The position numbers and the translations under genes are program-made. Source: Haladaptatus cibarius D43 (GTDB taxonomy: Archaea > Halobacteriota > Halobacteria > Halobacteriales > Haladaptataceae). From it: a DNA stretch of 64,000 bases. Below, piece after piece: positions 1 through 64,000 of this stretch. Under the pieces are notes generated by a model. That model was not told the origin of the DNA. It ran no database searches and worked only from the letters and a program-made list of their open reading frames with translations. Every line of letters starts with the position of its first letter. Within the stretch, counting starts at the first letter, position 1. Location of the stretch: NCBI RefSeq assembly GCF_000710615.1, contig NZ_JDTH01000002.1, positions 1,666,082-1,730,081 on the forward strand, given 5' to 3'.

Positions 1-1649
1 GCGCGTGCCTCCTCGTTCTGAAGGGCGTGCATGTTCATCTCGTCCCCGTCGAAGTCCGCGTTGTACGGCGGGCAGACGACAGTGTTCAGCCGGAACGTCT
101 TGTACGGCATCACGACCACTTCGTGGGCCATGATGGACATCCGGTGCAGGGACGGCTGCCGGTTGAAGATGACGATGTCGCCGTCGACCAGATGGCGGTT
201 GACTTCCCATCCGGGTTCGACCTTCTCCGACAGTTCCTCGCAGTTCTTTTCCGTAACTTTGAGTCGTCGTCCGTCGGGTCGTTTGACGTAGTTCGCACCC
301 GGATGACCTTCCGGTCCGTTTTGAACGTATCGCTGCGCTTCCTCGATGTTGCGCGGCGTGACGTTCATCGTCTGAGTCATCTCACGGGCGACGCGCTGTG
401 GCACACCGACTTCGTTCAGCGAGAGCGTCGGGTCGGGCGAAATGACGGTACGCGCCGAGAAGTTTACACGCTTTCCGGACAGCGAACCACGGAAGCGACC
501 TTCCTTACCCTTCAGTCGCTGTGAGAGCGTCTTCAGCGGACGCCCGGAGCGGTGGCGGGCGGGTGGCGTTCCCGAAATCTCGTTGTCCATGAACGTCGTG
601 ACGTGGTACTGGAGCAGTTCCCACAAGTCCTCGATAATCAGCTGTGGGGCACCAGCCTCACGGTTCTCCATGAACCGCTGGTTGATGCGGATGATGTCCA
701 CCAGTTTGTGGGTGAGGTCGTCCTCGGAACGCTGGCCATTGTCCAGCGTAATCGACGGACGGGCCGTCACCGGCGGAACTGGCAGAACGGTGAGAATCAT
801 CCACTCGGGACGCGAGCGGTCGGAGTCGATACCGAGCGCTTCGATGTCCGAATCCGGAATGTCCTCGAACCAGTCGCGGATGTCCGAGGGCATCAATTTG
901 TTCATGTCCTCGGTGGTGAGGTCGATGGAAAGTGCCTTCTCGATGGCTTTCCGGTCTTCCTCTCGTGGACGGAACTCTCCCGAAATTATTTGGTTGATAC
1001 GCGAGAGGTCGATGTCCGTCTGCTCCGCGAGTTCCGGCGGCGCGATTGGGTCGCGGTCTTCGTCTTCTTCGCCTTCCTCGTCCCGACCTTGCATCGCCGA
1101 CGCGATGCGCTCCGAGTACTCGCTCGTGAGAACCTGTTGTACCTCGTAGTAGGTCGTCGGTTTCTCGTGGTTGATGTCGTACTGAACTTCGCCACAGTGC
1201 GGACAGCGGTCTTTCTTGCGGGCCTCTCGAATCGCTGCCTTCGTCACGTCGGTAAGGTCGTTGCCGAGTTCCCGCGTCCGGGTCAGCATACTGTGGTACT
1301 TTTCCTGTTCTTCCTCGGTCAGGAGGAGTCGGGAACAGTCACGGCAGGTGCCACGAAGCAATCTGCGGATGAGTTTCGTGAAGCCGACGTGGATGACCGG
1401 TGCGGCGAGTTCGATGTGGCCGAAGTGGCCGTTGCACGACCCGGAGTGTTGCCCACAGGTCTTACATTCCAGACCGGGGTCGATGACGCCCAGTCGGGGG
1501 TCCATGAGTCCCATGTCGATTGGGAACCCGTCGTCGTCGTACGTGTCGGCGGTAATAATTTTCGTCGCCGACATCTCGCGGTACTCCTCCGGGTCCATCA
1601 AGCCGAAGCTGATGGAGCCGATTTCCTTGGGAGTTTGATTCGTTGCCAT
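1..1649 (-). CDS. rpoA1: DNA-directed RNA polymerase subunit A' (partial)
   Basis: N-terminal 549 codons of the largest polymerase subunit; the gene continues past the left edge. The product is the clamp and half of the active site. Visible in order: an N-terminal zinc-binding cluster (CKTCG...CNGH), a second Cys pair (GTCRDC), a third (CPHCG), the bridge-like [10 protein letters not shown] segment, and near the edge the catalytic magnesium motif [12 protein letters not shown]. The ATG at 1649 lies one base from the end of rpoB', so the two are one operon with translational coupling. An acidic insert around 1050-1085 is typical of haloarchaeal versions. Identification is certain. Confidence 0.97.
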
Positions 1650-1650
1650 G

Positions 1651-3477
1651 TTAGACTGCGTCCTCCAATTCGAGTCGTGGGGCGATTCCGAGCGCCTTCA
1701 TCTCGTCGAGCAGGAGCTTGAACGCGTAGCTCATCTCGATTTCGTGGATGTCCGTCTCCTCCTCACAGTTCGGACAGTACACGCGGTTCTGGTCGATGTT
1801 CTCGACTGCGCTCATTCCACACTGACCGCAGACGTAAATCCACTCGCGGTCGGAAGAGTCGAGAAGTCGTTCTTTCAGTGCGAGTGCGGCACCGTGTCCG
1901 ATGAGAACCTCACGTTCCATCTCCCCGACACGAAGGCCACCCTCACGGGCACGTCCTTCGGTCGGTTGTCGGGTCAGCACCTGCACCGGGCCGCGCGACC
2001 GGGCGTGGAGCTTGTTCGACACCATGTGGTACAGCTTGTGGTACAGAATGGTGCCGACGAAGATTTCCGCTTCAATCTTCTCGCCCGTCACGCCGGAGTA
2101 CATGATTTCCTTCCCGGAGGATTTGTACCCGCGTTCTTCGAGCGCCGAGCGGAGTTCTTCTTTGTCTTCGCCAGTGAATGCCGTTCCGTCAACGCGCCGT
2201 CCTTCCAGCGCGCCGACTTTGCCACCGATCATCTCTAGCACGTGCCCGACCGTCATGCGTGACGGGAGCGCGTGCGGGTTGACGATAAGGTCGGGGACGA
2301 CACCTTCCTGCGTGAAGGGCATGTCCTCCTGCGGCGCGATGTGGCCGACGACACCTTTCTGACCGTGTCGTGATGCGAACTTGTCACCCAATTCCGGGAT
2401 TCGCTCGTCACGAACGGACACTTTCGAGAGCTTCGAACCGTCCTCGCCCTCCATCAGCGTCACCGTGTCAACGACGCCGGATTCGCCCGAGCGCATCGTG
2501 ACGCTGGTTTCGCGGCGTTTCTGTGGCGACAGGCCACCCATGTCGTCCGGTTCTTCGAGGAACCGGGGCGGACTCGTCTTCCCCAATAAGACACTGTTTT
2601 CGTCAACGCGCGTTTCGGGGTTGACCAGACCGTCCTCGTCCAGATGCGTGTAGGCATCCTCGCCGCGAGCGCCGCGCACGTCGTCGCTTGGAATCTCGAA
2701 TCGGTCTTCCTGTCCGCCGGGGTAGCGTCGTTCCTCACCCTCGTAGGTACGGAAGAAGTGCGAGCGCGCAAGCGCGCGGTCAACCGACCCGCTGTTGAGC
2801 ACGAGTGCGTCCTCGATGTTGAACCCTTCGTAGCTCATGACTGCGACGGTGAAGTTCTGTGCCGCAGGGCGGTCGTCGAAGCCGATTTGCTCCGTCGTCT
2901 GCGTCTTCACCATCGACAACTGCGGATAGTGGAAGAGGTGCTGGCGCGTGTCCGGGCGAATCCGGTAGTTCGCCGCGGGCAGGCCGAGCGACTGCTTCAT
3001 CATCCCCGAGCCCATCGTAATACGCGGACTGGCGTTGTGTTCCGGGTACGGAATCATCCCGGCACCGATACCGAAGATGAGCTGTGGGTCGATTTCGAGG
3101 TGAGTGTGGTCTTCGTTGAGGTCACCCTCGTCAACCGCGACGTAGATGTCCTCTTCTTCCTCGGCGTCGATGAACTCGATTTTGCCGCGCTCGACGAGTT
3201 CCTCAAACGAGAAATCGCCCGCTTTGACGGCTTCAATTTCCTCTTCGGTGATGAGGGGGTCGCCGTCCTCGATGACGAGCAGTGGTCGGCGGGCACGCCC
3301 CGCGTCGGCGTTGATGATGACTTCGCGGGTTCGATCTTTGACCGAGACGTTCACCATCTCGCTCACGTCGCCGCGTCGGCGCGCCTCCCGTACTTGGTTT
3401 GCGAGCTGTTCCGGGTCGGGATGCGTCCCGACCAAACTCCCGTTGACGTACACTTTCGCTTCTCGTCCCTGGCTCAT
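1651..3477 (-). CDS. rpoB1: DNA-directed RNA polymerase subunit B'
   Basis: 608-residue C-terminal part of the second largest subunit, which in haloarchaea is split from B''. It carries the hybrid-binding domain ([17 protein letters not shown], then [15 protein letters not shown] with the conserved active-site lysines and arginines), the [13 protein letters not shown] segment, and a C-terminal zinc finger ([10 protein letters not shown]...YCPNCEEE) before the anchor helix. It lies between rpoB'' (3-nt gap) and rpoA' (1-nt gap) on the same strand. The length and split point match the family. Confidence 0.98.
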
Positions 3478-3480
3478 GAT

Positions 3481-5037
3481 TCAGTCCGCACTCCCTTCGA
3501 TGCTCTCAATTCCGGGGATGCCCTCGACACCCATGGACGAGAGTTCCTGTTTGAGTTCCTGTTCGTCCTCGATATTCTGGCTGAGTTCCATCGCCTGCGC
3601 GAAGTTCTTCACCAGCCCACAGTTCGGCCCTTCCGGCGTCTCGGAAGGACAGATGCGACCCCACTGGGTCGCGTGCAGGTCACGCGCCTCGAAGTGGGGC
3701 TGACTCCGCGACAGCGGGCTACGCAGACGACGAAGGTGTGAAAGCACACCCATGAAGTCCGTCCGGTCAACCAACTGCGACACACCGGAGCGGCCACCGA
3801 CCCAGTTTCCGGTCGCAATCGGATGTTCGAGTCGCTCGGTCAGCACGTCGGAACGAACGACGGTGTTCACCGACAACTGCCGGTTACGCATGTTCGCACG
3901 TTCGAGCTGATACTTCACGTCCCGCGCCAGTTTGTTCAGCGCCGTGCGGAACAGGTCTTTCATCAGGTCGCCAGAGACCTTCAGGCGCTTGTTGGCGTAG
4001 TGGTCTTTGTCGTCCGAATCGCGTCGGCCGAGTGCGAGTTCGAAACATGCCTCGGCCATTCGCGCGAGGTAGTACGCTTTGTTGATGCGAACTTCCTCCT
4101 CTTCGACGCCGTCCTCGTGGAGGTGCGGCAGGAGATAACGGTCGATGACGTAGTTCGCTCGTTTCAACTGGTAGTTTTTGCCCTGTCCGGAGGCGACCCG
4201 TTTCCCGAGGGACTCGATTGCCTCCTCTTGGGTCTGGACTTCCGCGGCCTCCAGATTTTCCAGCATGAACTTCACGATTTCCGGGTCGTCGGAGACGCGG
4301 TGGACGATTTCCTCGTCCGATTCGAGTCCCAGCGCGCGAACGAGAGTGACGAAGTTGACGCTCCCCGACACCGACGGGAACGACACTTCGAGCAGGCCGT
4401 CGCGGGTTCGCTCGACCAGCACCAACGCACGGTATCCACGGCGCTGGCTGAACGTTTTCGCCACCTGAATTTCGTCGCCGTATTTCGTGTCGTACTCGGC
4501 GAGAATCTTGTTGGGTGCGAGGTCTTCTGATGTCATCAGCACTCGCTCGGAACCGTTGACGATGAAGTAGCCTCCGGGGTCGGCCGGGTCTTCACCGATT
4601 TCGACCAATTCCTCTTCCTCGAAGTTGGCGATGTTACACTTCTCGGAGCCGACCATGACCGGCATCCGACCGACCTTCGTCTCGGTCGTATCGACGACTC
4701 GCTTGTCGTCGCCTTCGCCTTTGACGATGGTCATCTCCATGAACACCGGCGCGGCGTAGGTGATGTTGCGGAGGCGCGCTTCCTGCGGATAGAGGAGTTC
4801 CTCACTCCCGTCCGCTTCACGCACGCGCGGAGTGACGACGCGAACGTCGCCCAGTTCCACGAACACCGGTTCTTCGCCCTCCTTGTCGCCGATGTCCGTG
4901 TCGATAGTGCCCTTCTCGGTCACAACTTCCTGCATGCCGCGAGTCAGGAAGGAGTTAAACGAGCGGTAGTGATGCTCTGCGAGTCGTTCTTTCGAGAAAT
5001 ACTGCCTCGATAGTGCGCGTCGGTCTTCCCGTTGCAT
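3481..5037 (-). CDS. rpoB2: DNA-directed RNA polymerase subunit B''
   Basis: 518-residue N-terminal half of the beta-like subunit (protrusion, lobe and fork). Recognisable pieces are the N-terminal RQYFSKERLAEHHYRSFN segment, the YFIVNGSERVLMTSED lobe motif, and at the C-terminus ATQWGRICPSETPEGPNCGLV, the fork region that precedes the split. The start ATG overlaps the rpoH stop by one base (TAATG), a coupling arrangement. It needs B' to form a complete second subunit. Confidence 0.98.
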   Translation of the reverse strand: MQREDRRALSRQYFSKERLAEHHYRSFNSFLTRGMQEVVTEKGTIDTDIGDKEGEEPVFVELGDVRVVTPRVREADGSEELLYPQEARLRNITYAAPVFMEMTIVKGEGDDKRVVDTTETKVGRMPVMVGSEKCNIANFEEEELVEIGEDPADPGGYFIVNGSERVLMTSEDLAPNKILAEYDTKYGDEIQVAKTFSQRRGYRALVLVERTRDGLLEVSFPSVSGSVNFVTLVRALGLESDEEIVHRVSDDPEIVKFMLENLEAAEVQTQEEAIESLGKRVASGQGKNYQLKRANYVIDRYLLPHLHEDGVEEEEVRINKAYYLARMAEACFELALGRRDSDDKDHYANKRLKVSGDLMKDLFRTALNKLARDVKYQLERANMRNRQLSVNTVVRSDVLTERLEHPIATGNWVGGRSGVSQLVDRTDFMGVLSHLRRLRSPLSRSQPHFEARDLHATQWGRICPSETPEGPNCGLVKNFAQAMELSQNIEDEQELKQELSSMGVEGIPGIESIEGSAD

Positions 5038-5264
5038 TATTCCACCACGAGTCGGTATACGACTGCCCTGTCAGTCGTCCGAGAGTCACGAACGATTTTG
5101 ATAACGTCGCCGATTTCCGCATCGTCGGGCAACGCAGGGTCCGTCCGCTTGATTTTTGGTAAGTCTGTACTCTTGATTTCGTATTCCTCGAGCACATCGT
5201 CGAGCTTGCCCTCATCGACGATGGAGTGCTCCGGAACCATCTTGTGTTGGCTTACGTCTACCAT
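5037..5264 (-). CDS. rpoH: DNA-directed RNA polymerase subunit H
   Basis: 75-residue Rpb5-like subunit, the small archaeal form that matches only the eukaryotic Rpb5 C-terminal domain. The motifs [21 protein letters not shown] and the C-terminal [14 protein letters not shown] are diagnostic. It is first in the operon rpoH-rpoB''-rpoB'-rpoA'. A TATA-like CTTAAATG on the minus strand (5336-5343) lies about 75 bases upstream, so the operon may have a short untranslated leader rather than a leaderless start. Confidence 0.97.
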
Positions 5265-5504
5265 GTGTGCGCGATTTTCTGACCAGCGGGAGAAATGGCT
5301 ATCACGAGATACTACAGGGTATTACAGGTGGCACTCATTTAAGACTTGCTAAGTAGCGCGCACACGCCCGGCTATCGCACCCCGCACACCATGCGGGCAG
5401 TTCTCTAACGCCAGTATCTACTTCGTTCTGGTATAAATTATTTTGGCATGTGGGGAGTCGTACCATAGCACGGGGTGCCCCGACACACTGTCTTCGTTTG
5501 GAAA

Positions 5505-5513
5505 GCCTTAAGC
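5505..5513 (+). promoter_or_regulatory. TATA-like box of tRNA-Asp copy 1
   Basis: GCCTTAAGC centred about 36 bases before the mature tRNA 5' end. The second tRNA-Asp copy has CCCTTAATA at the matching distance (near 6455-6463), although the bases between box and repeat differ. Both copies therefore look transcribable. The rest of 5265-5545 holds the rpoH leader and nothing else that I recognise. Confidence 0.5.
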
Positions 5514-5532
5514 GTACAAGCCAGAAAGCATG

Positions 5533-5618
5533 AATTGCGTCACAGGCCCGGGTGGTGTAGTGGCCCATCATACAACCCTGTCACGGTTGTGACGCGGGTT
5601 CAAATCCCGCCTCGGGCG
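5533..5618 (+). repeat. 86-bp direct repeat, copy 1 (contains tRNA-Asp)
   Basis: Begins AATTGCGTCACAG and runs to the tRNA discriminator base; it is identical base for base to 6482-6567. The flanks differ immediately outside. Together the copies bracket 863 bp that holds one PD-(D/E)XK-type gene, as expected for duplication of a tRNA target or recombination between two tRNA copies. Confidence 0.95.
5546..5618 (+). tRNA. tRNA-Asp (GTC), copy 1
   Basis: 73-nt cloverleaf: 7-bp acceptor stem GCCCGGG/CTCGGGC with one G-U, anticodon arm CAACC-CTGTCAC-GGTTG giving anticodon GTC at 5580-5582, T-arm GCGGG-TTCAAAT-CCCGC, discriminator G. No intron and no encoded CCA. It is followed by a six-base T run, a likely terminator. 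Identical to the copy at 6495-6567. Confidence 0.97.
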
Positions 5619-5655
5619 TTTTTTCAACTTTCAAAACAGTGAGCGGTCAGCTTTG

Positions 5656-5812
5656 CCGAGCGTGACAAGGGAGCGAACGAGAGCAGGGAAGAACTTGTTT
5701 CTTTCCGTGCGAGCAGAACGTCTTGGCGTAGTTCAAATCTCGAAAGGCGCTCCATCTCTTTCGACCTTCGCGAATAAACTGCATTCGCTTGGTCCCACCT
5801 CGGGCGTTTTTG
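5656..5812 (+). repeat. tRNA-mimic repeat array downstream of tRNA-Asp copy 1
   Basis: A degenerate member of the tRNA-mimic family described at the tRNA-Phe, -Val and -Arg loci. GTGACAAG followed by a GAGCGA-type loop leads to GAACGTCTTGGCG and then a T-arm copy, AGTTCAAATCTCG (5717-5742). Next comes a small perfect hairpin, GCGAAT/ATTCGC (5770-5788), and a remnant of the tRNA 3' end, TCCCACCTCGGGCGTTTTT (5794-5812), which differs from the gene by one base and keeps the T run. Copy 2 of tRNA-Asp has no such array behind it. Confidence 0.6.
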
Positions 5813-5984
5813 ATGGATTTACTTGTTTGATGAGAGCTTGATTTCTTTCCGAGAACAGTACTAGAAAGCGACCACTTGGAAGCGGCATACCAAGGCTTGT
5901 GGAACCATAGTTGACTATTTTGCTACAAAAGACTATTTTTATAATAGCACATTCGACAGTAATAGCATAGAGGAGAGCGGCACG

Positions 5985-6392
5985 GTGAACACGAAAGACA
6001 AAGGTGATGAAACGGAGGCGAAAATAATTCACACGCTGATTTCTCACGGATACAGTGTTTCGATTCCGTTCGGAGACAACGACAAATATGATCTTATAGT
6101 AGATGACAATGGGTCACTCTATCGAGTCCAATGTGAGACAAGCTGGACGAACAAAGAGGGGACGATGCGATTCAATACACACACCCAGACTACAAAAGAG
6201 GGAAAATATCACGAAAATACGTATCACGGCGAAGTAGATGCCTTCCTCGTTCGGTACCCAAAAAACGAGAAACTCTATTGGATACAGATTGAGGAAGCGA
6301 CTGAGCAGAAAATGGAACTTCGATTCAACGCTAAAATAAATCACCCTTCGATTAACTGGGCAGAGGATTACGAGTTTGATGGAGAAATATAG
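5985..6392 (+). CDS. PD-(D/E)XK nuclease-like protein (group I intron-associated type)
   Basis: 135 residues matching from memory the PDDEXK_5 family common in haloarchaea: N-terminal KGDETEAKII helix, then YSVSIPFGDNDKYDLIVD with the catalytic aspartates, a strand YRVQCETSW, and a C-terminal INWAEDYEF. Family members normally read VQCKT, where the lysine completes the QxK active site; here it is glutamate, so nuclease activity may be lost. The GTG start has an unusually good Shine-Dalgarno (AGGAGAG, 5971-5977) and a TATA box TTTTTATAAT near 5934. Codon use is far more AT-rich than in neighbouring genes, and the gene sits between duplicated tRNA-Asp genes, so it is probably acquired. Biological role unknown. 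Confidence 0.8.
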   Translation: MNTKDKGDETEAKIIHTLISHGYSVSIPFGDNDKYDLIVDDNGSLYRVQCETSWTNKEGTMRFNTHTQTTKEGKYHENTYHGEVDAFLVRYPKNEKLYWIQIEEATEQKMELRFNAKINHPSINWAEDYEFDGEI

Positions 6393-6481
6393 GGGAGAAG
6401 ATGGCTTGTATCATGTTTATGGTATAGATTGCCAAAGGTGGTGTAAATCGACACCCCTTAATAATGGCGGGAGAAAGGAGT

Positions 6482-6567
6482 AATTGCGTCACAGGCCCGG
6501 GTGGTGTAGTGGCCCATCATACAACCCTGTCACGGTTGTGACGCGGGTTCAAATCCCGCCTCGGGCG
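6482..6567 (+). repeat. 86-bp direct repeat, copy 2 (contains tRNA-Asp)
   Basis: Exact match to 5533-5618; see copy 1. The left flank is unrelated apart from a TATA-like CCCTTAATA at a similar distance. The right flank keeps only CGCTTTTT. Confidence 0.95.
6495..6567 (+). tRNA. tRNA-Asp (GTC), copy 2
   Basis: Identical in all 73 bases to copy 1, anticodon GTC at 6529-6531, with its own TATA-like box and a following T run (TTTTT), so probably functional. The perfect identity implies recent duplication or gene conversion. Confidence 0.97.
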
Positions 6568-6750
6568 CTTTTTCCGAATTCACCTTCTAAAAGAGGCGTC
6601 TGTTGCTCCTACTTTCGCGTACTCCGATACTGAATGTCACGAGCGACCGCCCCAGCGAAAACACCTCGTGGCAGGCGAACAGTTCGTTTTTCCGAAGAAG
6701 TCAGTCCCGACGGATCCACGGGAAACGAGTCGAGAAACAGGAGGCGTGGG

Positions 6751-7770
6751 TCAGACGGCGGTCGATTCCGGTGTCTCCAGTCGAAACGCTAACAGTGCGG
6801 GAAGCGCGAATCCGAACGCGTTGACGCTTCCGTGCCGGACAATCATCTCGTCGATAGTGACCAGTTGTGGCGTTCCGGGATACGCGGAGTAGCCGTAGGC
6901 GAGCGCGAGCGCCATCGTCCAGACGACGGCGACGGCCGCCAGCGCGAGCAGGACGCCCCGAACTCGGTCAACTCGCGGAACGACGCTGCCCAGAATGGAG
7001 AGCGCAAAGACGACGACTGCGACGGTGAAAAATGCGACTGCGACGACCTCGACCAGCGGCGAAAACGTGATTCCGACGGCGATGAGCGCGAGGTTTACCA
7101 TAATAATCAGCGTCGTCGCGGCCATCGCACGGCCAACGAAGTCCGACCCGAATCGACCCCTGTCGTCCGTGACGAGTCGGCCAGCCGTCCCCCCGATAAG
7201 CGGGAGTGCAAATCCGGCGTAATGGTAGTGAACCACCGTGAGCAGGATGATAATCGGTTTGAAATGAAACGAAATTCCGGCGCGGGAGAGGAAAAGCGCG
7301 ACCGCACCGACCGGAACGTACAGCAAGACGGCGTCGATTGCGAGTTCCGGAAGCGGCGTGAAACCGCGAGGAAGCAGACGCCACAGACCGAACAGTGCGA
7401 CGCAGGCTGTCACCGCGACCCACGGAAGCGCGAGTGCGACTGCACCGACGGAACCGGTAGGGAAAGTAAACGACGCAACGGCCAAAATTGCCGCCGGAGG
7501 CTGTCCGAACACCGCGAGACGGTAGACAAGCGGTGTCCCGCCCGAACGCCGAGGTGTCATCGCAACGCCAAGTCCGAGCGGGAGAATGACGAGAACCGCG
7601 AGCGCGACGAACAGTTCGACGGTCGAAAGAATATCCGCGGCGACCAGCATCGACCACAGAACCGCACCGAACACGGTGTTTGCGTCGGTGATTCGAAATC
7701 CGCGGATAGTGGGGTGGGTATCGGTGAAGTGGAGAGAATCGACACTCCTCTGCCCCTCTACCGTGGTCAT
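6751..7770 (-). CDS. YndJ-like multi-pass membrane protein
   Basis: 339 residues with about nine hydrophobic segments. The stretch FKPIIILLTVVHYHYAGF followed by a GG turn is the signature of the Bacillus YndJ family (transporter-like, function unproven). Several conserved histidines lie in that membrane segment. Start ATG at 7770 overlaps the upstream DUF4166 gene stop by 4 bases (ATGA), so the two are co-translated. In some bacteria the two domains are fused, which supports a shared task. Confidence 0.75.
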   Translation of the reverse strand: MTTVEGQRSVDSLHFTDTHPTIRGFRITDANTVFGAVLWSMLVAADILSTVELFVALAVLVILPLGLGVAMTPRRSGGTPLVYRLAVFGQPPAAILAVASFTFPTGSVGAVALALPWVAVTACVALFGLWRLLPRGFTPLPELAIDAVLLYVPVGAVALFLSRAGISFHFKPIIILLTVVHYHYAGFALPLIGGTAGRLVTDDRGRFGSDFVGRAMAATTLIIMVNLALIAVGITFSPLVEVVAVAFFTVAVVVFALSILGSVVPRVDRVRGVLLALAAVAVVWTMALALAYGYSAYPGTPQLVTIDEMIVRHGSVNAFGFALPALLAFRLETPESTAV

Positions 7771-8504
7771 CGACTTGCACCCGGCGAACCGGACGAATCC
7801 AAGGAACCGGACGATCCCGACGAACTCGGAAGCTGAACACTGCGGAGAGTCGAGTCAGTGAGGCGGCTTCCGTCCGCCTCCTGCCAGTCGTTATCGAAGG
7901 TGCCCTGATAGCCGAAGATGTGACCCGCGAGCGGATTCGTGACCGTCGCGGCAACGCGGAATCGCCCCGCGTGGTCGTCGTACCAATCCTGAAGCGTTGC
8001 GTCGGCGGTGAGCGGTTCTGGAAACGGAACGTATCGGTTGCCGACGCGAATCCACTGGTCGCCGAGGCGGATAGCGAGACCGCCGTCTTCGACCGAGAGA
8101 TGGATGTCGGCCACGATTCTGCCGTCGGTTCCGAAGAAATCGGTGATACAGTTTCGTTCCGGATTCCAGCGCATCGTGTCGTCGAACCGACGGACGGGGT
8201 CGGTTTGGAACTGACGCCGAAGCGTTAGTGCTTCATATCCTCGGGCATCCACGAAGGCATCGGAGCGAATTTCGAACGGAACATCGTCACCACCTTCCGG
8301 GAAGAGGAAGTTTTGGGTCGTCCCGAACCACAGCACGGGAAGCGCGATTGCACCGCGGGAGAGGCGTGTCATTTGACCCCGGCCGATTGCCGTTCGGTCG
8401 TCGTCGGTCACGAGGCCGTATCGTTTACGGATTTTTGGGTGGAGTTGCGTCCACTCCTCACCGAGTGCTCGCTCGAACAAACCCGTCGCGGTTGTCACGG
8501 CCAT
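7767..8504 (-). CDS. DUF4166 domain protein
   Basis: About 245 residues when started at ATG 8504 (MAVTTATGLFERALG); an upstream in-frame ATG at 8561 would add 19 residues that look non-coding. The body has LHPKIRKRYG near the N-terminus, RLSRGAIALPVLW, and many beta-strand-like stretches, as expected of DUF4166, which accompanies YndJ. The C-terminal tail is a Ser/Gly-rich low-complexity stretch (SGSSGSLDSSGS). It is first in a two-gene operon with the YndJ-like gene. Function unknown. Confidence 0.7.
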   Translation of the reverse strand: MAVTTATGLFERALGEEWTQLHPKIRKRYGLVTDDDRTAIGRGQMTRLSRGAIALPVLWFGTTQNFLFPEGGDDVPFEIRSDAFVDARGYEALTLRRQFQTDPVRRFDDTMRWNPERNCITDFFGTDGRIVADIHLSVEDGGLAIRLGDQWIRVGNRYVPFPEPLTADATLQDWYDDHAGRFRVAATVTNPLAGHIFGYQGTFDNDWQEADGSRLTDSTLRSVQLPSSSGSSGSLDSSGSPGASR

Positions 8505-8671
8505 CTCCCCTCGAAAATAGGGCGCTCGGAACCAAGCATACGACACAGTTCTCGGCCACAAACAATCATTCTACCGATACGAACGCTCGGGAAAATACCG
8601 ACGAGGAGGCAAATCTATAGGAAGTATCGTGACGTGACACGATAGGGGAGGGGGACAAATGACGCCAGATA

Positions 8672-8703
8672 GAGGACGGAGCGTTTCGAAACGCTCCGTC
8701 CTC
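8672..8703. repeat. Perfect 32-bp palindrome without spacer
   Basis: The left arm GAGGACGGAGCGTTTC (8672-8687) is followed directly by its exact reverse complement (8688-8703). It lies between divergently oriented genes, 53 bases before the COG1361-type gene start. Neither side has a T run, so a simple intrinsic terminator is not favoured; a dimeric operator or an extruding cruciform is possible. Confidence 0.9.
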
Positions 8704-8756
8704 ACGCGGGACGAGTGGGGAATGGTGCAGTCGAAGCGACGGGTGACCTATCGAAG

Positions 8757-10409
8757 ATGACCCGGGAAGCGTTCGTTCCGATTTTCGTCGTGATTCTTCT
8801 CGTCGTGCAGGGTTCGACCGGCGGCGGGATGGTGATGGGCGAAGGCCACTCCAAGGCAGACATCGGACAGCAGACGCAAACGGCGGACGCAGGGGTAACT
8901 GCGGACTTCGAACTCGTCTCCGTCGCGTCGAACGTACCGGTGGATGGAACTGGGAACCTTTCGCTGACGTTCGAGAACACCGGAGCGGACATCACGAACG
9001 CGCGAATCGCCGTCCAGTCGCCGAACGAAAGCGTTCGGTTCGGCGACTCGCAAAACGCCAGCAAATCTGTCGGCAACTGGTCTTCGGGTGAACGGCGAAC
9101 GGTTACGTACAGACTGCTCGCGGAGGAGTTCGCGGAGGTTCGAAGCTACCCGTTCGAGGCCGTTATTTCGTACACTACGAGAAACGGTTCCCGGGAACGG
9201 GCCGGGCCGTACACGTTCAACGTCCGGCCCACACAGCCAATTCGGTTGGAGCGATTCGAGGTGACAGATATCTCCTCGAACGTACAGGCTGGCGATACTG
9301 GAACCGTCTCGCTCACGCTCGAAAACACGGGACGAGACGTGAGCGACGCGGTCATCTCTCTGCAATCTCAAAACGACCAACTTCGACTCGGAGAGTCGCG
9401 GAACGCAAGCCAGTTCGTCAGCGAATGGGCAACCGACGAGGACGTGCAGGTCGAATATCAGGTGTCGGCGAGCAACGACACCGTCGGCGGCAGCTACCCA
9501 TTCAGTATCTCCGTCTCCTACCGGGAAGACGGGTCGCGGAATCAAACTCAATCACAGCTTATCGGCATCATCCCGGCCCCGGAGCAATCGTTTTCGCTCA
9601 CCGACGTGAACAGCACACTCCGCGTCGGCGACGAGGGAGTCGTCACTGGGCAGGTTACCAACGAGGGGCCGCAAGCCGCGGCAAACGCGGTGCTCGTCCT
9701 TCAGTCGCAGGGCGACAACGCCTTCCCACGGGAAACGGAGTACGCCCTCGAAACCCTTGAATCGGGGGAGTCGGAGCGGGTTCGCTATCGAATCGACGTG
9801 AGCGAGGGCGCAGACCGCGGGCCACGACAGTTCTCGTTCGTCGTGCGCTACGAGAATCAGGACGGCGATTCACGCCAGAGCAAACCGCTCGAAACGGCGG
9901 TTCGCGTCGGGCCTCAACGGGACGAGTTCGTCATCGAACCACAAAGTGCGTCGGTGGAACAGGGGTCAAGTTCGACCATTTCGCTCGTCGTCACGAACAA
10001 CGGCGACAGGACGCTGCGGAACATCGACGCGCGTACATTCGTCGATAGTCCGCTCACGCTCGAAGAAGACCAAGCGTTTATCACGCGACTGGAACCGAAC
10101 GAATCGGCGACGATTGCGTTCAGCTTGAGCGCGGAGGGCGAGGCATTGGCCGGAACGTATCCGATGTCGGTTGATTTCCAGTACGAAACGCCCGACGGAG
10201 AGAGCCAACTTTCGGACACCTACGAGGTTCCGGTTCGAGTAGCCGAACCGGACGGAAACGGCCTTCTTTCGTTCTTGAGCGGGGGAATCGTACTTCCGCT
10301 GATTCTCGTCCTCGGCGTCGTTCTCGTGGGCGTCGGCGGATTCGTCGCATTCCGGCGGTGGCGGGCCGCGCGAGGAAGTCGGAGAAGACGAGGTGACGGC
10401 GGTGGTTGA
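8757..10409 (+). CDS. Secreted CARDB/COG1361-type protein with C-terminal membrane anchor
   Basis: About 550 residues from ATG 8757. A signal peptide (MTREAFVPIFVVILLVV then QGSTGGG) precedes four repeated Ig-like domains, each with a V..G..G..SLTFENTG-type strand (near residues 50, 150, 260 and 380), then a transmembrane helix (IVLPLILVLGVVLVGVGG) and a basic tail RRWRAARGSRRRR. Such proteins pair with RND exporters in archaea, and here the stop overlaps the RND gene start by 17 bases. Probably an extracellular partner of that exporter; substrate unknown. The alternative start at 8715 would add 14 non-conserved residues. Confidence 0.75.
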   Translation: MTREAFVPIFVVILLVVQGSTGGGMVMGEGHSKADIGQQTQTADAGVTADFELVSVASNVPVDGTGNLSLTFENTGADITNARIAVQSPNESVRFGDSQNASKSVGNWSSGERRTVTYRLLAEEFAEVRSYPFEAVISYTTRNGSRERAGPYTFNVRPTQPIRLERFEVTDISSNVQAGDTGTVSLTLENTGRDVSDAVISLQSQNDQLRLGESRNASQFVSEWATDEDVQVEYQVSASNDTVGGSYPFSISVSYREDGSRNQTQSQLIGIIPAPEQSFSLTDVNSTLRVGDEGVVTGQVTNEGPQAAANAVLVLQSQGDNAFPRETEYALETLESGESERVRYRIDVSEGADRGPRQFSFVVRYENQDGDSRQSKPLETAVRVGPQRDEFVIEPQSASVEQGSSSTISLVVTNNGDRTLRNIDARTFVDSPLTLEEDQAFITRLEPNESATIAFSLSAEGEALAGTYPMSVDFQYETPDGESQLSDTYEVPVRVAEPDGNGLLSFLSGGIVLPLILVLGVVLVGVGGFVAFRRWRAARGSRRRRGDGGG

Positions 10410-12891
10410 TTACCAAGCAGTCATCGACTGGGCCGACGAGTGGATCGTCGGCCGTTCGAAAACCGTTCTCCTCACCTTTCTCGTTCTGACCGCCGTGTTC
10501 GGCGTCGGCCTCACCCGCGTTTCGACCGAGGCAGGGACGAGTCAGTTCACGGAGGATAGTCCCGCACTGGAAGCGTTCGAAAGCGTCAACGAGGAGTTTA
10601 CGCAACCGTTCGAAGCGGAAAACGGAAGCACGCAACTGATTCAAAGCGGTCGCAACGTGCTGTCGAAACCCGAACTGCTGGCGATGTTGCGGGCGCAGTA
10701 CCGACTCGAACAACGGGAAGAACTTCGCGTCGCGTCCACGGCCAGTGCCGCCGGAATCGTCGCGCAAACACTCGATCCGAACGCGACGACGCTCGAAGCC
10801 CAGGTTCGAACGCTGGAGCGGGCGACGCCGACCGAAATCGAAGTCGCGGTTCGGCAGGCCGCGGAAAATCCCGAGTTTCGGGTGCTGTTGAGCAGGGATT
10901 TCAATCGCCGGTCGGCATCTGCCTCGGCGACCATTGGAATCGTCGAACACGTGATTCCGCGTGGTGTTTCACAAGAGGCGGGCGCGGAAGCGTCGCCGGA
11001 AACAGACCCCCTCGCGGGGATACAGATTCGGTCGCAGTCGGTCGTCAGTTCCGTTGATAGCGACATCCGACTGTTCGGAAGCGGCATTCTCACGGACGAG
11101 TTGTCGAGCGTCACCTTCGATTCGCTCATCATCGTCATCCCCGCCGCCGGAATACTGATTTTCGTCTTTCTGCTGTTCGCCTATCGCGACCCGGTAGACC
11201 TCGTTTTAGGGGTCGTTTCGCTGGTGATGACCATCGTCTGGACGCTCGGGTTCATGGGAATCGTCGGGATTCCGTTCACGCAACTGTTGGTCGCCGTGCC
11301 GCCGCTTTTGCTCGCCGTGGGAATCGACTACGGAATCCACGCAATCAATCGCTACCGCGAGGAACGCGTCATCGGGGCAAAAGTCAAACCGGCGATGCGG
11401 CGCGCGACCGACCAACTGCTCGTCGCCTTCTTCATCGTCACCGGAACTACGGTTCTCGGCTTTGCGTCGAACGCGACGAGTCGCCTCCAACCGATTCGGG
11501 AGTTCGGAATCGTCGCCGCCATCGGCATCGTCTTTACCTTCCTCATCTTCGGTATCTTCCTTCCGGCCGCGAAGGTCGTCACTGACGACCTTCGCGTTCG
11601 GTTCGACCTGCCGACGTTCGGCGAGCGGCCGCTGGGCGAGGAAGGCTCGCTGCTGGGCCAAACCTTGTCGAGTAGTGTCGTTCTCGCCCGGAAAGGTGCC
11701 ACTGTCGTTGTCGCGGTTGCAGTCGCCCTGACGCTCGTTTCGGGCATCTACGCAACCGGCATCGACACGACGTTTTCGAACGAGGATTTCCTTCCGCCGG
11801 AGGAGACGCCAGCGTATCTCGAAGTGCTCCCCGAACCGTTCGCGCCGGAGACGTACACCGTAACCGAAGTGACGAATTTCTTGGAGGAGAAGTTTGCTTC
11901 CGCCGAGGACGACACGGTGACGATTTACGTCGAGGGGCCGTTACGAGAGGACTACGCCCTCGAATCGATTGAACACGCCAATCGGAATCCGCCGGATTCG
12001 TTTCTCGCAACCGACCGGCAGGCAAATGCGGAAAGCATCATCACAGTCATTCAGGGCTACAGCCAACAATCGGAAAAGTTCCGGCGGCTAGTCGCACGGA
12101 ACGACATAGACGACGACGGCGTGCCGGACGACAATCTGGCGTTGATTTACGACCGACTGCTCGATTCTCCCGCCCGCGAGCAAGCACTGGAATATATATC
12201 GGACGACCGGCGAAGCACGCAGGTCGTCTACTCCACGAAGAGCGGTGCGTCACAGGACGAGATTACGCGGGATGCTCGACTCGTCGCCGACCGGTATCGC
12301 TTCGACGCGGTTGCGACCGGCGAAATCGTCGTGTTTCAGTCCATCGCGGCGACAATTTTCAGCTCCGCGATACGAAGCCTTGCGACGGCGTTGGCCACGA
12401 CCGCGGTTTTCCTCGTACTTCTCTACCGAATCATCGTGGGACGAATCGCCTTCGGCGTCATCAACCTGTTTCCAATCGTCGTCGCGGTATCCCTGCTCGC
12501 GGGAACGATGCGCCTGCTCGAGATTCCGTTCAACGCCCTGACCGCAACCGTTCTTGCAATCGCGTTGGGGTTGGGCGTGGACTATTCGGCCCACGTCGTC
12601 CACCGGTTCACCGACGAGTACGAAGGTTTGGGCGAAGAAATGGCGGATGTAGAATCGAAAGGCGACGTGTTCGCCGCACTCACCCGAACTGTTCGCGGCA
12701 CCGGCGGCGCGCTGACGGGGAGCATGCTCACGACGATTTCGGGAACGGGAATTCTCGTCCTCGCAATCACGCCCGTTTTGGGGCAGTTCGGCGTCGTGAC
12801 TGCCCTGAGCATCTTTTACTCCTATTTCGCCGCTATCTTCGTGACGCCCTCCGCCATCGTTCTGTGGGATAGATATGTTGCATCGAGCTGA
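10393..12891 (+). CDS. RND superfamily exporter (MMPL/HAE3-type)
   Basis: 832 residues with the duplicated RND plan: TM1 near residue 25-45, a large extracytoplasmic loop (about 46-235), five TM helices, then TM7, a second loop and five more helices. Each half has the family motif after TM4: LAVGIDYGIHAINRYREER and GLGVDYSAHVVHRFTDEY. The GTG start lies inside the upstream CARDB-type gene (17-nt overlap), so the pair is one unit. HAE3-type archaeal RNDs move hydrophobic molecules; the substrate here cannot be read from sequence. Confidence 0.87.
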   Translation: MTAVVDYQAVIDWADEWIVGRSKTVLLTFLVLTAVFGVGLTRVSTEAGTSQFTEDSPALEAFESVNEEFTQPFEAENGSTQLIQSGRNVLSKPELLAMLRAQYRLEQREELRVASTASAAGIVAQTLDPNATTLEAQVRTLERATPTEIEVAVRQAAENPEFRVLLSRDFNRRSASASATIGIVEHVIPRGVSQEAGAEASPETDPLAGIQIRSQSVVSSVDSDIRLFGSGILTDELSSVTFDSLIIVIPAAGILIFVFLLFAYRDPVDLVLGVVSLVMTIVWTLGFMGIVGIPFTQLLVAVPPLLLAVGIDYGIHAINRYREERVIGAKVKPAMRRATDQLLVAFFIVTGTTVLGFASNATSRLQPIREFGIVAAIGIVFTFLIFGIFLPAAKVVTDDLRVRFDLPTFGERPLGEEGSLLGQTLSSSVVLARKGATVVVAVAVALTLVSGIYATGIDTTFSNEDFLPPEETPAYLEVLPEPFAPETYTVTEVTNFLEEKFASAEDDTVTIYVEGPLREDYALESIEHANRNPPDSFLATDRQANAESIITVIQGYSQQSEKFRRLVARNDIDDDGVPDDNLALIYDRLLDSPAREQALEYISDDRRSTQVVYSTKSGASQDEITRDARLVADRYRFDAVATGEIVVFQSIAATIFSSAIRSLATALATTAVFLVLLYRIIVGRIAFGVINLFPIVVAVSLLAGTMRLLEIPFNALTATVLAIALGLGVDYSAHVVHRFTDEYEGLGEEMADVESKGDVFAALTRTVRGTGGALTGSMLTTISGTGILVLAITPVLGQFGVVTALSIFYSYFAAIFVTPSAIVLWDRYVASS

Positions 12892-12894
12892 TAT

Positions 12895-13248
12895 TCAGAG
12901 CGAAATAGTGCTGGCCGTGAGAGTACCGAATCCGACCGCTACGAGCGCGCCGAGAAGATTGATCATCGCGTTGGCGACCGCTTTCCGGCGCTTCCCGCGT
13001 TCGTACAGTCGAACCGTCTCGAACGCAAAGCTTGAAAACGTCGTGAACGCGCCACAAAATCCGGTTCCGACCAGCGCGAACAGAGTCGGGTCGCTCGTCA
13101 GTCCAGCAGTCAACGCGCCGAGAACGAAGCTTCCGAGGACGTTCACCGCGAAGGTTCCGTGACCCTCACCGGATAATCTCTGCCCGACGAAGTGACGACT
13201 CAACGCGCCAAACATTCCGCCGACGCCGACGAGAACAGCGGGGTTCAC
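12895..13248 (-). CDS. crcB: Fluoride channel FluC subunit 2
   Basis: 117 residues, four TM helices. FluC hallmarks are GGMFGALSRHF in TM1, TFAVNVLGSFVLG in TM2, and GFCGAFTTFSSFAFET in TM3, which carries the Phe box and the Na+-site turn. The start overlaps the stop of the neighbouring FluC gene by 4 bases. Two adjacent unequal crcB genes usually form an antiparallel heterodimer that expels fluoride. Confidence 0.92.
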   Translation of the reverse strand: MNPAVLVGVGGMFGALSRHFVGQRLSGEGHGTFAVNVLGSFVLGALTAGLTSDPTLFALVGTGFCGAFTTFSSFAFETVRLYERGKRRKAVANAMINLLGALVAVGFGTLTASTISL

Positions 13249-13634
13249 GAGACGACACCCCCGACGACCCGGCGGCCAAGAAGCACGGCCAGAAATCCGA
13301 GGACGTAGTTCGCGCCGACGTTGAGAACGGCGAACATCGGCGACAGCCCCGTGGTTTGCACCGCGAACGTGCTGTAAGTCGTGAACGACGAGAGAAAGCC
13401 GGTGCCGACGACCAGTCGGGTTTCGGGAGAGAGCCTATCCGCCAGATGCGCTTCGTACAGCAACACACCGAGCGCGAAACTCCCGACAACGTTGACGACG
13501 AGCGTCCCCCACGGAAATCCGCCGGGAAGCGCGTCGCTCACCGCGTACCGCAGGAGTGCGCCGACGAAGCCACCGACTGCGATGAGGAAAACTGGTTCGA
13601 GACGCTTCAGCGCGCGTGATTGTTGTACCGACAT
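13245..13634 (-). CDS. crcB: Fluoride channel FluC subunit 1
   Basis: 129 residues from ATG 13634 (MSVQQSRALKRLEP). A longer reading frame up to 13961 exists but overlaps the HerA-like gene and its extra residues are not protein-like. Motifs GGFVGALLRYAVSD, LVVNVVGSFALG and GFLSSFTTYSTFAVQT match FluC. First gene of a two-gene operon with the second FluC subunit. I looked for a fluoride riboswitch in the upstream 100 bases and did not find a convincing one. Confidence 0.92.
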   Translation of the reverse strand: MSVQQSRALKRLEPVFLIAVGGFVGALLRYAVSDALPGGFPWGTLVVNVVGSFALGVLLYEAHLADRLSPETRLVVGTGFLSSFTTYSTFAVQTTGLSPMFAVLNVGANYVLGFLAVLLGRRVVGGVVS

Positions 13635-13734
13635 CGGAGAACCGCTTTCCAGCGAGAGACTTCCGGTCGATTTTCGACGACAGGTCGGAAATCGCGGCCC
13701 ATCGCTCGTGTTCGACTGCAATCGACAGCGTCCC

Positions 13735-14811
13735 CTATCTTTTTCGAAGTTCGGTCGCAGGCGAATTCGGTTCACTCTCGCCAGAACAGGCACCGCTCGC
13801 GCTCGGACTGCCGCCGCCGTGTTCGACCTGCCGTTTTCGAATCCGAACCGCGTGAACGCTTTCGGTCGCATCGTCCACGACGACCGCGGAACCGGGGGTT
13901 TCCGGCATTCTATCGGCAAACGACCCTTGCATGTAGGCCGGACGGGCATGTGCGAGCGCATCCCGGTCGTTGCGCGAGGTCAACCGATGGGCTACGAGCA
14001 AGTCGGATTGGGAAACCGCAACCTCGGGTAGCACGGCAGGTCGCTGTGTCGCCGCGACAAAACTCACGCCGGGACGCCGTCCTCTGGTGATGATGGTTCT
14101 GAGCGCAGGGTTAGCGACGCCGCCGAAGAAGGCATGTGCTTCGTCCACCACCAACCACGGCAGTTTGCGAACCGACTCGACAATACGGGCGCGGTACAAA
14201 TCCTCCGCAACCGCCCGAACGACGGCGTTCATCGCCGATTCGTCGTAGCCCGAACAGTCGAGGACGATGCCGGATGTCGGTTCGACACAGTCCGCCGCAG
14301 TAATGCCATCCGGTGAAAAGATGTCCCACGACTCCGCAAGTGCAAGGTGGTTTCGCGCCGCACGGCGAGTCGCCCGGTTCGCATCGGCCTCGGCAACAAA
14401 ATCCTTCATTTCCGTCAGCGCTTTGGATTCGGTTGCCGCCCGCCACACCAGCGACCCAGTCGGACGTTCGTGGTCGAGGGAAAGCAAATCGCACCACGCC
14501 CGCGGCGGGAGTGCGTTGGCGGAGACGCGTGGCGTGGAAATCACCTCGAACCCCGAAATTTTCGCAAACGTGGTGAACGCGCCCATCGGGTCGGCGACGA
14601 CCGGCGCGACTCCATCTGCTTCCCCGAGTTCTTCGACCAGCACGCCGAGCGTGTACGATTTTCCGTAGCCTCGCTTTCCGACCACCAGCGCGACGTGCGG
14701 ACTATCGAGGTCGATTCGCACTGACGCACCCGCACTGCCATCTCTGGCGCGGTAGTGTCCGAGGTGTCCTGAAATTCCGTCGTCGCCAGTTCGTCCCAAA
14801 ACCTCCGTCAT
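13735..14811 (-). CDS. HerA/DUF87-like P-loop ATPase
   Basis: About 358 residues from ATG 14811 (MTEVLGRTGDDG). Walker A is VGKRGYGKSYTLG, Walker B is LPWLVVDEAHAFFGG, and a downstream RGRRPGVSFVAATQRP is the sensor/arginine-finger region typical of HerA-FtsK ATPases. The N-terminal HAS-barrel-like segment is short. Haloarchaeal HerA-type pumps often act on DNA, but no NurA nuclease is adjacent, so the substrate is unknown. It shares a divergent promoter region with the gene at 14888. The C-terminus is Ser/Glu-rich. Confidence 0.8.
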   Translation of the reverse strand: MTEVLGRTGDDGISGHLGHYRARDGSAGASVRIDLDSPHVALVVGKRGYGKSYTLGVLVEELGEADGVAPVVADPMGAFTTFAKISGFEVISTPRVSANALPPRAWCDLLSLDHERPTGSLVWRAATESKALTEMKDFVAEADANRATRRAARNHLALAESWDIFSPDGITAADCVEPTSGIVLDCSGYDESAMNAVVRAVAEDLYRARIVESVRKLPWLVVDEAHAFFGGVANPALRTIITRGRRPGVSFVAATQRPAVLPEVAVSQSDLLVAHRLTSRNDRDALAHARPAYMQGSFADRMPETPGSAVVVDDATESVHAVRIRKRQVEHGGGSPSASGACSGESEPNSPATELRKR

Positions 14812-14887
14812 GGCGGGAACTGGTTCCGGCTTTTCGGATAAACTCTCGGACGAAGGTTTATATCTCAAACCGAAACCAGACCGCCTC
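14812..14887. promoter_or_regulatory. Divergent promoter region
   Basis: 76 bases separate the HerA-like gene (minus) from the membrane-anchored gene (plus). On the plus strand TTTATATC at 14857-14864 lies about 28 bases from ATG 14888, ideal for a leaderless transcript. On the minus strand GTTTATCC (near 14840) lies about 30 bases from ATG 14811. Confidence 0.55.
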
Positions 14888-15337
14888 ATGTCCATACGTC
14901 AGCGATTTCGCTCCGACAATCGTGCAATCGAAGGGCTTCCGATTCGACTGGTCATCGCGCTCGTCGTCGGCGTCGCCAGTCTCTCAGTCATGATGAACAT
15001 GCTGTCCGGACTCAACGGCTTGGCCGTGAGCGAACTCGATGCGAAACCCGAACCCGAAGTCATCGAACCGGGACAGCAGGCGGTCGAAATCGCCGTCATC
15101 GACGCGGATGGAAACCCCGTGGCGGACGCAACCGTCGTGGTGAAAAGCGATTCGGCGAGACTGGAGAACATCGAAACCGCCACGACGGAAAGCGATGGTC
15201 GAGCGCATCTCTCGATACATCCCAGTCTCGGGGCGAATCAGGACGACGGAACGCTCGATATCGACATCAAACCACCTGCCGGAAGCGAATTTGCCGACAA
15301 GCGCGAAAACACTCGAATACTGGTCGTCAGCGATTGA
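14888..15337 (+). CDS. Membrane-anchored Ig-like (carboxypeptidase-regulatory-like) protein
   Basis: 149 residues. A basic N-terminus (MSIRQRFRSDNR) precedes one TM helix (RLVIALVVGVASLSVMMNML), then an extracellular beta-sandwich-like domain with VDAxGNPVADATVVVKSD and ESDGRAHLSIHPSL, the pattern of carboxypeptidase-regulatory-like folds. The TATA box 28 bases upstream fixes this start. A conserved haloarchaeal family of this shape exists; its function is not known. Confidence 0.65.
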   Translation: MSIRQRFRSDNRAIEGLPIRLVIALVVGVASLSVMMNMLSGLNGLAVSELDAKPEPEVIEPGQQAVEIAVIDADGNPVADATVVVKSDSARLENIETATTESDGRAHLSIHPSLGANQDDGTLDIDIKPPAGSEFADKRENTRILVVSD

Positions 15338-15354
15338 GGGAAACAGAAACCAGC

Positions 15355-16122
15355 CTAGCTGTAGCCGTCCCAATCTATCCACTCGTGTTCCCATCCGCGC
15401 CGGGTTTGAGCGTGGCGCTCTGCAAATTCACGGTCTTCGCGGTTGGTTCGGTTGCGCTCAAGAGTATCGGACTGTTCGCCTTCCACGAGAAGCGGCGCGA
15501 AGGCGGTTTTCCCGAACTCACCGACGGTTTCGGGAGTGCCGGAATCCGAATCGGAAGGTTCGACGGCGGTGAGTCGCTGGATGCCGCTTCCAAGTGGAAT
15601 GACCAGTCTGCCGTCATCGGCGAGTTGCGAAACGAGCGTTCGCGGTGGTTCGATAGCCGCCGCCTCTACGAGGATTCGGTCGAACGGCGCGTACTCCGGT
15701 AAGCCATCGGCACCGTCGCCGCAATCGACGAAGACGCCGCCGTAGCCCGCAGTTTCGAGGTTTTCTCGGGCTTCGTAGACGATAGTTCGCGTAATGTCGA
15801 TTGCGTGGACGTTGCATTCGCCGACGATTTCCGCCAACACTGCGGACGTGTAGCCCGCACCTGCACCGACGACGAGAACTGAATCGTCTTCCCGCACGTC
15901 GAGCGCTTCGAGAAGTCTGGCGACGATGCTCGGCGCGAGGATTCGCGTCCCGCGGTGGTCGAACGACTTGTCTGCGTACGCGCCTTGCTCGGCGTCAATC
16001 GGCACGAACTCGTGGCGGGGTACAGTTCGAAGCGCCAGACCGACGTTGTCACTCCGCACCAACCCCTTCATTTCGTGTTCCAAACTGGCGACCATATCGT
16101 CGCGCAGTACCGCCGGTTCCAT
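15355..16122 (-). CDS. Protein-L-isoaspartate O-methyltransferase-like protein (divergent)
   Basis: 255 residues. The PIMT N-terminal VPRHEFVP and the glycine-rich SAM motif (VLVVGAGAGYTSAVLAEI) are present; the latter diverges from the usual LEIGTGxGY. Post-motif acidic residue in HAIDIT, then DCGDGADGLPEYAPFDRILVEAA. The C-terminal 50 residues are charged and extended compared with classic PIMT. A second, more canonical PIMT lies two genes away (17088), so these are old paralogs. Likely role is isoaspartate repair or a related carboxyl methylation. Confidence 0.8.
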   Translation of the reverse strand: MEPAVLRDDMVASLEHEMKGLVRSDNVGLALRTVPRHEFVPIDAEQGAYADKSFDHRGTRILAPSIVARLLEALDVREDDSVLVVGAGAGYTSAVLAEIVGECNVHAIDITRTIVYEARENLETAGYGGVFVDCGDGADGLPEYAPFDRILVEAAAIEPPRTLVSQLADDGRLVIPLGSGIQRLTAVEPSDSDSGTPETVGEFGKTAFAPLLVEGEQSDTLERNRTNREDREFAERHAQTRRGWEHEWIDWDGYS

Positions 16123-16147
16123 ACACCGCGTTGGGTTCGGACGTGCT

Positions 16148-17059
16148 TCAATTGCGCGGCCTGTGCCCGACGATTGCTTGCTGATTCGTGCCCGGAACGT
16201 CGCGGATTTCGAAGGTTACGAACCCCGCATCCGCGAACCAGTCTTCGAACTGGTTCGCGGTGTAGGTGTCGCCGTTATCGGTTTGGGCGAGCATGTGCGC
16301 ACCCATTAGTGCGGCCTCTTCCGCGCGCCCTCGAAGTTGGTCGATGAAAACCGCGACTCCGCCGGGTTCCAGTGCTCCGAAAGCGTTCTGGAGGAGATTC
16401 CGGTTTTCTTCCGGCCCGAGCGCGTGGGCAACCCGCGAGCAGAACGCGAGGTCGAATCCCGTCGGGAGTGCGTCTGTTACGTCGCCGGAAACCAGTTCGA
16501 TGGGTTCGTGTTCGAGAAATCTACTGTCGATGTCGATAACGTCGGACTGGTCGATTAGCGTCACCTCGAATCCCCGCCGGGCGAACTCCTTGGCGAAGAT
16601 TCCGGGGCCGCCGCCCACGTCGAGAACCCGGTTTGCGTCGGGATATTCGTGCACAGCCTCGGTGACGCACGACCGAACCGTGGTTTCGTCTACGGTTGCC
16701 ATCGCGCCCATGAAATTTTGCGTCCAATTCTCCGGCGTTTCGGGCGGTGAGCCGGTTCGCATCGTTTCCGGCAGTTCGACCCACCGAGAGAGACAGTCCA
16801 TCTGGTGCGGAACGCTCCCAATCGAGCGAACGCCGGTTTTCGCAAAGAGGCCGAGCGCGCGGTTTGTCGCCTCGTACTTCTCGCCCAATCGTTCGAGAAA
16901 GCCCATCTCGACCATCGCTTCGAGCGTGATTCTCGCGGCGCGCTCGGTGATGTCGGTTTCCTCGGCAATTTCCTCAACTGTCCCTGCGTCGAACATGACC
17001 GTCTCGATGATGTCCGTCTCGCGGGCCGCCCACAACAGACAGAGTTCGCGGTAGTCCAT
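16148..17059 (-). CDS. SAM-dependent methyltransferase with N-terminal winged helix (O-methyltransferase type)
   Basis: 303 residues from ATG 17059 (MDYRELCLLWAARE). Residues 1-80 form a dimerisation/winged-helix segment (GTVEEIAEETDITERAARITLE). The Rossmann methyltransferase follows with motif I VLDVGGGPGIFAKEFA, then TLIDQSDVI, and a late LEPGGVAVFIDQLRG. This is the plan of acetylserotonin and hydroxyneurosporene O-methyltransferases; the substrate is unknown. It sits between two PIMT-type genes on the same strand. Confidence 0.75.
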   Translation of the reverse strand: MDYRELCLLWAARETDIIETVMFDAGTVEEIAEETDITERAARITLEAMVEMGFLERLGEKYEATNRALGLFAKTGVRSIGSVPHQMDCLSRWVELPETMRTGSPPETPENWTQNFMGAMATVDETTVRSCVTEAVHEYPDANRVLDVGGGPGIFAKEFARRGFEVTLIDQSDVIDIDSRFLEHEPIELVSGDVTDALPTGFDLAFCSRVAHALGPEENRNLLQNAFGALEPGGVAVFIDQLRGRAEEAALMGAHMLAQTDNGDTYTANQFEDWFADAGFVTFEIRDVPGTNQQAIVGHRPRN

Positions 17060-17087
17060 ATCGACTGCTCGTGTGGGAGCTAAAAAA

Positions 17088-17756
17088 CTACTCTCCCTGC
17101 ATCGGAATGAACCGGACGAAGCCGTGCGATTCGCGGGCGAGTGAGCCATTGTCTTGCTTTTCCGCGAGGACGAGTACCTGCGGGTCGTCTCCGAGCGGTG
17201 CGAGGAGACGACCGCCGGGACGAACTTGCTCGACGGGAGAAGACGGGAAATTCGATGCGGCGCAAGTCAGATAGACGGCGTCGTAGGGCGCGTGTTCGGG
17301 CCAACCGTCGTGTCCGTCGCCGACGCGAATCGAGATGTCATCGTAGTCGAATCGGTCGGAGTGTGAAAGCCGTCGAAATCGGTTGCGTGTCGCCTGCGCC
17401 AGCGATTCATGATATTCGACGCTGAAGACGTTTTCCGAACCGACGATTTCGGCGGTCACGGCGGCGTGATAGCCACACCCGGTTCCAATTTCGAGGACTC
17501 GGTCACCGGGCGACAGGTTTAGCAAATCGGTCATAACCGCGACCATGTGCGGCGCGCTGATGGTCTGGTTTTCTCCAATCGGAAGCGGCCGGTCGTCGTA
17601 GGCCTCCCGCTGTCGGTGTTGGGGAACGAACTCGTGACGGGGAGTAGAATGAAGTGCCGAAAGCGTCGTCTCCTGCTGGATTCTGTCGCGGTCGGCGAGT
17701 TGGGCGACGAGCACTTCTCGTTCGTCTTCGAACCCGCCGTTACCGCGGTCGGACAC
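17088..17756 (-). CDS. pcm: Protein-L-isoaspartate O-methyltransferase
   Basis: 222 residues with canonical PIMT features: TPRHEFVP, the substrate loop IGENQTISAPHMVA, motif I VLEIGTGCGYHAAVTAEI, and DGHDGWPEHAPYDAVYLTCAA. It methylates isoaspartyl residues in damaged proteins using SAM. It follows the zinc-finger gene (17758) with a one-base gap, so they are cotranscribed. Confidence 0.9.
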   Translation of the reverse strand: MSDRGNGGFEDEREVLVAQLADRDRIQQETTLSALHSTPRHEFVPQHRQREAYDDRPLPIGENQTISAPHMVAVMTDLLNLSPGDRVLEIGTGCGYHAAVTAEIVGSENVFSVEYHESLAQATRNRFRRLSHSDRFDYDDISIRVGDGHDGWPEHAPYDAVYLTCAASNFPSSPVEQVRPGGRLLAPLGDDPQVLVLAEKQDNGSLARESHGFVRFIPMQGE

Positions 17757-17757
17757 G

Positions 17758-18408
17758 TTACCACGCCGACCAAGCGGTCGAACTCTCGTCCTCGGCGTAG
17801 ATGCGCTTTACGTCCTTTGCGATGACCGTGTCGCCGTCGAAATCCAGTCGGTCGTGATTGTAGCCGCTCGCGTCGTCCGTGACGAGGATGCCGTCGATGG
17901 TGAACTCCTCGTTCGCCAACTCCTCGGTCTCGCCGACGACGAACTCGTAGTCGCCCGGAATGTTCACCTTGACCCCGCGGGAGTTGTCTCGGCGACCGTC
18001 GTTCGGATGAATCGTCACGTTGACAGAGACGTTGTCCACTGCGCGCGTCCAGATGGTTTCGACATCCTCCGCCACCGAGTCCTCGACGCGGCGGTTTTTG
18101 TCCTGTTCGAGGCTCGTGATTCTGACCACGAAGATGGCCTCGTCGGTTTCGAGGACGAACTCCTCGCCAACCGCCAGCGTTTCTTCGACCGGCACGTCGG
18201 CCTTCGCGGAGAACGACTCGCCCTCTTGGGAGACGATAACGTCGATTTCCTCGGTCTGTACGCGTTCGATTTTCGTCTTGTGGACGTGACTGCACTCGGT
18301 ACAACGAACCGTCGCTTGGCCACCCGGTTTGAGGACCTCGTGGACGGTTTCGGCGTTGGGGGAACAGGATGGGCAAACCACTGCCACACGTTCCGCTGTT
18401 TCGCTCAT
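17758..18408 (-). CDS. HVO_0476-type zinc finger protein
   Basis: 216 residues from ATG 18408 (MSETAERVAVV). A zinc ribbon CPSCSPNAETVHEVL...VRCTECSHVH lies at the N-terminus, then beta-rich domains with an acidic surface. This matches a family conserved across Halobacteria and named after Haloferax HVO_0476. An upstream ATG at 18471 would add 21 residues overlapping the neighbouring stop. Its coupling to pcm suggests a joint role in protein maintenance, which is inference. Confidence 0.8.
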   Translation of the reverse strand: MSETAERVAVVCPSCSPNAETVHEVLKPGGQATVRCTECSHVHKTKIERVQTEEIDVIVSQEGESFSAKADVPVEETLAVGEEFVLETDEAIFVVRITSLEQDKNRRVEDSVAEDVETIWTRAVDNVSVNVTIHPNDGRRDNSRGVKVNIPGDYEFVVGETEELANEEFTIDGILVTDDASGYNHDRLDFDGDTVIAKDVKRIYAEDESSTAWSAW

Positions 18409-18470
18409 GTTCCGGTGTAGGGACTCAGGCCCTAAAAGTGCGTGGAGTTCGGGGAACGATTGGGAGGGCA

Positions 18471-18974
18471 CTACTTGTGGAACGTCTCTTCGTAGACGAC
18501 GCCACTGCCATCTTTGACATGCTTAGCGATGATTTTCGACGGGAGGTTCGACTCGAAGTCCACGGAGACTGTGTACGGAACGATTGCGATTTCTAGCATG
18601 CAAATGTCTTGGTGGGTGTAATCGTCGAAGACGACAACTGTGAGCGTGTCCGCTGATTCGTCGTAGCGAAGCGATTTGAGTTTCGTCTCCTTGCACGACC
18701 GACTGCCGCTTTTGACCCGCCCGAGTACACCAACCTGCTTTCCGACCGTATCAAATTCGACTTCAGCGCGGTGGGCGAACCGCTCGTCGGGGTCGTAGCT
18801 CCCGTCACCAAATCGGTCGTGGGCGTCAACCAGTTCGAATCGGTGTCCGGTTATCGGCGGTTCAGTCCGGACAGAGAACTCCTTCTTACGGCGATAATCG
18901 AGTCGCTGAGCGACGGCGGCCGTTCCGCCGACGAGCGGAACGGCGAGTCCTGCGAGGAGGACACGACGATTCAT
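18471..18974 (-). CDS. Secreted or membrane-anchored hypothetical protein
   Basis: 167 residues. The N-terminus MNRRVLLAGLAVPLVGG has a twin-arginine-like start and a hydrophobic stretch, followed by an acidic beta-rich domain with two cysteines (SRSCKETKL and QDICMLEIA) that may form a disulfide. No lipobox. I do not recognise a family. Confidence 0.65.
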   Translation of the reverse strand: MNRRVLLAGLAVPLVGGTAAVAQRLDYRRKKEFSVRTEPPITGHRFELVDAHDRFGDGSYDPDERFAHRAEVEFDTVGKQVGVLGRVKSGSRSCKETKLKSLRYDESADTLTVVVFDDYTHQDICMLEIAIVPYTVSVDFESNLPSKIIAKHVKDGSGVVYEETFHK

Positions 18975-19076
18975 ACCAACTATTCGTCTGTCGTGAATTA
19001 ATGCTTTTGCGGTGAGTAAAACGACTACTGCGGCTTTCGAGTCGAGTGTTCGTCCTGTCGAGTTTGACCGCCGAAC

Positions 19077-19409
19077 TTACCCTTCGAAATACAGATGGTA
19101 ATGGTTCGCACAGCCCGGATTGAACTCCGCACCACACTCGGGACACCGAGATTCACAGCCCAGATATTCGGCAATCGTCAGTTCGGAACCGCAAACTCCG
19201 CACAGCACCGCCTCCGCATCGCGCTGATTTTCCGGCCACGTCTCTCGCGGATGGTTGGCCACTTCGTCGTGACACCGAAAACAGGGATAATAGTCGTTAC
19301 AGCACGGAAACCGAATCGCAATCACGTCTCGTTCCGTGTCGTAATGGGAGCATCGTGTCTCTTCGTCTACTTCGACGCCGTGAACTTCGGTTCCGTAGAT
19401 AGTCGGCAT
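19077..19409 (-). CDS. CHY zinc finger protein
   Basis: 110 residues from ATG 19409 (MPTIYGTEVHGVEVDEE). Successive Cys/His motifs CSHY, FPCCNDYYPCFRCHDE, CGVCGSEL, CESRCPECGAEFNPGC, then NHYHLYF form the CHY zinc-binding fold. Archaeal and yeast members (Hot13-like) are linked to zinc or redox handling. A longer frame extends upstream but overlaps the aminopeptidase gene. Confidence 0.88.
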   Translation of the reverse strand: MPTIYGTEVHGVEVDEETRCSHYDTERDVIAIRFPCCNDYYPCFRCHDEVANHPRETWPENQRDAEAVLCGVCGSELTIAEYLGCESRCPECGAEFNPGCANHYHLYFEG

Positions 19410-19422
19410 CTGTTGACCGATT

Positions 19423-20367
19423 TTAGGGCCGCGGCAGTTCGACTTCTTCACCGTCTGCGTACACTGTCGGGTCACGAATGATGCCGTCGAGATGGAGCGG
19501 AGCGTCCGTGTCGCCGCCGATTCCCGCGTCGTCGCCGATTGCGATGTGAACCGTACCGCCAGCCTTCTCGTCCAGCAGGACGGAACCGACGAGTTCCGTG
19601 ACCGCGACGTTCGTCCCGATACCGAGTTCGGCGAGGTTGTAGGCGTCCTGCCCGACTTCCTCCGCGGCGGTTTCGACCTGCGAGCGAATTTCGTCGTCGC
19701 TGATTTCGGTGACGTAGCCGTCTTCGACCTCAAATTCGAGCGTCTGGCCGTCTTCGAGTAATCCGTGCGGGCGCATCGTACCGTCCACGACGTAGTGGCC
19801 GTTCACGTTCTCGGGGCTGACGAACACCTCGCCAGCGGGGAGGTTGGTGAAGTCGCCGGGGTCGTGACAGAGGCCGGTGTCGTCGTACCATTCGCGGTCG
19901 CCGGGTTCGAAGGTAATGTCGGTTCCCATGTCGGTCGTGACGCGGATTTCCTGCGCGCCTTCGACCTGCGCGAGCACGTCCTGACAGTGTTGGTCGATGG
20001 TTTCGTAGTCGGCCGAAAGGCCCGTAACCATGACTTCTTCCGTGATTCCGGGGAGGGTTGCCGCTCGCGTGCCCGCCTCGTTTGCCTTGCCGCGTGCGCG
20101 AGTGTGGCTGAGGCTTTTCGTGGTGGGGGCGAGGAACACGTCCGCGCCAGCCATCGCGGCGGCGACGGGTTCCGGTGGTTCCTCGCCGTGCTGATTGCCG
20201 ACCGGGTAGCGCACGATGACGACATCGTCCGTGATTTCGCTGGCCGCGTCGTACAGCGCCTTGCCGATGTCCCACCGCTTGTCGTCGGTGATGACTGCAC
20301 AGCTTTCGTCCGACTGGAGGGCCATACACTGCTCCACGGCCGTCTTCGCCGCGTCGTCCAAACTCAT
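19423..20367 (-). CDS. Leucyl aminopeptidase-family metallopeptidase (AmpS/T, M29-like)
   Basis: 314 residues from ATG 20367 (MSLDDAAKTAVEQC). Typical segments are APTTKSLSHTRARGKANEAG, TTDMGTDITFE, NLPAGEVFVSPE, then ELGIGTN and HIAIGDDAGIGG near the C-terminus where the metal ligands of M29-type aminopeptidases sit. Cytoplasmic. It likely trims peptide N-termini; specificity not predictable. The next gene downstream on the same strand is the CHY finger, 13 bases away. Confidence 0.83.
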   Translation of the reverse strand: MSLDDAAKTAVEQCMALQSDESCAVITDDKRWDIGKALYDAASEITDDVVIVRYPVGNQHGEEPPEPVAAAMAGADVFLAPTTKSLSHTRARGKANEAGTRAATLPGITEEVMVTGLSADYETIDQHCQDVLAQVEGAQEIRVTTDMGTDITFEPGDREWYDDTGLCHDPGDFTNLPAGEVFVSPENVNGHYVVDGTMRPHGLLEDGQTLEFEVEDGYVTEISDDEIRSQVETAAEEVGQDAYNLAELGIGTNVAVTELVGSVLLDEKAGGTVHIAIGDDAGIGGDTDAPLHLDGIIRDPTVYADGEEVELPRP

Positions 20368-20500
20368 GTGCTGAGGATTGCCTTCCAAGGTGGTTAGATG
20401 TTCCCTTTCTTTCCGTTCTATCTTACTCGCGTGTGAGTTAGATTCCGAGACGAATGGCTCGAAACGGTTTTAATGGCGGGCGTTGGACCTGCGGATGTAC

Positions 20501-21514
20501 ATGCTACAGGTCGGCATCAACGGGTACGGGACTATCGGGAAACGAGTCGCTGACGCTGTCCGGGCGCAACCGGATATGGAGGTCGTGGGGGTCGCAAAAA
20601 CCCGACCCAACTTCGAAGCCGAGGGAGCCGTCGAAAACGGCTATTCGCTCTACGCCGCAATCGAGGAGCGCGCGGAACTGTTCGACGAAGCAGGAATCGA
20701 ACTGGCCGGTATGGTCGAAGAGATGGTCGAAAAGGCCGATGTGGTCGTTGACGCCTGCCCGTCCGGCATCGGCGCGGACAACAAATCGCTGTACGAAGAG
20801 TACGACACGCCCGCACTCTATCAGGGTGGCGAGGACGCGGACGTTGCCGACGTGAGTTTCAACGCGCGCGCCAACTACGAGGAAGCCGTGGACGCACAGC
20901 ACGTCCGCGTCGTTTCGTGCAATACGACCGGACTATCGCGTCTCATTGCGCCACTCCGTGAGGAGTACGGCGTCGAGAAGGTTCGTGCAACGCTCGTCCG
21001 ACGTGGTGGCGACCCGGCCCAGACCGGTCGCGGCCCAATCAACGACATCGTGCCGAATCCGGTGAAACTGCCGTCGCACCACGGCCCGGACGTGAAAACC
21101 ATCTTCCCCGACTTGTCAATCGACACGCTCGGACTGAAGGTTCCGGCGACGCTGATGCACATGCACAGCGTCAACGTCTCGCTCGAATCCGAACCGGATG
21201 CGGAGGAAGTTCGTAAACTGCTCGAAAGTCAGTCGCGCATCTTCGTCGTTCCGGAGCGAATGGACATCGACGGCGCTGGCAAACTCAAAGAGTACGCCAT
21301 GGACAGAGGGCGGCCGCGGGCCGACCTCTGGGAGAACTGCCTCTGGGGCGAGTCGGTGTCGATGGAAGGCAACGACCTCTACCTCTTCCAAGCGATTCAT
21401 CAAGAGAGCGACGTGGTTCCCGAAAACGTCGATGCAATTCGCGCCGTCACGAACAGCGCGGACGCCCGCGAGAGCATCCAGACGACGAACGACGCGCTTG
21501 AAATCGGGTTCTAA
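20501..21514 (+). CDS. gap: Type II glyceraldehyde-3-phosphate dehydrogenase (archaeal)
   Basis: 337 residues from ATG 20501 ([20 protein letters not shown]). NAD(P)-binding GxGxxG at the N-terminus and catalytic Cys in [12 protein letters not shown] (near residue 140), then [16 protein letters not shown], characteristic of the archaeal type. It interconverts glyceraldehyde 3-phosphate and 1,3-bisphosphoglycerate. Where haloarchaea also have a bacterial-type GAPDH, the archaeal enzyme works mainly in gluconeogenesis. A TTTTAA box near 20468 fits a near-leaderless start. Confidence 0.96.
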
Positions 21515-21520
21515 CCGGGC

Positions 21521-21556
21521 ATCCGAGCGGATCTTCTCGGATTCCGTTTTCTCATT
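21521..21556 (+). terminator. Intrinsic terminator after gap
   Basis: Perfect 7-bp stem ATCCGAG (21521-21527) and CTCGGAT (21536-21542) with an 8-base loop, followed by TCCGTTTTCTCATTTT. It starts 7 bases after the GAPDH stop. Confidence 0.7.
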
Positions 21557-22005
21557 TTGTTTATCGCGCAATTCGCCGGTTCGACAACCGTTCTGGCTAC
21601 AGAACTACTGCGAAGACCAACCGCATTCAAGACCGGTATTCGCCAATTTCCAGCATGTGAGACGGTAACATGAGTCGTTCGTATGTTTCGTTACGGTTCC
21701 GCATCCGTCAATTCGGTCGTTCGAAAGGGGAGACAATGCGCTCGTTTCGGTAGTCCTATCTGCACTTATTCGAGTGCGTACCACCGATTTTCTGTATTAC
21801 TCCCGATTAGGGCGAAATTCGGTCGTTCGTGAAACGAGCGAACGGACTCAACGGTGGTGGCCATTCATTTACACATCGGGCGATGGCGTGAGATGGGTGG
21901 GGCGAACAGCACGGTTCGCCGGATACAAGTCCGGAGGTTCGCTTTCGGAACTGACGGCATCCGTGCACGTTCGACATGCAGTCTCTCCCGCCCGGAGAGA
22001 AAACA
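21557..22005. other. Intergenic region without recognised gene
   Basis: 449 bases, AT-richer than the flanks. It holds two related motifs TCGGTCGTTCG (near 21712 and 21831), the second inside a small hairpin (CGTTCG/CGAACG). No frame gives a convincing protein. The last 100 bases are the leader or promoter of the small secreted protein gene. Confidence 0.5.
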
Positions 22006-22311
22006 ATGAAAAAAGCACTTCGCATCACGATTGCGCTGGCCGTTGTGGCAAGCCTGTTCGCTGTCGGGTTCACGGGCATGGCCGCGGCAGACGACGAACA
22101 GAAACAGAGCAGTTGGCAGTACGCGGACTCCGACGTTGACCAGAAGCAGTACGTGAACCAGCAGAACTTCAACAAGCAGGACGACAACTACGCCATCGCT
22201 GTGAAAGGTAACGCAGAAGCGACTCAGGCGAACAAGCAGGCCAACATCAACGTCCAGTACGCTGACTCCGAAGCCGAGAACGAGAACAAGCAGTTCCAGT
22301 GGTGGGACTAA
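22006..22311 (+). CDS. Small secreted Gln/Asn-rich repeat protein
   Basis: 101 residues from ATG 22006, with a clear Sec signal peptide (MKKALRITIALAVVASLFAV, cleavage near AAA-DDEQ). The mature part of about 70 residues is dominated by Q, N, K, D and aromatic residues, with two imperfect repeats centred on QYADSDVDQKQ and QYADSEAENENKQ and QANKQANINV between them. This spacing resembles curlin-type amyloid repeats, but I cannot assign a family. It has no cysteines. The upstream in-frame ATG at 21976 adds ten residues and is unlikely. Confidence 0.7.
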   Translation: MKKALRITIALAVVASLFAVGFTGMAAADDEQKQSSWQYADSDVDQKQYVNQQNFNKQDDNYAIAVKGNAEATQANKQANINVQYADSEAENENKQFQWWD

Positions 22312-22461
22312 CTTCCTTGTCACGGTACTGAACTAACCAAACACCAACCGACGCGGTTTCATTTTTCAGACGCCGAATCGAAGTTCGTCCAGCACGTTCG
22401 ATAGCGGCGCGTTCGCGGGGGCGTCCAAAACCTTTTGCCCGGGAGGGGCTTACTGTTCTGC

Positions 22462-22854
22462 ATGCGACGAGACGACCGCGACGACCCCTTCGACGACCTC
22501 TTCCGCGAAATCGAACGCATGATGAACGATATGATGGGCGGAAACGTCGATATGCAGGTCGATACTGGTACACCCGCCGGATTTGGGGCTGACACCCACG
22601 TCGATATTCACGAGGACGACGAACACGTTCGCGTCATCGCAGACCTCCCCGGCGTCGAAAAAGAGGACATCAACCTCAAATGCGACGGCGAGACGATGAC
22701 CATCAGCGCCGTCAGCGACCACCGCGAATACGACGAACGAATCTCGCTTCCAGCGCGCGTTGACGAACGCTCCGCGAAAGCGACGTACAACAACGGCGTC
22801 CTCGAAGTAACACTCGAAAAGACCGACGAATCGGCGAACATCAGCGTCGAGTAA
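22462..22854 (+). CDS. Hsp20/alpha-crystallin family small heat shock protein
   Basis: 130 residues from ATG 22462 (MRRDDRDDPFDDLFREIERM). N-terminal helix rich in Met and acidic residues, then the alpha-crystallin domain: HVRVIADLPGVEKEDINLKC, ISLPARVDE and ATYNNGVLEVTLEK. ATP-independent holdase. The C-terminal tail lacks a clear IxI motif (ends ANISVE), which may weaken oligomerisation. Confidence 0.92.
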   Translation: MRRDDRDDPFDDLFREIERMMNDMMGGNVDMQVDTGTPAGFGADTHVDIHEDDEHVRVIADLPGVEKEDINLKCDGETMTISAVSDHREYDERISLPARVDERSAKATYNNGVLEVTLEKTDESANISVE

Positions 22855-22865
22855 TTGGAAAACGG

Positions 22866-23732
22866 TTACCGGCGAGTCGTCCGGACGAGTTCGGCGAGGC
22901 GGTCGTAAAATCCGTCCTCGTACTTCGTCTCCGCGTCGATGGTCGGACGGGCGTTCGTCTCGTTCACGACGATTCGGTCGCCTGTGTCGAGTAAATCGAC
23001 GCCGCAGAACGAAATATCGAGCGCTTCCGCTGTTTTCTCCGCGATTTCTCTGTGTTCTTCCGGCAGGGAGATTCCGCGCGCTTCCGCGCCGCGATGGACG
23101 TTGTGTTTCCAGCGACCCTCGGCCAGCGCATCGTTCGGCAGTCGGCGCTCGACTGCGCCGACGTACTCGCCATCGACAACCATCGCGCGGTAGTCGGTTG
23201 CACCCTGAAGATACTCCTGTACGAGAAACGATTTGTCCCCGGTCGCGCGGTAGTCGTGGACGAGGTTCAGATAGTCCACGACGCCGAGGAAGGAATCTAT
23301 GTCATCCACTTTTGCGATGCCAGTTCCTCGCGTCGTCGAGTTGGGTTTGATGACCACCGGGGGGTCGAACCGCGCAAAGATTTCCCGGCGGTCGCTCTCT
23401 TCGACCGGGTTCGACACCATCGCGGTCTTCGGAACTGGAATCCCCGCTTTTCCGAGTCGGACGATGACCCCGGCTTTGTTCCGCGACGTGAGCACTGCTT
23501 CGCGTCCGTTAACCCACGGAACCGAGAGCAGGGCATCGACCACGCCGCCCTCCATCATTCGGGAAGGATAGACGAATCCCACATCGAACTCGTCCGGCGT
23601 CCACGGCGGGTCGGCGAGGTCGAATGTCCGCGCCTCGTTCGGGACGTGGTGTGCGTTGATTCCTCGTTCTTCGAGTGGGTCACGCATTCGTTCGAACGTC
23701 TGTTTTCGGTACGCAACCGCCAAGTTCAGCAT
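22866..23732 (-). CDS. RimK-like ATP-grasp ligase
   Basis: 288 residues. N-terminal pre-ATP-grasp domain, then the ATP-grasp core: VVIKPNSTTRGTGIAKV (lysine plus glycine loop), FLVQEYLQG, and the metal-binding GVDLLDTGDRIVVNETNARP near the C-terminus. RimK/LysX-type enzymes join an amino acid to a carboxylate. The substrate here is unknown; no lysine or arginine biosynthesis genes are adjacent. Confidence 0.82.
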   Translation of the reverse strand: MLNLAVAYRKQTFERMRDPLEERGINAHHVPNEARTFDLADPPWTPDEFDVGFVYPSRMMEGGVVDALLSVPWVNGREAVLTSRNKAGVIVRLGKAGIPVPKTAMVSNPVEESDRREIFARFDPPVVIKPNSTTRGTGIAKVDDIDSFLGVVDYLNLVHDYRATGDKSFLVQEYLQGATDYRAMVVDGEYVGAVERRLPNDALAEGRWKHNVHRGAEARGISLPEEHREIAEKTAEALDISFCGVDLLDTGDRIVVNETNARPTIDAETKYEDGFYDRLAELVRTTRR

Positions 23733-23850
23733 TCGAGTGAGAATTTCGAGTTAAGCGTGAAAAAGACTGTTCTCGTTTTTCGATGTGGATTCGGAGTGGT
23801 TGAAAACTGATTGGAAGAGTAGAAAGCTATTGAGGTGGTTTCCGAGATGG

Positions 23851-24146
23851 AGCTAGCTGTTGCCGACTCCAATGAAACCGCAACCGCCCACACGCCTCCC
23901 CAACCGATTCCCTCACTCGCTGTCGCTCGTTCACTCATCCCTCGCGCGAACTCGGGCAGACCTTCGGACGTAAAGTCCTCAGCCCTGCCGACGCACGCGC
24001 CAGAGCGGATGTGAAAATTCTCGAAAATCGAATTTGCCATGTGGCGCGCGCTGGTGGGACTTCGAGGACATCACGTCCGAGAAGTCCCATCGAAGTCGCG
24101 AGCGCGGTGGCGGTGCGGTCATTTGTTGTCGTGACTACCTAGCGCT
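23851..24146. repeat. MITE-like dispersed repeat, copy 1
   Basis: Non-coding element matching the one at 44801-45040. Shared parts are GACTCCAAT-AAACCGC, CCCACAC-CCTCCCCAACCGATTCC, CATCCCTCGC, CTGCCGACGCACGC and the right end GTCGTGA-TACC-AGC. The ends are imperfect inverted repeats: left AGCTAGCTGTTGCCGAC, right GTCGTGACTACCTAGCGCT. This copy has an extra internal palindrome (GGGACTTC...GAAGTCCC, 24057-24098). The remaining 23733-23850 and 24147-24275 hold no gene that I see. Confidence 0.65.
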
Positions 24147-24275
24147 ATTATTAAGAACACACTTCATCACAGGATAACGACTACATCCCAATCGAAACGA
24201 AAAATCAAATCTGTCGCTTAAACCCGTCGCTGACGACGAAACCAGCACGTCGAAAAAGTGGTCGAGGGGGTCAGT

Positions 24276-24806
24276 TTAGCTGATAAGCTCTTTCTCACCG
24301 CGCTCGACGACGATTCGGCACGGCGGGGAAACCTTGTTGTACGCACGGCGGAAGGCGTCCTTGACGGCGTCTGCGTCCTCGACTTCACACCATGCGGTGA
24401 AGAGGCGCTCGCCGTTCTGGATTCGCGCCGCGGTGCCGACTGGTTTTCCGAACGCCTGTCGCATTCCGTCGGAAACGCGGTCTGCACCCGCACCGGTCGC
24501 CTGCTTGTTCTCGCGCAGGACGTGGTGTGGGAACTTGCGCAGAATCATCTTGTAGCCGGTTTCGCCGATGTTCTTCAGCAGATAGCGGTTTGCCGAGAGA
24601 CGGGAGGCCTCCAGCGCGCCGTGGCGAATCTGGCACTCCTCTTCGAGGACGAGGGAGATTTGGACGGGGTAGCTGTCCTCGTCTTCTCCAACGTCGCCCA
24701 TCTTGTGCTGTGCAATCTTCGAACCCGGGATACCCGTGATGTATTCGCGTCGCGTGTACGGGGGCTTTCGAATCTCCCGGTACATTGAGGCAGGTTTGTC
24801 GGACAT
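24276..24806 (-). CDS. rpl10e: 50S ribosomal protein L10e
   Basis: 176 residues, the archaeal/eukaryotic L10e (uL16) that contacts the 5S rRNA and the A-site tRNA. Diagnostic stretches are [15 protein letters not shown] at the start, the [18 protein letters not shown] core, [24 protein letters not shown] (the conserved loop), and [12 protein letters not shown]. Confidence 0.97.
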
Positions 24807-24866
24807 AGTTACTACTGAAGTCTGATGGTCAGGCCGTGAATAAACCCTTCGAAGCGAGTTCGACGC

Positions 24867-25481
24867 TCACTGGACGAAATCCCGAACGAACCGGTCGGGA
24901 ACGTAGCCCAACATCGACGCTGGAATCCGCCCGACCAGCCATTCCGCCGCGACCACCATTTGCTTTCGGAGCAGAGCGTACACGCCCGAAACGAGCACGA
25001 AGAGGATGACGAGGGTTTGAATCGTCCCGTCGTAGAGGACGAGACTCGGGAGCGCGACGAAGAAACCCAACGCGAAATCCTCGGGCGCGCCGTCGTACCG
25101 AATCCAGCGACGGGGCGGAATCCACCGGCCGCGGAAGTGGTCGTACACCGCACGCTCGGATTCACCGAGCCACGGTTTCAGCTCCAGTCCGCCGCCGAAG
25201 GCGTCCGAGACGGAGTGAACTGCCGCGGAGAGAAGGAAGACGGCGACTGCGACAGTCCATGTTGTCGAAACGAATATCGCAATCACGAGTGCTGCTGCTC
25301 CAGCGACCGAAAAATACACCGGAAAGTGGAGCGTTTTTCGGTGGCCCGAGTAGAGGTCGAAGTCAGGGAAGAGCCCGCCGAAAAGTCCCGCGAAGACCGC
25401 AACCGGAGCGGACTCCGGCGCGATCAGCAGGGTGACGCTTCCGAGAAGCACGCCGACAAGGGCGTGCGTCGTTGCCATCAT
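24867..25481 (-). CDS. Membrane-bound metal-dependent hydrolase (YdjM/DUF457 type)
   Basis: 204 residues with four to five TM helices. The family signature is visible: MMATTHALVGVLLGS (conserved His), GGLFPDFDLYSGHRKTLHF (Asp/His cluster at the membrane face), and AVHSVSDAFGGGLELKPW. Related LexA-regulated bacterial proteins have an unknown substrate. Two adjacent ATGs (25481, 25478) are possible starts. Confidence 0.78.
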   Translation of the reverse strand: MMATTHALVGVLLGSVTLLIAPESAPVAVFAGLFGGLFPDFDLYSGHRKTLHFPVYFSVAGAAALVIAIFVSTTWTVAVAVFLLSAAVHSVSDAFGGGLELKPWLGESERAVYDHFRGRWIPPRRWIRYDGAPEDFALGFFVALPSLVLYDGTIQTLVILFVLVSGVYALLRKQMVVAAEWLVGRIPASMLGYVPDRFVRDFVQ

Positions 25482-25536
25482 CGTGCCCCCGGTAGGCGAG
25501 GTTCACGTAAACACCTATCGGGGAAATCCGCTTTCG

Positions 25537-26250
25537 TCACTCCCGCGAATAATCCCAGCCGGTCACGTCGCTCGGCAGGATTTCCCCGTTGATGTGCCAC
25601 TCTCGCGGACGATACGCGACGACGAGGATACCGACGTAGAACGCGACGACAGTGGCGAGAACGACGCCGCCGGGCATCCACGCGATTGCGGCAGTGCGAG
25701 GCCACTGCCCACCCGAAGCGTAGGCCGTCAGGTGGAACACCCACGCCGCGAGTAGCACCAAAAAGAGTGGCGCGTACACGCGTCGGAGACGGTGCGCGAG
25801 CGCCTCCTCCAGCGAGACCTTCATCTTCGGTATACGGTAATCCTCGCTCAACTTCTGTCGCCAGTCTTCGTCCACGACGCCCGCCGAATCGTCGAGTCCC
25901 AAGGCAAACACGTTCTGCTGAAGCATCCGAACCCGGGAGCGCCAGATATCGTAGGCGCGATACCGACGCGCCTCGATGAGCAGGAAGATGCTGACCGTGA
26001 CGATGGCGAGCAACACGATGTAATGTGGATTGCTCCGATTCGAAAACGCCCACGTGAGGATGGCCGCCATCAGCGTAATCGCCCAGTTGCTCGTTCTGTC
26101 GAGCCGCTCCCGCCAGAACTTCATGCGATGAATCTCACCACGATAGAGATGGGCCAACGCCGAACTCGGACCCATGTTCGTTTCGAGCAATCCTGCACCA
26201 ACCTCCGGGTCGCACATTTCCGGTGATTCAGGGTTTTTCTGGTCGCTCAT
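25537..26250 (-). CDS. DUF2270 integral membrane protein
   Basis: 237 residues. Soluble N-terminus, then HLYRGEIHRMKFWRERLDRTSNWAI, two TM helices (residues 57-95), a charged cytoplasmic loop RVRMLQQNVFAL and EDWRQKLSEDYRIPKMKVSL, then two more TM helices. This matches DUF2270, a conserved haloarchaeal and bacterial family of unknown function. It ends close to the hydrolase gene (55-base gap), same strand. Confidence 0.8.
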   Translation of the reverse strand: MSDQKNPESPEMCDPEVGAGLLETNMGPSSALAHLYRGEIHRMKFWRERLDRTSNWAITLMAAILTWAFSNRSNPHYIVLLAIVTVSIFLLIEARRYRAYDIWRSRVRMLQQNVFALGLDDSAGVVDEDWRQKLSEDYRIPKMKVSLEEALAHRLRRVYAPLFLVLLAAWVFHLTAYASGGQWPRTAAIAWMPGGVVLATVVAFYVGILVVAYRPREWHINGEILPSDVTGWDYSRE

Positions 26251-26484
26251 AGCAATCTCGGGGATTCGCGCCCCGTGTTCATAGTAGTAGTATTGTTCTG
26301 TATAGTCAAAACCGTGGCGATTCGATGAACAGGTTCAATCGAAGACTCTCGACGGTTTGTTATCGCATCAGACTGAACCCGTGTAACAACTGGTATACAG
26401 GTAAAACTGATGGCGGTCGCACCGCTCTCCGTCATTGCTCACTGAAGAAAATGTGGTACTATTCGATAAACAGCAGTAACCGAT

Positions 26485-26679
26485 TTACAGGCGCGTGACG
26501 TTCGTCGCGCGCGGTCCTTTTGGTGCCTGTTCGATGTCGAATTCGATTTCCGTTCCCTCTTCGAGGTCTTCGCCGCCAACGTCTTCCATGTGGAAGAAAA
26601 CGTCCTCGTCCGCGTCCTCAGTCGAGATGAAACCGTAGCCGCCAGTGTCGTTGAAGAAATCAACTTTGCCTTTCGCCAT
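26485..26679 (-). CDS. cspA: Cold shock domain protein, copy 1
   Basis: 64 residues, a single five-stranded OB fold with RNP1 TGGYGFIS and RNP2 DVFFHMED. It binds single-stranded RNA/DNA and keeps mRNAs open. It differs from the copy at 26892 at only two residues (K5N, E25D). The minus-strand promoter TATTATCC lies about 33 bases upstream. A 7-bp inverted repeat CCATGGA/TCCATGG (26732-26751) lies further upstream. Confidence 0.95.
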   Translation of the reverse strand: MAKGKVDFFNDTGGYGFISTEDADEDVFFHMEDVGGEDLEEGTEIEFDIEQAPKGPRATNVTRL

Positions 26680-26861
26680 TGCTTTTGGATAAACTGGTGC
26701 CTCACGGATAATACTTCCGAGACAGGTTATACCATGGACGATGATCCATGGAACTCTCACCAGGCGGAATATTTCAGAATACCGTGCCACGCAAGCGATA
26801 CGCAGTACGCATCGCTACTCGGGGTAGAAAATATTCGACAGTAAAATCTTGATACGCTGTC

Positions 26862-26877
26862 GTCCGCGTTAGCGGAC
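26862..26877 (-). terminator. Hairpin terminator after cold-shock copy 2
   Basis: GTCCGC-GTTA-GCGGAC, perfect 6-bp stem with a tetraloop, 15 bases after the stop codon on the minus strand, followed some way on by a TTTTA stretch. Confidence 0.5.
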
Positions 26878-26891
26878 ACGTATTCCGAAAA

Positions 26892-27086
26892 TTACAGGCG
26901 CGTAACGTTCGTCGCGCGTGGTCCTTTTGGTGCCTGTTCGATGTCGAATTCGATTTCCGTTCCCTCTTCGAGGTCCTCGCCGCCAACGTCTTCCATGTGG
27001 AAGAAAACGTCGTCGTCCGCGTCCTCAGTCGAAATGAAACCGTAGCCGCCTGTGTCGTTGAAGAAATCAACGTTACCTTTTGCCAT
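26892..27086 (-). CDS. cspA: Cold shock domain protein, copy 2
   Basis: 64 residues, nearly identical to the gene 213 bases away, including synonymous positions, so the pair is a recent tandem duplication or is kept alike by gene conversion. The promoter differs in detail (CCTTATCC about 33 bases upstream) and the two have separate intergenic regions, so they may respond differently. The 224 bases beyond (27087-27310) show no gene. Confidence 0.95.
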   Translation of the reverse strand: MAKGNVDFFNDTGGYGFISTEDADDDVFFHMEDVGGEDLEEGTEIEFDIEQAPKGPRATNVTRL

Positions 27087-27310
27087 TGCTTCTGAACAGA
27101 ATGCCTTGTACCGGATAAGGCTTGGGAAATCGTTGTCCTCGTTTCGAATTCAGTTGATGATTTTTCGAAATCATCCCATATTCTATACGGACGGCCGCTA
27201 TTTTGGATTTCAATACGGTTCGTCATCGAATCGGTCGATAATTCGGCTCGGAACTACTGTCATCGACAGTTCCATTTTGGTACATCGGGGTGAAGAGTTC
27301 AAGAAAGCAG

Positions 27311-28759
27311 TCAGTCGTCGGAAGCGGAGACACCCGGTCGAAACTTCCGACTGATTGCCTTCCATCTCCCGGTCGAGAACCGATGGTAATTGATGGCCGC
27401 TGGCACCGTCGTCTCCGCTACGAACGACAGATACAGTCCCATAAGGCCGAGCGACGTCGTGGCACCGAGGTAGGCGACGGGAATCGCACAGCCGAACATT
27501 CCGATTATCTGGCTGTAAAACGGCCAGCGAGTGTCACCACTCGCATCGAGCGGCCCCGCAGCAGCACCTTTGACACCCTGTGCCATGACAGCGGCGCAGG
27601 CCGCGTAGACGAGCGCCACAGTGTGTGGCACCACCGACGGGTCTGCCGAATCGCCCACGAACGAGACGGCGATGGGTTCGGCGAACGCGAAGACGATGAC
27701 CGCCGCGACGGCGTAGGTAGCCACCGCAAACAGAATCACGTCCCGTGCGTACTCCTCCGCGTCGAGTTCGTTGCCCGCGCCGAGTTCTTGTCCCACGAGG
27801 CTACTCGACGCCAGTCCGAATCCCCAACCGGGCGTGTTCATCAAGCCCCAGATACGTCGGCTGATGACGTATGCGGCAACGACGTTTTGGCCGAACAGCG
27901 CGACGATGGCCAACATCGGGAACTTGGCGACGGTCCACACCATGTTGCGCCCGACGACCGGCAGACCGATGTGAACCAACTGCCGAATCGTGTCGCCATC
28001 GACGTACTTGGCGGCAGGATTCACCTGCACCGGCAGTTCGCCAGCAATCGGAAGTCGGCCAGCGACCAGCCCCAGAGCGAACGCCGCGGTGACGACCACG
28101 TTCGCCAGCACGGTACCCCACGCCGCGCCAGCGACACCCCAGCCGAGGGGAAAGACGAGCAGGCCACTCAAGACGATGTTCGAAATCGCACCGCCCGAAC
28201 GAACCAGCATCGGCGTCCACGAATCGTCCATGCCGATGTAGATGCGACTGCCGATGAGGTTGAGTCCCGCAAACGGCACGCCGATGGCGAGAATTTGCAA
28301 GTACGTTGCCCCCATCTCGACTGTCGTTTCGTTGCCAGTCATCAACGAGATGAGTTCCGTCGGAAACAGCCAGAAGAGGCAGGCAACCGGGAGCGTCACC
28401 GCGAGGACGAGCGCGGCACTCGACCGAATCGCCTGCCCGAGTTCGTCGAACGCCCCCGCGCCGTAGCGTTGTGAAACAAGCGCAATCGTCCCCCCGGCGA
28501 ATCCGCCCCCGAGAGAAAACGCGATACCCCAGTACGGGGAGGCGAATCCGACGCCCGCAATCGCCGCCGGGCCGACGGCGATTCCGACAAATGCCACGTC
28601 CACCGCATTTTTCGACATCCGAGCAAGTCCTGTGACGATGCGCGGCCACGCCAAATCCGTCGTTCTGCGGACGCGTTTGGGGTTAACGAGGCCTGCGCGA
28701 GCGAGCGCGAGGCCGATTGCGAGGATGGTTAGCCGGACGGGGTTCGGGAAACGGGGCAC
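27311..28759 (-). CDS. MATE family efflux transporter
   Basis: About 482 residues with 12 TM helices from a GTG start at 28759 (VPRFPNPVRLTILAIG). An ATG at 28897 is in frame but would run over the next gene and through the probable promoter. Family segments are NAVDVAFVGIAVGPAAIAG, LVSQRYGAGAFDELG, IYIGMDDSWTPMLVR, and the second-half SSSLVGQELGAG. MATE pumps export cationic compounds using Na+ or H+. The substrate is unknown. Confidence 0.88.
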   Translation of the reverse strand: MPRFPNPVRLTILAIGLALARAGLVNPKRVRRTTDLAWPRIVTGLARMSKNAVDVAFVGIAVGPAAIAGVGFASPYWGIAFSLGGGFAGGTIALVSQRYGAGAFDELGQAIRSSAALVLAVTLPVACLFWLFPTELISLMTGNETTVEMGATYLQILAIGVPFAGLNLIGSRIYIGMDDSWTPMLVRSGGAISNIVLSGLLVFPLGWGVAGAAWGTVLANVVVTAAFALGLVAGRLPIAGELPVQVNPAAKYVDGDTIRQLVHIGLPVVGRNMVWTVAKFPMLAIVALFGQNVVAAYVISRRIWGLMNTPGWGFGLASSSLVGQELGAGNELDAEEYARDVILFAVATYAVAAVIVFAFAEPIAVSFVGDSADPSVVPHTVALVYAACAAVMAQGVKGAAAGPLDASGDTRWPFYSQIIGMFGCAIPVAYLGATTSLGLMGLYLSFVAETTVPAAINYHRFSTGRWKAISRKFRPGVSASDD

Positions 28760-28863
28760 GACTCTGTGGTATTTCGAATCGAAAGTAAAGTTCTTTTCAT
28801 ATCCGGTAAAGGAGGGTGGTGTTTCCGCGAGAGACAGGGGGTCGTTTGCCAGTTGCGGGCCGG

Positions 28864-29388
28864 TCAATCTGAGAGCGAGAGCTTCATGAAGTTCCAATTT
28901 TCTCGAATCGTTGGCGGTGCTTGCGTTCCGTCGTATGGTTCCGTAAACTCGAATCCGAGGTCACGGTACAATGACTGTGCCTTCTCGTGAAATGGCGATA
29001 CGCCCAATCGGAGTGTTTCGTACCCGTCTGCGTCCGCTTCTCTGCGCATCGCTTCCATGAGTTTTCGGCCGAGTCCTTCGCCTCTGTAGGCTGGTTTCAC
29101 GTACAGTCGCTTCACCTCGGCAGTCGTTTCGTCTAGTTGCTTTAGCTGCACCGAGCCCGCGATTTCGTCGTCGAGAAACGCGAGGAAGAGCGGTTCCGTG
29201 ATAGTCGCCGATTCGAGTCTGTTAAGGTCACCCGTTACGATTTCCTCGACGCTCGCACCGAAATCGTCGTCATCGAACCATTCTTGCCCTTGTTCGTTGG
29301 CTCTGGTGAAATATTCTCGAAGGAGGTTGCGAAGTTCGGTTTCGTGTCCGTGAATTTCTGTCCGGACGATGGAGGTGGTAAAATCCAT
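28864..29388 (-). CDS. GNAT family N-acetyltransferase
   Basis: 174 residues. Acetyl-CoA-binding motif A is VKPAYRGEGLGRKLMEAMRRE (Q/RxxGxG/A pattern), preceded by AEVKRLYV and followed by LRLGVSPFHEKAQSLYRDLGF, which is motif B of the GNAT fold. The acceptor is not predictable. Upstream of the MATE gene on the same strand. Confidence 0.87.
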   Translation of the reverse strand: MDFTTSIVRTEIHGHETELRNLLREYFTRANEQGQEWFDDDDFGASVEEIVTGDLNRLESATITEPLFLAFLDDEIAGSVQLKQLDETTAEVKRLYVKPAYRGEGLGRKLMEAMRREADADGYETLRLGVSPFHEKAQSLYRDLGFEFTEPYDGTQAPPTIRENWNFMKLSLSD

Positions 29389-29603
29389 GAGCTACGTATT
29401 TCTGTCTAGTAGTCAGTGTATCAAACCGTTTTTGCTCGCTCTCTCCGATATCCTATCTGATGACAGTGGACGCGGTCATCCTCCTCGAAAAAGCCAGATA
29501 TGCGATACTGGCATTGATTTTTGTGAGGAATAGCGTGCCCGATTTCAACCCACGGGTACGAGCACAATTCTGACTTGTGAGCGAAACGAGCCACGTCAAA
29601 ATT

Positions 29604-29879
29604 ACAGAAATGCCGCCTCCCGGATTTGAACAACGTCCGAGAACCTACTCTTCGCGCAGAACCTCGGTCTAATTAAAATTCGCTCGGATTCCATATCTGT
29701 TGCTCACGATGTTGTTCGCAACAGAAATGCCGCCTCCCGGATTTGAACCTCGCCAAGACGTTCCGGGATGCTCGCTCCGCTGCGCTTCCGGGCTGCGACT
29801 TGTCTGATTCAAATCGCAGTCGGGTCGCAGATTCACGGCTGACGGCTCACTCGCTACGCTCGTTCGTGTTGTCAGCCGT
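29604..29879 (-). repeat. tRNA-mimic repeat array downstream of tRNA-Phe
   Basis: Two 28-base direct repeats (29604-29631, 29721-29748) start ACAGAAATGCC and contain the last 21 bases of tRNA-Phe. In order away from the tRNA: a perfect 9-bp hairpin ACGGCTGAC/GTCAGCCGT (29835-29879); a unit (29728-29818) whose outer arms are GATTTGAA and TTCAAATC with the shared core AACGTCTTGGCG and CAGACAAGTCGCA on the minus strand; a perfect 7-bp hairpin CTGTTGC/GCAACAG (29697-29724); and a degenerate unit (29611-29690). 29389-29603 has no convincing gene. Confidence 0.75.
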
Positions 29880-29886
29880 AGAATCA

Positions 29887-29960
29887 TGCCGCCTCCCGGA
29901 TTTGAACCGGGGACAGCTCGATCTTCAGTCGAGTGCTCTCCCAGTCTGAGCTAAGGCGGC
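29887..29960 (-). tRNA. tRNA-Phe (GAA)
   Basis: 74-nt cloverleaf read on the minus strand: acceptor GCCGCCT/AGGCGGC, D-arm GCTC/GAGC, anticodon arm CTCGA-CTGAAGA-TCGAG (anticodon GAA), T-arm CCCGG-TTCAAAT-CCGGG, discriminator A. No intron, no encoded CCA. Its 3' half is copied twice downstream. Confidence 0.97.
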
Positions 29961-30095
29961 GCGTTTGGACGGAGGGGGATGGGACAAAAAAGGATTTCGA
30001 AATGCGCCGGAGGGCGGCCGGAAGGCGAAACCACGGCGACAGCGTTCCAAACTGCGGTCGAAAGCCATTTATGCCGTATCATGTCAGTAGTACGC

Positions 30096-30203
30096 ATGGG
30101 AGAACGCGCCTGCTATTTGGAGTTCTGTCCTGCGTGCGACGCGCAGGTGACGATGGTGGACGAGGAGTGTCCCGACTGCGGAACGTCGCTGGTTGAAAAT
30201 TGA
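30096..30203 (+). CDS. Small zinc finger protein (CPxC...CPDCG)
   Basis: 35 residues: MGERACYLEFCPACDAQ then ECPDCGTSLVEN, i.e. two CPxC knuckles forming one rubredoxin-like zinc site. Haloarchaea encode many such one-domain zinc microproteins, some with regulatory phenotypes. An alternative in-frame ATG at 30081 adds five residues, but the TATA-like CATTTATG at 30066-30073 fits a leaderless start at 30096. Confidence 0.75.
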   Translation: MGERACYLEFCPACDAQVTMVDEECPDCGTSLVEN

Positions 30204-30294
30204 TGTTCTAACTGCTTGTTCCGCTCGAGACGCCACGGATTGATTATGCTACTTTTTATCATCGTCGCTGTTGACTCCGTGTTTTGGGGGAGCA

Positions 30295-30723
30295 ATGAAC
30301 GATACAGAGTTCGCCAGCCACGAATGGTGGGAAAACTACAAGGAGACGGTGAATAGCGACCCGGAGATGCAAGTCCGGGGTCACGACAAATTCAGCGACA
30401 ACTTCTACGTCGAAATCGGTGAGGAGCGGTTCCTCATCCAAATGCAGAACGGAACCGTACAAGAGATACTGCCGAATCCGGCGTTGAACAACCGGTGGTC
30501 GTTCGGCGTCGAAGGCGACCGCGAGGCGTGGGAGGAGTTCGTTCAAGAGACGCCGCCTGCGTTCAACCACGAAATCGTTGCATCACACTATCGAAGTGCA
30601 GTCAGAAACGAAGACGGCCATCTGATGATGCGAGGAGATAACAAAAAAATATTCCAAAACCTGCGACCGTTCCAGCGCGCGCTCGATTTGATGCGCGTGG
30701 CGAACAACAACGGAGGGAGCTAA
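30295..30723 (+). CDS. SCP2-like sterol-transfer-domain protein
   Basis: 142 residues. A mixed alpha/beta pattern with KFSDNFYVEIGEERFLIQMQNGTVQEI and a C-terminal helix resembles small SCP2-type lipid-binding domains, though this is weak by eye. The start ATG at 30295 follows TTTTTATC near 30254. Its stop precedes the alpha/beta hydrolase start by one base, so they are a translationally coupled pair and may share a hydrophobic ester substrate (inference). Confidence 0.55.
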   Translation: MNDTEFASHEWWENYKETVNSDPEMQVRGHDKFSDNFYVEIGEERFLIQMQNGTVQEILPNPALNNRWSFGVEGDREAWEEFVQETPPAFNHEIVASHYRSAVRNEDGHLMMRGDNKKIFQNLRPFQRALDLMRVANNNGGS

Positions 30724-30724
30724 C

Positions 30725-31681
30725 ATGGCAGAACAAGGAACCATCGAACCGATTACGGGCAAGTACGTCCACGTCGAAATCGGCGGGGTAGACCACCGAA
30801 TCTACTTCGAGGAGAACGGCCCGGAGGACGGAACGCCGATTCTCTGTCAGCACACTGCTGGCAACAACTGTCAGGAGTGGCGGCACCTCCTCACCGACGA
30901 GGAGATAACCGAGGACTATCGCGTCATCGCACACGACCTCCCGTATCACGGGAAGTCGGTTCCGCCGACCAGTCAGTCGTGGTGGGAGGAAGATTACAAG
31001 ATGACGGGCAAACAGTTCACCGAGACGCTCGTCGCACTTGCCGACGCGCTCGAACTCGAAGACCCGATTTACATGGGGTCGTCGATGGGCGGCAACATCA
31101 CGCTCGAACTGGCCGACTGGTATCCAGACCGGTTCCAAGCCCTCATCGGGTTGGAGTGTGGCGCGCACAGTCCGGGCTTTTACATCGACTGGTTAGACCA
31201 CCCGGAAGTCAACACGACCGAGGTGAACGCCTACTCCTGTTGGGGTCTGATGGCACCGCAGAGTCCGGAAGAAACCCGCCGAGAGACGATGTATCTGTAC
31301 GAACAGGGCGCAAATGGCGTGTTCAAGGGCGACCTGTACTACTACTCGGTTGACCACGACTACCGGGACAAACTCGACCAAGTGAAGGCCGACGAATGTC
31401 CGCTGTACATCGTCAACGGCGAGTACGACTACCTTACCACGCCCGAAGACGGCAAAGAGACGGCGGAAGGTGTCGGCGACGGAGCGGTTGCAGTCGAGAT
31501 GGCCCAAATCGGCCACTTCCCGATGAGCGAGCATCCCGAACTGTTCAACGCCTACCTGAAAGAGATTCTCGGGGACATTACGGGCGACCGAGAGGGTGAC
31601 CTCCCGAGCGTTCTCACGCCCGATGATGTCGGAATCGAACTCCATCCACCCGCCCCAGCGCGGGAAAAATCGGCGGAGTAA
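30725..31681 (+). CDS. Alpha/beta hydrolase
   Basis: 318 residues. Alpha/beta-hydrolase fold with oxyanion region PILCQHTAGNNCQEWRHLL, nucleophile elbow MGSSMGGNITLE (Ser near residue 119), acid in YIVNGEYDYLTTPED, and the catalytic His in QIGHFPMSEHPE near residue 262. Similar enzymes hydrolyse esters or C-C bonds in aromatic degradation. It is the second gene of the unit with the SCP2-like protein. Confidence 0.85.
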   Translation: MAEQGTIEPITGKYVHVEIGGVDHRIYFEENGPEDGTPILCQHTAGNNCQEWRHLLTDEEITEDYRVIAHDLPYHGKSVPPTSQSWWEEDYKMTGKQFTETLVALADALELEDPIYMGSSMGGNITLELADWYPDRFQALIGLECGAHSPGFYIDWLDHPEVNTTEVNAYSCWGLMAPQSPEETRRETMYLYEQGANGVFKGDLYYYSVDHDYRDKLDQVKADECPLYIVNGEYDYLTTPEDGKETAEGVGDGAVAVEMAQIGHFPMSEHPELFNAYLKEILGDITGDREGDLPSVLTPDDVGIELHPPAPAREKSAE

Positions 31682-31801
31682 TCGACGACGCACCACGAAA
31701 TATTTCTTTCATCAAAAATCTATCACCGACGCGGTAAGCGGTGAATACCGCGAGCGGGGGAAAGCTTATACCTACACGGTTCTGCACTCCCGATATACCC
31801 A

Positions 31802-31939
31802 ATGGTGCAAGAAAACACCGAAGAATGGGGCGATTGTTTGGAACGCGAAATCGACGGCGGCGTCGAGTTCTACGACCCCGAAAACGATGAAGCCTGGATT
31901 TGGTCCGATGCCGGTATCGAACTCTCGTGGGAAGCGTAA
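31802..31939 (+). CDS. Small acidic protein (DUF7331-like)
   Basis: 45 residues from ATG 31802: starts MVQENTEEWGDCLEREIDGG, ends GIELSWEA, with four tryptophans and a YDPENDEAWIW core. From memory this resembles a Halobacteria-only microprotein family annotated DUF7331. A TATA-like CTTATACC at 31765-31772 lies about 33 bases upstream. Function unknown. Confidence 0.65.
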   Translation: MVQENTEEWGDCLEREIDGGVEFYDPENDEAWIWSDAGIELSWEA

Positions 31940-32337
31940 CATCCTCCGAACCCAGAAGGCGAGGGTTTAGCCTTGCATTTTCCAGAAGCGTTCGTCGCAC
32001 TGGAACGCCGACAGCAGTCATGAACTACGTATTCTCAGGAGAGATAACGGATTCGAGATGGGGTGAGCAACAACTGGTTTTGTGGATTTGTGGAGTGGCG
32101 TTGATTAGAAAATCCAAGCGGAGAGATGCCGAGGGCTCGGAGCCTCAACTACTCTTTTAACTCGTCGTCGGGGAAAACAGTAAAGCGACCTGTATTTTGA
32201 CGTTCTACGCAATCATTTATCGAATCCATACAAGAAATTATTTATCCAGTCAGTTGAGTGGAAGGTAATAACGGCAGTACACTCATCGACGCATTCAGTG
32301 CGAATTGCTCGAACTGACACACCCTGTTCTCATTCCA
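31940..32337. other. Intergenic region without recognised gene
   Basis: 398 bases. No persuasive frame. It contains an AT-rich box AAATTATTTATCC (32233-32245) about 95 bases before the GT-C gene, and an AGGGCTCGGAGCCTC palindrome-like stretch (32131-32145) before CTCTTTTAAC that may end the upstream transcript. Confidence 0.4.
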
Positions 32338-33381
32338 ATGCACGTACTTAGCTCGAAACGAGAAACGCTTGAGTCATCTACGTTCATCGTTCCGGCATTC
32401 GTTCTGCTCGGCGTTCTCGAAACGATGAACCGGTACATGCGGATTCAAGCCGGCGCGCAGCAACCCCACGTTGACGTGCGGTGTTGTTGGCGTCCGCTCG
32501 CGGAGGCGGTACTCGCCGGAAAACCCATTTACGTGCGGCCAGCGGTGGACAACAAACCACCGCTGTTCGAACTGCTCAATATCGCTGTCGCCGCAACTGG
32601 GCAGTATCTGCTCGTATTTTTCGTCTTAGTCGGGTTCGCAAACGCCGCCATCGCAATCCTTCTCTGGCGAATCTGCGCACAGCGCGATGCCTCCCGCGTC
32701 GGGATGGTGGCAGGACTGTTGTTCCTGACGAGCGTCCCCGCCGCCGGTGGAACCGTCGTGAACGTCCGTTCGTTCGCAATTGCGGGCATCCTCCTCTCAC
32801 TCTCGGTTCACCATCCAGTGGCACGCGGCGCGACTATCGCGGCCGCGGGACTCTTCTCTCAACACGCAGTGTTCGCCATTCCGGCGCTGGCCTACGACCG
32901 TCTCCGAAAACTCGACCGCGATTCGGGCATCAGATGGCTGGCGTCGTTCAGCATCGCCGGAATCGGCGTCGTCGCCGTCACGTTCGCGCTCGTGTACGCA
33001 GTGTGGGGGCAGGCCTCGTTCAACGGCGCGATTTACTGGTCGTTCGGGGCCGCGGAGAAGTACACGACGAATCCGGTCGTTCCATCACTCATCGGCGACA
33101 CGAGTCGCTGGATGAACGCGCTCTACCGCGAAGCTCTCAAGCATCTCGTCCTCATCGTCCCCGCGACGATTGTTGCCCAGTTGGCACTCTCCACACGAGA
33201 CGCCGAACGTCCTGCCCTTTCGACGAATGCGCCTATACTAACAACCGCACTCCTTGCGCTCTCAATGACAGCACCACTGTTCGTGCGCGCCTATCGAGCG
33301 TACTGGCTCTATCCGCTTCCGTTTCTCGCCCTGCTCGCTTCCGTGGGGTATCAGGAGTTCTTCAAGGTCGCGAAGGAGTGA
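32338..33381 (+). CDS. Polytopic membrane protein, GT-C glycosyltransferase-like
   Basis: 347 residues from ATG 32338 (MHVLSSKRETLESS); a TTG at 32305 is also possible. About ten TM helices. The first extracellular loop has DVRCCWRPLAEAVLAGKPIYVRPAVDNKPPLF, the pattern of dolichol-phosphate-sugar-dependent mannosyltransferases with an early acidic residue and a K-P-P motif. It would transfer a lipid-linked sugar outside the membrane. The TTNP and SRWM loop may contact substrate. Acceptor unknown. Confidence 0.7.
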   Translation: MHVLSSKRETLESSTFIVPAFVLLGVLETMNRYMRIQAGAQQPHVDVRCCWRPLAEAVLAGKPIYVRPAVDNKPPLFELLNIAVAATGQYLLVFFVLVGFANAAIAILLWRICAQRDASRVGMVAGLLFLTSVPAAGGTVVNVRSFAIAGILLSLSVHHPVARGATIAAAGLFSQHAVFAIPALAYDRLRKLDRDSGIRWLASFSIAGIGVVAVTFALVYAVWGQASFNGAIYWSFGAAEKYTTNPVVPSLIGDTSRWMNALYREALKHLVLIVPATIVAQLALSTRDAERPALSTNAPILTTALLALSMTAPLFVRAYRAYWLYPLPFLALLASVGYQEFFKVAKE

Positions 33382-33439
33382 ATAGGGAAGCGAGCAGGTG
33401 ACTCGCTCCGCTCGTCACCTTGCATCGCGCAGAATTTCA

Positions 33440-33702
33440 TGGGTTCGGGTGGATTCGAACCACGCCAAGACGTTTCGGGTCGCTCACTACGTTCGCTCCC
33501 GGGGGTGCGACTTGTCTGGTTCAATCGCCCTCGGAACAGTTTTGTGACTCACGAAGAAGTTCGTCGCAAAACAGTGGGTTCGGGCGGATTCGAACCACGT
33601 CCAGACGTACTCACTTCGTTCCGTGCGTCTGGCCTACCTCGAACCGCCCGAACGCTTCCTTTTCGTGGCACGAGGTTCGCTTCGCTCACCGTGATGTGCC
33701 AC
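33440..33702 (-). repeat. tRNA-mimic repeat array downstream of tRNA-Val
   Basis: The clearest array. Away from the tRNA: a 7-bp perfect hairpin GTGGCAC/GTGCCAC (33665-33702); unit b (33575-33653) whose outer arms GTTCGGGCGG and CCGCCCGAAC pair perfectly and whose inner stem is CCAGACG/CGTCTGG; a hairpin GTTTTGTGAC/GTCGCAAAAC (33538-33573, 9 of 10 pairs); and unit c (33440-33530) with core CAGACAAGTCGCA and AAACGTCTTGGCG on the minus strand. Both units contain 22 bases matching the 3' end of tRNA-Val (one mismatch in unit c). Confidence 0.8.
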
Positions 33703-33712
33703 AAAAATCCAG

Positions 33713-33786
33713 TGGGTTCGGGCGGATTCGAACCACCGACCTCGGCCTTGTAAAGGCCGCGTCATAACCAACTAGACCACGAACCC
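33713..33786 (-). tRNA. tRNA-Val (TAC)
   Basis: 74-nt cloverleaf on the minus strand: acceptor GGGTTCG/CGAACCC, anticodon arm CGGCC-TTTACAA-GGCCG (anticodon TAC), T-arm closing around GGTTCGAATCC, discriminator A. No intron. Its 3' 22 bases recur twice downstream. Confidence 0.97.
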
Positions 33787-33871
33787 GTACCCAGGAAAAG
33801 TTGCTCCGGGGGAATAACTGTTACTTTCTCGTTTTCGTAACGACTACCACACCCGGTAGCAAATCGCAGGT

Positions 33872-34141
33872 ATGGACGACTCGCTCCCCGCGCTCGGCGA
33901 GCAAGACGGCTGGAAGGTAGACGAGTTCGCCGCCCGCGTTCACTACCGCGGCGCGGACGACTACTACAGCATCGAATACTACGAACCCAGCCACTGCGTG
34001 CTGTACTGGAAAGTCAAAGGCGACGGCGACGTGGCGGTTCCAGTCGGAAGGGGGACGGTTCCGGAACCGCTCCGCGAGCGAGTTCGACAGGATTTGGACG
34101 CCGCGGGAATCGACCCCGAAGTCGAAGCCCGCGACCTCTGA
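33872..34141 (+). CDS. Conserved haloarchaeal hypothetical protein
   Basis: 89 residues, acidic and single-domain, with YYSIEYYEPSHCVLYWKVKGDG strands and a C-terminal helix LRERVRQDLDAAGIDPEVEA. Looks like a small soluble fold; I recognise it as Halobacteria-type but cannot name a family. The start ATG at 33872 follows a long untranscribed gap after the tRNA. Confidence 0.65.
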   Translation: MDDSLPALGEQDGWKVDEFAARVHYRGADDYYSIEYYEPSHCVLYWKVKGDGDVAVPVGRGTVPEPLRERVRQDLDAAGIDPEVEARDL

Positions 34142-34265
34142 GCGAAGTGAATCGCCCAGAACAGTTATTCACTCGGCAATCACACAGTCGAAAGCCGGGT
34201 TTTCGTTCTTCTTCGAAACGGTGTTTCGGTTCGTAGGAAACTCTTATCAATCCGGTGTCCCATTT

Positions 34266-36221
34266 ATGAGTATCATGAGCATACACACAGACGAAGACGA
34301 CCCGTTCGAAGAACAACGGGAAAACGCCGACAATCCGATGCGGCGTCTGTTCTTCGAATACGGGGGCGAAAATCGGTTCGCCTTCGTCGTCGGGGTCGTC
34401 TCCAGTCTCTTCGCTCGAATTCTCAATCTCCTCCCGCCGATAATCCTCGGTGTTGCACTCGACGCATTATTTCGGGAAGAAATTCCGTATACGGAGGCAC
34501 TCGCCGCTTCAGTACCGTTTCTCTCGGAGAGCTTCTCCGCACAAATCACGCCGGGGGCACCCAGAGGACAGTTTTGGTTTTCCGTCGGCGTGGTCGCCGT
34601 CGCGTTCGGCGTCGGTGCGGCCTTCCACTGGGCACGAAACTGGGGATGGAACTCGTTCGCCCAGAACATTCAGCACTCGGTTCGTACCGACACCTACGAC
34701 AAGATGCAGAGGTTGGACATGGAGTTCTTCTCCGACAAACAGACCGGGGAGATGATGTCCATTCTCTCGAACGACGTGAACCGATTGGAGCGATTCCTCA
34801 ACGACGGAATGAACTCGGCGTTCAGACTGGGCGTAATGGTCGTCGCCATCGCGGCCGTCTTACTCACCATCAACTGGCAACTCGCGCTGGTCGCACTGGT
34901 GCCAGTACCGCTCATCGCGCTGTTCACCTACAAGTTTATTCAGATTATCCAACCGAAATATGCCGACGTGCGCTCTTCCGTCGGGAAGGTGAACTCCCGA
35001 TTGGAGAACAACCTCGGCGGTATTCAGGTCATCAAAACGAGCAACACGGAGTCGTTCGAATCCGACCGCGTGGACGACGTGTCACACGACTATTTCGGTG
35101 CGAACTGGGACGCCATCGTTACGCGAATCAAGTTCTTCCCGGCCCTCCAGATACTTTCAGGACTGGGCTTCGCCCTGACGTTCATCGTCGGCGGTCTGTG
35201 GGTGTTCAACGGCGAGGGGCCGTGGTTCTTCACGGGTGACCTCGAAGCGGGACAGTTCATCACCTTCATGCTCCTGACTCAGCGGTTTATTTGGCCGATG
35301 GCGCAGTTCGGCTCCATCATCAATATGTACCAACGCGCGTACGCGTCCAGCGCCCGAATCTTCGGTCTGATGGACGAACCGAGTCGAATCCGTGAAGAAC
35401 CCGATGCTGAAGACCTCGTCGTCCGCGACGGCGAGGTCGTCTACGATGACGTAACCTTCGGCTACGACGAGGAAACTATCGTAGAAGACGTCTCGTTCAC
35501 CGTCGAAGGCGGCGACACCCTCGCGTTGGTCGGCCCGACCGGAGCCGGGAAATCGACCGTCCTGAAGCTCCTGCTTCGGATGTACGACGTGGACGATGGT
35601 GCGATTCGAATCGACGGCACCGACATCCGCGACGTGAGTCTGCCGAGCATTCGCCAAAACATCGGCTACGTTAGCCAGAACACGTTCTTGTTTTACGGGA
35701 CGGTGAAAGAAAACATCGAGTACGGCACCTTCGAGGCCTCCGACGAGGAAATCGAGGAGGCAGCGAAAGCCGCCGAGGCCCACGAGTTCATCACCAATCT
35801 ACCGGAGGGCTACGACACCAAGGTCGGCGAACGCGGAGTCAAGCTTTCGGGTGGCCAGCGTCAGCGGATTTCGATTGCCCGTGCAATCCTGAAAGACCCG
35901 GAAATCCTCATCTTGGACGAGGCAACCAGCGACGTGGACACCGAGACGGAGATGCTCATCCAGCGCAGTCTCGACAAACTCACCGAAGACCGCACCACGT
36001 TCGCCATCGCGCACCGTCTTTCGACAATCAAGGATGCGGAGAAAATCGTCGTTCTCGAAGGCGGGAAAATCGTCGAACGCGGCCCGCACGACGAACTCCT
36101 GCAAAAAGATGGCCTCTACGCCCATCTCTGGGGCGTTCAGGCCGGTGAAATCGATGAACTCCCCGAGGAGTTCATCGAACGCGCCGCCCGCAGAACCGCC
36201 CGTACCGACGCGGACGACTGA
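34266..36221 (+). CDS. ABC exporter (fused TMD-NBD)
   Basis: About 651 residues from ATG 34266 (MSIMSIHTDEDD). Six-TM exporter domain (residues 50-340) with the long intracellular loops, then the nucleotide-binding domain: Walker A GPTGAGKST, Q-loop YVSQNTF, signature LSGGQRQRIS, Walker B ILILDEATSDVD, switch IAHRLST. It works as a homo- or heterodimer exporting lipids or drugs. A large extracellular insert between TM1 and TM2 (EIPYTEALAASVPFLSES) is a haloarchaeal feature. The TATA-like CTTATC at 34243-34248 suggests a near-leaderless start. Confidence 0.92.
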   Translation: MSIMSIHTDEDDPFEEQRENADNPMRRLFFEYGGENRFAFVVGVVSSLFARILNLLPPIILGVALDALFREEIPYTEALAASVPFLSESFSAQITPGAPRGQFWFSVGVVAVAFGVGAAFHWARNWGWNSFAQNIQHSVRTDTYDKMQRLDMEFFSDKQTGEMMSILSNDVNRLERFLNDGMNSAFRLGVMVVAIAAVLLTINWQLALVALVPVPLIALFTYKFIQIIQPKYADVRSSVGKVNSRLENNLGGIQVIKTSNTESFESDRVDDVSHDYFGANWDAIVTRIKFFPALQILSGLGFALTFIVGGLWVFNGEGPWFFTGDLEAGQFITFMLLTQRFIWPMAQFGSIINMYQRAYASSARIFGLMDEPSRIREEPDAEDLVVRDGEVVYDDVTFGYDEETIVEDVSFTVEGGDTLALVGPTGAGKSTVLKLLLRMYDVDDGAIRIDGTDIRDVSLPSIRQNIGYVSQNTFLFYGTVKENIEYGTFEASDEEIEEAAKAAEAHEFITNLPEGYDTKVGERGVKLSGGQRQRISIARAILKDPEILILDEATSDVDTETEMLIQRSLDKLTEDRTTFAIAHRLSTIKDAEKIVVLEGGKIVERGPHDELLQKDGLYAHLWGVQAGEIDELPEEFIERAARRTARTDADD

Positions 36222-36240
36222 CGGCTATCGGTGCTCGTTT

Positions 36241-36921
36241 TTACCGCTGTTTTTGTCGTCCACGCTGATACCGTTTTGTCGGTCGTCCAGCCCGCTGTTT
36301 GCCGAATGCGACGTCCATCGTCCGTTCGTTTCCTCGGCGTTCGGCTTTCTGTAATCGTCGCCGTCGTTCCCAGTTCGGGTCGCGCGGCCCGCCGTACTTT
36401 TTCACTTCGGTCGGTTCCGACTCGCGCTGATTTTGCTGCTCTTCGTCCCGGCGTGAACGAGGTTCCTCCGATTTTCCTTCGACCTCGTGCGATTGCTCTT
36501 TTGCTTCGCGCTCGCCCACCCTGCTTCCGTATCGACCGCTGTACGATTCCGACTTCTCGGGGGTTTGTCCCCCTTCCGTTCGCTGTTGACGGGGCGGGCG
36601 CGACGGCGGGGAAGACTGGTGCGGAGGCTCCTCCGGAGAAGGATGTTCCGGCGCACCCTCGGGCGGTCGTCCTTCCGGTTCCGGAGGGTGCCGCTTTTCC
36701 GGTTTCGGGGGATGACGCTCTTCTGGCTCCGGAGGACGTGGTGTACGAGACTCTGACGGGGCTGGCTCTTCGTGCTTCGGCCGTTTCTTGGAACCGGATT
36801 CTCGTTCTTCGCCCTCCGCTCGTCGCTCATCCTCGTCTGCCTGTCGCTCTCGTTGTTCGGTTTCTACCTCCTCGTCGTTCGGTTCGTCCGGCTGTCGGGA
36901 TTCTTCGTCGTCTGTGTCCAT
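36241..36921 (-). CDS. Intrinsically disordered Pro/Glu/Arg-rich protein
   Basis: 226 residues of low complexity. Acidic N-terminal third (MDTDDEESRQPDEPNDEEVE), a middle of PEPEERHPP/PEKRHPP/PEPEGRPP repeats, and a basic C-terminal third ending RRRRLQKAERRGN...RYQRGRQKQR. No fold is predictable; strong charge segregation suggests nucleic-acid or partner binding. The antisense frame is also open (36231-36965) and Val/Leu/Arg-rich; the acidic start favours this strand. Convergent with the ABC gene (20-base gap). Confidence 0.6.
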   Translation of the reverse strand: MDTDDEESRQPDEPNDEEVETEQRERQADEDERRAEGEERESGSKKRPKHEEPAPSESRTPRPPEPEERHPPKPEKRHPPEPEGRPPEGAPEHPSPEEPPHQSSPPSRPPRQQRTEGGQTPEKSESYSGRYGSRVGEREAKEQSHEVEGKSEEPRSRRDEEQQNQRESEPTEVKKYGGPRDPNWERRRRLQKAERRGNERTMDVAFGKQRAGRPTKRYQRGRQKQR

Positions 36922-37025
36922 GGTCTGCCGCGTGCTACTCGCAAACAGAGAATAAACCAGCGTGACTGTTCAGACAGTTCGGTCGCTTCCGCGATGGCTT
37001 TCGAGACGGGAAACCCACGGTTTCG

Positions 37026-37868
37026 TCAGCTCCGAGTTCCGTTCGAAAGCGACTCCGTTCCGAGAAACTCGACGCCGTACTCCACCAACCACGTGAGAAT
37101 TGTCTGCACTGACGACGGGTCGGCGACGCGATAGCTCGCCACGGTCGGCGGTTGCCGACCGACCTTGATACCGAGTCCGGATTTCGGCAGGACTTCGAAC
37201 GCGTCCTCGTCGGTTCGGTCGTCGCCGACGTAGAGGGGAAGCCACGTCTCGTCATCCGGAACGTGGTGGTCGTACAGCCATCGAAGCGCTCGCCCCTTGT
37301 GCCACTCTACGTCGGGTCGCATCTCCACCACCGCTTTGCCGGACGTGATGCGAATGTCGTCCGCCCCTCGCACCGCATTCTCGACGGCCTCCCGAACAGT
37401 CGAGACTCCATCCTCGTCCGCAACGAGTCGGTAGTGAACCGACGCCGTGACGCCTTTGTTCTCCACGAACGCGCCGTCAACGGGCGCGAGTTCGTCTTCG
37501 AGTTCGTCACAGAGGGCGGCGATCTGTTTTTTGGAATCCTCGGCGACCGGATGGACGTTCCGCTCGTCGTCGATGTACAATTCCAATCCGTGATTGCCAG
37601 CGTAAGAGACGCCGTCGATGCCGACTCGTTCCCGAAGGTCGTCGAGGCCGCGACCGCTGACGATACCGACTTCCACGTTCTCCATTCCGCGGAGTGCTTC
37701 GAGTTCGGTGCGGGTTGCTGGCGGAAGTTCCACGTCCTCCGGTCGCTGTTCGATGGGTGCGAGCGACCCGTCGAAGTCGAACAGCGCAAGCAGGCCGTCG
37801 GTGTCACGGAGTCGGTTAACCAGCACGTACAGATTCGTTCGGAGCGGTTCCGGAACCTCGGTAGTCAT
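37026..37868 (-). CDS. otsB: Trehalose-6-phosphate phosphatase
   Basis: 280 residues from ATG 37868 (MTTEVPEPLRTNLY). HAD fold: motif I FDFDGSLAPI (nucleophile Asp), motif II in VGIVSGRGL, then SGKAVVEMRP with the GK lysine, and motif IV VGDDRTDEDAFEVL. It removes phosphate from trehalose 6-phosphate. The start overlaps the otsA stop by 4 bases. The frame extends upstream into otsA, so longer starts are spurious. Confidence 0.95.
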   Translation of the reverse strand: MTTEVPEPLRTNLYVLVNRLRDTDGLLALFDFDGSLAPIEQRPEDVELPPATRTELEALRGMENVEVGIVSGRGLDDLRERVGIDGVSYAGNHGLELYIDDERNVHPVAEDSKKQIAALCDELEDELAPVDGAFVENKGVTASVHYRLVADEDGVSTVREAVENAVRGADDIRITSGKAVVEMRPDVEWHKGRALRWLYDHHVPDDETWLPLYVGDDRTDEDAFEVLPKSGLGIKVGRQPPTVASYRVADPSSVQTILTWLVEYGVEFLGTESLSNGTRS

Positions 37869-39367
37869 TGTCGTTTGATGGATTGTTTCGCAACGTCGCG
37901 GCCGCGCTGGATCGATTCGACCGTTCGGAACTGCTTCGTCATCCACGCATATACATCGTTCGAGTGAACCAGCCGTTCGAGGTCGTTCATCCGGTGCGCT
38001 CGCTCGGTTTCGGGCAGCGTCAGTGCAGTCTCGATTGCGTCCGCGAATCCCAGCGTATCGTGCGGATGCACTGAAATCGACTCGTCGCCGAGTTCCTCGT
38101 GCGCGCCGGTTAACTCGCTCAAGAGGAGAACGCCGGGGTCGTCTACTTGCGACGCGACGAACTCCTTAGCCACGAGATTCATTCCGTCTCGTCGCGGACT
38201 GACGATGCCGAGGTCGGCCTCGCGGTACAGGGTCGCAAGACCGTCTTTCGAGAGATACTCGTTGAGATAGACGATTGGCGTCCAGTCGTTCGTGCCGAAC
38301 TGGGTGTTGATGCGCTCGATTTCGGATTCGACGAAATCCTGTATCGCTTGATATTCCGGAATCTGGGTTCGGCTTTCGCTCGCCTTCTGGACGTAGGTGA
38401 GTTCTCCTTGCCACTCGGGGCGCGTCTCCCAGAACTGTTCGAGCGCCGTCAATCGCTCCGGAATCCCTTTCGTGTAGTCGAGTCGTTCGACGCCGAGCGC
38501 GACGGTGTCGCCGATGTCGTGTTCGTCGCGGAACTCGTTCCAGAATCCGGTATCCGCGCTCGACAGTGCGAGTTGCCGCCGGTGCGTGGCGTCGATACCG
38601 AGCGGGAACGGCCGGACGAACGTTCGCCGTCCCTTGTAGACGACGCTCCGGGTTGCTCGGTCAACCCGGGCGTCGGGAAGCATGGCGGCACAGTCGAGGA
38701 AGTTCTGGCAGTATTGGTCGGTGTGAAAGCCGACGAGGTCGTTCGCGAGCAGTCCGTCCAGCAGTTGCTCGTACTGTGGACACGTCTGGAAGGCGTCCCA
38801 CGATGGCCACGTGATGTGCCAGAACTGCATGCAGAATACGTCGGGGTTTGTTTCGCGTATCATTCGCGGGGCCAGCGCGAGATGGTAATCCTGCAACCAG
38901 ACGAGGGAATCGTCGCTCGCTTCGTCCGCGATGGCGTCCGCGAAGGCTCGATTCGCGTCACGGTAGTGTTCCCAGAAATCGGCGCGCGCGTTCATCTTCG
39001 ACGTGTCGATGTGGCAAATCGGCCAGAGAACTTGGTTGCTGTAGCCGTAGTAGTAGCCTTCGACCTGCTCCTCGGTGAGCGATACGCGTCGCAGGTCGTA
39101 GGCCGGGTCTTCCGGCGGGACGCCGACTCGCCCGTTTTCGTCGGTCACGTCGTGGTCTGCGTCGCCGCTCGCCCACGCGACCCACGTTCCCCCGGCGGAT
39201 TGCACGACGGGGTCGAGTGCGGACGTGAGGCCGCCAGCAGGTCGGTTGACGACGATTTCCCCATCCTCGCGTTCGTGGCTGTACGGTTGGCGGTTCGAGG
39301 CGACGACGAGTTCGTGGTCGCCGAGGAGGGATGACACCGTCTCGGCGGTTGGGCGTTCACCTGTCAT
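37865..39367 (-). CDS. otsA: Trehalose-6-phosphate synthase (GT20)
   Basis: 500 residues. GT20 landmarks: LVVASNRQPYSHE, the glucose 6-phosphate loop NRPAGGLTSALDPV, VWLQDYHLALAPRMIRE, FQTCPQYEQLLDGLLANDLVGFHT, RLDYTKGIPERLTA, and the UDP-glucose site SPRRDGMNLVAKEFVASQ. Joins UDP-glucose to glucose 6-phosphate. First gene of otsA-otsB. Trehalose is a known compatible solute of Halobacteria that tolerate reduced salinity. Confidence 0.96.
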   Translation of the reverse strand: MTGERPTAETVSSLLGDHELVVASNRQPYSHEREDGEIVVNRPAGGLTSALDPVVQSAGGTWVAWASGDADHDVTDENGRVGVPPEDPAYDLRRVSLTEEQVEGYYYGYSNQVLWPICHIDTSKMNARADFWEHYRDANRAFADAIADEASDDSLVWLQDYHLALAPRMIRETNPDVFCMQFWHITWPSWDAFQTCPQYEQLLDGLLANDLVGFHTDQYCQNFLDCAAMLPDARVDRATRSVVYKGRRTFVRPFPLGIDATHRRQLALSSADTGFWNEFRDEHDIGDTVALGVERLDYTKGIPERLTALEQFWETRPEWQGELTYVQKASESRTQIPEYQAIQDFVESEIERINTQFGTNDWTPIVYLNEYLSKDGLATLYREADLGIVSPRRDGMNLVAKEFVASQVDDPGVLLLSELTGAHEELGDESISVHPHDTLGFADAIETALTLPETERAHRMNDLERLVHSNDVYAWMTKQFRTVESIQRGRDVAKQSIKRQ

Positions 39368-39575
39368 GGCTTCGGTTGCGGGTTCCAGTGGAAACCTGCA
39401 AGTCTGTACTCACCTCTCATCAGGTGTCTTCTGTGCGAGACTGCGAGGAATAAGGCAGTCGTCCGTTCAACTCCGTTTGACTCGGTGAACGGTCGTAATG
39501 ACGGCCTACCGCTAGAGTAATGACTTCCTATCGAACCAAATATGAGAAACGACGTACTTTCTCCCGCGAGAGGAA

Positions 39576-39890
39576 TCAGAACGATTGTTGGTCGGGGTCG
39601 TCTTCCGGCGACGACTGTTCGGTGCCGCCTCGGTCGGAGTATCGCTGACGGCCAACCGCTTCGCTGTCGGCCATGTTGAGTATCGACTGTCGGACACCAT
39701 CCGCAGATTCGTAGGTTTCGTTGAGCGGCCCGATTACCTCCTCGAATCGCTCGGAACCGTTCGAATATTCGATTTCGTAGTCGCCGTACTCCTCTACGAG
39801 GTCGTCCGACGATGCGGGATAGTCGTGCTCGTCAAGTTTGTCGGCCAGTTCGCCCAACTCCACACCCATTTCGCGGTCTTCGTCGGCCAT
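39576..39890 (-). CDS. DUF5789 family protein
   Basis: 104 residues from ATG 39890 (MADEDREMGVELGELADK). A helical domain with LDEHDYPASSDDLVEEYGDYEIEY and FEEVIGPLNETYESADGVRQSI, which matches the Halobacteria-specific DUF5789 family; then a disordered tail (RYSDRGGTEQSS...). Function unknown. Bases 39368-39575 upstream of otsA show nothing recognisable. Confidence 0.8.
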   Translation of the reverse strand: MADEDREMGVELGELADKLDEHDYPASSDDLVEEYGDYEIEYSNGSERFEEVIGPLNETYESADGVRQSILNMADSEAVGRQRYSDRGGTEQSSPEDDPDQQSF

Positions 39891-40013
39891 GGAGGATTCA
39901 CGCCCGTAGAACAGTAAGAACTTCCGGCTAGGTCGGGGACGGTCGTGAACGATTATGAAAGTCGCCGACTTGCGTCCGGCGGGTACAAGAGCGTTCCCCG
40001 ATATGAATGGGAC

Positions 40014-40751
40014 ATGAATCTCTCTCGTGCGACGTGGACAGACGCGGACGACGTCGAGACGAACCTCGCGCTTCTTCCCGTCGGAAGCACGGAACAACAC
40101 GGCCCACACGCACCACTCGGAACCGACTGGCTCAACGCCGAAGCAGTCGCGGACGCGACTGCTGAGGCATACGACGGCGACGTCGTCGTCACCCCGCCGA
40201 TTCCGGTCGGCGTGAGCGAAGAACACCGCCAATTCACCGGAACACTCTGGGTCACCGAGGAAACCTTCCGGCGGTACGTCCGCGAGACGGTTGCGAGCCT
40301 CGCAGAACACGGCTGGAATCGCGTCGTCATCGTCAACGGTCACGGCGGGAACGTCGCCGCGCTCCGCGAAGTCACCGGGAAAATCACACGCCACGACGAA
40401 GCCTACGCGGTTCCGTTCACGTGGTTCGAAGCGGTCGGCGACCATCGAAGCGACATGGGTCACGCCGGGCCACTGGAAACCGCGTTCTTGCGCCACACTC
40501 GCGGTGAACTGGTTCACGAGGATAGAGTCGAACTGGCCAGAGAAGGCGCGAGCGACGGCTGGGGCGAGTGGGTGTCCTACACGAATCTCGCCTACGACAG
40601 CGCGGAGTTCACGGAAAACGGCGTCGTCGGCGACCCGAGTGAGGGAAGCGAGGAACGAGGAGAGGAACTGCTGGAACTGGCGGTACAGTCGCTAGTGAAA
40701 CTGCTCTCTGCGGTGGCGTCGCGGGACGTTCGGCGACCCGAACACCGGTAG
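40014..40751 (+). CDS. Creatininase family amidohydrolase
   Basis: 245 residues from ATG 40014 (MNLSRATWTDADDVET). Family metal ligands are visible: PVGSTEQHGPHAPLGTDWL, then NGHGGNVAALR and MGHAGPLETA with conserved His/Asp/Glu. Archaeal members include ArfB, the formamide hydrolase of riboflavin and F420 biosynthesis, so that is one candidate; creatinine amidohydrolase is unlikely. The next gene on the opposite strand is 7 bases away. Confidence 0.83.
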   Translation: MNLSRATWTDADDVETNLALLPVGSTEQHGPHAPLGTDWLNAEAVADATAEAYDGDVVVTPPIPVGVSEEHRQFTGTLWVTEETFRRYVRETVASLAEHGWNRVVIVNGHGGNVAALREVTGKITRHDEAYAVPFTWFEAVGDHRSDMGHAGPLETAFLRHTRGELVHEDRVELAREGASDGWGEWVSYTNLAYDSAEFTENGVVGDPSEGSEERGEELLELAVQSLVKLLSAVASRDVRRPEHR

Positions 40752-40758
40752 CGATTTT

Positions 40759-41235
40759 CTATTCCTCGGTTTCTTCCTCTTCGTCGGCTTCGGCCTCCGC
40801 TTCAGTTTCGTCCTGTTCGTCGTCTTCGGATTCGTCACCGTCGTCCATCGCGTGCAGGTCTTCCAGCGCGCCTTTCAAACTCGGAATCGTGCTCGCCAGT
40901 TCGCCGACCTGCTCGCGGGCGTCCTCGATGTCCTCAATCGCCGAGTCCAATGTCTCGATTTCGGTTTCCAAATCGTCGGCGTCCTCGAAGGCGTCGGCGC
41001 GTTTGCCCATCGCGTACCACTTTTTCGCGTCGTGAAGGTGGTCTTCTGCATCCCCGACATCCAGCGCGGAGCGAAGCGCGTTGAGCGCCCCGAGCGTGTT
41101 TTCCGCCTCGGTTTCCCAGACAGCTTCGACTGGTGGCAGTTCCTCGCGTGCGGCGGCGAGATGTTCTTCGACATCCTCGCGCATTTCGTTCGCCGCTTCA
41201 CCGAACAGTTCGTCCTCGAACGAAGCTTGGCTCAT
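40759..41235 (-). CDS. DUF5790 family protein
   Basis: 158 residues. Mostly alpha-helical (AANEMREDVEEHLAAAREE...) with heptad-like patterns, ending in a 35-residue Asp/Glu tail (ESEDDEQDETEAEAEADE). Matches a Halobacteria-specific family; function unknown. Confidence 0.8.
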   Translation of the reverse strand: MSQASFEDELFGEAANEMREDVEEHLAAAREELPPVEAVWETEAENTLGALNALRSALDVGDAEDHLHDAKKWYAMGKRADAFEDADDLETEIETLDSAIEDIEDAREQVGELASTIPSLKGALEDLHAMDDGDESEDDEQDETEAEAEADEEEETEE

Positions 41236-41356
41236 AGCTGTCGATTCGGCGGGATTGCATTTAAAAGATGACCCGAAAGTGAAAGTGGAATGCTAGAGAA
41301 TATACTTGTAAATTATGCGAGATTCAATATCTCACAAAGCACCGGAACAAGAATAG

Positions 41357-41488
41357 TTAATTGTGTTCTGAACGGTCAGCACGAACCGATTTGATACCGA
41401 ATTTTCCGAACAGTTTTCGCGCAAACGACGAACCTTTCTTGATCCGTTCTGGTTCGCGGTTTCGACCGGTTTTATGAGATTTACCCAT
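41357..41488 (-). CDS. Small basic protein, possible partner of the 4-TM protein
   Basis: 43 residues starting MGKSHKTGRNREPERIKKG and ending SVRADRSEHN, with about 13 Lys/Arg, very unlike haloarchaeal norms. It starts 14 bases after the stop of the upstream membrane-protein gene on the same strand, so they probably form an operon. No family recognised. It could be a nucleic-acid-binding or toxin-like peptide, but the short length leaves doubt. Confidence 0.45.
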   Translation of the reverse strand: MGKSHKTGRNREPERIKKGSSFARKLFGKFGIKSVRADRSEHN

Positions 41489-41502
41489 TTTCCTATTTCC
41501 TA

Positions 41503-42126
41503 CTATGTTCGACCAGATACTAAGTTCTTGGGGTAATTTATAGCAGGCACAAACAAAAGAATCATTGAAAGCGTGATTAGCGGAGGTATATCATATGCAG
41601 CTTTCACTACAATCATAGATGAAGAGATTAGCAAACATACTACTGCAAACGCTAATGAAATTTGAACCACATCTAGATAACCTCCATTTCTACGAATTTC
41701 TGTATTTATTTCCGAAATCCATTCATCATACTCGTTTATCATATCTACCAACCACTCTTTTTTGTTGTAGCCACCCGTAATTACATCTGTTCGGTGACTA
41801 CTACCAATTCCGGATGGATACTGAGTAATAGTGTATGTCCCTATGCCTAAAACTATAGAAATGATAAGGCAAATTACTCCAATCGCAACAAGGAGAACAG
41901 GAAACACACCAAAATCAGATATTGAACTAGGGCCACCGACACCAATTGCCGAGGCAACAAAACCGGCAAGCAGTACGGCAGTTCGTACACTCCTCATCGC
42001 CTTGTCATCTATTTCCTCCAAACGTGAGACAGTTTTATCGAATGTTCTCCGAGATTCGGCTAATGCAACTTCAAGCGCGTCAGTATTAGACGTCGCCGAG
42101 GGAACAGACGAACTATCGTCATTCAT
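41503..42126 (-). CDS. Four-TM membrane protein in an AT-rich island
   Basis: 207 residues. An N-terminal helix (ALEVALAESRRTFDKTVSRLEEI) precedes two TM helices (residues 45-100), a soluble loop with two charged segments (KKEWLVDMINEYDEWISEINTEIRR), and two more TM helices. The 2TM-linker-2TM plan resembles membrane effectors tied to defence or signalling systems, but no partner nuclease or cyclase is adjacent. Base composition is far more AT-rich than the flanks (roughly 41280-42200), a sign of transfer. Confidence 0.6.
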   Translation of the reverse strand: MNDDSSSVPSATSNTDALEVALAESRRTFDKTVSRLEEIDDKAMRSVRTAVLLAGFVASAIGVGGPSSISDFGVFPVLLVAIGVICLIISIVLGIGTYTITQYPSGIGSSHRTDVITGGYNKKEWLVDMINEYDEWISEINTEIRRNGGYLDVVQISLAFAVVCLLISSSMIVVKAAYDIPPLITLSMILLFVPAINYPKNLVSGRT

Positions 42127-42211
42127 TTGCTAGCAGGCGACGTTGATAATCAGATTAATTGAATCTTTTGTATTGACTATAATACCAAGATTACTGTTCT
42201 CTTACGCTAGC

Positions 42212-42550
42212 TTATTTCGTCACCGACTCGATTTTCATCATCGGATAGCCATCTTCCATTTCCATTTTCGTCACAACCTTAGTTCCTTCCTGTTCCACAA
42301 CGATTTCGACTTCCATGAACTTGCCAGTCAGTTCTGTATAGCCATGGTCAATCGCGTCAGCCAATTTATCCGTCAAAATCTCGACTTCGACCGATTCACA
42401 GAAGGGCTGGTTTTCGATGCTCTCCTCGATTGCGGTTTCGAGACTGGCCGCGCTTTCGGGGTTAACCGGGGTTCCGGCGAACTGGTGATACAGCGCGCCG
42501 AATTTGATTCCCGCCTCGAAACAGGCCGAATCTCGGGTGGTCGGTTCCAT
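42212..42550 (-). CDS. mptD: Archaeal dihydroneopterin aldolase
   Basis: 112 residues from ATG 42550 (MEPTTRDSACFEAGIKFG). Family marks are EAGIKFGALYHQFAGTPV and the C-terminal MEVEIVVEQEG strand. MptD cleaves 7,8-dihydroneopterin in methanopterin or folate synthesis; haloarchaea use folate-type C1 carriers. The 84 bases to the aIF2-beta start are a divergent promoter region. Confidence 0.9.
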   Translation of the reverse strand: MEPTTRDSACFEAGIKFGALYHQFAGTPVNPESAASLETAIEESIENQPFCESVEVEILTDKLADAIDHGYTELTGKFMEVEIVVEQEGTKVVTKMEMEDGYPMMKIESVTK

Positions 42551-42634
42551 GAGTCGTCTGTGGGATTCGGGGGTTAAAGTTCGTGATGACATGGAACACG
42601 GAGAACCTTTATGCGTCCACAACCAGGCACGAGT

Positions 42635-43243
42635 ATGGATTACGATTCAGCTCTCGACAGAGGCATGGACGCGGTTCCAGACCTCGAAACGAGTGATGAG
42701 CGGTTTAGTTTCCCAAACCCGGCGGTACAGAAAGACGGGTCGTTCACACGACTGACGAACCTCGGTGACATCGCGGACTCCCTTTCCCGTGACGCAGAAC
42801 ACGTTCACAGCGCGCTCCAGCGCGAACTCGGTACCAGCGGGAAGTTTGAGGACGGACAGGCCCGCTACAGCGGGTCGTTCACGGAATCCGACTTCGACGC
42901 CGCACTGGACGAGTACGTAGAGGAGTTCGTCACCTGTTCGGAGTGTGGCCTGCCGGACACGCGCCTCGTCCGCGAAGACCGCAACCTCATGCTTCGATGT
43001 GACGCCTGTGGTGCGTTCCGCCCCGTCACGAAACGAAGCACGTCCAGTCGAACCCACCAGCAGGATGCGGTCGAGGAAGGCCGAACCTACGAGGTCAAAA
43101 TCACCGGCACGGGCCGCAAAGGCGACGGTGTCGCGGAACGCGGCAAGTACACGATTTTCGTTCCGGGCGCACAGGAAGGAGACGTCGTCCAAATCTACGT
43201 CGAGAGCGTCCGCGGAAATCTCGCGTTCTCGCGTCTCGCGTAA
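42635..43243 (+). CDS. Translation initiation factor aIF2 subunit beta with TRAM domain
   Basis: 202 residues from ATG 42635. Helical N-terminus and central domain (HVHSALQRELGTSGKFEDG), then a C4 zinc ribbon (CSECGLPDTRL...LRCDACGAFRPV) as in eIF2-beta, followed by a C-terminal TRAM domain (EEGRTYEVKITGTGRKGDGVAE), the haloarchaeal arrangement. It helps deliver initiator tRNA. CTTTATG at 42606-42612 lies about 25 bases upstream, so the transcript is leaderless. Confidence 0.95.
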   Translation: MDYDSALDRGMDAVPDLETSDERFSFPNPAVQKDGSFTRLTNLGDIADSLSRDAEHVHSALQRELGTSGKFEDGQARYSGSFTESDFDAALDEYVEEFVTCSECGLPDTRLVREDRNLMLRCDACGAFRPVTKRSTSSRTHQQDAVEEGRTYEVKITGTGRKGDGVAERGKYTIFVPGAQEGDVVQIYVESVRGNLAFSRLA

Positions 43244-43317
43244 TTGCGCTCTCTCTGGTCGTATTTTCTCTGGCCGTTGCTCTATCGCTTTTTCCTTCTA
43301 TCCGTTCGTTTTTCTCG

Positions 43318-43545
43318 CTATTCCGTCAGCGGGAGGAACATTCCGAACACGAACGGCGAGAGCAATCCGAGCAGGATGCCGATGATTTCGAGGTCGGTGA
43401 ATAGTGCGTTTTCCCACGCGGGAAGCGGGCCGTAGAGTGCGGTTCCGACGATTTCGCCGAGCGCACCGATTGTGAGCAGTGCGACGCCGAGGAAGAACCC
43501 TCGCTTCGTCAGTTTCGGATAATCCAAATCTCCGTATCGTCCCAT
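43318..43545 (-). CDS. Conserved haloarchaeal small membrane protein
   Basis: 75 residues with two TM helices: starts MGRYGDLDYPKLTKRGF, then FLGVALLTIGALGEIVG, a loop and LGLLSPFVFGMFLPLTE. Typical of two-TM haloarchaeal families; no function known. Confidence 0.6.
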   Translation of the reverse strand: MGRYGDLDYPKLTKRGFFLGVALLTIGALGEIVGTALYGPLPAWENALFTDLEIIGILLGLLSPFVFGMFLPLTE

Positions 43546-43631
43546 ACTGTCGATTTCCGAGGTAATCCCAGAAAAACGTTCCGCCGGGAACCAACGAAAC
43601 GCTCTTTTACGTCACGTTCCCACAGAGGTGC

Positions 43632-43850
43632 ATGTACGAACCACTCGTTGAAATCGGCGGGGTCTTACTGTACGCCCTCGGCTCTGTACTGCTGACGGCT
43701 CTCGGCCTGCTCGCGGAGTACGACGGCCTTCAAACCGCCGCGTCGGGCGACAGTATCACTGCAATCTGGCTCGGCGTCATGGGTGCTGTTGCACTCATCG
43801 CAGGCGTCATGCTGGCCCGCGACAAGGTTCTTCGGCGCGTGCTGGCCTGA
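43632..43850 (+). CDS. Small two-TM membrane protein
   Basis: 72 residues: TM1 (EIGGVLLYALGSVLLTALG), a short loop EYDGLQTAASGD, and TM2 (IWLGVMGAVALIAGVML), ending ARDKVLRRVLA. Conserved in Halobacteria in my recollection. Divergent from the other small membrane gene (86-base gap). Function unknown. Confidence 0.6.
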   Translation: MYEPLVEIGGVLLYALGSVLLTALGLLAEYDGLQTAASGDSITAIWLGVMGAVALIAGVMLARDKVLRRVLA

Positions 43851-43934
43851 GTTCCGACAGATCCATTTTTGGAATCGTGTTGACGTGAGCGAAACCGCAT
43901 GGTTCTTATCACCGTTGTGCCTCTAGCCGACTGA

Positions 43935-44681
43935 ATGGACGATCCCGTTCTTCTCACGGGTGCTGAGGGTCGGGTCGGGTCGGCGATTCTGGGCGACCTC
44001 GAATCGAAATACGACTGGCGACTCCTCGACCGAGAACCACCGGCAGATGAATCGTCGAACGACTTTTTTGTCGCGGACATCACCGACTACGACGCCGTCT
44101 ACGAGGCTGTCGATGGCGCGGGCGCAATCATCCACCTCGCGGGTGACCCCCGCCCCGAGGCCCCGTGGAACAGCGTTCTGAGCAACAACATCGACGGAAC
44201 GCACAACATCCTACAGGCCGCAGTCGATTCGGAAAGCGTCGAGAAATTTATCTTCGCCTCCTCGAACCACGCGGTCGGCAACTACGAAACCGACGAGCGC
44301 ACACCCGACCTCTACCGACCCCACGACGAGTTCCGACTCGACGGTGACGAATTTCCCCGACCCAGTAACCTTTATGGCGTGAGCAAGGCGACGGGCGAAG
44401 TGCTCGGCCGCTACTACCACGACGAGTTCGACCTGAGCGTGGCCAACGTTCGAATCGGCAACCTCACCGAAGGGCATCCACCGAAAGATTACGAGCGCGG
44501 ACAGGCGATGTGGCTTTCCTACCGCGACTGTGCCCACCTCTTCGACCGCTGTCTGCAGGCGGAGTACGACTACGAAATCGTCTACGGTATCTCCGACAAC
44601 GACCGAAAATACTACTCCATCGACCGAGCGCGCGAAGTGTTCGGGTACGACCCGCAGGACAACTCCGCCCACTTCGACTAG
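43935..44681 (+). CDS. azf: Azf-like NAD-dependent glucose-6-phosphate dehydrogenase (extended SDR)
   Basis: 248 residues. SDR Rossmann fold: LLTGAEGRVGSAIL, HLAGDPRPEAPW, the active-site FASSNHAVGNYE, and the YGVSKATGE YxxxK pair near residue 145. The family covers uronate dehydrogenases and the haloarchaeal Azf enzyme, which oxidises glucose 6-phosphate. The gene symbol is inferred from overall resemblance and should be taken as likely. The TATA-like TCTTATCA near 43905 fits a leaderless start. Confidence 0.7.
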   Translation: MDDPVLLTGAEGRVGSAILGDLESKYDWRLLDREPPADESSNDFFVADITDYDAVYEAVDGAGAIIHLAGDPRPEAPWNSVLSNNIDGTHNILQAAVDSESVEKFIFASSNHAVGNYETDERTPDLYRPHDEFRLDGDEFPRPSNLYGVSKATGEVLGRYYHDEFDLSVANVRIGNLTEGHPPKDYERGQAMWLSYRDCAHLFDRCLQAEYDYEIVYGISDNDRKYYSIDRAREVFGYDPQDNSAHFD

Positions 44682-44800
44682 CAGCAGAGGTTTCGTTATT
44701 TCGTTTTTGTTCAGTTTTTAGCGGATGTTTTGTGTACTATATCTCTATGCACATTGATACGGTAGGATGTTTGTTGGATATTGAGAGAAAAAGTGGATGA

Positions 44801-45040
44801 GTTGCTAGGAGGTCACGACTCCAATCAAACCGCCACCGCACCGCAACCACCCACACACCTCCCCAACCGATTCCTTCGCTTCGCTCAGTCATCCCTCGCA
44901 CGAACCCGCGCAGGTCCTCGGACGGTTGCTCGCGGTTACACCGCTCGCGTTCGCGGTTTCACAGAAACCGCGTTTTCCTCGGGCCTGCCGACGCACGCAC
45001 CACAGAGTTTGCGTCGATTTTGTCGTGAATACCCAGCGGC
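44801..45040. repeat. MITE-like dispersed repeat, copy 2
   Basis: Partner of 23851-24146. Left end GTTGCTAGGAGGTCACGAC and right end GTCGTGAATACCCAGCGGC pair with 14 of 19 matches. The middle has GTTTCACAGAAAC and CTCGCGTTCGCGG stems not present in copy 1. No frame is coding. The rest of 44682-45109 shows nothing else. Confidence 0.65.
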
Positions 45041-45109
45041 ACAGAAGTAGAAGAGATGATCCGAAGACAAAAAGCAAACTTGTTAGGAGAAAGCTATCAA
45101 GGCAAAGAA

Positions 45110-45727
45110 TCACTCAAACAGGCCGTCAACGTCGCGTTCACGGGCATTCCGTTTTTCGACGTGGCCACGGAGTCGCTGGAAGATGAGTCCTCGATTCTCG
45201 ATGTCTCGCACAAAATCCATGACGAGGGTGATGAACGAGCTTCCCTCGTCGCCCGACTCCAAGTCCGCGCGCGCGAACTCGATACCCTTCTCAATTACCC
45301 ACTCGTCGTAGCCGAACTCCTCGGCGAGAACGAGCGCGGCAACTGCTGAAGCGTCGAAATCGAGGTCGTCCGGGAGGAGAACAGCGCCCTCGTGAGTCAG
45401 TCGCGGCGGTGCAACTCGTTCGACGTATTCGGGGTCGTGACGAACTGCGTCGAGGTACGAGCGAACAGCGCCGACGTTGACGCCGCGGTAGTCCGCGGGA
45501 AGTCCGTCGAGGTAGAAGACGGAGCTTTCGGCCAATCCGCGAATCCCGTCCCAGTTCGCATGCTGTGCGTGGTACACGACGGCGGTGAACTGGATGAAGC
45601 CGTGCAGAAATCGCTCGTCTTCGGTGTCGCGGTCGAGGATCAACCAGTGGTCTTCCCACGCGTCGTGAGCGGCGTGAAACTCACCTGTGTTGAAAATCGC
45701 CAGTCCGGCCCGGAGGAAATCGTTCAT
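45110..45727 (-). CDS. DUF309 domain protein
   Basis: 205 residues from ATG 45727 (MNDFLRAGLAIFNTGEFH). DUF309 marks near the N-terminus: FNTGEFHAAHDAWEDHW then FLHGFIQFTAVVYHAQHANW, an all-helical fold. A longer frame upstream to 45865 crosses the divergent promoter and is rejected. Function unknown. Divergent from the winged-helix gene, with a palindromic operator between them. Confidence 0.8.
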   Translation of the reverse strand: MNDFLRAGLAIFNTGEFHAAHDAWEDHWLILDRDTEDERFLHGFIQFTAVVYHAQHANWDGIRGLAESSVFYLDGLPADYRGVNVGAVRSYLDAVRHDPEYVERVAPPRLTHEGAVLLPDDLDFDASAVAALVLAEEFGYDEWVIEKGIEFARADLESGDEGSSFITLVMDFVRDIENRGLIFQRLRGHVEKRNARERDVDGLFE

Positions 45728-45765
45728 ACGAAACGTTTCGGACGACCTCGAAAATCGCTTTGGAT

Positions 45766-45785
45766 TGGTGTGTGATAACACACCA
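45766..45785. promoter_or_regulatory. Palindromic operator candidate between divergent genes
   Basis: TGGTGTGT-GATA-ACACACCA: perfect 8-bp arms around GATA. It lies 39 bases before the DUF309 gene and 40 bases before the winged-helix gene, beside a TTATTC TATA-like box at 45791-45796. Autorepression by the winged-helix protein is the simplest reading. Confidence 0.6.
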
Positions 45786-45824
45786 CAATGATTATTCATA
45801 CCCGTCGCGTATTCCAGAGAGGCG

Positions 45825-46193
45825 ATGTCGCAGGGAACTGTTGCTGACGAGGGGTCACTGAACAAAATATTCCAACTATTGGCGAACGAACAGCGACGGT
45901 ACGTACTCTACTATCTTCACGAGGTAGACGCCGCTACCGAACTCGAAGACGTCGCTTTGCAAATCACTGCGTGGAGGCGCGAGAAATCGACCGAAGATGT
46001 GACAGAAACGGAACTCGAACAGACGGTGGCGCGTTTGCGGAACGTAGACTTACCGAAACTGGCCAATGCAGGTGTCGTAGAGTACGATTCGAGAACCGAG
46101 ATGGCGCGGTTTCGGGAACCAGGACGTCTGTTCGGCCTGTTCTTGCTCCTCGCGGCGCGGGTGGAGCGTCCGCTAAGCAAGAACAGCAACTGA
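45825..46193 (+). CDS. Winged-helix DNA-binding protein (DUF7344-like)
   Basis: 122 residues. FQLLANEQRRYVLYYLHEV and the ETELEQTVARLRNVDLPKLANAGVVEYDSRT wing are typical of haloarchaeal ArsR-like winged helices in the DUF7344 group. Likely dimeric transcription regulator; ligand unknown. It may control itself and DUF309 through the palindrome at 45766-45785. Confidence 0.75.
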   Translation: MSQGTVADEGSLNKIFQLLANEQRRYVLYYLHEVDAATELEDVALQITAWRREKSTEDVTETELEQTVARLRNVDLPKLANAGVVEYDSRTEMARFREPGRLFGLFLLLAARVERPLSKNSN

Positions 46194-46247
46194 CAGATAC
46201 TGGTTGGGACCGGTCGTTCGCCTCGTCGCGCGGAAAAATACAGGGGG

Positions 46248-46325
46248 TTACTTCTCTGCCGCCTTCTTCACAGCCCACTTCTTCAAATCCTGTACGAACA
46301 GTCGGTAGTTTTCGATTTTACTCAT
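46248..46325 (-). CDS. Possible 25-residue basic microprotein
   Basis: Reads MSKIENYRLFVQDLKKWAVK then five more residues, an amphipathic helix with excess lysine. Its ATG is two bases from the palindrome at 46327-46344. No conservation evidence is available here; length makes chance likely. Reported because of the adjacent operator. Confidence 0.3.
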   Translation of the reverse strand: MSKIENYRLFVQDLKKWAVKKAAEK

Positions 46326-46326
46326 A

Positions 46327-46344
46327 CACGAGTAAATACTCGTG
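46327..46344. promoter_or_regulatory. Perfect palindrome, regulator site candidate
   Basis: CACGAGTA-AA-TACTCGTG: 8-bp perfect arms with a 2-base spacer. AT-rich centre and dyad symmetry fit a dimeric repressor. It lies beside the possible microprotein start and about 140 bases before the methyltransferase gene. Confidence 0.55.
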
Positions 46345-46482
46345 CAGGGTTGAAAAGTGTCACGGTTGGAGGCATATTTGGCCTGTGAAATCATAGCATA
46401 CGTTGCAGAACGTGCTTAGGGTTCGTCCGGTCAGAATTGACCGTACACCAACCATCATACCACCAACAGTTGTAGCATTCGC

Positions 46483-47229
46483 ATGGACGACCTCGACCAC
46501 AAGCGGGCGACGACGGCCTCCTTCGGCGACGTTGCGCGTTCCTATCTCGATAGTGACGTTCACCAATCCGGCGCGGATTTGGAACTTCTCGCGTCGTGGT
46601 GCGACGGCGCGAATCGGGCGCTCGACATCGCCTGCGGCGCGGGCCACACCGCCAAGGCGCTCACGGAAAACGCGGAGACCGTCTTCGCCGCCGACGCAAC
46701 TCCCGCAATGGTCGAAACCGCAACCGAGGCGTTCGCCCTCCTCGGCATCGTCGCCGACGCGGAACGCCTCCCGTTCGCAGATGGCAGTTTTGACGCCGTC
46801 ACCTGCCGAATCGCGGCCCACCACTTTCCGAATCCGCAGGCGTTCGTGAACGAAGTTGCTCGTATCCTTGCACCCGGCGGCGTTTTCGCGTTCGAGGACA
46901 ACATCGCGCCCGAGGATGACGAACTGGCCGACTTCTACAACCGATTCGAGCGTCTCCGCGACCCGACCCACGGTGAAGCTTATTCCGCCCCAGAGTGGCT
47001 TGCGTGGTTCCGCGAGGCCGGGTTTACCATCGACGAATCGGTCACCATGCGCAAGGAACTCGAATACGAGTCGTGGGTCGAACGCACGAATCCGGATGCA
47101 GGATCACGGGAGAAGTTGGCCGAATTCGTGCGAAAGCCGGAAGCAGGAACCGTGTACGACGTTTCAGTCGAAGAGGGAACTATTCGCGGGTTCAGCAACG
47201 AGAAGGTACTGATTCGGGCAGAAAAGTAG
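46483..47229 (+). CDS. Class I SAM-dependent methyltransferase
   Basis: 248 residues. SAM motif I ALDIACGAGHTAKAL, acidic loop FAADATPAMVE, then LPFADGSFDAVTCRIAAHHF and ILAPGGVFAFEDNI, the UbiE/COQ5-like pattern. The C-terminal half (ESWVERTNPD...) is the cap region. Substrate unknown; not part of an obvious operon. Confidence 0.83.
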   Translation: MDDLDHKRATTASFGDVARSYLDSDVHQSGADLELLASWCDGANRALDIACGAGHTAKALTENAETVFAADATPAMVETATEAFALLGIVADAERLPFADGSFDAVTCRIAAHHFPNPQAFVNEVARILAPGGVFAFEDNIAPEDDELADFYNRFERLRDPTHGEAYSAPEWLAWFREAGFTIDESVTMRKELEYESWVERTNPDAGSREKLAEFVRKPEAGTVYDVSVEEGTIRGFSNEKVLIRAEK

Positions 47230-47315
47230 CGCCGACTCGTTACATTCGTCGGAATGGGATTTCGAAACCCGTCTTGACGGAGTCTCACGCGAGCGAAGAG
47301 AGCGTAAGGCACGTC

Positions 47316-47475
47316 GGAGCACGAACGAAAGTGAGTGCTCCAACGAAGATTTGAACTGGCGAGACGTTCCTGCTCAGTCGCATACGCTCCTTCCGCGGGC
47401 GTGCGTCTCGCTAGCTCAAATCTCCGCGAGTCGTCATCTTCCTCCATGATCCGAGAGAGGCGTCGGCTCTCTCGG
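47316..47475 (-). repeat. tRNA-mimic repeat array downstream of tRNA-Arg
   Basis: Away from the tRNA: a 9-bp perfect hairpin CCGAGAGAG/CTCTCTCGG (47451-47475); a unit (47345-47425) with arms GAAGATTTGAACTGGCGAGACG and its near mirror CGTCTCGCTAGCTCAAATCTCC, giving a stem of about 22 bp whose GCGAGACG/CGTCTCGC core is close to perfect; then a 7-bp perfect hairpin GGAGCAC/GTGCTCC (47316-47341). A more degenerate piece (near 47260-47310) may be a second unit. The arm copies the tRNA-Arg T-arm. Confidence 0.7.
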
Positions 47476-47494
47476 GTTGATTCCGTAAGAATGA

Positions 47495-47567
47495 CGTCCT
47501 GACGGAGATTTGAACTCCGGTCCCTGGCTCCGCAAGCCAAGAGGATAGTCCACTACCCTACCAGGAC
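47495..47567 (-). tRNA. tRNA-Arg (GCG)
   Basis: 73-nt cloverleaf on the minus strand: acceptor GTCCTGG/TCAGGAC, anticodon arm TTGGC-TTGCGGA-GCCAG (anticodon GCG), T-arm CGGAG-TTCAAAT-CTCCG, discriminator G. No intron. Reads CGC arginine codons. Confidence 0.95.
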
Positions 47568-47731
47568 TCATTCATTCATTTCGCGGTTGCCTTAATAGGG
47601 GTTACGGTCTGGGGACACTGTGGGTGTGCCACGCAGTCCCTCGAATATCCGTGAACCGAAATATGCGGGTAACTCAAATCGCTCTTTTCGCCTACGGGAG
47701 TTCTTTTAGGATGGGCATGGTGGTTGTTGAT

Positions 47732-48328
47732 ATGCAACGACGAACCATCCTCAAACAAGCGGGCGCGGCGATGACAGTTGGCGCGTTGGCCGGTTGTCTC
47801 AGCGACAGCGGCTCGCCCGGCGGCGCACCGGACGACACCGAGGACGAATCCACGCCGACCGAAACATCGACTAAAGAAACGACCGACGAGACGACGGAAG
47901 AAACCACGGGCGGGGAAACCACGACGGAATCCAACCCGTCGCTCCAGAATCGGTCGGTCGAAATCGTCAACGCCGGATGTGCGGACGGCAACCCCGAAGA
48001 AGCGTCTGTCGAGTTCAACGAATCGGAGTCCACGGTTCTCGTGACCGGAACTATTCGCACGAGCGACCCGTGCCACGTGCCGAAGCTGGGGAACGTCAAC
48101 TACGACCGAGAGTCGGGGACGATGAACGTCACCATCCGCGCGAAGAAACAGGAAGGAGAGGGCGTCAGCACCTGCCAGCAGTGTCTCGGCGCAATCGAAT
48201 ACGAATCGGAGTTCGCGTTCAGTTCCGGGGTTCCGAGTTCAGTCTCCGTCTCCCACCAGAGCCAAGGCGAGACGAAGGAAGTAACCTCGGCAGGACACGG
48301 AAGCGGGGAGTCCACCGAGGGAACGTGA
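47732..48328 (+). CDS. Tat-exported lipoprotein
   Basis: 198 residues from ATG 47732: MQRRTILKQAGAAMTVGAL then lipobox LAGC. RR and the Cys mark a twin-arginine lipoprotein, usual in haloarchaea. A Thr/Glu/Ser linker (residues 30-80) precedes a domain with CHVPKLGNVNYD, CQQCLG and another Cys, suggesting two disulfides. The longer frame to 47624 is not coding. TTCTTTTAG at 47701-47709 lies 27 bases upstream. Ligand unknown. Confidence 0.8.
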   Translation: MQRRTILKQAGAAMTVGALAGCLSDSGSPGGAPDDTEDESTPTETSTKETTDETTEETTGGETTTESNPSLQNRSVEIVNAGCADGNPEEASVEFNESESTVLVTGTIRTSDPCHVPKLGNVNYDRESGTMNVTIRAKKQEGEGVSTCQQCLGAIEYESEFAFSSGVPSSVSVSHQSQGETKEVTSAGHGSGESTEGT

Positions 48329-48529
48329 ACAGTTGGTTCGACCGCACTGCGATGACGAACAGCGTCGTAACTATCGACGAGGCGTAGGTTTATTTTAGAA
48401 GACGCGGCCACTGTCGTCCATGAGTCGAAACAAGAGACAATTGCCCGCGGGACAACCGCCGGACGGCGTCGGTCTGCCGACACAAAGACAACGCTTAAGC
48501 GACGGCCAACCCTGCACCACAGTACGATT

Positions 48530-49981
48530 ATGGGCGTTATAGACGAGGTACATGGGGACCTCGACGCCGACATCTCTCTGGACGAGTTCCGGGACGCCGT
48601 CGAGGAAAAAGTAGAACAGATGGGCGGGCTTGCGGACAAAGAAACCGCCGCGATGCTCATTGCCCACGAATTAGACGAGGACGAAGTGAACGGGGTCGCC
48701 GACGTCGAACCCGGCATGGACGAAGTGAAGTTCATCGCCAAGGTCACGAGCGTCGGCGATATTCGCACCTTCGACCGCGATGGGGACGACGAGGACGGCC
48801 GCGTCCTGAACGTCGATGTCGCAGACGAAACCGGGTCGATTCGCATCTCGCTCTGGGACGAACAGGCCGAGGCCGCGAAGGAAGAACTCGAAACCGGACA
48901 GGTGCTCCGAATCAAGGGTCGCCCGAAGGACGGCTACAACGGCACTGAGGTCAGCGTCGACCAAGCCGAACAGGACGAGGACACGGAAATCGACGTGCAG
49001 GTGCAGGACACCTACTCGATTTCCGACCTCTCGCTCGGTCTGTCGGACGTGAACCTGCAAGGAAAACTGTTGGACACCAGCGCGGTTCGAACGTTCGACC
49101 GCGACGACGGTTCCGAGGGGCAGGTCGCAAACCTGACCCTCGGCGACGAAACGGGCAGACTGCGCGTCACGCTCTGGGACGAACAGGCGAACACCGCCGA
49201 AGAACTCTCGCCCGGCATCTCGGTCGAAGTGGTCGATGGCTACGTACGCGAGCGAAACGGGAGTCTCGAACTTCACGTCGGCAACCGTGGTGCAGTCGAA
49301 ACCATCGACGCGGACATCGACTACGTCCCCGAAAGCACGCCAATCGCCGACCTCCAAATGGGGGACACGGTGGACATCGCGGGCGTGGTTCGCTCCGCCG
49401 ACCCGAAACGAACGTTCGACCGCGACGACGGGTCGGAGGGACAGGTCAAAAACGTCCGCGTGCAGGACGAAACGGGCGACATCCGAGTCGCCCTCTGGGG
49501 TGAGAAGGCGGACATCGAACTCGCACCGGGCGACAAAGCTCAGTTCGCCGACGTGGACGTGAAAGACGGCTGGGCCGACGACATCGAAGCCTCCGCCGGG
49601 TGGCAGTCCACAATCTCCGTCCTCGACAGCGGTTCGCCGACGGAATCGACCGAGTCGAGTGAGTCGAGTGACAGCGAGACGACCGGACTGGGTGCGTTCA
49701 GTGGCGACGAAGATGAAGACGAAAATGGGAATGACGATTCAGTAGATTCCACCGGCACGAGTGCAACGAGCACGACGAATACGAACGGAACAACGGACAG
49801 CACCGCTGGCGAACAAATCGAATTTACCGGCACGGTCGTACAGGCCGGGAACCCCGTCGTCCTCGACGACGGCGAAGAAACGGTGAGCGTCGAGACGACT
49901 GCGGACGTTCACCTCGGGCAGGAAGTTACCGCCCGGGGCGAACTCCGCGATGGAACGCTCGACGCAGAAGACGTATTTTAG
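48530..49981 (+). CDS. Replication protein A-like single-stranded DNA-binding protein
   Basis: 483 residues. Three OB folds in tandem (about residues 70-160, 175-265, 275-360), each with VxSVGDIRTFDRDG or AVRTFDRDDGSEGQV and a W-D/E-E strand (ISLWDEQ, VTLWDEQ, VALWGEK). A Ser/Thr/Asp-rich spacer (residues 370-430) leads to a short fourth OB-like tail. The three-OB plan matches haloarchaeal RpaC/Rpa2, the essential single-strand binder. CTTAAG near 48495 is a TATA candidate. Confidence 0.9.
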   Translation: MGVIDEVHGDLDADISLDEFRDAVEEKVEQMGGLADKETAAMLIAHELDEDEVNGVADVEPGMDEVKFIAKVTSVGDIRTFDRDGDDEDGRVLNVDVADETGSIRISLWDEQAEAAKEELETGQVLRIKGRPKDGYNGTEVSVDQAEQDEDTEIDVQVQDTYSISDLSLGLSDVNLQGKLLDTSAVRTFDRDDGSEGQVANLTLGDETGRLRVTLWDEQANTAEELSPGISVEVVDGYVRERNGSLELHVGNRGAVETIDADIDYVPESTPIADLQMGDTVDIAGVVRSADPKRTFDRDDGSEGQVKNVRVQDETGDIRVALWGEKADIELAPGDKAQFADVDVKDGWADDIEASAGWQSTISVLDSGSPTESTESSESSDSETTGLGAFSGDEDEDENGNDDSVDSTGTSATSTTNTNGTTDSTAGEQIEFTGTVVQAGNPVVLDDGEETVSVETTADVHLGQEVTARGELRDGTLDAEDVF

Positions 49982-49995
49982 TTCTCGTTCTCGAT

Positions 49996-50208
49996 TCAGC
50001 TCTCGAACGGTTCTTCGTCGCGGTGGTTATCGACGTTCTGTTCGTCGGCCGCGGCATCTTCGCGCGCTTCTTTGTGTTCGACTTCGGTTTCGTCTTCCAG
50101 TTCGTCTTCGCGGGCTTGCTCGGCTTCTTCCTTGTCTTCCGCTTCTTCGGCTTCTTCTTTCTCTTTGGCCAGCGTTCGGTCGCGTCCGCGTGGGTTGTCG
50201 TCGCTCAT
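49996..50208 (-). CDS. Small charged coiled-coil-like protein
   Basis: 70 residues from ATG 50208 (MSDDNPRGRDRTLAKEKEE). Almost all Glu, Asp, Lys, Ala and Arg in helical heptads, ending VDNHRDEEPFES. Likely disordered or a short coiled coil. A longer in-frame start lies at 50328 but runs against the histone promoter. Function unknown. Confidence 0.55.
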   Translation of the reverse strand: MSDDNPRGRDRTLAKEKEEAEEAEDKEEAEQAREDELEDETEVEHKEAREDAAADEQNVDNHRDEEPFES

Positions 50209-50345
50209 TGTAGCCGATGGTTCAACGTCATCGCTCTTATTCGTGCTGGCAGATTCGCTATCCAATCCGCGATATTCGACCCGTCCAGTTTGCCGCGAAC
50301 GGCTGTAGGGAAAGATTAAGGACGACACACTCCCGCTGTTGGATT

Positions 50346-50777
50346 ATGAGCGTTGAGCTTCCGTTTGCGCCGGTCGATACGATAATCCGACGAAACGCGG
50401 GTTCCCTCCGCGTCAGTGCGGGGGCGGCAGAAGAACTCGCCCGCCGGATTCAGACGCATGGCGCAGATTTGGCGACGGATGCGGCGAAGGAGGCGACGAG
50501 GGATGGACGAAAGACGTTGATGGCGGGGGATTTCGGCGTTCAACAGGTCATCGACAAGGACGACCTCACCCTGCCAGTTGCCCCAGTTGACCGAATCGCG
50601 CGCCTCGACATTGACAACGATTACCGTGTCGCAATGGGCGCGCGCGTCGCGTTGGCGGACATTCTCGAAGATTACGCGAACAACGTGGCGTCCGCCGCGT
50701 CGATTCTCGCACATCACGCCGACCGGCGAACGGTTAAGGCCGAGGACATCGAGACTTACTTCAGGCTGTTCGAATGA
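50346..50777 (+). CDS. hstA: Archaeal histone doublet
   Basis: 143 residues carrying two histone folds end to end: residues 1-66 (FAPVDTIIRRNAGSLRVS...) and 76-143 (APVDRIARLDIDNDYRVAMGARVALADILEDY...), joined by a short linker. Each lacks the N-terminal tail. Haloarchaeal histones are this fused kind, acidic at the surface. ATTAAGG near 50316 suits a leaderless start. The stop overlaps the HDAC-like gene by 4 bases. Confidence 0.93.
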   Translation: MSVELPFAPVDTIIRRNAGSLRVSAGAAEELARRIQTHGADLATDAAKEATRDGRKTLMAGDFGVQQVIDKDDLTLPVAPVDRIARLDIDNDYRVAMGARVALADILEDYANNVASAASILAHHADRRTVKAEDIETYFRLFE

Positions 50778-51790
50778 AATTCGGCTACAGCGAGACGTGT
50801 TTAGCTCACGACACCGGTAAACGACATCCAGAAACGCCCGACCGCCTGCGTGCGATTCGACAGGCACTCACGCGCAAACACGGTGTCGAGTATATCGACC
50901 CCGCTCCAGCGACGGAATCCGAGGTAACCGCGGTTCACGACGAAGGCTACGTCGCGGAGTTTCGGGAGTTTTGCGAAAACGGCGGCGGGAATTGGGACCC
51001 GGACACCGTCGCAGTGGAAGCGACGTGGGACGCCGCACTGCAAAGTTCCGGACTATCGTGCTGGTCGGCAAAGCGGGCATTGGCGGGTGACAACGGACGG
51101 AATACGCCCTTCGCGCTCGGCCGACCGCCGGGACACCACGCGGTCGGCGACGACGCCATGGGATTTTGTTTCTTCAACAACGCCGCGGTCGCGGCCCAGT
51201 CTGTCATCGACAGAGGGGAGGCAGAACGCGTCGCCATCTTCGACTGGGACGTTCATCACGGAAACGGAACGCAGGACATCTTCTACGACGACGGAAACGT
51301 CTTTTACGCCTCGATTCACGAGGAAGGGCTGTATCCCGGGACGGGCGAAATCGAAGAGGTCGGGGAAAGTAACGGGGAAGGGACGACCCTCAACGTCCCG
51401 CTTCCGGCGGGGTCGGGCGACCCAGAATACAGAACGACGCTCGACGAGTTGGTCGCACCCACGATTACGGCGTTCGACCCCGACCTGCTGTTGGTGAGTG
51501 CAGGATTCGACGCTCACCGCCACGACCCGATTTCACGGATGCGCGTCTCGACGGAGGGATACGGGATGCTCACTGCGCGCGTTCGTGCGGTCGCGGACGA
51601 AGTCGATTCCGCGCTCGGATTCGTTCTGGAAGGCGGCTACGGAATGGACACGCTTTCCGACGGGGTCGCAATCGTTCACGAAGTGTTCGACGGGATGGAG
51701 CCAGTCGTCCCCGAAGAGAAAGCAAACGAGGACGTGTTGGAAGCCGTTTCAGCGGTTCGATCGTCCCATCCGCTGTTGGATTCGGCGTGA
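50774..51790 (+). CDS. Histone deacetylase-family protein (class II/AcuC-like)
   Basis: 338 residues. Zn2+-dependent deacetylase features: RHPETPDRL, RPPGHHAVGDDAMGFCFFNN, DWDVHHGNGTQ (Zn ligands and catalytic His), SAGFDAHRHDP, and a Gly-rich LEGGYGMDTLS near the active site. Archaeal homologs deacetylate acetylated lysines or polyamines. It starts within the histone gene (ATGA overlap), so the two are co-translated. Confidence 0.9.
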   Translation: MKFGYSETCLAHDTGKRHPETPDRLRAIRQALTRKHGVEYIDPAPATESEVTAVHDEGYVAEFREFCENGGGNWDPDTVAVEATWDAALQSSGLSCWSAKRALAGDNGRNTPFALGRPPGHHAVGDDAMGFCFFNNAAVAAQSVIDRGEAERVAIFDWDVHHGNGTQDIFYDDGNVFYASIHEEGLYPGTGEIEEVGESNGEGTTLNVPLPAGSGDPEYRTTLDELVAPTITAFDPDLLLVSAGFDAHRHDPISRMRVSTEGYGMLTARVRAVADEVDSALGFVLEGGYGMDTLSDGVAIVHEVFDGMEPVVPEEKANEDVLEAVSAVRSSHPLLDSA

Positions 51791-51910
51791 ATCGCAGGGA
51801 TTCAGAAGTAGCGTTTTGATTCGGGAGGGAAAGACGCACGGAGAGCGACCACTGTTTTCAAATCTGGCATACAATTTATATTCGGCTACGGTGTAGCACT
51901 GTCAAACCCG

Positions 51911-53101
51911 ATGGGTGGGCCAATGAAGCAGGAACGACAGGGCATTTCTTCGGCGGTGTTGCACGACCGGTTTCCCGGGATGGGAGGCGGAGAACGGTTC
52001 GCAATCGAGACAGCGCGAGTGCTCGATGCGCCGATTTACACGACGTACGTCGCGGAGGGCGTCAGCCTTCCGGAGGACGTGACTGTCATCCCGATTCAGC
52101 AGGAAAAGTACACTCGCGGCGTCTCCGGCCGATTTCTCGAATGGAAAAACGAGGGGATGAATCCGTTGGAAACGCTGTCGGTCGCACTCGATTTGACCGA
52201 CGCACACGACGAACTGACGAATTACGACGTGCTGGTTGAGAGCGCCCCGCTTTCGAAATCATACGTTCCGCCCGTCGAACAGACGGTGCTTCATTATCCG
52301 CACAGTCCGCCGCGGTGGCTCTACGACCTCTACCGCGAGCGGCTATCCGGGTTCGACTACCCCGGCATCCGCTTCGCGCTGAAGGGCTACGCGAAATGGT
52401 GGCGAACGCTCGACAAGGAGGCGAACGACTACGTTGACCAGTTCGTCGCCAACAGTGAACTGGTGCGTGACCGAATCCAGCGATACTATGACAGAGATTC
52501 CGCGGTTCTCTATCCCCCGGTTATCGGCGACTGGTACGATGACGGCGATGACGGCTACTTCGTGACGTGGTCGCGACTTTCGCCCGAAAAACGCATCGGC
52601 CTCGTGGTCGATGCGTTCGCCGGACTCGACGAACGCCTCGTCGTCGTCGGAGATGGCCAAGAACGCAAAGCACTCGAACGGAGGGCACGCGGCTGTGATA
52701 ACATCGAACTGCTCGGCTACGTGGACAACATAGAGGACGTGGTCGCTCGTGCAACCGCAGTCGTCTACGCACCCAAGGACGAGGATTTCGGCCTCGTGGG
52801 GGCGGAAGCGCTGTCGGCCGGAAAACCGCTCATCGGGGTGAATGAAGGCTACACCCGCCAACAGGTCGTGGACGGAGTGACCGGACACCGGTTTGAACCG
52901 ACCGTGGCGTCACTGCGGGCCGCAATCGAACGGTTCGACTCGAACGAGTTTGACGGCGACGAAATTCGACGGTTTGCGGAACGCTACGACCGAACGACGT
53001 TCGCGGACGACCTTCTCGAACTCGTCAGCAGAACGCACGCGGAAGCCGCCTCGAAGCGCTCCGCAGTCAACAATGATACGAAAACCGTACACATCCACTG
53101 A
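51911..53101 (+). CDS. Glycosyltransferase family 4
   Basis: 396 residues. N-terminal acceptor domain with LHDRFPGMGGGERFAIETAR, then the GT-B C-terminal domain: FVTWSRLSPEKRIGLVVDAF, VVVGDGQERKALE, NIELLGYVDNIEDVVARA, and the catalytic E-x7-E (KDEDFGLVGAEALSAGKP). Retaining sugar transfer to a glycan. First gene of a surface-polysaccharide cluster. TTTATA at 51875-51880 gives a near-leaderless ATG at 51911; ATG 51923 is an alternative. Confidence 0.88.
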   Translation: MGGPMKQERQGISSAVLHDRFPGMGGGERFAIETARVLDAPIYTTYVAEGVSLPEDVTVIPIQQEKYTRGVSGRFLEWKNEGMNPLETLSVALDLTDAHDELTNYDVLVESAPLSKSYVPPVEQTVLHYPHSPPRWLYDLYRERLSGFDYPGIRFALKGYAKWWRTLDKEANDYVDQFVANSELVRDRIQRYYDRDSAVLYPPVIGDWYDDGDDGYFVTWSRLSPEKRIGLVVDAFAGLDERLVVVGDGQERKALERRARGCDNIELLGYVDNIEDVVARATAVVYAPKDEDFGLVGAEALSAGKPLIGVNEGYTRQQVVDGVTGHRFEPTVASLRAAIERFDSNEFDGDEIRRFAERYDRTTFADDLLELVSRTHAEAASKRSAVNNDTKTVHIH

Positions 53102-53750
53102 GCCTCGCGTTTCGGTCGTGATTCCGACGCTTCCGGAAAACGACCACGAAGGTGTGGTCGCCGCCCTCCGCAATCAGACGACGACGGCGTTCGAGGTGTT
53201 GGTGGTGGACGATGGAGAGATGGACATCTGCGAGGCGAGAAACGCCGGAATCGAAGCCGCGAAGGCGGACACGATAGCTCTCACCGACGACGACTGCCGA
53301 CCACCACACGACTGGGTGGCACAAGCGGCGGAAGCACTCGCGGAGGACGAGGAGACGGTTTGTGTCGAGGGAGCCGTACAGGGCGGGAGAACGTATCACG
53401 GCGAAGGGTTGTACGTCGGCTGTAACCTCGTATTCGACCGCGAAACGGCGCGTTCCGTCGGAGGGTTCGACAGCGAGTACGCTGGGTGGCGCGACGACAC
53501 CGAGTTCGGATGGCGAATGGAATCCCACGGAACCTGCCGGTACGACCCGAATCTGGTGATGTACCATCCCGACAGGACGCGGGCGAGAATCGACGACGAA
53601 AAAGAAGCGCGCCTTCGACACGAATATCCCAATCGCTATCGGGAGCGAATCGTCCCGCAGACGACCGTCGGACGAGTCAACGACTGGCTCTGGCGACGTG
53701 GGTTTTGGAACGCGGTCGATAGGGTTCGATATGCCGGAGGAAGGCGATGA
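53073..53750 (+). CDS. Glycosyltransferase family 2
   Basis: 225 residues from ATG 53073 (MIRKPYTSTEPRVSVVIPT); the start lies inside the GT4 gene (29-base overlap). GT-A marks are VVIPTLPEND, LTDDDCRPPHDWVAQA (DxD-type) and GWRDDTEFGWRMES for the catalytic base. Second gene in the cluster. Confidence 0.85.
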   Translation: MIRKPYTSTEPRVSVVIPTLPENDHEGVVAALRNQTTTAFEVLVVDDGEMDICEARNAGIEAAKADTIALTDDDCRPPHDWVAQAAEALAEDEETVCVEGAVQGGRTYHGEGLYVGCNLVFDRETARSVGGFDSEYAGWRDDTEFGWRMESHGTCRYDPNLVMYHPDRTRARIDDEKEARLRHEYPNRYRERIVPQTTVGRVNDWLWRRGFWNAVDRVRYAGGRR

Positions 53751-54652
53751 CGCTCGACGACTGGGTTGCGGAAAGCAAGGGCCGAGTTCGTGAAGATGGG
53801 TGGAACGGCGTGGACAAGTCGGCTTACGAACTGTACAAGGGCGTCCTTCGAAGAGTCGGCGAGCGCCGGAACTACGGCGAGTCGATATACGACCAACCGT
53901 GGGACGCGCTCGTCGTCCTCGATGGCTGTCGGGTCGATTGCATGCGACAAGTTGCGAACGAATTTTCGTTCATCGACCGAATCAGCCGATTCCAGTCGGC
54001 GGGGACGCGCTCCGACGAATGGATGCGAGCAAACTTTTCGAGCCGAGACTGTACCGACACGGTTCACGTCACGGCGAATCCGAACTCCGACGAGCATCTC
54101 GATGCGGAAAACTTCGCCCTATTGGACGAGGTGTGGCGCAACACATGGGACGACGAACTCGGAACGGTTCCCGCTCGCGCCGTTACCGACCGCGCGATTT
54201 CGGCGGGGCGCGAACACGACGCGGAAAAACTCGTCGTTCACTACATGCAACCGCATTTTCCCTCGGTTCCCGACCCGATTCCGGGCGACGCGATGAGTCG
54301 GGACGAGTTCGGCAGTCGGGTCGGCGTCTGGGAGCGCCTGCGGAGAGGTGACCTTACGCGAAATCAGGTCTGGGACTCCTACCGGGAAAACCTCAGATAC
54401 GTCCTCTCCGACGTGAAAGTCCTACTCGACAACCTCGATGCACGCCGCGTCGTGCTGACCGCAGACCACGGCAACGGGTTCGGCGAATGGTATATTTACG
54501 GGCATCCGGACAAGGTGCCGATTCGAGTCCTCCGGGAGGTTCCGTGGGTCGTCACCACCGCAAACGATTCCGGGTCGCACGACCCGGAATCGTGGATGGA
54601 GAAAACGGAAACGTCGGTTGCCGACCGACTGTCGGCGTTGGGGTACCGATGA
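53747..54652 (+). CDS. Alkaline-phosphatase-fold protein 1 (sulfatase-like)
   Basis: 301 residues. Metal-site patterns are WDALVVLDGCRVDCM (first aspartate) and TADHGNGFGEWYIYGHP (Asp-His pair), with HYMQPHFPSVP between. The Cys/Ser-x-Pro-x-Arg sulfatase signature is absent, so it may be a phosphotransferase, phosphatase or phosphodiesterase of the glycan pathway. It shares motifs with the protein at 59741. Overlaps its neighbours by 4 bases on both sides. Confidence 0.75.
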   Translation: MTLDDWVAESKGRVREDGWNGVDKSAYELYKGVLRRVGERRNYGESIYDQPWDALVVLDGCRVDCMRQVANEFSFIDRISRFQSAGTRSDEWMRANFSSRDCTDTVHVTANPNSDEHLDAENFALLDEVWRNTWDDELGTVPARAVTDRAISAGREHDAEKLVVHYMQPHFPSVPDPIPGDAMSRDEFGSRVGVWERLRRGDLTRNQVWDSYRENLRYVLSDVKVLLDNLDARRVVLTADHGNGFGEWYIYGHPDKVPIRVLREVPWVVTTANDSGSHDPESWMEKTETSVADRLSALGYR

Positions 54653-55992
54653 ACGTCGCGCTCGTCGTCCTCGACACGCTCCGGAAGGACGCCTTCGACG
54701 CGCATTTCGACTGGCTTCCGGGACAGCGATTCGAGAACGCCTATTCAACCTCACACTGGACGATTCCGGCCCATGCCTCCCTGTTCGCCGGAACGTACGC
54801 CAGCGAACTGGGGGTGTACGCTGGGGCGCAACTGCTGGATTGTAAAGAGCCAGTTCTCGCGGAATCCTTCCGCGATTCGGGGTACACCACGCGGGCGTTC
54901 AGCGCGAACGTCAACGTCTCCCGACCGTTCGATTTTCACCGGGGATTCGAAACGTTCGAAGGGAGTTGGCGACTCGAAGCCCTCTCGGAGAACGTCTTCG
55001 ATTGGGACGGGTTCATCGCCGAAACGAGGGAACAGGGGCCGGAACGCTATCTCTACGCCCTACAGGAGGTGCTGACCGGGGATTGTGATACGGTTCCCTC
55101 GCTCAAGCGCGGTGCACTGCTGAAACTCCGTGATTTGGGGTGGGGCAAAGCGACCCACGACGACGGCGCAACAGAGGCGCTTCAGTTCGTCCGCAAAACC
55201 GATTTCGGCGACGACGAATTTCTGTTCGTCAACCTGATGGAAGCCCACACGCCCTACGCCCCGCCGGAGGAGTATCGAACCGTGGAACCTCCGGAATTGA
55301 ACGGATTACGGGCGACACTCGAAGGGCCGGAAGCGAATCCGGAAACGATTCGGCAGGCGTACGACGACAGCGTTCGGTACCTCTCTGCCATGTATCGCGC
55401 CATCTTCGCGGAACTGCGCGAGGAGTTCGACTACATCATCACGCTCTCCGACCACGGCGAGGTGTTGGGCGAGTACGACGCGTGGGAACATCTCTGTGGG
55501 CTGTATCCCGAAGTGACGAAGGTTCCACTCTGTATCTGGGAGCGGGAGCGAGATGAGCGGAGCGAATCTCGAAATAACGCTGTACGGAAAGAGACGGTTA
55601 GCCTGCTCGACGTTCATCGGACGGTGCTCGACATGGTGGGTATAGACGGCGAATCACGAGGGCGCAGTTTGCTCGAAGGGACACAAACCGCCGAGAACGA
55701 CGGAGAAACCGAGTTTCTGGCGGAGTATCACGGCCTGACGAACCGCCACCGAATCGCGCTCGGGCGGGACGGATTCGACACTGAACCACTCGATGGAGAG
55801 ATGCATGCGCTGATTGCTCCCGATTACTACGGGTGGGAAGCGCTGGACGGATTTCACGAACTCGGCGAAATAGACAAGCCACGGGAGCGAATCGAATCCC
55901 TCGTGGACGAACTCGACAAACGGGTCATCGAAAACGACGTGGCCGTCTCGGAGTCGGTTGAAGCTCAACTGCGCGATTTAGGCTACGCATGA
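54649..55992 (+). CDS. Sulfatase-like alkaline-phosphatase-superfamily protein 2
   Basis: 447 residues from ATG 54649 (MNVALVVLDTLRKDAF). The TSHWTIPAHASLFAGTYASE motif resembles the sulfatase active-site segment with Thr/Ser where formylglycine would form; then NLMEAHTPYAPPEEY and LSDHGEVLGEYDAWEH complete the metal site. It could be a sulfatase or a phosphoethanolamine/glycerophosphate transferase. Coupled to both neighbours through ATGA overlaps. Confidence 0.8.
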   Translation: MNVALVVLDTLRKDAFDAHFDWLPGQRFENAYSTSHWTIPAHASLFAGTYASELGVYAGAQLLDCKEPVLAESFRDSGYTTRAFSANVNVSRPFDFHRGFETFEGSWRLEALSENVFDWDGFIAETREQGPERYLYALQEVLTGDCDTVPSLKRGALLKLRDLGWGKATHDDGATEALQFVRKTDFGDDEFLFVNLMEAHTPYAPPEEYRTVEPPELNGLRATLEGPEANPETIRQAYDDSVRYLSAMYRAIFAELREEFDYIITLSDHGEVLGEYDAWEHLCGLYPEVTKVPLCIWERERDERSESRNNAVRKETVSLLDVHRTVLDMVGIDGESRGRSLLEGTQTAENDGETEFLAEYHGLTNRHRIALGRDGFDTEPLDGEMHALIAPDYYGWEALDGFHELGEIDKPRERIESLVDELDKRVIENDVAVSESVEAQLRDLGYA

Positions 55993-57491
55993 GCGAGGCC
56001 GACGGAATCAGCCTTAGCAGGGAGACGTTCGGCGGAACCGCCGCCCAGTTCACGATGGCGGCCGTCGGTTTCGCCGGAACCGTCATCTTCGCTCGATGGC
56101 TCGGCCCCGCGACGTTCGGCGGCGTCTACCTGCTGTTCGCGGTAGCGAAAATCGCCGACAGACCGATGAACGGGTGGTCGCTCGCCGCGAAAAAGCGACT
56201 CTCCGAATCCGATTCGCTTCGACCACCTGCGTTCGGGGCGCAACTGTTGTTCAACGCGTTCTGGGTTGCACTCGCCGTTCTTGCCGTTCTGGTGGCCGGT
56301 GACGCTCTGCGAGCGTACACCGGCCTCGCACTCGCGCCCGTTTTGCTCGTCCTCTTGCTGGCGACCGAATCGATGTACGAAACTATCGAGAGCCTCGTCC
56401 AAGGACGGGGACGAATCAGCGCCGCGACGTGGAACGACACTCTCCGGTCGGTGCTGACACTGCCGCTTCAACTCTGGTTCGTCGCGCTTCCCGGAATCGC
56501 CGGGGCGGGGATGGTGTACGGCCTCGCCGTCGCATCGGCACTCACGCTTCCGGTAATCGCGCTGTTCGTCTCGGCACGACCCGCGATTCCTTCCCGGACA
56601 TTCCTCCGAAGTCTCGGTGACTACGCACGATACAGCGTTCCGACGAGCGTGCTCGGGACGACCTACGACCGCCTCGACGTGCTCCTGCTCGGATTTCTGC
56701 TCGGTTCGGCCTCGGCGGGGTTCTACGAAGTGGCGTGGAAACTCACGCTTCCGGCGGTGTTCGTCGCCGACGTTGCAGGACGCGGACTGATGGCGACCGT
56801 GAGCGCCCGTCACGCTCGCAGCGGGGATGGTGAAGGGAATGAGAACGAGAATGGAAACGAGAGCGGAAACAGAAACGAACGCGGTATCGGACGCGACGTG
56901 TCGAACACAATCGCCTACGCCGGAATCCTCGCGGTTCCGATTTTCTTCGGGTCGCTCGCGCTCGCCGAATCGCTCGTCGTGACCGTTTACGGCCCCGACT
57001 TCCGAAACGCTGCACCCTTGCTAATCGGACTCGCCGGATACCGCGTCGTCCGGAGCCAAAGCGGCCCGCTCGTGCAAGCCATCAACGGACTCGATAGGCC
57101 GGACGTGGCAATGCGACTGTCGGCGGTTGCGGTCGCGGTAAACCTCGTACTGGGCGTTCTGCTGACGCTCCGACTCGGCCCGATCGGCGTTGTGATTGCG
57201 ACGATTGTCGCGGAAACGCTCGTGTATCTCGGTGGTTTCCACTTTCTCCGACAGACGGTTTCGGGACTCGTTCCGATTTCGCGCCCGATGGTCGAACAGG
57301 TCGGTGCGGGCCTCGCCATGTTCGCCGTCGTCTCGACGGCACGCGCTTCGATTTCCGTCCAGTCGTGGGTAGACCTCGGGGTGCTGGTTTCGGTCGGCGG
57401 TGTCGTCTACGTCGGCCTCCTTCTGGCCGTCAGTCCGGGTGTCCGGCACACCCTCGAAGAAGCGGTTCGCGGGTCGTTCCCGTCACTCTAA
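55989..57491 (+). CDS. Oligosaccharide flippase (Wzx/MATE-like)
   Basis: 500 residues with about 14 TM helices. Fits the polysaccharide-biosynthesis flippase family: QFTMAAVGFAGTVIFARWLGPATFGGVY in TM1-2, YDRLDVLLLGFLLGSASAGFYEVAWKL mid-protein. It moves lipid-linked glycan across the membrane. A Glu/Asn/Gly insert (GEGNENENGNESGNRNERG, residues 278-296) sits in a cytoplasmic loop and is unusual. Last gene of the plus-strand cluster. Confidence 0.85.
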   Translation: MSEADGISLSRETFGGTAAQFTMAAVGFAGTVIFARWLGPATFGGVYLLFAVAKIADRPMNGWSLAAKKRLSESDSLRPPAFGAQLLFNAFWVALAVLAVLVAGDALRAYTGLALAPVLLVLLLATESMYETIESLVQGRGRISAATWNDTLRSVLTLPLQLWFVALPGIAGAGMVYGLAVASALTLPVIALFVSARPAIPSRTFLRSLGDYARYSVPTSVLGTTYDRLDVLLLGFLLGSASAGFYEVAWKLTLPAVFVADVAGRGLMATVSARHARSGDGEGNENENGNESGNRNERGIGRDVSNTIAYAGILAVPIFFGSLALAESLVVTVYGPDFRNAAPLLIGLAGYRVVRSQSGPLVQAINGLDRPDVAMRLSAVAVAVNLVLGVLLTLRLGPIGVVIATIVAETLVYLGGFHFLRQTVSGLVPISRPMVEQVGAGLAMFAVVSTARASISVQSWVDLGVLVSVGGVVYVGLLLAVSPGVRHTLEEAVRGSFPSL

Positions 57492-58637
57492 GTCCTCGAC
57501 TCGCTCTTTGAGACGCTCGACGCTTCGTCCCTCGGCGATGAGCGTCTCCACCGCACCCGATTCGCCGCGGACGGGGCGAATCGAAACGTCGAGGACGAGG
57601 GAATCCGACTCAGCAGTTCGGTTTTCGGCGCGGAAGTGGACGAACTTCCCATCTCTCGCGTCGGCGATTCGGTCACGGAGTTCGTCTTGGACGGCGGTCG
57701 AAACGTTCCACCACGGCGTCTCCCAGAACGGTTTCCCTTCGACCTGTTCCACGTCGCCGTCGATAGCGTCGAGGGCGGTTTGGTTCACCTGCATGACCGT
57801 CCCGTCGGTTTCGAGGAGTCCGATGAAGGAAAACGGGTCGTTAAAAATGGCTTCGAACCGGCGTTCGCTTCGCCTGAGTTCTTCTTCCCGGCACTGTCGC
57901 TCGGTTATGTCCCGGCCCACGCCACAGATACCAACCGTGCCGTCGCTGTCGGTGAACGTCGCGCCGCGAAATTCGTAGGGGATGGTGTCTCCGTCGCTGG
58001 TTCGCAGACACGTTTCGAACACGCCGGTTTCAGCCGCGAAAATCGAATCCAGATCGGCAGCAACGTCGTCGGCCACCAAATCGGTCAGTCGCATTTCCGC
58101 GATGTCGTCGTCGGAATAGCCGGTTTCGTCGCCGATCGTGTCGTTCCAGCGGAGAAATTCGTAGTCTGAATCGACCGCGTAGAAGATGTCGGAAAGCGAG
58201 TTGAGCGCACTTTCGGTGAACGCCTGTTCTTCCCTGAGTGCGCGCTCCGCGCGATACTTTTCTACCGCATTCTCGACGACGTTTGCGAGGACGGTGTACT
58301 GGTCGGTGCCCGTTTCCTTCTGGAGATAGCCGGTGACGCCCGCGGAAATCGCCTCGCTGGCGATTTCCTCGCTTCCCTTGCCCGTAAAGAGGACGAACGG
58401 CAGTTCAGAGTGCGAATCACGGATTGCAGAGAGCAGTTCCAGTCCGTTCATCTCAGGCATGTCGTAATCACTGATGACGCAGTCGAATCGCTCCGTTTCG
58501 AGGCGTGAGAGTGCATCGACAGGGTTCGTCTCCGTCCGCGTCTCGATTGCGTCATGCTCGCGTTGAAGAAAAAGCGACGTCATGTTCGCAAGGTCTGGTT
58601 CATCGTCAACCAGAAGGACGCAGATGGACACCGTCAT
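57483..58637 (-). CDS. Response regulator with two PAS domains
   Basis: 384 residues from ATG 58637 (MTVSICVLLVDDEPDLAN). REC domain residues 1-120 with phospho-acceptor region CVISDYDMPEMNG and FTGKGSEEIA, then PAS1 (about 130-250; SDIFYAVDSDYEFLRWNDTIG) and PAS2 (about 270-380; FSFIGLLETDGTVMQVN). No kinase or output domain, so it may relay to a partner. A TACGT-AAATTTG-ACGTA dyad at 58659-58675 lies in its promoter. Convergent with the flippase (9-base overlap). Confidence 0.85.
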   Translation of the reverse strand: MTVSICVLLVDDEPDLANMTSLFLQREHDAIETRTETNPVDALSRLETERFDCVISDYDMPEMNGLELLSAIRDSHSELPFVLFTGKGSEEIASEAISAGVTGYLQKETGTDQYTVLANVVENAVEKYRAERALREEQAFTESALNSLSDIFYAVDSDYEFLRWNDTIGDETGYSDDDIAEMRLTDLVADDVAADLDSIFAAETGVFETCLRTSDGDTIPYEFRGATFTDSDGTVGICGVGRDITERQCREEELRRSERRFEAIFNDPFSFIGLLETDGTVMQVNQTALDAIDGDVEQVEGKPFWETPWWNVSTAVQDELRDRIADARDGKFVHFRAENRTAESDSLVLDVSIRPVRGESGAVETLIAEGRSVERLKERVEDLE

Positions 58638-58770
58638 ACCCACGAATACTCGCCGGGGTACGTAAATTTGACGTAATGATTATTATGAATTATGATATTT
58701 GGGCAGGACGAGACGGATGCACACGACAAGCCAGAAGGTATAACGGTGGTAGGCAACGAACAGGACTGTG

Positions 58771-59139
58771 ATGTCGCTCCTCGAAGTCAACATCGAAAAA
58801 CCCGCACTCGTCGAAGAACGAGTGTACCCCGACGAGGACACCGCACCGGCAAGTGCGCGCACGAAGTCCGAATCGTCGGGTCGGTCGGTCGGCTCGCTAG
58901 TAAAACCGCTCCTCGGTCTTCTCGTAGTCGCCGGTATCGCACTTGTCGCTCGCAAACTCCGTGCAGCGTCCGCCGAGGACGATGCAACGACGTTCGAAGC
59001 GGACGATTTCGACGCGGACGATTTCGATGCGGAAACCGGCCGCGGTAAAAGCGCCGCAGGCGTTGCTGGCGTGCTGGTCAGTCTCCTCGGCGTCGTCGCC
59101 CTCGCGCGAAAAGTCCGCGGCGGGTCGGCGGACGAGTAG
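58771..59139 (+). CDS. Haloarchaeal membrane protein with two TM helices
   Basis: 122 residues from ATG 58771 (MSLLEVNIEKPALVEERV). Two TM helices: LVKPLLGLLVVAGIALVARKL and VAGVLVSLLGVVALARKVRG, linked by an acidic DADDFDADDFDAE segment. Conserved hypothetical type; function unknown. TATAACGG near 58738 fits a leaderless start. Confidence 0.65.
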   Translation: MSLLEVNIEKPALVEERVYPDEDTAPASARTKSESSGRSVGSLVKPLLGLLVVAGIALVARKLRAASAEDDATTFEADDFDADDFDAETGRGKSAAGVAGVLVSLLGVVALARKVRGGSADE

Positions 59140-59225
59140 AACAGCCATTTTTCTGATATAGAGTCAGCAAATCACACCTCACCAAGAGTTAAATAGGTCT
59201 AGTGGGTTGTATCCTAAATATCAGA

Positions 59226-59690
59226 ATGACTATCAAACCCTCCGACTACGACCTGCGGGAACTTCGCAGGATGGCGGACGAGGACGAGCCGCCGCTCGAC
59301 CTCTCCGCGGACGACGGACAGACTGCGGAAGACATCTTTCGGCTAAGCCAGCGTGAAGAGCTGATGAAACTGCAAACGCAGTTTCTCGCGTCCGGTTCGC
59401 TTCCCGAAAAGCCCTACCTGACCTTGCTCCCGACCAGATACGGTGCCGAGGTCATCGTCTTCGAATGGCTCGATTTCCTCATCGAGAAGGCCGGATTCGA
59501 GAACAGTTCCAACGCGCTTTCGTACTACGAGGAAATCGGCTGGTTGAGCGAACCGGCCTGTGAAGCCTTGCAGTCGTACATGTACGGCTTTTCGGAGGTA
59601 GACCGATTCGGTTCCGACGGCCCTGCCGACCTCGACACGAACGACCACGTGTTGAGTTTGGTGTACATCGCGCGACTCGCCACGCTGTAG
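59226..59690 (+). CDS. ArlD/E (FlaD/E)-like accessory protein, orphan
   Basis: 154 residues from ATG 59226. The C-terminal domain PYLTLLPTRYGAEVIVFEWLDFLIEKAGFENSSNALSYYEEIGW is the conserved core of archaellum FlaD/FlaE proteins (positions 67-110); the N-terminus is a short DExD-rich linker. No archaellin, ArlH, ArlI or ArlJ gene is in this window. It may tune motility or a sensory response in trans. A GTTAAATA box at 59187-59194 lies upstream. Confidence 0.78.
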   Translation: MTIKPSDYDLRELRRMADEDEPPLDLSADDGQTAEDIFRLSQREELMKLQTQFLASGSLPEKPYLTLLPTRYGAEVIVFEWLDFLIEKAGFENSSNALSYYEEIGWLSEPACEALQSYMYGFSEVDRFGSDGPADLDTNDHVLSLVYIARLATL

Positions 59691-59740
59691 TTCGTTACTG
59701 ACTCTACGTTCGGTCGTCCGAAGTTCGCTTCGCCGCGCGA

Positions 59741-60700
59741 TTACTCCGCGTAACCGAGGTTCCGCAATCTGTCCTCGATTACGTCGTCGTCTATTTCTTC
59801 GCTGGCTTTCGGGGGTTCCGCCGTTATTTCGCGGCGTTCCTTCGAATCTATTTCCGCCCACGGAACTTCGATGAGTTCGCGCTTGTGTAATCCGCCGGGA
59901 TGGCCGAACGTTCGAATCGGAATCGGATACGTTCGTTCACCGATGAGGTTGCCGTGGTCTGCCGTGATAACCGATTTTCCGGAGAGTTCGTCCACCAGTT
60001 GCTCAACGTGTGGAAGCGTCACGTTGAGATTTTCGACGTAGGCTTCGATTATCTCCGATTCGTTGTCCGTCTCGCCGTAGAGCAGGGCGTTCCACGGATG
60101 CGGTTCGCCGCTGTGTTCGTCCGCATCCAACTGCATTTCGATGCCAGCGTGGCCGAGTTTTCGCCCTTTTTCGCCGATGAAGGGGAAATGCGGTTGCATG
60201 AAATGCGTGATGATGCGTTTGTCGGGGTACTGCTCGAACGCTGCAAGCGTCTGTTCGACCATCGTTTCGGGCATGACGGTTCGGAAGGTGTCGTCCCAAT
60301 GGTCGTCCAGCAGGTTGACAACGGCGTGGAAGGTTCCCTCAGGGAGTTTGTAGGCGTGGGGGTTCGACGTGACGTAGACCGTATCGTGAAATTCCGTTCC
60401 CACGAAACTTTCCTGCATGAATTCCCAACTCTCGCTCCCCGGCGAGAGTTTGCTCGTCACTCGGTCGCCGATGTTCGCCCTCGCCGCGAACATATCGTAC
60501 CGGCAGGCGTCCAAGATGACGAGATTGTCCCAATCTTCCGCCATCACGTTCACTCGCTCGTCGTCGTTCAACAACCGCGAGACGTAGGCGTTCGCGTTCA
60601 GGGCATCCTTGCGAAGTCGTCGTAGTTCTCCTTGAAGGAGCGACGGATTTTCCAGAACCCGGCGGGCGTTCTGGAGAGAGTACCGCCTCCATATAGACAT
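59741..60700 (-). CDS. Alkaline-phosphatase-fold protein 3 (sulfatase-like)
   Basis: 319 residues. Paralog of the protein at 53747: WDNLVILDACRYDMFAA, THFMQPHFPFIGEKG, ITADHGNLIGERTYP. Also lacks a canonical formylglycine motif. N-terminal region has a run of charged helices (residues 1-50). It is monocistronic on the minus strand, so it may act on the same glycan as the cluster. The 182 bases up to leuS show nothing recognisable. Confidence 0.75.
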   Translation of the reverse strand: MSIWRRYSLQNARRVLENPSLLQGELRRLRKDALNANAYVSRLLNDDERVNVMAEDWDNLVILDACRYDMFAARANIGDRVTSKLSPGSESWEFMQESFVGTEFHDTVYVTSNPHAYKLPEGTFHAVVNLLDDHWDDTFRTVMPETMVEQTLAAFEQYPDKRIITHFMQPHFPFIGEKGRKLGHAGIEMQLDADEHSGEPHPWNALLYGETDNESEIIEAYVENLNVTLPHVEQLVDELSGKSVITADHGNLIGERTYPIPIRTFGHPGGLHKRELIEVPWAEIDSKERREITAEPPKASEEIDDDVIEDRLRNLGYAE

Positions 60701-60882
60701 GGTACTTCCTTTGGATTCTATTCCCTTATTTATGTTAGTCCTAAAGTCTCAGACTGTGAAAATCAGCCATCTTACGCCAGTTCGATTTCATAATAGAACT
60801 GTCCGTTTACGACCGTTTTGCACGTATTAAGCAGTTCAACGCGGGCGGTTTCGGGCGTCAGCGAGAAAATAGAATGTGCGGA

Positions 60883-63549
60883 CTATTCCAGAATGTCGAT
60901 GGCGGGACGACCGGGTTCCGCCTTCCGAACTGTCCCCTCGTCGGCGTCCGAACTTGTCATCACTCTTATAGGGGCGTCGAACTCGCGTTCGATGAGCCAC
61001 GCGGTCTGCTGTAACACCTCGTACTCGCGTTCCGGCGTGAGCGTCGGAGTCAGCGATTCGCGGGTCGCTTGCAGGTCTTGGCCGTAGGAGGCCGCGGCGT
61101 CACCCTGTTCGCGGATTTCCTGTTCTTGCATCAGTTCGGAGATGAGGTTGTCCGCGTCGCTGTCCATCGCTAATTCGAGGGCGCGATACTTCCACTCCGG
61201 CGTGACCACCACGTCGATTCGCTCGGGATCGGAAATACCCGCGACGTCGATGATGTCGCGCACGTCCTCTCGGGTGTTCTCTATCAGTTGACGGCGCTCT
61301 ACCGTATCCTCGGTTTCCGTTTCCGGAGTCGGCCAGTCGGCGTCAACGACGAACTCGTCGTAGCCGAGTTCGTCGTACAGTTCCTCCGCGATGTGCGGCG
61401 CAACCGGGGCCAGCAGTCGAGTCGCAACCGTCAGGCCGCGCCCGAAGGTCGGCGCGTGGACATCGGTGTAATCCGCGTAGGTACGCAGCGTATCCACAAG
61501 GTCTTGGACTTCGCGCAGTGCGGTGTTGAACATCAGCGCGTCGTACTGCCCCGTTGCGACGGCAATCGTCGCGTCGATTTCGTTGCGAACGTACTCCGCG
61601 ACGGAATCGTCTTCGCCGTCTGCCGATTCAGCGTCGAAGCTATCGACCACGTTCTTGAATCGCGCGAGGAAGCGGTTCGTGGAACGAACCCCCTCCTCCG
61701 ACCAGTCGAAATCCCGTTCCGGTTGGGCGGCCTGCATCATGAACAGGCGCGCCGTGTCCGCGCCATACTCTGCGGAAATCCGCTGTGGGGACACCGTGTT
61801 CCCCTTCGACTTGGACATCTTCTTGCCGTCTAAGAGTACCATCCCCTGCGCAAGATAGTTCGTAAACGGCTCGCGGTGCTTTAACATGCCCAAATCGGCA
61901 ATTGCTTTCGTGACGAACCGAGCGTACAGCAGGTGCATCACGGCGTGTTCGATGCCGCCGACGTACTGGTCAACGGGCATCCAGTCGTCCGCCTTCCCGG
62001 TTTCGAACGGTGCATCCTCTGCGTCCGGCGAGATGTACCGCAGGAAGTACCACGAGGAGTCAACGAAGGTGTCCATCGTGTCCGTCTCGCGGACGGCGTC
62101 CGCGCCACATTCGGGACACTCGACGTGTTTCCACTCTTCTGCGGCGTCAAGCGGGTTCCCCGTCGTGTTGATGAACTCCGGCAGTTCGACCGGCAGGTCT
62201 TCCTCGGGAACCATGACCGGGCCACAGTCGTCGCAGTGAATCGCGGGAATCGGCGTTCCCCAGTATCGCTGTCGGGAGATGAGCCAATCGCGCAGGCGGT
62301 ACTGCGTGTGGAATCGTGCGGAGTCGATGTCCGCGGTCAGCAATTCGCGGGCCTCCTCGCTTTTCAGTCCGGAATAGTCCCCGCTGTTCACCAAGACGCC
62401 GTCCTCGGTGTACGCACCCTCGCTCACATCGGGTGCTTCGGGGTCGGATTCGCCGTTTTTCGACTTGCCTTCCTCCGGTTCGGGGGCAATGACGGGCGTA
62501 ATTTCGACGCCCATCTTCGAGGCGAATACGTGGTCGCGGTCGTCGTGTCCGGGGACGCCCATCAGCGCGCCCGTCCCGACATCCGAGAGGACGAAGTCCG
62601 CGACGAACACCGGGATTTCGTCGCCGTTTGCGGGATTCGTCGCGGTCAGACCGGTTTCGACGCCGTTCGGTTCGTCTCCGTCCGGGTCGGCCTCTTCCTC
62701 GATGAATCGGCGAACGCTCTCGTCGTCCTCGGCCACCGCCTGCGAGATTGGATGGTCGGGAGCCAGCGCGAAGAACGCCGCGCCAAAAATCGTGTCCACG
62801 CGGGTCGTAAACGCTTCCACGGGGCCGTGATCTTCAATGGAGAACTCCAGCGTGGTTCCTTCCTGTCGGCCAATCCAATTGCGTTGCATCTGGCGAACGC
62901 TGTTCGGCCAGCCCTTTAACTCGTCTATCGCTTCGAGCAGTTCGTCTGCGTACTCCGTGATGGCTAGCGTCCACTGGTCTAACTCGCGTTGCTCGACTAT
63001 CGTCCCGCAACGCCAGCAGTGTTCGTCCTCGCCTTCGACCTGTTCGTCCGCCAGCACGGTTTCACAGGAAGGACACCAGTTCACTTCGGCGGCGCGTCGG
63101 TCTACGAGACCTTCGTCGTGGAACTGCTGGAACAACCATTGGTTCCACTGGTAGTATTCCGGCGTGCAGGTCGTCACCTCGCGCTCCCAGTCGTAGCCGA
63201 ACCCCATCGACTTCATCTGGTCGCGCATCGTGTCGATGCAGTCCATCGTCCACTCACGGGGGTCGGTGTCGCGCTCCTTCGCGGCGTTTTCTGCGGGAAG
63301 GCCAAAGGAGTCCCACCCCATCGGATGCAGTACGTCGTCCCCCTGCATCCGGCGGTATCGGGCGTAGGAATCAGTTATCGTGTAGTTTCGGACGTGGCCC
63401 ATGTGGAGCTTTCCGGACGGGTACGGAAACATTCCCAAGACATAGGTAGGGTGCTCCGCGTCGTCCGGCGTCCGATAGGCATCCTCCTCGGCCCACGCCG
63501 TTTGCCAGCGCTGTTCGATAGTCGCATGGTCGTATCCCTCCTCAGACAT
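60883..63549 (-). CDS. leuS: Leucyl-tRNA synthetase
   Basis: 888 residues, class I synthetase. HIGH motif in YPSGKLHMGHVRNYT, a large editing domain (about 220-430, with GVETGLTATNPANG), zinc-finger region CPSCETVLADEQ...CWRCG, KMSKS in LDGKKMSKSKGNTVSP, and an anticodon-binding C-terminus. GCTATATC near 63566-63573 lies about 20 bases upstream of ATG 63549. No sign of truncation. Confidence 0.97.
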   Translation of the reverse strand: MSEEGYDHATIEQRWQTAWAEEDAYRTPDDAEHPTYVLGMFPYPSGKLHMGHVRNYTITDSYARYRRMQGDDVLHPMGWDSFGLPAENAAKERDTDPREWTMDCIDTMRDQMKSMGFGYDWEREVTTCTPEYYQWNQWLFQQFHDEGLVDRRAAEVNWCPSCETVLADEQVEGEDEHCWRCGTIVEQRELDQWTLAITEYADELLEAIDELKGWPNSVRQMQRNWIGRQEGTTLEFSIEDHGPVEAFTTRVDTIFGAAFFALAPDHPISQAVAEDDESVRRFIEEEADPDGDEPNGVETGLTATNPANGDEIPVFVADFVLSDVGTGALMGVPGHDDRDHVFASKMGVEITPVIAPEPEEGKSKNGESDPEAPDVSEGAYTEDGVLVNSGDYSGLKSEEARELLTADIDSARFHTQYRLRDWLISRQRYWGTPIPAIHCDDCGPVMVPEEDLPVELPEFINTTGNPLDAAEEWKHVECPECGADAVRETDTMDTFVDSSWYFLRYISPDAEDAPFETGKADDWMPVDQYVGGIEHAVMHLLYARFVTKAIADLGMLKHREPFTNYLAQGMVLLDGKKMSKSKGNTVSPQRISAEYGADTARLFMMQAAQPERDFDWSEEGVRSTNRFLARFKNVVDSFDAESADGEDDSVAEYVRNEIDATIAVATGQYDALMFNTALREVQDLVDTLRTYADYTDVHAPTFGRGLTVATRLLAPVAPHIAEELYDELGYDEFVVDADWPTPETETEDTVERRQLIENTREDVRDIIDVAGISDPERIDVVVTPEWKYRALELAMDSDADNLISELMQEQEIREQGDAAASYGQDLQATRESLTPTLTPEREYEVLQQTAWLIEREFDAPIRVMTSSDADEGTVRKAEPGRPAIDILE

Positions 63550-63734
63550 GTGTTCGTCTACTTGATATAGCGTTCAGTGTCTTCTAAGTGTTGCTATCAA
63601 ACTCATGGACGTGCGGGCGTTATTCGGCAGAGAAGCGTCTCCTACGGCACGTTGCGGACAGAACCGGAAACAACACGAAACGCCGGACGTTTTTGACACT
63701 GCTCCGTGACGGTGGACGTAACGGATTCCGTATC

Positions 63735-64000
63735 ATGGACGATTCGACACACACCACTGATTATTTCCTCGGACTCATCGAGCAGAACAGCCACGACGAG
63801 GCGAGAGAGTATGTACAACGAGTCGAAACGGCACCGACCGAGGAGCGAAAAGCGACGGTACAGGCGCTCCGTTCGCTCGCGGACGACGACCCATCCGCAT
63901 TGAAACCGCTCGTCCCGACGCTTTCAGAGTTTCTCACTGACGACGAGCGGTCGGTTCGCCTGACCACGGCGAAACTGCTCGTCGCTATCGCCGAAACCGA
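63735..64000 (+). CDS. HEAT-repeat protein (partial, N-terminus)
   Basis: 88 codons then the window ends. Starts MDDSTHTTDYFLGLIEQNSH, then repeated helical pairs (AREYVQRVETAPTEERKATVQALRSLADDDPSALKPL, PTLSEFLTDDERSVRLTTAKLLVAIAET). This is the alpha-solenoid pattern of Halobacteria HEAT-domain proteins. The 185 bases before it are intergenic. Confidence 0.7.
   Translation, partial: MDDSTHTTDYFLGLIEQNSHDEAREYVQRVETAPTEERKATVQALRSLADDDPSALKPLVPTLSEFLTDDERSVRLTTAKLLVAIAET

What the first reader, a model, noticed from the sequence alone, without database searches (positions are those of the whole stretch)
33440..33712. A repeat family that copies tRNA T-arm/acceptor sequence behind tRNA genes
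At four of five tRNA genes in the window (Phe, Val, Arg, first Asp) the downstream DNA alternates plain hairpins with palindromic units. Units at different loci share a core (RAACGTCTTGGCG on the 3' side, CAGACAAGTCGCA on the 5' side) but their outer arm equals the T-arm, and at Phe and Val the acceptor 3' end, of the local tRNA. In Val unit b the acceptor copy GTTCGGGCGG even has its own perfect mirror CCGCCCGAAC. Transcribed, this would fold as a tRNA minihelix. I know no described element with this behaviour. Origin could be repeated integration at tRNA 3' ends, gene conversion, or a functional decoy or RNase Z/processing element.
Basis: partly seen in the sequence, partly recalled or inferred. 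Interest (0 to 1): 0.85.

Follow-up and report, generated by a model that had tools for sequence, protein, structure and literature searches.

The report
Palindromic inserts copying tRNA gene ends
In salt-loving archaea, many tRNA genes are followed by short, hairpin-forming repeats, each of which ends in a copy of the last 20-21 bases of that very tRNA gene; they look like a family of tiny mobile inserts that settle at tRNA 3' ends without damaging the tRNA, and I found no published description of them.

Summary
In the Haladaptatus-type genome around it, 15 of 44 tRNA genes have a copy of their own last 21 nt within 400 nt downstream (cross-isotype control 7 of 1806). A covariance model of the units hits 34 of 40 related genomes; nearly every inspected hit lies just downstream of a tRNA, same strand. 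In 100 units the copy matches the local tRNA's acceptor end at 94% (other isotypes 50%); the 5' arm follows the local tRNA more weakly. Hairpin pairing is supported by covariation. Near-identical cores sit behind different tRNAs in different species, each with the local tail, and decayed copies exist. Best reading: a miniature, non-autonomous palindromic element inserted at the tRNA 3' end with duplication of tRNA positions 53/54-73, then amplified or lost by recombination between the repeats. Cas1/casposase and Y1 transposase are absent from element-rich genomes; the enzyme is unknown. An RNA function is not excluded.

The parts
33713..33733 (-). 3' tail of tRNA-Val(tac), positions 53-73: the sequence that is duplicated
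33659..33712 (-). plain hairpin 1 behind tRNA-Val
33638..33653 (-). 5' arm of Val unit b: reverse complement of T-loop plus 10 nt of the acceptor end (GTTCGGGCGGTTCGAG)
33596..33637 (-). core hairpin of Val unit b
   Evidence: (model hit, window 33587-33645)
33575..33595 (-). exact 21-nt copy of the tRNA-Val tail (end of unit b)
33537..33574 (-). plain hairpin 2
33520..33530 (-). 5' arm of Val unit c (rc T-loop/T-stem)
33461..33519 (-). core hairpin of Val unit c (class A core)
   Evidence: (model hit, window 33452-33527)
33440..33460 (-). 21-nt copy of the tRNA-Val tail, one mismatch (end of unit c)
33394..33439 (-). original trailer of tRNA-Val; in two related species it directly follows the tRNA
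29887..29907 (-). 3' tail of tRNA-Phe
29830..29886 (-). plain hairpin 1 behind tRNA-Phe
29749..29815 (-). Phe unit b: 5' arm (29808-29815) and core (29749-29807), class A
29728..29748 (-). exact 21-nt copy of the tRNA-Phe tail
29696..29727 (-). plain hairpin 2 behind tRNA-Phe
29632..29681 (-). Phe unit c: 5' arm and core, class C (TTAGACCGAGGTTCTG...)
29611..29631 (-). second exact 21-nt copy of the tRNA-Phe tail
47357..47426 (-). Arg unit: 5' arm CGGAGATTTGAG (47415-47426) and core
47336..47356 (-). degenerate copy of the tRNA-Arg(gcg) tail
5715..5739 (+). 3' half of a decayed unit behind the first tRNA-Asp
5791..5806 (+). remnant of the tRNA-Asp tail (14-nt match with one mismatch)

Best explanation
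A family of miniature, non-coding, palindromic mobile elements of haloarchaea that insert at the 3' end of tRNA genes. SHOWN: each unit reads plain hairpin - inverted T-loop arm - core hairpin - direct copy of tRNA positions 53/54 to 73. Units come in arrays of one to several behind about a third of the tRNA genes of this genome. Presence or absence at orthologous tRNAs is exact at the repeat boundaries, the cores recur at different tRNAs with the local tail, and some copies are decayed. INFERRED: insertion involves a staggered break with one strand opened in the T-loop (53/54) and the other at the mature 3' end (73/74). Gap repair then duplicates the 20-21 bp between, so the tRNA stays intact and a spare copy is left on the far side, as in CRISPR-repeat or casposon target duplication. 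Recombination between the identical tails afterwards multiplies units in tandem or deletes them cleanly. The recombinase is unknown; a tyrosine recombinase acting on a folded hairpin is possible.
For: tRNA association of whole-genome model hits and of 17 of 17 haloarchaeal exact pattern hits. Copy matches the local tRNA at 94% against 50% for other isotypes, 86 of 100 at 11/12 or better. Empty sites at tRNA-Val in G005 and G006; G006 lacks exactly unit 1 of this genome at tRNA-Leu(tag). Near-identical cores at different tRNAs in different species: G010 Arg / G020 Lys 0.93, G004 Leu / G005 Phe 0.95, G018 Gly / G004 Leu 0.88 (alignment scores), each with its local tail; same-genome, other-tRNA nearest neighbours 17 against 9.1 expected. 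Decayed copies at G008 tRNA-Leu. Hairpin conserved by covariation: 180 double-change cells against 56 in shuffles. No match to any Rfam family other than tRNA above its cut-off.
Against: The inverted 5' arm also follows the local tRNA (mean percentile 0.81 among tails of other isotypes), which a plain target-site duplication does not explain. No terminal inverted repeats bound the whole insert (plain hairpin plus core). No enzyme is linked to it. Only one genome per species was available, so no transposition event was seen between strains. At tRNA-Val, plain hairpins and cores have been exchanged independently of each other. Conserved pairing could equally reflect an RNA function.
Confidence: 0.58

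Rival explanations
1. A functional trailer RNA: the units are transcribed with the tRNA, and the tail copy and its mirror arm act in cis, for example as an alternative or decoy 3' end for RNase Z or as a switch (the mirror arm can pair with the tRNA's own tail upstream or with the copy downstream).
For: Covarying hairpin; the tail (20 nt) pairs with the mirror-arm end of the segment behind it in predicted folds more than with a shuffled middle (0.72 against 0.51 of tail bases); some units are shared by orthologous tRNAs across species with identical tails.
Against: About two thirds of the tRNAs in this genome have no recognisable copy; orthologous tRNAs lack units in close relatives; copies decay; cores are of several unrelated classes; transcription was not testable.
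Confidence: 0.2
2. No dedicated mobile element: the arrays arise by template switching at palindromes (tandem inversion duplication) and unequal recombination between tails, and spread between species by homologous recombination at the conserved tRNA genes.
For: The 5' arm is an inverted local copy; in G004 tRNA-Val the plain hairpin's left arm resembles the original trailer and its right arm the reverse complement (by eye); identical tandem units exist (L122, L288); orthologous cores are enriched (28 against 4.6 expected).
Against: Near-identical cores at tRNAs of different isotypes and genera with local tails need movement of the core. Outside near-identical tandem units, the 16 nt after the tails are barely more alike within a locus than between loci (0.36 against 0.32), so the duplicated block usually ends at the tRNA 3' end.
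Confidence: 0.16
3. Relics (attR sites) of ordinary tRNA-targeting integrative elements whose interiors were deleted.
For: Classical islands exist at the same tRNAs, for example at tRNA-Glu(ctc) of this genome (L194) and at tRNA-Leu in G017 (L192); tyrosine recombinases are near-universal in these genomes.
Against: The classical island at tRNA-Glu repeats about 43 nt from near the anticodon, and the unit sits intact beyond that repeat; the units always start the repeat at 53/54. Shared core hairpins at tRNAs with different tails are not expected of deletion relics.
Confidence: 0.06

Closest known systems
Casposons, family 2 (Cas1-type casposase; PMC6614799)
   Same: Insert at or next to the 3' end of a tRNA gene and duplicate a short target there; the A. 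boonei casposase reads TCAAATC, a T-loop-like motif, upstream of the duplicated segment.
   Different: Duplication is 14-15 bp, against 20-21 here; casposons carry genes and TIRs; Cas1 is absent from many element-rich genomes, such as G003, G005, G010 and G011.
SMR-A small mobile repeats and PATEs of Haloquadratum walsbyi (PMC3119063)
   Same: About 110 bp, non-coding, haloarchaeal, aimed at palindromes, mobilisation unexplained.
   Different: SMRs have terminal inverted repeats, make no target duplication and target IS605-type ends, not tRNAs. Sequences were not compared.
E. coli tyrT downstream repeats / rtT RNA (from memory)
   Same: Tandem repeats behind a tRNA gene, each containing a copy of the tRNA 3' end.
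   Different: A single tRNA operon in enterobacteria, about 178 bp units; no Rfam match to it here.
REP / RAYT palindromes (PMC3733652)
   Same: Short imperfect palindromes with unpaired positions, non-autonomous.
   Different: Dispersed in intergenic DNA, not tRNA-bound; no consistent GTAG tag here; Y1 transposase absent from this genome and from G004, G010 and G011.
Classical integrative elements at tRNA genes
   Same: Leave a partial tRNA copy downstream.
   Different: Kilobases long; the copy at tRNA-Glu of this genome is about 43 nt, against 20-21 here.

Membership tests
Casposon (family 2) | Insertion at tRNA 3' end with target duplication | tested here: met
   Tail duplicated, exact empty sites; but 20-21 nt rather than 14-15
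Casposon (family 2) | Cas1-family integrase available in the genome | tested here: not met
   Cas1 in 11 of 40 genomes; absent from G003, G005, G010 and G011, which have 18-31 model hits
Casposon (family 2) | Terminal inverted repeats bounding the insert | tested here: inconclusive
   Core palindromic, but plain hairpin plus core is not bounded by an obvious inverted repeat (by eye)
REP/RAYT or IS200/IS605-derived element (PATE) | Y1 transposase in the genome | tested here: not met
   No PF01797 match in G000, G004, G010, G011 despite 18-35 model hits each
REP/RAYT or IS200/IS605-derived element (PATE) | Imperfect palindrome with conserved unpaired base | tested here: met
   One helix-2 pair is unpaired (mostly T-T) in 64 of 107 units while its neighbours pair
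SMR-A small mobile repeat | No target duplication | tested here: not met
   20-21 nt of the tRNA are duplicated
SMR-A small mobile repeat | Sequence similarity to HqIRS42/43/55 | not tested
   Element sequences not at hand
MITE | Non-coding, short, repeated, presence/absence at orthologous sites | tested here: met
MITE | Ends shared with an autonomous transposon | not tested
   No autonomous partner was found; no systematic search for one was made
rtT / tyrT repeat | Match to Rfam rtT model | tested here: not met
   Only tRNA above cut-off in nine loci
Classical tRNA integrative element | Integrase gene within the element | tested here: not met
   Units are about 110-160 bp including the plain hairpin, too short to carry an integrase gene

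The most novel reading that the evidence does not exclude
Haloarchaea have a dedicated, undescribed recombination system that treats any tRNA gene as a 'leader plus repeat'. It inserts palindromic cassettes behind the tRNA, copies the local tRNA tail in direct orientation and partly also inverted, and so builds CRISPR-like arrays behind tRNA genes, with cassettes exchanged between tRNAs and species.
Probability: 0.28. Interest if true: 0.92.

Novelty: new variant of a known kind. Interest (0 to 1): 0.76.

Why it matters
tRNA genes are the classic landing sites of mobile DNA, but described cases are mostly large elements with one partial tRNA copy. Here a short non-coding element has settled behind about a third of the tRNA genes of one genome, and in 13 of 19 genera sampled among its relatives, with a boundary set by the T-loop and the mature 3' end. 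If insertion is confirmed, it gives a tractable archaeal system for how a recombinase reads any tRNA and spares it, and a comparison for casposon and CRISPR repeat duplication. The copies could also mislead tRNA annotation and be mistaken for integration scars. If an RNA role is found instead, tRNA trailers would carry a structured element that matches no Rfam family in the loci scanned here.

Tried and rejected
1. Core motif search with mismatches in the window: no clear excess over chance; only the combined motif or the covariance model is specific.

2. Known RNA family: Rfam at E up to 1 on nine loci gives only tRNA above cut-off.

3. Kink-turn or bulge-helix-bulge reading of the internal loop (GA opposite GCG): considered by eye; the needed G-A pairs are not present, dropped.

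4. Casposase/Cas1 as present-day driver: absent from many element-rich genomes. Y1 (IS200/REP) transposase: likewise absent. Tyrosine recombinases are present in 39 of 40 genomes, so they are compatible but uninformative.

5. Tandem inversion duplication as the general mechanism: predicted that the start of the trailer is duplicated with the tail; outside near-identical tandem units it is not (0.36 against 0.32). It may hold at single loci such as G004 tRNA-Val.

6. Units carried by viruses: exact pattern in IMG/VR gave 0 matches.

7. Hits apparently without a tRNA: L190 and L192 are explained by islands of about 3 and 1.4 kb between tRNA and unit, L191 by a tRNA-Glu whose sequence is visible but was misread by ARAGORN, L193 by an inverted core.

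8. Literature: eight searches of the open-access library found no description of such repeats; subscription papers were not searched.

Full report
WHAT WAS CHECKED. The window is a stretch of a 3.93 Mb haloarchaeal genome. Behind tRNA-Val(tac), minus strand, the last 21 nt of the tRNA recur at 33575-33595 (exact) and 33440-33460 (one mismatch); tRNA-Phe has two exact copies. Arg and the first Asp have decayed versions.

MORE THAN CHANCE. I collected the 44 tRNA genes found by Rfam RF00005 and searched 400 nt downstream of each for its own last 21 nt: 15 of 44 have a copy. The same search with tails of other isotypes gives 7 of 1806; upstream gives 1, a tandem tRNA-Gly pair. The copy runs from G53/T54 (the G and TTC that open the T-loop region) to the discriminator base, without CCA.

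ANATOMY. After each tRNA: a pyrimidine-rich start and a plain hairpin; an inverted copy of the T-loop and some bases beyond; a core hairpin; then the direct copy; then the next plain hairpin, and so on. Arrays reach four units in L117 and five in L288. The core comes in classes: A (AGACnAGnCGCA...AACGTCTnGGCG), B (CCTGCAAG...), C (AGACCGAGGTTCTG...), a few D, and many that fit none of these strings exactly. The plain hairpins often contain GAAC...GTGA or GTGA...GAAC, which would form tandem G-A pairs (my reading of the sequence).

STRUCTURE. On 17 units of this genome the proposed hairpin has 82% of cells paired, 36 double changes against 13 in shuffles, and far more pairing than slid versions. 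On 107 units from many genomes, which were aligned by the model and so lean towards it, it has 180 double changes against 56 in shuffles. One pair of helix 2 is mostly a mismatch (64 of 107) while its neighbours pair, a feature reminiscent of hairpins recognised as single-stranded DNA (inference).

GENOME-WIDE TEST OF THE REFUTERS. Covariance model R1 finds 18-20 hits in this genome, 0-35 in each of 39 relatives, and hits in 34 of 40 genomes. In an even draw over the phylum, all 29 genomes with hits belong to the same order; no genome outside the order had one. I fetched 80 regions, 77 of them from other genomes. Of 104 hits examined, 100 had a same-strand tRNA call upstream that could be compared, usually 24-300 nt away. 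The apparent exceptions were explained: a tRNA about 3 kb away with ORFs between (L190), an island with a TFIIB-family gene (L192), a tRNA-Glu visible in the sequence but misread by ARAGORN (L191), and one core in inverted orientation behind tRNA-Ser (L193). An independent exact-pattern scan of 84,980 species gave 18 stretches: 17 haloarchaeal, all behind tRNAs and 12 of them with a near-exact local tail (the other five diverge near the end), and one bacterial MAG match without a tRNA, probably chance.

ARMS FOLLOW THE LOCAL tRNA. Over 100 units the 12 acceptor-side bases of the copy are 94% identical to the local tRNA and 50% to other isotypes; 86% against 0.8% reach 11 of 12. The 5' arm beyond the T-loop also follows the local tRNA, with small deletions (mean percentile 0.81). 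The A/G choice at T-loop position 57 is mirrored by Y in the 5' arm.

THE CORE ALONE. A core-only model R2 was searched over ten genomes. All 14 previously unexamined hits with E up to 1.3e-7 that I fetched are near tRNAs; of 26 weaker loci fetched, 11 are not. Those 11 carry the innermost module (AGTCGCAYGCCCG...GGAACGTCT) inside other palindromes, several of them with similar flanks. So the outer T-loop frame is tRNA-specific and the inner module is not.

GAIN AND LOSS. At tRNA-Val(tac), H. litoreus (G005) and H. pallidirubidus (G006) have the tRNA tail directly followed by TGAAATT..., the very sequence that in this genome follows the second unit. At tRNA-Leu(tag), G006 lacks exactly unit 1 of this genome, and G008 has decayed copies. 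G001, G003 and G007 share the plain hairpin behind tRNA-Val but have different cores; G001 and G004 share the core but have different plain hairpins. Among 121 cores the nearest relative is at the same tRNA in another genome 28 times (4.6 expected), at another tRNA of the same genome 17 times (9.1 expected), and otherwise at another tRNA in another genome. Several of these last pairs score 0.88-0.95, each with its own local tail. So units are inherited for a while, and cores also move between tRNAs.

MECHANISM. I favour insertion with duplication of the 20-21 bp between T-loop and mature 3' end, followed by tandem multiplication and clean deletion through the repeats. Shown: boundaries, empty sites, recurrence of cores at different tRNAs, decay. 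Inferred: direction (gain), staggered cut, gap repair, enzyme. Not explained by a plain target duplication: the inverted 5' arm that follows the local tRNA. Template switching at the palindrome, or extension of both ends of a palindromic intermediate on the tRNA tail, could give it; the general form of that idea predicts duplication of the trailer start, which is not seen outside near-identical tandem units (0.36 against 0.32).

ENZYME. Cas1 and Y1 transposase are each absent from genomes with 18 or more units. Tyrosine recombinases are in 39 of 40 genomes, so they remain possible but unproven.

KNOWN RELATIVES. The casposase of A. boonei reads TCAAATC and duplicates 14-15 bp next to tRNA-Pro: the same kind of site, another size and enzyme. 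Haloquadratum SMR-A elements are similar in size and enigmatic in mobility but make no target duplication and target IS605-type palindromes. E. coli tyrT repeats (from memory) are the closest architectural parallel. Classical integration at tRNA-Glu of this genome repeats about 43 nt, and the small unit lies beyond it, so the two processes differ. I therefore rate the family a new variant of a known kind, with a real chance of being more than that.

LIMITS. One genome per species, no transcript data, literature limited to open access, CM alignments lean towards the model, and the gain/loss direction was not mapped on a tree.

Noticed in passing
window 5523-6574: tRNA-Asp(gtc) is present twice (103-nt repeat including upstream bases, 96% identical), with a PD-(D/E)XK endonuclease-family gene (PF11645, 5985-6392) between the copies; only the first copy carries a (decayed) unit.
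   Followed up: partly
L194 (G000:C2:1015000-1023000): An island of about 5.8 kb sits in tRNA-Glu(ctc) with a partial tRNA copy of about 43 nt at its far end; the small unit lies just beyond that copy. Genes include a TrmB-like regulator; no integrase was recognised among the five ORFs tested.
   Followed up: partly
L192 3018-4433: An island of about 1.4 kb encoding a TFIIB-family transcription factor lies between tRNA-Leu(tag) and a longer partial tRNA-Leu copy followed by a unit (G017).
   Followed up: partly
L190 2950-6183: About 3 kb with ORFs lacking Pfam matches separates tRNA-Val(tac) and its first unit from another unit that ends in the same tail (G004).
   Followed up: partly
L301, L313, L317, L319, L321, L322: A dispersed non-tRNA repeat: the inner core module followed by a similar flank (near CTTTTGGTCCAGATTTTGC), apparently intergenic, several copies per genome.
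   Followed up: no
L193 2676-2752: One unit core in inverted orientation behind tRNA-Ser(gga), still with a local-tail-like arm on the far side (G026).
   Followed up: no
L122, L126, L131, L168, L187: Some tail copies have an extra base within the T-loop (for example GTTCAACATCC), possibly marking a junction.
   Followed up: no
window 26485-27123: Two direct repeats of 232 nt, 90% identical, starting 407 nt apart.
   Followed up: no
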